21,655 nucleotides of DNA, from IMG/VR virus record IMGVR_UViG_3300034167_000157, positions 1-21,655 of that record; one strand, written 5' to 3'. The position numbers and the translations under genes were made by a program. Below the pieces are notes generated by a model. That model did no database searches. It was not told where the DNA came from and worked only from the letters and a program-made list of their open reading frames with translations. Source of the DNA: a virus. Of the stretch, positions 1 to 21,655 are shown piece by piece (position 1 is the first letter of the stretch; every line of letters starts with the position of its first letter).

Positions 1-78
1 TTTCAGGCAGGACAACGTGCGGTTTTTATGCACCTACAACGTGTCTTCAATGATCAAAACGAATCACTTCTAGACTAA
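1..78 (+). CDS. C-terminal end of an unidentified phage gene (partial)
   Basis: An open frame enters from the left edge and stops with TAA at 76-78, giving the last 25 residues of a protein. The visible part contains FQAGQRAVFMHLQRVF, an amphipathic helix-like pattern. It loosely recalls the F-x-[TA]-x-x-G-[QR]-R-x-V-x-x-x-L pattern of Bbp19-like small phage proteins found upstream of the portal gene in some podoviruses. That resemblance is from memory and weak. The next gene starts 14 bases downstream on the same strand, so it probably belongs to the same late operon. No function can be given from this fragment. Confidence 0.5.
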   Translation, partial: FQAGQRAVFMHLQRVFNDQNESLLD

Positions 79-92
79 AAAGGACACAACCT

Positions 93-590
93 ATGGGCTC
101 TTATTGGGATGTACAGGCATACGAGGCTCAGATGAAAGCGGCAAAAACCCAAGCCGCCGGACTTACTCCTGAAGCCCCTATTTCTTTTGCAGGAATGAAT
201 CAACTTAGTGGAAGTGCGCCAAGCGTTGGGTTTAATCAGGCTGCTTACGAGGCGCAACAAAAGAGTGTATCAGCGGCTCCTACGGCTAAAACCCCGAAGA
301 CTCCAAAGACCCCAAAGACTCCTAAAGTTAAACTTTATTCGGATGTTTATCCAAAAGAAAAAACATACAACGCTGACGGCGTATTAACTAAAATCCCCCG
401 TGATCCTAACACCCTAAACAAACAAGGGCTTAAGAAATATACTTCTAACAAGTTAGGTATTAAATCTACCTATACTGAGCCCAAGAATACCGAAACTATT
501 GTTGCTAATAGCAATACAGGACGGCTGCGTACTCCCAAAAGGGTAGGAATTCGTGGTAAATCTAGCCTTGTAATTAAGAAACCAAATTAA
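93..590 (+). CDS. Hypothetical basic protein, possible gp6.7/gp7.3-like virion protein
   Basis: 165 residues, start ATG preceded by AGGAC at 81-85. The protein is Lys/Pro/Thr-rich with four KTP repeats at residues 66-77 and no membrane segment or known catalytic motif. Its C-terminus reads RGKSSLVIKKPN. The G-[KR]-S-S-L-x-I pattern also ends the protein at 677-1258, and similar words occur in T7 gp6.7 and gp7.3 as I remember them. The position just upstream of the portal gene is where T7 carries those small virion/tail-assembly proteins. The inference is a small particle-associated or assembly protein; the rest of the sequence is unrecognised. The stop codon directly abuts the next start (TAAATG). 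Confidence 0.75.
   Translation: MGSYWDVQAYEAQMKAAKTQAAGLTPEAPISFAGMNQLSGSAPSVGFNQAAYEAQQKSVSAAPTAKTPKTPKTPKTPKVKLYSDVYPKEKTYNADGVLTKIPRDPNTLNKQGLKKYTSNKLGIKSTYTEPKNTETIVANSNTGRLRTPKRVGIRGKSSLVIKKPN
288..323 (+). repeat. Four tandem 9-base units encoding KTP x4
   Basis: Four in-frame 9-base units of the form AAR-ACY-CCN encode Lys-Thr-Pro four times (residues 66-77 of the protein at 93-590), followed by another Lys. The synonymous bases differ between units, so the repeat is kept at protein level rather than being a fresh DNA duplication. It probably forms an extended basic linker. Confidence 0.85.
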
Positions 591-677
591 ATGAAGTCAA
601 TTAAAAAGTTAACGGTTGCCAAGAAAAAGGCTATGAAGAAGAACTCTAAACTTATGATTAAGAAAGAAGGCTATTAA
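591..677 (+). CDS. Very small lysine-rich ORF (28 aa)
   Basis: ATG at 591 directly follows the stop of the previous gene and the frame ends with TAA at 675-677, whose last base is the A of the next ATG. The 28-residue product has 11 lysines and one acidic residue. It has no good ribosome binding site of its own, so translation would depend on re-initiation at the TAAATG junction. The 3' end of this ORF supplies the GAAGG ribosome binding site for the gene at 677. Its Lys-rich character resembles the N-terminal part of T7 gp7.3, but only in composition. It could be a real mini-gene or a leader keeping ribosomes on the message. Confidence 0.4.
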   Translation: MKSIKKLTVAKKKAMKKNSKLMIKKEGY

Positions 678-1258
678 TGTGTAGTTCAGGTGGCGGAGGT
701 GGCGGCGGTGGTAGCGGCTACACGGGTAAAAATAGATCTCGTAAACCGAAGACCGCTTCGTTCTCGTTTCGAAATGAAGATTTTGAAGAGTCTCTAAAGA
801 CCTACACCCGATCTGAGCGAGACATGGGTAACACATGGTCTATGGAAATGGCGCGAACAGGAACAAACGACAGAAAGCCCGGCGAAAATTGGCAACAGCA
901 CCATGATCGCGTGAAAGCCGAACGAAAAGCATTTGAAACTTCTTCGGCTTTTCGCAGAGAAGAAGACGGTGCGGTGTATCAAAGACGAACAACCGCAGAA
1001 AAAGATGCCCACATTGCCGCATGGATTGAAGCGCATCCCGATCTAGATCCTAAAACAGGAAAAGCATTTACTAACGGGGACGGCTATGCTCCGGCAGCAG
1101 GAACTCCGGGGGCTCCGGGTCAGTCTCCGGCAGCAGGAGTGGCTCCTATGGCGGCGGCGGCGGTAGCAGACAGAATGGCTATAAGGAACAAGCAAAAGAC
1201 AGCCCAACGCGCCGGACGAGCCTCTGCGGGACGATCCTCATTGCGTATTGGTGCTTAA
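677..1258 (+). CDS. Hypothetical Gly-rich protein, possible gp6.7/gp7.3-like virion protein
   Basis: 193 residues. The ATG at 677 overlaps the stop of the 28-aa ORF (TAATG), with GAAGG at 666-670 as ribosome binding site. The N-terminus is MCSS followed by a run of eight glycines. The middle (about 15-135) is charged and mostly hydrophilic, and residues 136-165 are Ala/Pro/Gly-rich. The C-terminus ends in AGRASAGRSSLRIGA, the same G-[KR]-S-S-L-x-I ending as the protein at 93-590. The MC start is shared with the gp14-like protein here and, as I recall, with T7 gp6.7. I infer a small virion or tail-assembly protein. There is no enzymatic motif, and the glycine tract is the only low-complexity DNA in this part. 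Confidence 0.75.
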   Translation: MCSSGGGGGGGGSGYTGKNRSRKPKTASFSFRNEDFEESLKTYTRSERDMGNTWSMEMARTGTNDRKPGENWQQHHDRVKAERKAFETSSAFRREEDGAVYQRRTTAEKDAHIAAWIEAHPDLDPKTGKAFTNGDGYAPAAGTPGAPGQSPAAGVAPMAAAAVADRMAIRNKQKTAQRAGRASAGRSSLRIGA

Positions 1259-1266
1259 CAATAAAC

Positions 1267-1271
1267 AGGAG
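1267..1271 (+). promoter_or_regulatory. Ribosome binding site AGGAG fixing a GTG start
   Basis: AGGAG lies 6 bases upstream of GTG at 1278. No ATG gives the conserved portal N-terminus at a suitable distance, so this site supports the GTG start. Confidence 0.75.
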
Positions 1272-1277
1272 CCCTAG

Positions 1278-2810
1278 GTGTCAGGAAAAGAACTATATTC
1301 TAAACTCGCAGCACAGCGTTTTACCTATTTGGAACGCGCCCGTGATTGCGCCCGTTTGACCCTGCCACACTTGTTTCCGGATGAGGGAGATCAGAGTAGC
1401 CGTAAGTTTGTTACTCCTTATCAATCCGTGGGTGCGCGAGGTGTCAACAATCTAGCCTCGGCTCTACTGCTTTCGCTCCTGCCGCCCAACTCGCCCTTCT
1501 TTCGTTTTGTGATTGATGAGACAGCGGTAAAGAATCTACAGCAACTTTCTCCTAGCGCCCAAGGCGAAGCAGAGCAAAGTCTGTCGCAAATGGAGCGGCT
1601 GATTATGCGGGAGATTGAGGGATTGAGCATTCGTGTCCCGCTGTTTGAAGCCGTTAAGCAACTGATTGTTGGTGGTAACACCCTATTGTACTTTCCTGAC
1701 GAAGGTCCAATGCGCGTCATTCGCCTTGATCGTTATGTGGTCAAGCGGGATCCGATGGGCAATGTCCGGAAGGTCATCCTTAAGGAAACCATTTCTCCGG
1801 CAATGCTGCCTCCTGAAATACAGGCTGCCGTGCAGACCACCCTGAACTCTCTTGAAGATACCGTGGACTTGTATACCTGCTGCCATGTCTTGGACGATGA
1901 GCGGGTAGAAGTTTATCAGGAAGTGGGCGGGATGGAGGTTCCCGGATCATATATGATCTATCCAATCGAACGTAGCCCCTTCCTTGCCTTGCGAATGCAT
2001 CGTGTGGACGGCGAGGACTACGGTCGCGGCTATGTCGAGCAGTACTTTGGTGACTTGGTGTCTTTGGAAAGCCTGTCTAAGAGTATTGTAGAAGCCGCTT
2101 CAGCCTCTGCCAAGGTGCTTTTCCTAGTAAACCCTGTAGGCACCACCCGCGCTGCTAAGTTGGCAAAGGCTCCTAACGGGGCGATTATTGAAGGAATGGC
2201 TTCTGACGTTACGGTGCTTCAGGTTGCTAAATCTGCGGATCTTAGTGTCGCTCTTCAAACAATGGCGGCTATCAACGAGCGACTTTCTTACGCCTTTTTG
2301 CTTACTGAAGCCTCAGTTCGTAATGCAGAACGTGTAACCGCCGAAGAGATTCGTCTAGTCACGCAGAGCATTGAGCGTCAACTCGGTGGCATCTACAGCA
2401 TCCTGTCTCAAGAATTTCAATTGCCTTTGGTTCACCGAATGATGGATCGGCTGATTAAGGCTAAGAAGATGCCTAAGATTGATAAGAAGTACATCACTCC
2501 TACCATCGTTACAGGCATTGACGCTCTTGGTCGAGGAAATGATTTGAGCCGTTTGGATCTTTATTTGCAAGGTATTGCTCAGATTCTTGGTCCCGGCGGT
2601 ATTCAACAGTATATTGATTTCAGAGAATACCTGAACCGCCGTGCTGCAAGTCTTGGAATTGATGTTACGGGCTTGCTGAAAACTGAAGAGCAAATTCAGG
2701 GTGAAATGCAAGCCGCGCAGCAGCAGCAAATGCAACAGGAACTGATGCCACAGACCGCAAAGACCGTCGGAAACATTATTGAGAAGCAACAATCACCACC
2801 ACAACAATGA
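1278..2810 (+). CDS. 8: Portal (head-tail connector) protein, T7 gp8-like
   Basis: 510 residues, GTG start. It forms the dodecameric ring at the capsid vertex through which DNA is packaged and ejected, and to which the tail tube attaches. The N-terminal part carries LERARDCARLTLPHLFP (about 15-31) and GARGVNNLASALLLSLLPP (about 52-70), closely matching the corresponding T7 gp8 region. The C-terminus is Gln-rich (about 470-510), a common feature of this family. T7 gp8 is 535-536 residues, so this is slightly short but complete. The stop overlaps the scaffold start as ATGA, indicating translational coupling. Confidence 0.97.
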   Translation: MSGKELYSKLAAQRFTYLERARDCARLTLPHLFPDEGDQSSRKFVTPYQSVGARGVNNLASALLLSLLPPNSPFFRFVIDETAVKNLQQLSPSAQGEAEQSLSQMERLIMREIEGLSIRVPLFEAVKQLIVGGNTLLYFPDEGPMRVIRLDRYVVKRDPMGNVRKVILKETISPAMLPPEIQAAVQTTLNSLEDTVDLYTCCHVLDDERVEVYQEVGGMEVPGSYMIYPIERSPFLALRMHRVDGEDYGRGYVEQYFGDLVSLESLSKSIVEAASASAKVLFLVNPVGTTRAAKLAKAPNGAIIEGMASDVTVLQVAKSADLSVALQTMAAINERLSYAFLLTEASVRNAERVTAEEIRLVTQSIERQLGGIYSILSQEFQLPLVHRMMDRLIKAKKMPKIDKKYITPTIVTGIDALGRGNDLSRLDLYLQGIAQILGPGGIQQYIDFREYLNRRAASLGIDVTGLLKTEEQIQGEMQAAQQQQMQQELMPQTAKTVGNIIEKQQSPPQQ

Positions 2811-3526
2811 GTAACCACCAACAAATTGACATTGTACGCGACACCGCTACTTCAAATAACGAAGTAGATGCTCTAGCCGTAGCAAAGGCTGAACAAGAAG
2901 CCGCACAGGCTCAAACTCGCCCTGAGTGGCTCCCTGAGAAGTTTACAAAGCCTGAGGAGTTGGCTGCTGCTTACGCCTCGCTTGAAACCAAGTTGACTTC
3001 TTCGGGTAAGTCGCTTGATACTCTTGATTCATATTCAGACGAGTTTGCTCAGACAGGTACTTTAAGCGAAGACTCTGTGCAGGAGATTATTGCTCTTGGT
3101 ATTCCTGAGAATACTGTTCGTTCTTATGTTGCCGGACAGGAGGCTCTTGCTGACAACAACCTCAAGGGGATTATGGATGTTGCCGGAGGTGAAGAGCAGT
3201 ACGCTGCCTTGACCGTTTGGGCGCAAAACAATCTTCCTGAAGAACACGTTGATGCCTACAACTCTATTATGGAACAGGGAGACACGGCTACCATCAAGAT
3301 GGCTATTGCCGGACTCAAAGCCCGATATGAGCAGACCAATGGTTCTATGGGAAAGCCCGGACGCTTGCTACAGGGCGGTACTACGACCGAAAGCGGTGGT
3401 ACATTCCGTAGTGTTGCTGAGATTGTTAACGCTATGAGCGATCCACGTTATTCAAAGGATCCCGCTTATCGCGCTGATGTTGAACGTCGAATTTCTACTT
3501 CTAACGCCTTTGGAGGATCACGATGA
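2807..3526 (+). CDS. 9: Scaffold / capsid assembly protein, T7 gp9-like
   Basis: 239 residues. It directs assembly of the major capsid protein into the procapsid and leaves before maturation. Visible family signatures are RPEWLPEKFTKPEELAAAY near residues 38-56 and, near the C-terminus, a V-x-x-I-V-x-A-M-x-D-P-R-Y-x-x-D-P-A-Y-R pattern (about 205-225), the part that contacts capsid protein in this family. The protein is acidic and helical, as expected. It has no independent ribosome binding site: the ATG overlaps the portal stop (ATGA). Its own stop overlaps the next ATG in the same way. T7 gp9 is somewhat longer (about 307 residues). Confidence 0.94.
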   Translation: MSNHQQIDIVRDTATSNNEVDALAVAKAEQEAAQAQTRPEWLPEKFTKPEELAAAYASLETKLTSSGKSLDTLDSYSDEFAQTGTLSEDSVQEIIALGIPENTVRSYVAGQEALADNNLKGIMDVAGGEEQYAALTVWAQNNLPEEHVDAYNSIMEQGDTATIKMAIAGLKARYEQTNGSMGKPGRLLQGGTTTESGGTFRSVAEIVNAMSDPRYSKDPAYRADVERRISTSNAFGGSR

Positions 3527-3717
3527 AGAAGCCAACTGATTTCAAGACTACTGCCCTCGGTATTGCCACCATTCTTACTGTGCTTTCAGCCGCTGCTGTG
3601 GCATTCTTTGATGGAGACCCTGCTACTAACTTTGATATCGCAACCGTGGTTGCAGGAATTACTGCGGGGTTTGGTCTGATCTTTGCGAAGGATGCTGCGA
3701 AGAAGGTTGAACCCTAA
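3523..3717 (+). CDS. Small two-helix membrane protein, holin candidate
   Basis: 64 residues with hydrophobic stretches at about 9-29 and 38-55, separated by a short polar turn (DGDPATN). The N-terminus (MKKPTDFK) and C-terminus (KDAAKKVEP) are charged. This matches a class II holin-like hairpin with both ends on the same side of the membrane. Proteins of this pattern, ending in G-L-I-x-A-K-D, are frequent in phage late operons and usually unnamed. ATGA overlap with scaffold upstream and TAATG overlap with the next gene put it in one coupled block with the lipoprotein gene, which favours a lysis role. A second holin-like gene lies at 20312-20530, so which one times lysis is open. Confidence 0.7.
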   Translation: MKKPTDFKTTALGIATILTVLSAAAVAFFDGDPATNFDIATVVAGITAGFGLIFAKDAAKKVEP

Positions 3718-3959
3718 TGTGGGGGTGGGTTGGTGAGTTAGTTACCGCCCTACTGAATTTCTTTGAACGAAGGGTTTCCAAGGAAACATATGTTAAAGAA
3801 GCCGATCCAACTGCTAATGGTACTAGGGAGCGTTTTGCTCAACGGGTGCGGGAGTTCCGTGCTGCTCGTACCATCGGGGACGCCCGTCCAACTAGCGGAG
3901 CCTGTGACTGCAAAGGTGTTTGTAGTTCAGAAGGACGGAACAAAGATCAAGTCGGCTAA
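3717..3959 (+). CDS. Small amphipathic protein of the putative lysis block
   Basis: 80 residues. The ATG shares its A with the upstream stop (TAATG), and AAGG at 3703-3706 could serve as ribosome binding site. The first 20 residues (MWGWVGELVTALLNFFERRV) form a Trp-rich amphipathic or short membrane helix, followed by a charged region with R-E-R-F-A-Q-R-V-R-E-F. The last third (SGACDCKGVCSSEG) looks unconserved and lies in the part that also encodes the lipoprotein in another frame. The frame relation resembles Rz/Rz1, but the protein lacks the long periplasmic coiled coil of a classical inner-membrane spanin. Function unknown; a membrane-associated accessory lysis protein is possible. Confidence 0.65.
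   Translation: MWGWVGELVTALLNFFERRVSKETYVKEADPTANGTRERFAQRVREFRAARTIGDARPTSGACDCKGVCSSEGRNKDQVG
3780..3784 (+). promoter_or_regulatory. Internal ribosome binding site for the nested lipoprotein gene
   Basis: AAGGA lies 5 bases before ATG at 3790, inside the coding sequence of the 80-residue protein. It selects 3790 over the upstream in-frame ATG at 3763, which has no such site and would put a charged nine-residue extension before the signal peptide. Confidence 0.65.
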
Positions 3960-4038
3960 TCGTGTAGAAATTCCCGCCGGATGGTGGGCTGCTGATGTGC
4001 CTGAAGAACCCGGCATTGCGCCGGAGATCGTACCCTGA
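3790..4038 (+). CDS. Small lipoprotein, possible outer-membrane spanin, nested out of frame
   Basis: 82 residues from ATG 3790. The N-terminus is a classical lipoprotein signal peptide: MLKK, a hydrophobic stretch, then lipobox L-L-N-G-C with the acylated Cys at residue 20. The mature part begins CGSSVLLVPSGTPVQLAEP and has a conserved-looking V-x-K-D-G segment and P-A-G-W-W near the end. Such short phage lipoproteins are common in late operons. About 170 of its 249 bases overlap the gene at 3717-3959 in the +1 frame. The nested arrangement and the neighbouring holin-like gene suggest an Rz1-like role in disrupting the outer membrane. A longer form starting at 3763 (91 residues) is possible but less likely. 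Confidence 0.72.
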   Translation: MLKKPIQLLMVLGSVLLNGCGSSVLLVPSGTPVQLAEPVTAKVFVVQKDGTKIKSANRVEIPAGWWAADVPEEPGIAPEIVP

Positions 4039-4066
4039 CGACAAGTCTGAGTGGTGCGTCTAACCG

Positions 4067-4098
4067 GAACCCTATAGAGGAATCTATGGGGTTCTTTT
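4067..4098 (+). terminator. Rho-independent terminator before the capsid gene
   Basis: An 11-bp stem, 4067-4077 paired with 4084-4094 (one G-U pair, otherwise perfect), with a 6-base loop and followed by TTTT at 4095-4098 and another T-rich stretch. It lies 28 bases after the lipoprotein stop and would end or reduce transcription from the portal/lysis block. Confidence 0.85.
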
Positions 4099-4104
4099 CA
4101 TTTG

Positions 4105-4129
4105 TGCATAATTTTAGATGGATTATGCA
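4105..4129. repeat. 8-bp inverted repeat TGCATAAT / ATTATGCA
   Basis: Perfect 8-bp arms at 4105-4112 and 4122-4129 with a 9-base spacer. The right arm runs on into GCATAAAATGC (4127-4137), a second small palindrome, so TGCAT/ATGC words cluster here. It lies between a terminator and the capsid gene with no gene overlapping. It could be a protein-binding site or part of a promoter. There is no U-tract to make it a terminator. Confidence 0.5.
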
Positions 4130-4175
4130 TAAAATGCTATGACTGCTTTTAGCCCCTTGCGAGGGAGAACTCTAA
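4130..4175 (+). promoter_or_regulatory. Possible capsid promoter region (weak)
   Basis: A capsid promoter is expected between the terminator at 4067-4098 and the capsid start. The best phage-type initiation sequence is GGGAGA at 4163-4168, which matches the first transcribed bases of T7 class III promoters, but the preceding 17 bases match the T7 consensus poorly. TAAAAT at 4130-4135 resembles a bacterial -10 box but lacks a convincing -35 box at 16-18 bases. The promoter location is inferred from context only. The remainder, 4169-4234, is an untranslated leader. Confidence 0.25.
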
Positions 4176-4234
4176 GCGCGTTACAGCAAACTCCTCTTCT
4201 ATCTAATCATTCACTAATTTAGGAAACTACAACT

Positions 4235-5401
4235 ATGGGACAATATACCGACCCGTCACGCCTTGGTCTAGTTAACGCCTCAGGCTCTGATACCGAAGCA
4301 CTCTTTCTGAAGATCTTCAGCGGCGAAATTGTTACGACTTTTGAAAAGTCTAACATCATGATGCCTCTCCATCGTGTTCGCACGATTCAGACAGGTAAGT
4401 CCGCAATCTTCCCTGTAACCGGAACGGCAAGCGCGGGTTACCACACCCCCGGCGAATCTGTTCTTTCGCAGAGTACAGCAGGTACTGCCTATGGTACAGC
4501 CACTTCCGGCGGTGCTGTAGGTACTTTGACTGTGCCTGTGGAAACTGTGGCTCAGACTTCCAAGTATCTCAACAAGTTCAAGCACAACGAGCGCACCGTC
4601 TTCATCGACGATATTCTCGTGTCTTCAACGTTCGTTGCAGATATCGATGAGATGAAGAATCACTACGATGTTCGCTCAATCTACTCGACTGAAATTGGTC
4701 GATCATTGGCTTACACCGCAGATAAGAACCTGATCCGCACCGTCATCGGTGGCGCTCGTGTAACTACAGATCGCTTTGGTGTTGCTTCAGGTACTGATAC
4801 TACTTATCTTGGTGCTATTTCCAACATCGGACACAATGGTGGCTCCAACGGAATGCATTCGGCATCTATTCTTGCAGGATTTGCAAATGTTGCTCGAAAG
4901 ATGGATGAGCGCAACGTGCCAAACGATGAGCGGTTTGCAGTAGTTACCCCTGAAGTTTACTATCTGTTGCTCGGTGGTAACAGCGATGCAATTAACCGGG
5001 ACTTCTCCCCGGACAACGGTTCGATTGCAACGGGACAGATTGCTTCGGCATACGGCATCCGTATTATGAAGAGCAATCACATTCCACAGACTAACGAAGT
5101 TAGTGGAAGTGGTACTGTGGATCCACTTGCGGGTGCAGCGGGTGTACGCAATAACCCAAACGGTGGTTCCCTTAAGTACTCCGGTCTTAACTACAACACC
5201 TCGGCGGCAAAGACGCAGGGAATCATCTTCCACCGTGAAGCCATTGCAACGGTGAAGTTGCTTGATCTGTCTCTTGAAACCGACTACATCATGGAGCGTA
5301 TGGGTACGCTGATGTTGGCTAAGTACGCAATGGGTCACAACATTCTTCGTGAAGAGTGCTGCTATGAACTCCAAAGCGCGTCCAACGGTACTGCTGCCTA
5401 A
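4235..5401 (+). CDS. 10: Major capsid protein, T7 gp10-like (HK97 fold)
   Basis: 388 residues. It builds the icosahedral shell. Strong likeness to T7 gp10A throughout: LFLKIFSGEIVTTFEKSNI (about 24-42), an R-x-I-x-x-G-K-S-A-x-F-P-V segment (about 49-61), MNHYDVRS (about 140-147), HREAIATVKLLDLSLE (about 332-347) and AKYAMGHNILREE (about 359-371). The ATG has AGGAAA at 4221-4226 upstream. It is flanked by terminators on both sides with its own leader, so it forms a separately controlled unit, as expected for the most abundant virion protein. No slippery site giving a 10B-like extension is visible near the stop. Confidence 0.97.
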   Translation: MGQYTDPSRLGLVNASGSDTEALFLKIFSGEIVTTFEKSNIMMPLHRVRTIQTGKSAIFPVTGTASAGYHTPGESVLSQSTAGTAYGTATSGGAVGTLTVPVETVAQTSKYLNKFKHNERTVFIDDILVSSTFVADIDEMKNHYDVRSIYSTEIGRSLAYTADKNLIRTVIGGARVTTDRFGVASGTDTTYLGAISNIGHNGGSNGMHSASILAGFANVARKMDERNVPNDERFAVVTPEVYYLLLGGNSDAINRDFSPDNGSIATGQIASAYGIRIMKSNHIPQTNEVSGSGTVDPLAGAAGVRNNPNGGSLKYSGLNYNTSAAKTQGIIFHREAIATVKLLDLSLETDYIMERMGTLMLAKYAMGHNILREECCYELQSASNGTAA

Positions 5402-5418
5402 TTGAGTTACTAGTTTTT

Positions 5419-5463
5419 AAGAGAGGGTGGTTCCCTAAGTTGGGTTCCACCCTCTCTTTTCTT
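5419..5463 (+). terminator. Strong terminator after the capsid gene (T-phi analogue)
   Basis: A 12-bp perfect stem, 5419-5430 with 5447-5458, with inner CCC/GGG pairing and then TTTCTTT. TTTTT at 5414-5418 on the left side gives an A-tract in the other orientation, so it could also act on the opposite strand. The position, 18 bases past the capsid stop and before the tail tube gene, is that of the T7 T-phi terminator. Leakage through it would set the lower level of tail and ejection gene expression. Confidence 0.92.
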
Positions 5464-5474
5464 TGTCTATCTTT

Positions 5475-5486
5475 CTAGGATCCTAG
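5475..5486. repeat. Perfect 12-bp palindrome covering the gp11 ribosome binding site
   Basis: CTAGGATCCTAG is a perfect palindrome ending one base before ATG 5488. Its AGGA (5477-5480) is the only candidate ribosome binding site. Intrastrand pairing would be poor because of the missing loop, so pairing between transcripts or DNA-level binding are alternatives to chance. Confidence 0.5.
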
Positions 5487-5487
5487 A

Positions 5488-6090
5488 ATGGCTCTAACAA
5501 AAACAAATAAACTACAGGCAATCAACACGATGCTTTCGGCGATTGGAGAGCCACCTGTTAACTCGTTGGCAGCCCAACGCGCAGACTCGCTGATTGCTTT
5601 GACCATCCTAGATGAGACCACCCGCGACATTCAGTCCTACGGATGGCAGTTCAACACCGATGAGAATGTGGTGATGACCCCTGAGACAACTACCGGGTTC
5701 CTCTACATTTCCGACAGCATTGTACGCGTGGACATTGCCTACACAGATGACACCGTTGCCCTTGAGGTGGTGATCCGTGGCAATCGCCTGTACAATCGGT
5801 TGACCTCGTCCTACGCCTTTACAGAGGCGCTAACGACCACACAGGTAACCTTGCTAGACTTCGATGAAATGCCTGAGATCGCCAAGCGATATATTACGAT
5901 TCGTGCCGCTCGTATCTTTCAAGATCGTGTAGTAGGCTCCTCTACGCTTCATGCGTTTGAGATGCAAGATGAAATCACCGCCCTAGCGCGTCTTACTGAA
6001 TACGAGAATGAAGTTGGCGACTACAGCATCTTCCAAGGTGAAAGCGTCATTCGTCCCTTCCTGCGTCAAGGTTCTTACAGGATCTATTAA
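5488..6090 (+). CDS. 11: Tail tubular protein A (gatekeeper), T7 gp11-like
   Basis: 200 residues (T7 gp11: 196). It forms the ring joining the portal to the nozzle and retains DNA. Conserved features are ML-x-A-I-G-E-P-P-V near residues 15-24, D-I-Q-S-Y-G-W-Q-F-N near 47-56 and a D-E-M-P-E segment near 126-130, all as in T7 gp11. The ATG follows AGGA within a palindrome. The stop overlaps the next start (TAATG), coupling production of gp11 and gp12. Confidence 0.95.
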   Translation: MALTKTNKLQAINTMLSAIGEPPVNSLAAQRADSLIALTILDETTRDIQSYGWQFNTDENVVMTPETTTGFLYISDSIVRVDIAYTDDTVALEVVIRGNRLYNRLTSSYAFTEALTTTQVTLLDFDEMPEIAKRYITIRAARIFQDRVVGSSTLHAFEMQDEITALARLTEYENEVGDYSIFQGESVIRPFLRQGSYRIY

Positions 6091-8981
6091 TGCCTCTTAT
6101 TACGACTAGCATTCCTAATCTTATTGGTGGCGTAAGCCAACAGCCTCCCGCTATTCGGGCTAGTAATGAAGCCGAAGTAATTGAGAATGCCGTACCATCG
6201 GCGGTAGAAGGTTTGCTAAAGAGGGCTCCTTCCGAACACCTTGCATTTATTACTGATGCGTCCGGAGCCGGACTTGTGGCGGCTACTTCAGAAACCCCAT
6301 TTGTTCATCTGATTGAACGAGATGAAACTGAGCGGTATGTTCTTGTCATATTAAAAGACGGTACCCCTGCTGTATATAACCTTGCAGGAGTGCGGCAAAC
6401 ATTAACAATAGCGCCGGGAGCCAATCTTGGAACTGCCTTTCACTATCAACGAAAAGCCCTGACAATTGGTGATTTAACTTTTCTGTTAAACACAACAGTA
6501 CCTACATTAGCAAGCACCACTTTATCTGCACAGTCTCCTGCAAACCCACTCAGAAACGGACTTATTTGGGTTAAACAATCCAACTATGACCGCCAATTTC
6601 TTGTAAACATTGTTCCGGTAAATACGACAGTTGCCCCCATAAACCCTCCAACAACGTATAAATTTAAAACCGCAAGTTCAGGCGAAAACGGTACAAGTTA
6701 TGTGGCTAGTTCTTTATTTAATGGTGCAATTCCGGCAGCAACTGTTGTTGCAACAAATATAACAGGAACCATTGTCAATGATGTTTTAACTGTCAGTATT
6801 GTAGGTACCGCAAATTTACAACTTGGACTTGAAATATTTTCAAGCAGCCCAAACACCTCATCAACGGGTGTTAATGGTGCTTCAACCTCATTACTCTCAC
6901 AGCAAATTGTAGGTTTTGGAACTAATGGTGCTGTGCCATCTAATGGTGGTTTGGGAACCTACAGATTAAAGAATGCTACGGGTTCAGGCACAAAAAACTT
7001 TACTGCCGCCCTTGCTAACCGTATTGAAGCCCGAACTCCCGCCAATGGCGGCTTTTACGAGGGCATACCTGCTAATGCCACTACCTCAGGAGGTATTGAC
7101 TCTGCGGGAGGTATATATGCTGCAAGCGCCATTTACAACAACACCATTCATGTTGTCGGAAGTGAAGACTTTAAGATGGGTGCAGGAGATTCAATTGGTA
7201 ACGCCGGAATTGCTTCTTTTAGAGCCAAGACTACTCGTTTTGAAGACCTTCCTCCGGAAGCCCCGCACAACTATATGATCAAGATTGAAGGGGTTCCTGA
7301 CAACGACACAGATGATTATTGGGTAAAGTTTGTAGCCGAAAACGGTACCTTTGGTCCCGGAGTGTGGGAAGAGTCTCTTGCTCCCGGTCTTAAATATCTT
7401 TGGCAATACGATAGTATGCCTTTGATTTTGATTCGGCAATCCGACACTACGTTCTTGCTAAAACAAGCAGACGGAATTACAGGAACTCCCGGCTCAGGTG
7501 GGGTGCCATTGGGTGCCGATTACTCAGCCTTTAAGTGGGAACAACGCTATATTGGTGACGATAAAACTTGCCCCTTTCCTTCGTTTACCGGAAGCAAAGT
7601 TCAAGACATGGTGTTCTTTCAAAACCGTCTTGGATTTCTGTCGGGTGAGAATCTTGTCTTCAGTCGTGTAGGTGAATTCTTTAACTTCTTTAAAGAGTCC
7701 GCAACACAACTTTCAGACACCGACCCAATTGATATCGCATCAAGTAGCCCTCGCGTTGGTAAGGTTATGGCTGCTGTGCCTTTCAACACAGATCTAATTA
7801 TCTTTACACCTACAAGTCAACTTGCGCTACGGGCTGACGCTGTCTTTACGCCAAGCACAGTTAGTCTTGTGCCTGTAGGTGAGTTTGAGAACCTGTCTCC
7901 AATAGTCAAACCTGTACCGACAGCCAACTCCATTTTCTTTATGTACGGAAACGGCGCTTATTTGGGTATGCGTGAATTGATTCCGCAACCCGCGCTAAGT
8001 GGTGCCTATCTTGCAGATGAACTGACTAGCCGAGTGCCTCAGTACATCGAAGGTCCTGTTACTTGCCTTGCTGCGGCTTCCCATGACACCTTTAATGTTG
8101 TTGTGGCTAACGGGGATATGTATGGGTACCGCTACTTCCTATCAGAGCGACAGAAGGTGCAATCAGCGTGGTTTAAGTTTACTTTCAAAGATACTGCAAC
8201 CTTTGCTAACACTAAGGCTCGTCCGGTGTGGGCAGGTTTTGTCGAGTCAGATCTTTATACAATAGTGCTTCGTCCAAAGACTTCTACCACAAATTGGATT
8301 ACTTTTGAAAAGATAAAAGTAGGCTTAGGAACTACTGATACCTTGATCTCCGGCGTAGACACTACAACCTTTCTTGACCAAAGAAAGTATTTTGCCACTA
8401 GTGCTTCAAATGCCGGGGTATATGCCACCAACACTAACACAACGACCTTTACTTTACCAAAACCACTAAGTTATAGTTCTACTATAACGCAAGTAGTGTC
8501 TTCTGTGGGGTATGTAATCCCAATTGTTTCCGGCACAGTTTACTCAGACGCTGCCCCTTCAGTACAAGCAACCGTTACCGTGCAGGGCAAATGGGATGAT
8601 CAAAAAGTTTGGATTGGTACGAAGTATAGTATGAACTATACGTTCTCTCCTTTTTACCTGCGAAACGCTAATAACAACAGTTCTTTTGTTTCCGGAAGAT
8701 ATCAAATGCGATATCTGTCTATTCAATATGCGGAAACAGGTTACTTTAAGGTGTTAGTTACTCTTAAGAACGAAGACCCATACGAATATTTCTTAACGGC
8801 TAATACCGTAGGACTGATGGTTCTCAATGCTCCCGCAACGGCTTCGGGGACTTTTCGACTTCCGCTGTATTCTAAACACGATAATCTTACAGTTACCGTT
8901 ATTAACGATTCACCTTTTGCTTGTAAATTGCTTGCGGCTGAACTTGAAGCCATCTATGAAACTCGTGCAATGCGGAGTTAA
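6090..8981 (+). CDS. 12: Tail tubular protein B (nozzle), T7 gp12-like, with inserted domain
   Basis: 963 residues against 794 in T7. It forms the hexameric tail nozzle carrying the fibres. The N-terminus (I-P-N-L-I-G-G-V-S-Q-Q-P at about 8-19) and the C-terminal L-x-A-A-E-L-E-A-I-Y-x-x-R-x-x-R-S are typical of gp12. Residues about 186-315 are extra relative to T7: Gly/Thr/Asn/Ser-rich, with a pattern G-T-I-x-N-D-V-L-T-V, then I-V-G-F-G-T-N-G, then G-G-L-G-T-Y-R-L. This resembles a beta-structured module found repeatedly in phage tail proteins. That segment is also visibly AT-richer than its surroundings. The start shares TAATG with gp11, and the stop abuts the gp13-like start. Confidence 0.95.
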   Translation: MPLITTSIPNLIGGVSQQPPAIRASNEAEVIENAVPSAVEGLLKRAPSEHLAFITDASGAGLVAATSETPFVHLIERDETERYVLVILKDGTPAVYNLAGVRQTLTIAPGANLGTAFHYQRKALTIGDLTFLLNTTVPTLASTTLSAQSPANPLRNGLIWVKQSNYDRQFLVNIVPVNTTVAPINPPTTYKFKTASSGENGTSYVASSLFNGAIPAATVVATNITGTIVNDVLTVSIVGTANLQLGLEIFSSSPNTSSTGVNGASTSLLSQQIVGFGTNGAVPSNGGLGTYRLKNATGSGTKNFTAALANRIEARTPANGGFYEGIPANATTSGGIDSAGGIYAASAIYNNTIHVVGSEDFKMGAGDSIGNAGIASFRAKTTRFEDLPPEAPHNYMIKIEGVPDNDTDDYWVKFVAENGTFGPGVWEESLAPGLKYLWQYDSMPLILIRQSDTTFLLKQADGITGTPGSGGVPLGADYSAFKWEQRYIGDDKTCPFPSFTGSKVQDMVFFQNRLGFLSGENLVFSRVGEFFNFFKESATQLSDTDPIDIASSSPRVGKVMAAVPFNTDLIIFTPTSQLALRADAVFTPSTVSLVPVGEFENLSPIVKPVPTANSIFFMYGNGAYLGMRELIPQPALSGAYLADELTSRVPQYIEGPVTCLAAASHDTFNVVVANGDMYGYRYFLSERQKVQSAWFKFTFKDTATFANTKARPVWAGFVESDLYTIVLRPKTSTTNWITFEKIKVGLGTTDTLISGVDTTTFLDQRKYFATSASNAGVYATNTNTTTFTLPKPLSYSSTITQVVSSVGYVIPIVSGTVYSDAAPSVQATVTVQGKWDDQKVWIGTKYSMNYTFSPFYLRNANNNSSFVSGRYQMRYLSIQYAETGYFKVLVTLKNEDPYEYFLTANTVGLMVLNAPATASGTFRLPLYSKHDNLTVTVINDSPFACKLLAAELEAIYETRAMRS

Positions 8982-9470
8982 ATGATTACTATCTATCCAA
9001 CAATGCCGGAAGATGTGCGTCCAATTGCACTAAATTTAAGACAGGCTGATTGTGATGAGATTCAAGCCGGAAGTGGAAAGTCCCCTCTACAATGTCTCAG
9101 CGATTCTGTAGATTGCAGCATTGAAGTCTACACCATCTTTGAAACAAAGACCATGCTTCCGTGTGGCATCTTTGGGATTGCCCCGTCAGACCATGCACCG
9201 TTTGCCGCGCAAATATGGTGCATGGGAACCGATAAACTGTCTTTTGTAGGTGTCGGCTTTTTAAAAGAGTCAGTAGCCTACGTTAACAAATTTCAAAAAC
9301 AATATCCGGTGTTAACCAATGTGGTTGATTGCCGTAACGCCGTGCATATTCGTTATTTGGAATGGCTTAAGTTTAAGTTTATTCGTATACTTCCAACATA
9401 TGGCATTGAACGCCGCCCCTTTGTTGAGTTTTGTCGTATAGACCAAAGTCCAATTGTAAAGTCTATTTAA
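8982..9470 (+). CDS. 13: gp13-like protein (DUF2833, GNAT-like fold)
   Basis: 162 residues (T7 gp13: 138). The N-terminal M-I-T-I-Y-P-T and the later H-I-R-Y-L-E-W-L-K-F-x-F motif (about 126-137) match T7 gp13, which has M-x-T-I-R-P-T and H-I-R-F-L. The family is annotated as internal virion protein A or DUF2833 and shares the acetyltransferase (GNAT) fold. No acetyl-transfer activity is established for T7 gp13, which is needed for virion morphogenesis. The ATG directly follows the gp12 stop with no gap. Several extra Cys residues (C24, C39, C46, C61) are unlike T7; their role is unknown. Confidence 0.85.
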   Translation: MITIYPTMPEDVRPIALNLRQADCDEIQAGSGKSPLQCLSDSVDCSIEVYTIFETKTMLPCGIFGIAPSDHAPFAAQIWCMGTDKLSFVGVGFLKESVAYVNKFQKQYPVLTNVVDCRNAVHIRYLEWLKFKFIRILPTYGIERRPFVEFCRIDQSPIVKSI

Positions 9471-9481
9471 GGATTTGAAGA

Positions 9482-10108
9482 ATGTGTGAACCTATATCAA
9501 TTAGTTTGGGAATTGGCGCCCTAGCCTCCGGGATAGGCATGGCGGCACAGAATCAAGCAGCAAACGCTCAGAACTCTTATCGTAAGCGTTTAAAGATTGC
9601 CGGACAACAGAACTTTGAAAACAACAAGGATGCCGTCATCAAAGATGTCGGTCTTCAGATTGATCAGTTGGGCTTGCGCGAACTTCAAGCCCGTGCAGCA
9701 ACGCGGTTAGAACTAGAAGGCATTTCCCGTGCGGCTAAGAGTGCTTCGGCAACATCCGCTGTATCCTTTGGACGCGCAGGTATTACAGGACAATCGGTTG
9801 ACCTGCTTCATCAACAGTTTGAACGTGATGTTCTTGAACATGAGTCAGCCTACACGCGAACTCAAGACAATATGAGGCAGCAGTTCTCAATGGACGCTCA
9901 GGGCATCTACGCCCGTGGTGAGGCTGCTATTAACGCAGGTACTCCCGCTCCGCTGCCTCCTGTGCAGACCGTGTCTCCTGCAACAAGTATTATGAACGGC
10001 ATCAGTACAGGCTTCAGCGTCTATGGTTCGTTGGGTTCGTTCAAGACACCTCCCGGCGTAGGCACAGGCGGTGTTCCTGCTCCACCTCCACTCCTAGCCC
10101 GACCATAA
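9482..10108 (+). CDS. 14: Internal virion (ejection) protein B, T7 gp14-like
   Basis: 208 residues (T7 gp14: 196). In T7 this protein is ejected first and forms a pore in the outer membrane. Features shared with the family are the MC start, a short hydrophobic Gly/Ala/Ile stretch (about 6-21), a long Ala/Gln-rich helical region with Q-N-Q-A-A-N-A-Q, and a Pro/Gly-rich tail with T-P-P-G-V-G-T-G-G. The ribosome binding site AAGGA (9469-9473) overlaps the upstream stop. Between the gp13-like gene and gp15, the position is as in T7. Confidence 0.9.
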   Translation: MCEPISISLGIGALASGIGMAAQNQAANAQNSYRKRLKIAGQQNFENNKDAVIKDVGLQIDQLGLRELQARAATRLELEGISRAAKSASATSAVSFGRAGITGQSVDLLHQQFERDVLEHESAYTRTQDNMRQQFSMDAQGIYARGEAAINAGTPAPLPPVQTVSPATSIMNGISTGFSVYGSLGSFKTPPGVGTGGVPAPPPLLARP

Positions 10109-10121
10109 CAGAAATACAACT

Positions 10122-12647
10122 ATGGCTCTACCTAATCCTTCTCTTGGCGTTATAGCGCAACCTGTCAGCACCTATGTCCAACCTGCTCCGGCTGCTGCTC
10201 AACTGTATGATCAGCAATCTGTAAACCTTGCTTTGATGTTTAGTGAGTCGTTCAGCAACCTATCGGTATCTGCTGCACGATTTGCCGGAGCGTTTAAGCA
10301 GGATCAGAATCAAGCAGATCTGCAAAAGGGACAGTTCCTTGTTAATAGCAGTCAAAATTCGTACAAGACCTTGGTGGCAAATGGTCAAATCAATCCTGCG
10401 GAGAATCCGTGGCTTGCCATCGGCGCACAACAGGCTAGTGGAACCATTGAAGGACTAAAGGCTCGTGCTGATTTTCAACAGCGATACAACGATCAGGCAG
10501 CCCAAAATCCGGACTTTTTTAAGGACTCTAGTCATTTTAATGCCTTGGCTTACACCTTTAATAACGAATCCAATGACCGCTTCGGAGACTCTGCTTATCT
10601 GAGTTCTGCTTTTTATGAGTCGTTTAATCCTTTCATAGCAAGCATGGGAATGCGTCATCTTGAAAATGTGACTCAAGAACAGCATCGTGTGATTGCTAAT
10701 TCAATCGATTCTCTTGTGTATCAAACAGTTACCGATATGCAAGACCCGCTGCAAGCCCCTGAGATTCAAGCGTCTTTTATTCAAAGACTCGACAATATGG
10801 GCGCTATTGTAGGAAACCGAGCAGCAAACAACCGAGTAACTGATAACTTTGTTGAGTATGCGGCAAGCGGGGATATTGCCGGAGTTATGGATATCTTTAA
10901 CAATTTAAATGTTGGAACCGGACCGCTTTCGGCAACCGCTTATGCCATTGAAAAAATTGCTGTAAACCAAGGGCGTATTGATGCCAACAACGACAGGCTT
11001 GCTGTTCAAAAGAGAGCAGAGTTTGAAGCGTGGGGCAACAGGCAAGTTGAAGCCGTTCTAACCGGAAGTACCACTCAAGAAGCCGTATTACAATCTTTGG
11101 ATGCTTCAGGAACTTCGCAAGAACAACGTGATTGGATGGAAGGTCAATTTCAAACTGCGCGAACAAATATTATTACCGCCGGAATGCTTAATCAACAAAA
11201 AGCAGTTGAAACTCTTATTGAGAGCAGCGCAGTACTTGAATCACCTCCCACAACAACCAAGGCAAGACGCCGTTTGACAGAGCAGGAAGCATTCGTTAAT
11301 ACCAAAACAGAATTAATGAATCGAATGAATAAACCCGGCTCTGTTATTACAGAGATGCAGAAAGAACTGTATCTACAAAAGTTTGAAGAGGAATGGATGA
11401 AGATGGCTCCAAGGCGTGAGGTTCAACGCGCTCAAGAAGCGGCGCGTGGATACTTTGAAGGAATTCCCGGAACACCGGGCGCTCTTGCCGTCTTTAATAC
11501 CGATTTGGATATTGTAGTTCAAGGGACAGGCACTTGGGATGGAGGTGCGGCTAGGTCTTCCCTTGATGCCATGCTTCCAACAATGGGCATTTCACCTGAA
11601 AAAGCAAAGTCTGCTTATTTGGCTGCCGCTTCTCAATATAAAGAGATTCTTGCACAAAAAGAAGCGCAACTTGGGGGGCAGAAGGACTTTAATGGCACTC
11701 TTAATGAGCATCCAAACGACACCCTTGCAGTTAAAGCGCAAAAAGACGGTCTACGGGCGAGGTTTTTATTCACCCGCTTATCTATTGGCGCAGCATTTGA
11801 TGACAACACAGACGCTGTGGGCTTGAATCGAATTTTGGTTCAAACTTTAAATTCTAGCGTCGAAAAGAAACTAGATCCCCGTCTACGAGATGCTTTGTCT
11901 GCTTACACATTCGGCAAACAAATGCGCCCAATGGATACAGTTTTTGCTCTTGATCCAAAATCGCAGGGTGGGGCGGTTTTAATTAAATACCTTGATCTTA
12001 TTGCTGATAAGGCTAAGGGTGGAATGGCTATCCACGATGCGGCTGTAGATGTATCTCAGGCTCAACAGTTGCTTGGCGAAAAGGTAGATCCAAACAACCC
12101 TTGGGCATTTACTGATATCTTAGATGGACAAGATGCTCCGGTATATTCGGCACAACTGCGGGATGTAAGAGAGAATTTAGGAATTACGTCCGGAGACTCT
12201 GCGGTGTTTATGGCAAGCGAAGCGCACAAACTTCTTACTAAGCATCTTCGTGAAGGCTATAACGCTAAAGCCGCGTTTGTTGCTACAAGAGACGAACTTC
12301 AAGACCCCGCTAAATACATGGTTATTAATGGGGCTTTTCTACCAAGAGAAGACTTTCCGCCTGATATGCCACCAAGTAGAGTTAAATATTGGTTGGAACA
12401 AAACTACTCAAAAGATGCAAAACTTGTTGTGGTCGGTTTAAATCCAAACGGACAAAAGGTCTACGGTATTCGCAACAGCGATGATGTGCATTTTGCAGAT
12501 GTACTTGTAACTGCCAAGGATATTGTTGTAGACGGTAAACAGGAAGTTCTAGCCTATCTGTCTTGGATGCAAAAGAAAAGACAAGATGAACAGGCTGCTG
12601 AAAATCGCCGGATTGGTGCGTATATGCAATCCTCATCGAAGATGTAA
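10122..12647 (+). CDS. 15: Internal virion (ejection) protein C, T7 gp15-like
   Basis: 841 residues (T7 gp15: 747). In T7 it stacks with gp16 as part of the internal core and forms the periplasmic channel after ejection. It is almost entirely helical and charged, with Gln/Ala-rich segments. The N-terminal part has Q-I-N-P-A-E-N-P-W-L-A-I-G, a recurrent pattern in gp15-like proteins. Identification rests mainly on position between gp14 and gp16, size and this motif. No peptidoglycan hydrolase motif was seen. The upstream ribosome binding site is weak (CAGAAATACAACT before the ATG), so translation may depend on coupling to gp14, 13 bases away. Confidence 0.88.
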   Translation: MALPNPSLGVIAQPVSTYVQPAPAAAQLYDQQSVNLALMFSESFSNLSVSAARFAGAFKQDQNQADLQKGQFLVNSSQNSYKTLVANGQINPAENPWLAIGAQQASGTIEGLKARADFQQRYNDQAAQNPDFFKDSSHFNALAYTFNNESNDRFGDSAYLSSAFYESFNPFIASMGMRHLENVTQEQHRVIANSIDSLVYQTVTDMQDPLQAPEIQASFIQRLDNMGAIVGNRAANNRVTDNFVEYAASGDIAGVMDIFNNLNVGTGPLSATAYAIEKIAVNQGRIDANNDRLAVQKRAEFEAWGNRQVEAVLTGSTTQEAVLQSLDASGTSQEQRDWMEGQFQTARTNIITAGMLNQQKAVETLIESSAVLESPPTTTKARRRLTEQEAFVNTKTELMNRMNKPGSVITEMQKELYLQKFEEEWMKMAPRREVQRAQEAARGYFEGIPGTPGALAVFNTDLDIVVQGTGTWDGGAARSSLDAMLPTMGISPEKAKSAYLAAASQYKEILAQKEAQLGGQKDFNGTLNEHPNDTLAVKAQKDGLRARFLFTRLSIGAAFDDNTDAVGLNRILVQTLNSSVEKKLDPRLRDALSAYTFGKQMRPMDTVFALDPKSQGGAVLIKYLDLIADKAKGGMAIHDAAVDVSQAQQLLGEKVDPNNPWAFTDILDGQDAPVYSAQLRDVRENLGITSGDSAVFMASEAHKLLTKHLREGYNAKAAFVATRDELQDPAKYMVINGAFLPREDFPPDMPPSRVKYWLEQNYSKDAKLVVVGLNPNGQKVYGIRNSDDVHFADVLVTAKDIVVDGKQEVLAYLSWMQKKRQDEQAAENRRIGAYMQSSSKM

Positions 12648-12665
12648 ACCAAACTTAGGATTTTT

Positions 12666-15600
12666 ATGCCGATTGAACAAAATGCTTTTCCGGATCCACT
12701 CTTTGATTTTAGTCCTTCTGAAAAATTAAAGTTACAGCAAGACTTAACTAGGGCGCGTCCACAGACAGAATTAGAAAAGGATTATTCTGAATCTCCTTTT
12801 GGCGGTATTGTTGCGGGTGCGCGTAATTCCACTACAGGCGCAATCGTCATGCGGGGCGTACAAATAGCGACAGATTTCTTTGATCCTCAAGGTTCTCAAG
12901 ATCCTTTAAATTTTCAACCTCGCTCTGAGACAAAATCTACCGATCCTTTTTCGTGGGGGCAGGACAACAATCTTGATTCCATTGCCACAGATTTGCAACG
13001 AGTCCCAAAGACAGAGTGGGGTTATTTACTAGCCTCAAGTAACTACAAAGAATATGCAGCAAAGCGGGACTTTGTCATGTTGGGGCTTCCGGAAACACAA
13101 GCAAACATCAAAGGAAATGTTGCTTTAGGATCCATGTTGGGAACTTTTGCTGACGTAACCGCAATGGTGGCGATTGGTGCCGCAGTCGAACCATTAGCCC
13201 TTGCCGGATTGGGCGCTCGTACTACTATGGCGGGAGAAGCGGTTTTTAAAGAAAGTACAGGGTTTGGCATACGAAGCCTTGCTCAAACCGTAACAAGTGC
13301 AGCAAATACTGTAGGGCGCACTAATCTGACTTTCCGTCATGGCGCACTAATGATGGCTCAAGAAGGAATGTTTATTGCTGTAAAGGAAGGCATTGATCCT
13401 AACTACCATCCGGACGCTTCAACTATTCTTCACGACCTAGTTGTAGCCGGATCTATTGGTGGCATTGCGGGTGGCTTGGTGTTTGGACGCACGATGCTTC
13501 GATCAAGCATTATGGAAGCCGCCGAACAACTGAAGCGCACCAAAGTTATAAACCTTCCCGGCGGTTTTACGCTACACAGCATTCCTGATCTGCCTTTTAG
13601 TTCTACAGCGAATGCAGACAAGGTGTTGTTTGCCACATCGGGAGCCGCCAACGCAGATGAACTTGGGGCTAGTCTTCACGCTGATTGGGAAAAGACGGGA
13701 GATATGTTTGCTCCGGGAACACGAACAACGTCAGGGGCTACTCCGGTAATCTCCGGTGGCGCTGTAGGCGGTACGGTAGATAGCCTTGGAAACGTCACAA
13801 ACTTTCCTCCTTTCATTGAAGCCACTTCAGCCCGGTTGTCAAAGAAGGGTGTGTGGCAACGTCCGCTGTACGCAGCAACCGACTTTGGAAAGCGTCTGTT
13901 CCATACAATGTCATCTCCTGATGACTTGTTGGCTATGCTTAAGGGAAACCTTCTAGAGAAGCGCAAGTTTACATTTAGGTTGAGCGCGGTAGACGGTCCT
14001 ATTCGTGCTGAGTTTGAGGCTGAGAAGTTAACTGCGCGAGTAGCGGGAACATTTACTGACACACCCCTACCCAACCCCTCAATGGGTAGCACACCCGCAC
14101 GAGCGGGTTACGATGCTGCAAACGTCTCGCTTGATGTAGAATCCAATGCACGAACCATTACAAAGCGGTTGAAATCCGTTACTGTTAAGGTAAGTCAAGT
14201 AACAGAGCAACAACTAATGGATCTCCGCAACGGCATGATGGCTGCCGGATTGAAGGAGTTGCCACAGGTTGGAGACGAGATCCGCTTTATGCGTCCGGGA
14301 TCTAAGATCAAACGACCCAAGATGTTGGTTCGTGGGGCTCAATCAACCGTTAAAACGGTAGTAGCGGCTCTTGGAGATCTAGGCATTCCTATTGATGAAG
14401 CCCTCTTTAAGAGTGTTACGCGTGGCGTTCTAGCCGCCGAACAAAGCCGTCTTACAGGAACCGCCTTTAATGCCAAACTGTGGGAAGAAGTTTCACGAGA
14501 AGTAGGCATTGCGTCACACGTTGAATCTATTGCTACAGCCATTAAGGGCAACGCTCTTCCTCGCTTTGGCACCGTAGACCGCAATGTGCTTGATGTAGCC
14601 ACACGAGAAAACATGATTACGTCAGTCTTTGAAGGCTTTCGTAAGAATATGCATCTAGATCCTACAAATCCCAAGTCACTTATCTTTGAAGTGTTGCAAC
14701 AGATTAAGGATCGTGGGGGGCAAGTCACACGAACAACTGTTGGTGAAGTTGTTGATGAATTGCGTATGGTGGTGAACAATCCCGCCAAGCGTTTGAATGC
14801 CAACGGTAGGCGCACCCTTGATCGAACCGCACGGCGCACGGCTGTTGCAGAAATTATTAATAAGCGGGTACCGGATACCGGAACTCCTATTGATATTCCT
14901 CAATCGTATTTTAAGAACTTGGGACCTTTGGCGCGAGAAGCCAAGGCAGGAGGAACCCTCTATGCTAAAAGTGGTCCGGGAAAGGTGGCTACTACCGATC
15001 CTAACTATCCGGTTCAGCGCGGAATGGCGGCAATGCAAGATCGAATTCAACGCCTTGCTCAAACAGTAAACAAGAAGACCGGAAAGCCTTACTTAACAAC
15101 AGATGAAGCGCGAGTGATGACGCGGCTTATGGAGCGTTTAGGTCCTGACAACTTTGCAAACTTTGGACTTCGCATCCGCGATATTGCAAACATGGATGGG
15201 TCTTTTGACTTTCTGCGTGATGTAGTCACTATCACTAATACTGCAATGAATGGTGGGCGCTTTAGCAAGACCTTTGTACACGAAATTTGGCACGCTTTTA
15301 CAGGCTATATCGACAACAGTATGTTGGTGCGGATGAATAAGGATTATGTAAAAGCAGTTAAGAAGATGCACTTGAAAAATGGAGTCAAATGGGATGACGC
15401 TTGGGGATCAAATCAAGCGGATCTTCAAAAGGCGGTATATCAACTTGGTGTGCAACGCCCCAACATTCCGTTTGATGATCTCTATCAACTTACTAATCTT
15501 GATGAGTGGGTCGTAGGCAATCTAACCTCATCAACCCTAAAGCGTTTGAAGTTAGAAAAAGACACAAAGAACGTGTTTGGCTATTTGCGTCTTATGATGG

Positions 15601-18389
15601 AAAACGCTTCAGTAGAAATTCGTGCTGTGTTTGGTGCCGCAAAGTACGACAAACTTACTAAAGATTGGATGAACGGTCGCTACCGTGTTGCACGGGCGCA
15701 GATCCCACAGAACGCAACGCTAACCGGAGCGGCTAGACAAGCCCGTAATCGCCTTGGTCGCGCCCCCGGTAACTTCAAAAATGGCATGGCGGGATGGCTA
15801 AAAGGAAATCAAGCAACTCCCGGTGGACCACAGGGAATGTTTGGTCCTCTACCGTCTAACGTCATGTACGCCATGTTTGATGATACGCCGCGTACTACTT
15901 TGCACCTAGGTCCGCTCAGTAACGTCTTAAATCAAGCCGCACTTGCTATGCAGTCAGAGAACGGCATGGTGCGTTACATGGCAAATATTTCGTTTAACGC
16001 TCGGCGTGTGGGAGATGACGCACAGGCTACTACCCTCTTTGAACACGGTATTCAAATGGTGCAGTCTGTTCTATACCATTTTACTACGGGATACCGAAAT
16101 GGATATACCAAGTTTGCAATGGAAGCGCAAGGCAACGCTACTCCGGCATCGGAACTTAATCTCTTTCATGCACTAGCCGCTCGTTGGGGAGCAAAGAATA
16201 AAGCCGTGCGCCAAGAGTTTGATACTCGTGTTATTAAGGTTCTTCGATCGGGTACGGCTGATTCAAATCTTGCAGTCAATGAAACAGCCAAGGGCGTTCA
16301 GAAGATTTTCCAACGCTTGCACGAGGTTGCTTTTGAAGCCGGAGTTCCGGGCTTTATGAATGGTGCAGTACTTAACTATATGCCGCGCTTGTGGCGCTTT
16401 GATCACATTCGGAGGCTTGCCTCTACTCCGGCAGGAATGGCTGATCTTACATCCTTGATTGAAAATGCTTTGGGACGTAGTGGACGGAAGGTAGTTATTG
16501 ATGGCGTAGAAACTACGTTTACCGGAGACGTTCGTGAAGCCGCAGTAGTGTTTGCTGAACGCTTGAAGAACATTGCTCTTGAAACAGAGAATGCTCCTCT
16601 TATGGCGCAGGATCAAGAACTCTTTGAGGCTCTTGGGGCGTTGTTAGGACCAATTAAGCCCAACACCTCAAGCCCTACACCTTTCGGTAAGGGTCGCGTA
16701 CTCCTTGACGAAGGTAGTTCAGTTGCGCTTACAGCAGATCATTTAGGAAATGGCAGCGCAACCCTCAGTATTTCGGATTTGTTACACAATAACCTACCAA
16801 TGGTCTTGAAGCGATACACCACTTCTGTTATGGGAGCGGTGAATGAGCGTAAGTTCTTGAATGCAATGAACGATGCTTTGATTGCTAAGGGCGCTGTTGG
16901 ACCTACAGAGACGCTTGCTAATGGCACAACGCAAGTCCTACCTTTTGAAAGAATTACGTCCATAGACAAGATGTTTGCTATGGCTCGAAAGGTAAATGGA
17001 GCCATTCTTCCAAAACACGAAAAGGGTTTGCGCGAAGTTATGGCAGCCATGACCTTTGAACCCTTGCACTCAGGTACTACTCAATTTAGCGATCAGGCTA
17101 AGGGTATCTTGATGGCTTATGGTTATCTCCTCAAGGGTGGACAGTTTGGTTTGGCGCAGTTGGGCGAAACGGCTCGTGTTGTGGGAACCTTTGGGCTAGT
17201 TAAGACCATTAATCAACTTCCAATTCTTACGGAGATGGTTACCAATTGGCACAACCTTGATCGTCCTACACAGAACTTTGCTTCATGGATTGATACTTGG
17301 ATGTCTCCTTCTACAGATCGTCTCCGGCGTGAGTTCTTGTCTGTGGGGCTTGATACGTTAAGTGAAGGTCCCGGAACGCTAGGAAGAGCCCGACAGGGTC
17401 TAGATGTGGCTGCTAATCTGCTATCGGATATCTCCGGACTAGCGCCACTAACTAGTTGGACACAACAGTTAACAGCCGCAGCAAGTATGCAACACCTATG
17501 GGAAGCCGCACGAGGGGGAGCGCGTTTGGATGCTGCCACCCTTAAAGGCTTAGGATTAACAACTGCTCAATATGACACGTTGATTTCTTATGTTGGCACC
17601 AATGCTCTAACTAAAGCCGGATTCCTTGGTGAGCGCATTGTTGGTATGCAGAACATGAGCATGAATAAGATTGAGATGGATCTGCTACGAGACTTTGTTG
17701 ACCGCGCTATTAAAACCCGTATTCAAGATATGCCAACCCGTGGTGACTTCGCTAAGAGCCTATTTGGATTTTGGGGAAGTGCTGCTACGCAGTTTAGATC
17801 CTTTAACTTGAAGGGCGTAGATAACTTCCTATTACAGAATATTGGTCGAGTACAGCAAGGCGGTGGTAAGCGTGTGGCTGCGGAAATTGGCTCAACGCTT
17901 ATCTTCTCCGGAATGATTGCATATGGACGTAACTATGCCGATTGGCGTTCATATCAAGCCTCTAATGATTTTAAGAAGGCTGACGAAGTTGCCAAGACTC
18001 TAACTAAGGATGGCTTTATCCGTGGTGCGCTTGCAGGTCCTTCGGAATTCTTCCTTGCAATTCTTGGTGTTGATGCTGCTTGGAAACACACCGTAAGTGA
18101 AGATCCGCTCTTCTCACAGTATCGCTATAGCGGACAATCTACCTTTGGGGTTCCCCTTGAGGATACGCTTGTAAGAACCTATGGACTTGCGGAAGATCTG
18201 TATGGAGCCACCGTAGGTAGAGCCACAGGTTCAAGCCTTGAACGCGAAATGACTCAGCGTACTTTGCACTCGTTTAGACTTATGCTTCCCGCGCAGAATC
18301 TGCCGGGACTTAAGCAGTTTTTCAACATCCAAGAATCTGAACTTTCAGACTATTTACGCCTACGTCCAACCCAACCCCGCGACAGGTAA
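12666..18389 (+). CDS. 16: Internal virion (ejection) protein D, gp16-like giant with zinc-protease motif
   Basis: 1907 residues, much longer than T7 gp16 (1318). In T7 gp16 is ejected, cuts peptidoglycan with an N-terminal transglycosylase and completes the channel into the cytoplasm. Here no transglycosylase E-S-x-x signature is visible at the N-terminus. There are Gly/Ala-rich hydrophobic segments at about 155-185 and 255-275 that could insert in membranes. Residues 872-876 are HEIWH, preceded by a strand-like D-V-V-T-I and F-S-K-T-F-V, and followed 71 residues later by L-D-E-W (E947), a candidate third zinc ligand. The C-terminal half has V-P-G-F-x-x-G-x-x-x-N-Y-M-P-R (about 1229-1243) and a final R-L-M-L-P-A-Q-N-L-P-G-L segment, as gp16-like proteins often do. 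gp16 identity is secure from context; protease activity is inferred. Confidence 0.93.
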   Translation: MPIEQNAFPDPLFDFSPSEKLKLQQDLTRARPQTELEKDYSESPFGGIVAGARNSTTGAIVMRGVQIATDFFDPQGSQDPLNFQPRSETKSTDPFSWGQDNNLDSIATDLQRVPKTEWGYLLASSNYKEYAAKRDFVMLGLPETQANIKGNVALGSMLGTFADVTAMVAIGAAVEPLALAGLGARTTMAGEAVFKESTGFGIRSLAQTVTSAANTVGRTNLTFRHGALMMAQEGMFIAVKEGIDPNYHPDASTILHDLVVAGSIGGIAGGLVFGRTMLRSSIMEAAEQLKRTKVINLPGGFTLHSIPDLPFSSTANADKVLFATSGAANADELGASLHADWEKTGDMFAPGTRTTSGATPVISGGAVGGTVDSLGNVTNFPPFIEATSARLSKKGVWQRPLYAATDFGKRLFHTMSSPDDLLAMLKGNLLEKRKFTFRLSAVDGPIRAEFEAEKLTARVAGTFTDTPLPNPSMGSTPARAGYDAANVSLDVESNARTITKRLKSVTVKVSQVTEQQLMDLRNGMMAAGLKELPQVGDEIRFMRPGSKIKRPKMLVRGAQSTVKTVVAALGDLGIPIDEALFKSVTRGVLAAEQSRLTGTAFNAKLWEEVSREVGIASHVESIATAIKGNALPRFGTVDRNVLDVATRENMITSVFEGFRKNMHLDPTNPKSLIFEVLQQIKDRGGQVTRTTVGEVVDELRMVVNNPAKRLNANGRRTLDRTARRTAVAEIINKRVPDTGTPIDIPQSYFKNLGPLAREAKAGGTLYAKSGPGKVATTDPNYPVQRGMAAMQDRIQRLAQTVNKKTGKPYLTTDEARVMTRLMERLGPDNFANFGLRIRDIANMDGSFDFLRDVVTITNTAMNGGRFSKTFVHEIWHAFTGYIDNSMLVRMNKDYVKAVKKMHLKNGVKWDDAWGSNQADLQKAVYQLGVQRPNIPFDDLYQLTNLDEWVVGNLTSSTLKRLKLEKDTKNVFGYLRLMMENASVEIRAVFGAAKYDKLTKDWMNGRYRVARAQIPQNATLTGAARQARNRLGRAPGNFKNGMAGWLKGNQATPGGPQGMFGPLPSNVMYAMFDDTPRTTLHLGPLSNVLNQAALAMQSENGMVRYMANISFNARRVGDDAQATTLFEHGIQMVQSVLYHFTTGYRNGYTKFAMEAQGNATPASELNLFHALAARWGAKNKAVRQEFDTRVIKVLRSGTADSNLAVNETAKGVQKIFQRLHEVAFEAGVPGFMNGAVLNYMPRLWRFDHIRRLASTPAGMADLTSLIENALGRSGRKVVIDGVETTFTGDVREAAVVFAERLKNIALETENAPLMAQDQELFEALGALLGPIKPNTSSPTPFGKGRVLLDEGSSVALTADHLGNGSATLSISDLLHNNLPMVLKRYTTSVMGAVNERKFLNAMNDALIAKGAVGPTETLANGTTQVLPFERITSIDKMFAMARKVNGAILPKHEKGLREVMAAMTFEPLHSGTTQFSDQAKGILMAYGYLLKGGQFGLAQLGETARVVGTFGLVKTINQLPILTEMVTNWHNLDRPTQNFASWIDTWMSPSTDRLRREFLSVGLDTLSEGPGTLGRARQGLDVAANLLSDISGLAPLTSWTQQLTAAASMQHLWEAARGGARLDAATLKGLGLTTAQYDTLISYVGTNALTKAGFLGERIVGMQNMSMNKIEMDLLRDFVDRAIKTRIQDMPTRGDFAKSLFGFWGSAATQFRSFNLKGVDNFLLQNIGRVQQGGGKRVAAEIGSTLIFSGMIAYGRNYADWRSYQASNDFKKADEVAKTLTKDGFIRGALAGPSEFFLAILGVDAAWKHTVSEDPLFSQYRYSGQSTFGVPLEDTLVRTYGLAEDLYGATVGRATGSSLEREMTQRTLHSFRLMLPAQNLPGLKQFFNIQESELSDYLRLRPTQPRDR

Positions 18390-18396
18390 TGAATCT

Positions 18397-18402
18397 AAGG
18401 AG
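18397..18402 (+). promoter_or_regulatory. Strong ribosome binding site for the tail fibre gene
   Basis: AAGGAG, 8 bases before ATG 18411 and placed just after the gp16 stop. It is the best Shine-Dalgarno match in the window and gives the fibre gene independent initiation after the very long gp16 gene. Confidence 0.7.
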
Positions 18403-18410
18403 AAACCAAC

Positions 18411-20300
18411 ATGGCAAACAGTTACAAACTATATACAGGTGATAATTCACAAACCACCTTTACGTTATCCGGTATTGATGGATGGGTAAGCACCGCCTTT
18501 ATCAAGGTGTATTTGAATGATGTTCTTCAAACAACCGGATTTTCTTTTGTTAATATGGCTACGACACCTGCGGTGCAGTTTGGCACAGCCCCCGCTTCCG
18601 GAGTAAATATCCGACTACAACGGGAAACCGCGCGCGGAACCCTTGGTGATCTGACTCTTGCTCAATTTCAATCTCTGATTATTGACTTCAATGATGGCTC
18701 CGTTCTTACTTCCGGAGATCTTGATAGAGCAGTACAAGGGCTTGTCCATGTAGCCCAAGAGTCCAACGACAGCGGCTCCGGTGCTTTGGGTCTTAACATA
18801 ACGCAGACTGCGTGGACAGCAGGAAATAAGCCGATTACTAATCTTACAGACGGTACTGCCGCTCAAGACGCCGTTACGGTAAACCAATTTAACCTAGCCA
18901 CCCTCTTTGGTGGTTCTGCTATGCAGCCGGAGTTGTGGTCAATTGCAGGTTCCGGCGCGACTACCTATACCCTTAGTCCGGCTCCTTCAGGTTTAAATGA
19001 AGATCTGTTCTTTGTGACTATTGATGGCGTGGTGCAGCCCCCTAGTGCTTACAGTTTAACGCCTACGACTATTGTCTTTGGTAGTGCTGTGGCATCACCT
19101 AAGTTAATCAGCATTCGTAATCTTGGAGTAGCCCGTAGTCTTGTTTCTAGTGTGCAGACAGCGATGATTGTTGATGCCAATGTCACAACCGCTAAACTTA
19201 ACGATTCTTCGGTAACTGCTGCAAAACTTGACTCAAACAGCGTAACTACGTCAAAGATCACAGATGCCAATGTGACCTACGCCAAGATTCAAAATGTAAC
19301 TCCCGACAAACTGCTTGGTCGCGTTACGGCAGGATCAGGAGTGGTTGAAGAAATTACCTGCACACCGTTGGCACAGACCTTTCTTACTAAGACAAGCCAA
19401 GCAGATCAGCGTACAGCCCTTCAGTTGCAGCCGCTTGCTATTAAGACAACCGTAGGCACTACTGATATTGACGATGCAAGTGTGACTTATGCCAAGATGC
19501 AGGGAGTCACGGCAAACAGGGTACTTGGCGCAGAAGCCGTTGGAAGTGCGCCTGTTGAAATTCCTTGTACGCCGTATGGACGAACTCTGTTAAACACAAC
19601 TGATGCCGTAGCACTTCGTACCGGACTATCTATAGATCCGATCTACGAACTTCGACAATTTACTACTAATTCCGCGACAATCACTAACCACATTACAATT
19701 GATTTGGTTGCCGGAGGAGCCTACGACACTTTATATCAAGAGTTTATTATTGCTTGTACTTTTGCTACAAGTAGTGGAAGTCCCACAACCTGCGGTCAAG
19801 ATGTTGTATTTACAAATTTAAGTGGGACAAGACAATTTCTTGTTCAATACAATTTACTTTCTAGAGACTCAGTCGTACCCGGTGGCGTACCTATAGTTTC
19901 TGCTAGTGAAGTAGTAACTAAAATTGTTAGTCAGCATCCTTCAGGAGCGACTAGTTATCCAATCGCAGGTCACGTTACACTTCTTCCGGTTCCTGTGGTA
20001 GTAGAGCAGGTCCCGGAAGTGTGGACGGCTACCGGAGTAACAGCCCAAACCATCTATCCCCTGAGTTCAATGCTCACAACTAGTATAGACTCTAAAGATT
20101 ACCTTGTTACTTTAGATGGGGTAACGGTGGCTCCTTCGGCTTACACGGCAGGAGCGGGTGCCATTACCTTTACAACAGCGCCAACAGCAGGTCAGGCTAT
20201 TGTAGTACGCACGTTTAATGCTAATAAAACATTTAATATGAGCATTGCCGGGTATAGTTACGTTTACACAAACACAATTTCAGTTCGCCGCATTGTGTAA
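18411..20300 (+). CDS. 17: Tail fibre protein, T7 gp17-like N-terminus
   Basis: 629 residues (T7 gp17: 553). The trimeric fibre binds the host receptor. Residues 1-160 match the T7 fibre attachment domain (V-Y-L-N-D-V-L-Q, then F-G-T-A-P-A-S-G, then L-T-L-A-Q-F-Q, L-D-R-A, V-A-Q-E-S). Similar 65-70-residue modules recur at about 176-240 and 538-610, each with D-G-V-x-x-x-P-S-A-Y and ending in I-x-I/V-R. Residues about 250-300 are short D-x-x-V-T-x-A-K-[LI] repeats, and a unit of about 55 residues from 285 recurs from 355. Residues 410-535 are unlike known fibres and are the likely host-specific part, but the protein ends with an attachment-like module instead of a recognised receptor-binding tip. 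No chaperone gene follows. Confidence 0.93.
   Translation: MANSYKLYTGDNSQTTFTLSGIDGWVSTAFIKVYLNDVLQTTGFSFVNMATTPAVQFGTAPASGVNIRLQRETARGTLGDLTLAQFQSLIIDFNDGSVLTSGDLDRAVQGLVHVAQESNDSGSGALGLNITQTAWTAGNKPITNLTDGTAAQDAVTVNQFNLATLFGGSAMQPELWSIAGSGATTYTLSPAPSGLNEDLFFVTIDGVVQPPSAYSLTPTTIVFGSAVASPKLISIRNLGVARSLVSSVQTAMIVDANVTTAKLNDSSVTAAKLDSNSVTTSKITDANVTYAKIQNVTPDKLLGRVTAGSGVVEEITCTPLAQTFLTKTSQADQRTALQLQPLAIKTTVGTTDIDDASVTYAKMQGVTANRVLGAEAVGSAPVEIPCTPYGRTLLNTTDAVALRTGLSIDPIYELRQFTTNSATITNHITIDLVAGGAYDTLYQEFIIACTFATSSGSPTTCGQDVVFTNLSGTRQFLVQYNLLSRDSVVPGGVPIVSASEVVTKIVSQHPSGATSYPIAGHVTLLPVPVVVEQVPEVWTATGVTAQTIYPLSSMLTTSIDSKDYLVTLDGVTVAPSAYTAGAGAITFTTAPTAGQAIVVRTFNANKTFNMSIAGYSYVYTNTISVRRIV
19263..19630 (+). 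repeat. Duplicated ~55-residue unit in the tail fibre
   Basis: Units starting at 19263 (D285) and 19473 (D355) encode D-A-x-V-T-Y-A-K-[IM]-Q-x-V-T-x-x-[KR]-[LV]-L-G, then V-E-x-I-x-C-T-P, then T-[FL]-L and R-T-[AG]-L. The DNA has diverged but the protein pattern is kept, so the duplication is old and functional. The linker between units is about 15 residues. Confidence 0.8.
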
Positions 20301-20311
20301 AAGGAACTACT

Positions 20312-20530
20312 ATGCATACCGAAGCCGAATTGATGTTAGCGGTTGGCAGACTTGAAGGCAAAGTAGATGCTATTCTACAAATGCAAAGGCTGCATGAGGA
20401 GCAGATCAAGAATCACGAGGAGCGTCTACGCGAACTTGAGCATTCAAGATCCTTCACAATGGGCATGGCAGCCGCAATAGGTGCCGGAGTTTCGGTAGGG
20501 CTCAATTTAGCAATTAAGGCTTTCACATGA
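20312..20530 (+). CDS. Coiled-coil plus C-terminal membrane helix protein, holin-like (T7 17.5 position)
   Basis: 72 residues. Residues about 8-45 form a charged heptad-type coiled coil (L-E-G-K-V-D-A-I-L and E-E-R-L-R-E-L-E). Residues about 49-70 are a Gly/Ala-rich membrane segment. This layout resembles XhlA-like phage membrane proteins rather than T7 gp17.5, although the position between fibre and small terminase is that of the T7 holin gene. AAGGAA at 20301-20306 is the ribosome binding site. The stop overlaps the small terminase start (ATGA). Lysis function is inferred from topology and place only. Confidence 0.7.
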   Translation: MHTEAELMLAVGRLEGKVDAILQMQRLHEEQIKNHEERLRELEHSRSFTMGMAAAIGAGVSVGLNLAIKAFT

Positions 20531-20733
20531 ATAAACACACGCTAGAACAAATTCACTCTGCTCTTGCAGAAGAGTTGCTCCGAAAGATCATGGACGGCTC
20601 TGCTAGTTCTTCTGAACTGAATGTAGCCCGTCAATTCCTAAAAGACAACAGCATTGATTGTGTGGTTGACGCAAGCATTCCCATGCTGAACCTTGCGAAG
20701 ATTATGCCGTTTGATGAAGAAGAGGCTGCGTGA
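20527..20733 (+). CDS. 18: Terminase small subunit (DNA maturase A), T7 gp18-like
   Basis: 68 residues (T7 gp18: 89). It recognises phage DNA and regulates the large terminase during packaging. The core L-A-E-E-L-L-R-K-I followed by S-S-E-L-N-V-A-R-Q-F-L-K-D-N-S-I is typical of short T7-like phage small terminase subunits. The acidic tail (FDEEEAA) is a likely contact with the large subunit. It overlaps both neighbours by four bases (ATGA upstream, GTGA downstream), so all three genes are translationally coupled. Confidence 0.87.
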   Translation: MNKHTLEQIHSALAEELLRKIMDGSASSSELNVARQFLKDNSIDCVVDASIPMLNLAKIMPFDEEEAA

Positions 20734-21655
20734 GTGAACTTGAACGAAAACTAAAGGACTTTAGGAACTTTGTGTTCCTTGCTTGGGATCATTTGGGGCT
20801 ACCTGAGCCCACTCCCATCCAACTAGACATCTCCTCGTATCTCCAAAAAGGAGAGCGTAGGCGGGTCGTGCAAGCCTTCCGTGGGGTAGGTAAGAGTTGG
20901 CTTACTAGTGCCTATGTAGTCTTTCGTCTCCTGCACGACCCTCGGTTGAACGTCTTGGTGGTCTCGGCGTCTAAACAACGTGCTGATGATTTCAGTACGT
21001 TTACGCTGCGGCTGATCAACGAACTGCCCCTGTGTCAGCACCTGAAACCCCGTGAGGATCAGCGCAACTCCAAGATTGCGTTCGATGTAGGTCCTGCCCC
21101 TGCCTCTCAGGCTCCAAGTGTGGTATCTAAGGGAATCACAAGTCAGATTACGGGTAGCCGCGCTGACTTGATCATTGCTGACGATGTGGAAAGTTTAAAT
21201 AACTCTGCCACATTCGCAATGCGTGAGAAGTTGCACACATCTATTGCCGAATTTGAAGCCGTTCTCAAACCCGGAGGGGAGGTGATCTTTCTCGGTACGC
21301 CGCAGACGGAGCAGTCGATCTACCACAGTCTGCATGAGAAAGGCTACAACACCCGCATTTGGTGTGCTAGATACCCTGACGAACGCCTAAGAACGGCTTT
21401 TGGTGAGAAGTTGGCTTTGACCCTGAGGAATGGTGTGGAAGGCGAGGCTACGGATCCTAGACGCTTTAACAACATTGACCTTATGGAGCGCGAAGCCTCC
21501 TATGGACGCACAGGCTTTGCCTTGCAGTTCATGCTCGACAGCACCCTGAGTGACGCAGACCGTTATCCCCTTAAATTGGCGGATCTCACGGTACTTGGAT
21601 TAAATCCGGAGTGTGCGCCTGAGGGTGTTGTTTGGGCAACGAATAACAACAACAT
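20730..21655 (+). CDS. 19: Terminase large subunit (DNA maturase B), T7 gp19-like, partial
   Basis: 308 residues are visible and the frame is open at the window end; T7 gp19 is 586. It is the ATPase/nuclease motor that cuts concatemers and pumps DNA through the portal. The best start is GTG 20730, overlapping the small terminase stop, giving MSELERKL. Walker A is A-F-R-G-V-G-K-S (49-56) and Walker B is L-I-I-A-D-D-V-E (147-154). SASKQRADD (79-87), FDVGPA (118-123), GSRAD (142-146), FLGTPQTE, and F-A-L-Q-F-M-L-D with L-S-D-A-D-R-Y-P-L all match T7 gp19 closely. The nuclease domain lies beyond the window. Confidence 0.96.
   Translation, partial: MSELERKLKDFRNFVFLAWDHLGLPEPTPIQLDISSYLQKGERRRVVQAFRGVGKSWLTSAYVVFRLLHDPRLNVLVVSASKQRADDFSTFTLRLINELPLCQHLKPREDQRNSKIAFDVGPAPASQAPSVVSKGITSQITGSRADLIIADDVESLNNSATFAMREKLHTSIAEFEAVLKPGGEVIFLGTPQTEQSIYHSLHEKGYNTRIWCARYPDERLRTAFGEKLALTLRNGVEGEATDPRRFNNIDLMEREASYGRTGFALQFMLDSTLSDADRYPLKLADLTVLGLNPECAPEGVVWATNNNN

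What the first reader, a model, noticed from the sequence alone, without database searches (positions are those of the whole stretch)
15100..15640. Zinc metalloprotease motif inside the gp16-like ejection protein
Residues 872-876 of the 1907-residue protein are HEIWH. They are preceded by an edge-strand-like segment (G-S-F-D-F-L-R-D-V-V-T-I) and a hydrophobic lead-in (F-S-K-T-F-V), and followed 71 residues later by L-D-E-W (E947), which fits the third ligand of a gluzincin. T7 gp16 has a transglycosylase instead, and no such signature is seen in gp14, gp15 or gp16 here. A protease delivered with the DNA could cut an envelope protein, peptidoglycan cross-links or a host defence protein, or process the ejection proteins themselves.
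Basis: partly seen in the sequence, partly recalled or inferred. Interest (0 to 1): 0.72.

Follow-up and report, generated by a model that had tools for sequence, protein, structure and literature searches.

The report
Protease cartridge in phage ejection protein
A T7-like virus carries, inside the largest protein that such phages shoot into the cell with their DNA, a swappable domain whose conserved residues and predicted shape are those of a zinc-dependent protein-cutting enzyme; the same domain sits in otherwise dissimilar ejection proteins of many other viruses, which suggests an interchangeable weapon whose target is still unknown.

Summary
HEIWH is residues 872-876 (nt 15279-15293) of the 1907-aa gp16-slot protein; E947 follows. 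Of related giant viral ORFs found only by the motif around the third ligand, 39 of 39 (23 non-redundant) also keep HExxH. In a 28-sequence alignment the only invariant columns are one Gly, H872, E873, H876, Y940 and E947. AlphaFold2 gives a zincin core (pLDDT mostly 80-94; a canonical relative 94-97 around the site). The closest solved folds are the anthrax lethal factor catalytic domain (Z 9.7) and Pro-Pro endopeptidases (Z 8.1), which share the Tyr-x6-Glu spacing: an M34-like gluzincin fold. The block (about residues 757-1062) is absent from sister phages with 54-75% identical flanks, and its nearest domain relatives lie in ejection proteins with no detectable flank similarity, so it is a shuffled module. 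Zincin domains in phage polyvalent proteins and in the N4 virion RNA polymerase are known; this family is in no library searched, and I found no report of one in a T7-type gp16. Activity and substrate are inferred. The window's clade lacks a second-shell acid present in all 42 other members examined, a caution about its own activity.

The parts
12666..18389 (+). gp16-slot ejection protein, 1907 aa, carrying the zincin module
   Evidence: ORF; residues 1174-1894 match PHROG 342 internal virion protein, E 5.6e-31; lies between gp14/gp15-slot genes and the tail fibre
14934..15851 (+). Module present or absent as a block (about residues 757-1062)
   Evidence: Missing from L004, L005, L006 and L007, whose flanks are 54-75% identical; present in L002 and L003
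14991..15698 (+). Zincin (M34-like gluzincin) domain, residues 776-1011
   Evidence: AlphaFold2 pLDDT mostly 80-94; fold matches to zincins
15279..15293 (+). HEIWH, residues 872-876: zinc ligands H872 and H876, general base E873 (inferred roles)
   Evidence: H, E and H invariant in 28 sequences
15483..15485 (+). Y940, likely transition-state (oxyanion) tyrosine, seven residues before E947
   Evidence: Invariant, including in L016, L017 and L022, which were found without using it; same spacing as Tyr190/Glu197 of PPEP-3 (PMC12828418)
15504..15506 (+). E947, third zinc ligand (inferred role)
   Evidence: Invariant; in helix 945-968 of the model
15516..15518 (+). G951, where all 42 other members examined have Glu

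Best explanation
The segment is a zinc metallopeptidase module with the lethal-factor/Pro-Pro-endopeptidase (M34-like gluzincin) fold, carried inside the gp16-slot ejection protein of a T7-like podovirus. Shown by computation: the motif, the family, the conserved zinc-site residues, the predicted fold, the modular presence and absence, and purifying selection. Inferred: H872, H876 and E947 bind zinc, E873 activates water and Y940 steadies the transition state. Inferred: the module is packaged with the gp16-slot protein and ejected with it at the start of infection. Inferred: at or across the inner membrane it cuts one or a few host proteins (envelope, secretion or defence proteins) as an accessory effector, not as a core part of the channel. 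Probabilities: zincin fold 0.97; active peptidase in the family 0.85; active in the window's own copy 0.65; main substrate a host protein 0.5, self-processing 0.25, wall peptide or none 0.25.
For: HExxH kept in 39 of 39 members found only by the downstream motif, and Y-x6-E kept in all three divergent members found only by HExxH. Only one Gly, H872, E873, H876, Y940 and E947 are invariant in 28 sequences. Zincin core in both models. Lethal factor Z 9.7, PPEP-2 Z 8.1, PPEP-3 Z 7.5, with the same Tyr/Glu spacing. Block absent from sisters that keep the flanks, while the nearest domain relatives have dissimilar flanks: an accessory module. Purifying selection, dN/dS 0.18. Gene slot shared across the family: after nozzle and gp13 genes, often before fibre and terminase genes.
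Against: No experiment. The window's clade has Gly where all 42 other members examined have Glu four residues after the third ligand, so its own copy could be weakened. Foldseek E-values are weak (best 0.087 and 0.12), and sequence-profile support for the lethal factor family is marginal (best E 0.0039). Site geometry was not measured because no coordinates were available. Packaging and ejection rest on homology and gene order.
Confidence: 0.6

Rival explanations
1. The peptidase processes the giant ejection protein itself, or gp14/gp15, during head maturation or after ejection, releasing separate domains, as proposed for zincin domains of polyvalent proteins such as P1 DdrB.
For: Self-processing is the role proposed for zincin domains of polyvalent proteins (PMC5512222). 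The domain sits between the two long flanking regions.
Against: Sister phages with the same flanks, gp14 and gp15 lack the domain. The N4 polymerase, which has a zincin-like domain, is packaged uncut (PMC5512222).
Confidence: 0.22
2. It takes the place of the T7 gp16 transglycosylase and opens peptidoglycan by cutting its peptide cross-links.
For: No transglycosylase (SLT) match in six sister records and no Pfam hit for one in the window protein; the lytic domain is known to move among ejection proteins (PMC8954989).
Against: Sister phages lack this domain and have no detected hydrolase in its place. The locus of L017 has a LysM/transglycosylase-like match in the neighbouring gp15-slot ORF and still carries the zincin in the next ORF. 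The nearest folds cut proteins.
Confidence: 0.1
3. The domain is a catalytically dead structural remnant in the window's clade.
For: Loss of the +4 acid in the window and L002.
Against: All zinc-site residues and Y940 are kept and the domain is under purifying selection (dN/dS 0.18).
Confidence: 0.15
4. The HExxH belongs to a metal-dependent hydroxylase-like enzyme and not to a protease.
For: HExxH also occurs in such enzymes (PMC12633501); one member has a sub-threshold mod_HExxH hit, E 0.051.
Against: The Tyr-x6-Glu and the closest folds are those of gluzincin proteases.
Confidence: 0.04

Closest known systems
M34-type gluzincins: anthrax lethal factor catalytic domain (Pfam ATLF, PF07737) and Pro-Pro endopeptidases PPEP-2 and PPEP-3
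   Same: Predicted fold (Z 9.7, 8.1 and 7.5), HExxH helix, Glu third ligand, and Tyr seven residues before that Glu (PPEP-3 Tyr190/Glu197)
   Different: About 12-15% identity; longer spacing between HExxH and the Glu (57-119 residues from the first His, against 44 in PPEP-3); embedded in a phage ejection protein; no significant sequence-profile match
Zincin-like metallopeptidase (MPTase) domains of phage and plasmid polyvalent proteins, including the N4 virion RNA polymerase (Iyer et al. 2017, PMC5512222; PMC12633501)
   Same: A zincin domain inside a giant virion protein of a podovirus; three-stranded sheet, HExxH helix, Glu helix; proposed delivery with the genome
   Different: This family is not in Pfam, NCBIfam or PHROGs; hhalign to the N4 domain is weak; found here in the gp16 slot of T7-type virion modules; no other catalytic domain was recognised in the window protein
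T7 gp16 ejection protein
   Same: Gene position between the gp14/gp15 genes and the tail fibre; C-terminal region matched by PHROG 342
   Different: T7 gp16 has an N-terminal transglycosylase (PMC8954989) and that review names no protease; here a zincin sits mid-protein and no transglycosylase was detected
Bordetella phage vB_BbrP_BB8 internal protein D (Autographiviridae, Gyeongsanvirus)
   Same: gp16 slot, HEISH at 577, Y-x6-E 54 residues on, profile E 0.0045, third in the viral structure search
   Different: Very divergent (outside the tblastn range); annotated only as internal protein D

Membership tests
M34-type gluzincin (lethal factor / PPEP) | HExxH on a helix next to a three-stranded sheet | tested here: met
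M34-type gluzincin (lethal factor / PPEP) | Glu third ligand on a following helix | tested here: met
   E947 invariant and in helix 945-968
M34-type gluzincin (lethal factor / PPEP) | Catalytic Tyr seven residues before the Glu | tested here: met
   Y940/E947; PPEP-3 Tyr190/Glu197
M34-type gluzincin (lethal factor / PPEP) | Fold closest to this group | tested here: met
   Canonical member L036: Z 9.7 and 8.1, nearly all other families at 6.9 or below; the window's own model reaches only Z 7.0
M34-type gluzincin (lethal factor / PPEP) | Sequence-profile match to the family | tested here: inconclusive
   Pfam ATLF matched by 4 of 28 members, best E 0.0039; the window's own domain not matched
M34-type gluzincin (lethal factor / PPEP) | Zinc binding and peptide cleavage | not testable with these tools
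   Needs protein
Polyvalent-protein zincin (MPTase) domains | Zincin core (N-terminal helix, three-stranded sheet, HExxH helix, Glu helix) in a giant virion protein | tested here: met
Polyvalent-protein zincin (MPTase) domains | Fusion to further effector domains | tested here: inconclusive
   Pfam recognises no other domain in the window protein, but its flanks are uncharacterised
Polyvalent-protein zincin (MPTase) domains | Place in one of the 12 described MPTase clades | not tested
   The alignments of Iyer et al. were not available here
T7 gp16-like ejection protein | Position in the virion module and C-terminal homology | tested here: met
T7 gp16-like ejection protein | N-terminal transglycosylase (phage-specific even among known gp16 proteins) | tested here: inconclusive
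   No SLT match in sister records and none by Pfam in the window protein; a divergent one cannot be excluded
T7 gp16-like ejection protein | Packaged in the head and ejected | not testable with these tools
   Inferred from homology and gene order

The most novel reading that the evidence does not exclude
T7-type phages carry an interchangeable, previously unrecognised protease cartridge in their gp16-slot ejection proteins, exchanged between dissimilar ejection-protein backbones and delivered at the inner membrane in the first moments of infection to cut a specific host protein such as a defence or envelope factor.
Probability: 0.4. Interest if true: 0.82.

Novelty: new variant of a known kind. 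Interest (0 to 1): 0.6.

Why it matters
T7 ejection proteins are described as channel builders with at most a wall-cutting enzyme; the 2022 review of ejection proteins names no protease (PMC8954989). A conserved, swappable, lethal-factor-like peptidase in the gp16 slot of dozens of viral contigs would mean that these phages may strike at host proteins before any phage gene is read. The window phage and its module-free sisters form a natural comparison: related capsid, gp14, gp15 and gp16 flanks, with and without the enzyme. That makes the role of ejected proteases directly testable.

Tried and rejected
Direct tblastn of the window domain and of divergent members (L016, L017, L022, L031, L036) against 50,697 phage records found nothing; plasmids gave only chance hits. 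Pfam, NCBIfam and PHROGs do not hold the family. Profile searches of PDB sequences gave only weak hits, the one zincin being IrrE at E 1.1; the link to lethal factor and PPEP rests on fold and active-site spacing, not on a sequence score. Rejected: chance HExxH (conservation excludes it); artefact of searching by the same motif (two separate motifs were used and each predicts the other); a domain common to all gp16-like proteins (absent from the sisters and from the gp16-like proteins of three related marine phage records). Five of the 12 pattern hits (L015, L019, L020, L021, L023) are short chance ORFs and were dropped. The first genome scan gave no relatives and the second only one bacterial MAG contig, so the domain appears almost confined to viruses; both scans need exact short peptide matches and would miss divergent members. 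Whether the block was gained in the window's lineage or lost in its sisters is not settled; gain or swap is favoured because the nearest domain relatives have dissimilar flanks, but those flank profiles are shallow (Neff 1.3-1.9), so remote homology is not excluded.

Full report
WHAT IS THERE. The window is a virus record of 21,655 bases that holds the virion module of a T7-like podovirus. It encodes portal, scaffold, capsid, tail tube, nozzle, gp13-like, gp14 (PF24072, E 1.5e-26), a gp15-slot protein, a gp16-slot protein, a tail fibre, and terminase genes (the large terminase is cut by the end of the window). Sister phages of nearly 40 kb (L005, L007, L010) also encode a T7-type single-subunit RNA polymerase. 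The gp16-slot ORF is 12666-18389 (+), 1907 aa; its C-terminal part (1174-1894) matches PHROG 342, 'internal virion protein with endolysin domain', at E 5.6e-31.

THE MOTIF. It is the only HExxH among 17 window ORFs. About 1.6% of shuffled versions of this protein contain HExxH, so the motif alone would not be decisive.

THE FAMILY. A DNA pattern for F[VIM]HEIWH in viral contigs brought in three divergent giant ORFs, L016, L017 and L022 (33, 23 and 41% identical to the window's domain). They were not selected for anything downstream, yet all have Y-x6-E at the place of Y940/E947. An alignment-seeded scan then gave 46 loci. Of the 42 ORFs examined, 39 were caught only by the downstream motif Y[QR]...[DN]E[WY]; all 39 (23 after removal of 90% redundancy) have HExxH upstream. 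The two motifs thus predict each other. In 28 non-redundant sequences (15-38% identity to the window, apart from the near copy L002) the only invariant columns are one Gly, H, E, H, Y and E. Caveat: loci were confirmed by tblastn to the query, which favours members that keep the core, and 26 of 72 pattern matches were not confirmed and not examined.

THE FOLD. AlphaFold2 on the window's domain with this alignment gives pLDDT mostly 80-94 from about residue 776 to 1011: helices, a three-stranded sheet (834-838, 845-848, 853-857), the HExxH helix (866-881) and the third-ligand helix (945-968). The short-loop member L036 gives mean pLDDT 86.2, and 94-97 around the active site. Foldseek E-values against the PDB are weak (best 0.12 and 0.087), but many of the top rows are zincins: selecase, abylysin, jannalysin, IrrE/PprI, BlaR1, M61, LTA4H, lethal factor and the N4 virion polymerase. 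For L036, VIA-align puts the lethal factor catalytic domain first (Z 9.7, 145 aligned, rmsd 3.8), then PPEP-2 (8.1) and PPEP-3 (7.5), with other families at 6.9 or below; for the window's own model the best is Z 7.0. In PPEP-3 the zinc site is His153, His157 and Glu197, with the oxyanion Tyr190 (PMC12828418). Tyr is Glu minus 7, exactly as Y940/E947 here. Fold, ligands and Tyr spacing together place this domain with the lethal-factor/PPEP (M34-like) gluzincins. Sequence-profile support is only marginal (Pfam ATLF, 4 members, best E 0.0039), so I claim likeness, not proven family membership.

A SHUFFLED MODULE. Sister phages L004-L007 are 54-75% identical to the window protein over most of both flanks but lack the whole block (about residues 757-1062) and carry a short linker there. 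A profile search of six related records, three of them nearly 40 kb, found the domain only in L002. In the domain tree the window groups with L025, L026 and L028 (100/99). Their ejection proteins are of another kind: those of L016/L028 and L022/L025 match PHROG 6651, and none shares detectable similarity with the window's N- or C-terminal parts (phmmer; hhalign on shallow profiles). So one domain sits in different ejection-protein backbones in the same gene slot: after nozzle and gp13, and often before fibre and terminase genes. Between window and L002 the domain has dN/dS 0.18 (whole protein 0.15), so it is maintained.

A CAUTION. In all 42 family ORFs examined the residue four after the third ligand is Glu; in the window and L002 it is Gly. 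In other gluzincins an acid there supports a zinc histidine (general knowledge, untested here). The window's copy could be weaker or differently tuned.

HOW IT PROBABLY WORKS. Shown: motif, family, predicted fold, modularity, constraint. Inferred: it binds zinc, cuts peptide bonds, is packaged and ejected with the gp16-slot protein, and acts on a protein. Because sister phages with related capsid, gp14, gp15 and gp16 flanks manage without it, it is unlikely to be needed for assembling the channel or for maturing this protein. An accessory effector that cuts a host protein fits best. Self-processing is the main rival, since it was proposed for the zincin domains of polyvalent proteins (PMC5512222). 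Wall-peptide cutting is less likely: L017 carries this domain together with a LysM/transglycosylase-like match in the neighbouring gp15-slot ORF.

WHAT IS KNOWN. Iyer et al. 2017 showed that zincin-like domains are the commonest domain of phage and plasmid polyvalent proteins and occur in the ejected N4 virion RNA polymerase (PMC5512222); the N4 cryo-EM work confirms an HExxH domain there (PMC12633501). The review of ejection proteins names only a transglycosylase and a DNA-binding activity for gp16 (PMC8954989). The present family is not in Pfam, NCBIfam or PHROGs and found no match in 50,697 phage records by tblastn. A divergent relative is likely in Bordetella phage BB8 internal protein D: HEISH, Tyr-x6-Glu, profile E 0.0045, third in the viral structure search. 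The searches made found no paper that reports a protease in a T7-type gp16, though two hits were not read and the library is incomplete. I therefore rate it a new variant of a known kind.

Noticed in passing
L006:6935-12133: The gp16-slot protein of this sister phage carries a different insert of about 140 residues at another point (window residue about 552), absent from the window and from L004, L005 and L007: a second insertion site in the same protein.
   Followed up: no
L017:5682-8594: The ORF before the zincin-bearing one (gp15 slot, 971 aa) matches LysM, endolysin and transglycosylase PHROGs: a wall hydrolase in the neighbouring protein.
   Followed up: no
L072:17615-22270: Bordetella phage BB8 internal protein D has an unannotated HEISH at 577 with Y-x6-E 54 residues on: probably a divergent member in a cultured T7-like phage.
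   Followed up: partly
L074:20332-24786: Uncultured phage MedDCM-OCT-S31-C1 has HESWH at 1263 of a 1484-aa protein annotated as hypothetical; profile E 0.00058, but no Y-x6-E was found downstream.
   Followed up: partly
L071:3954-6854: A bacterial MAG contig of 8.8 kb encodes the domain (profile E 3e-45) with Y-x6-E; possibly a viral contig binned with the MAG.
   Followed up: no
window:12666-13565: The first 300 residues of the gp16-slot protein evolve fastest (dN/dS 0.27, against 0.09 for residues 300-775 and 1096-1907, window against L002), although they hold the strongest hydrophobic segments, 152-182 and 254-272.
   Followed up: no
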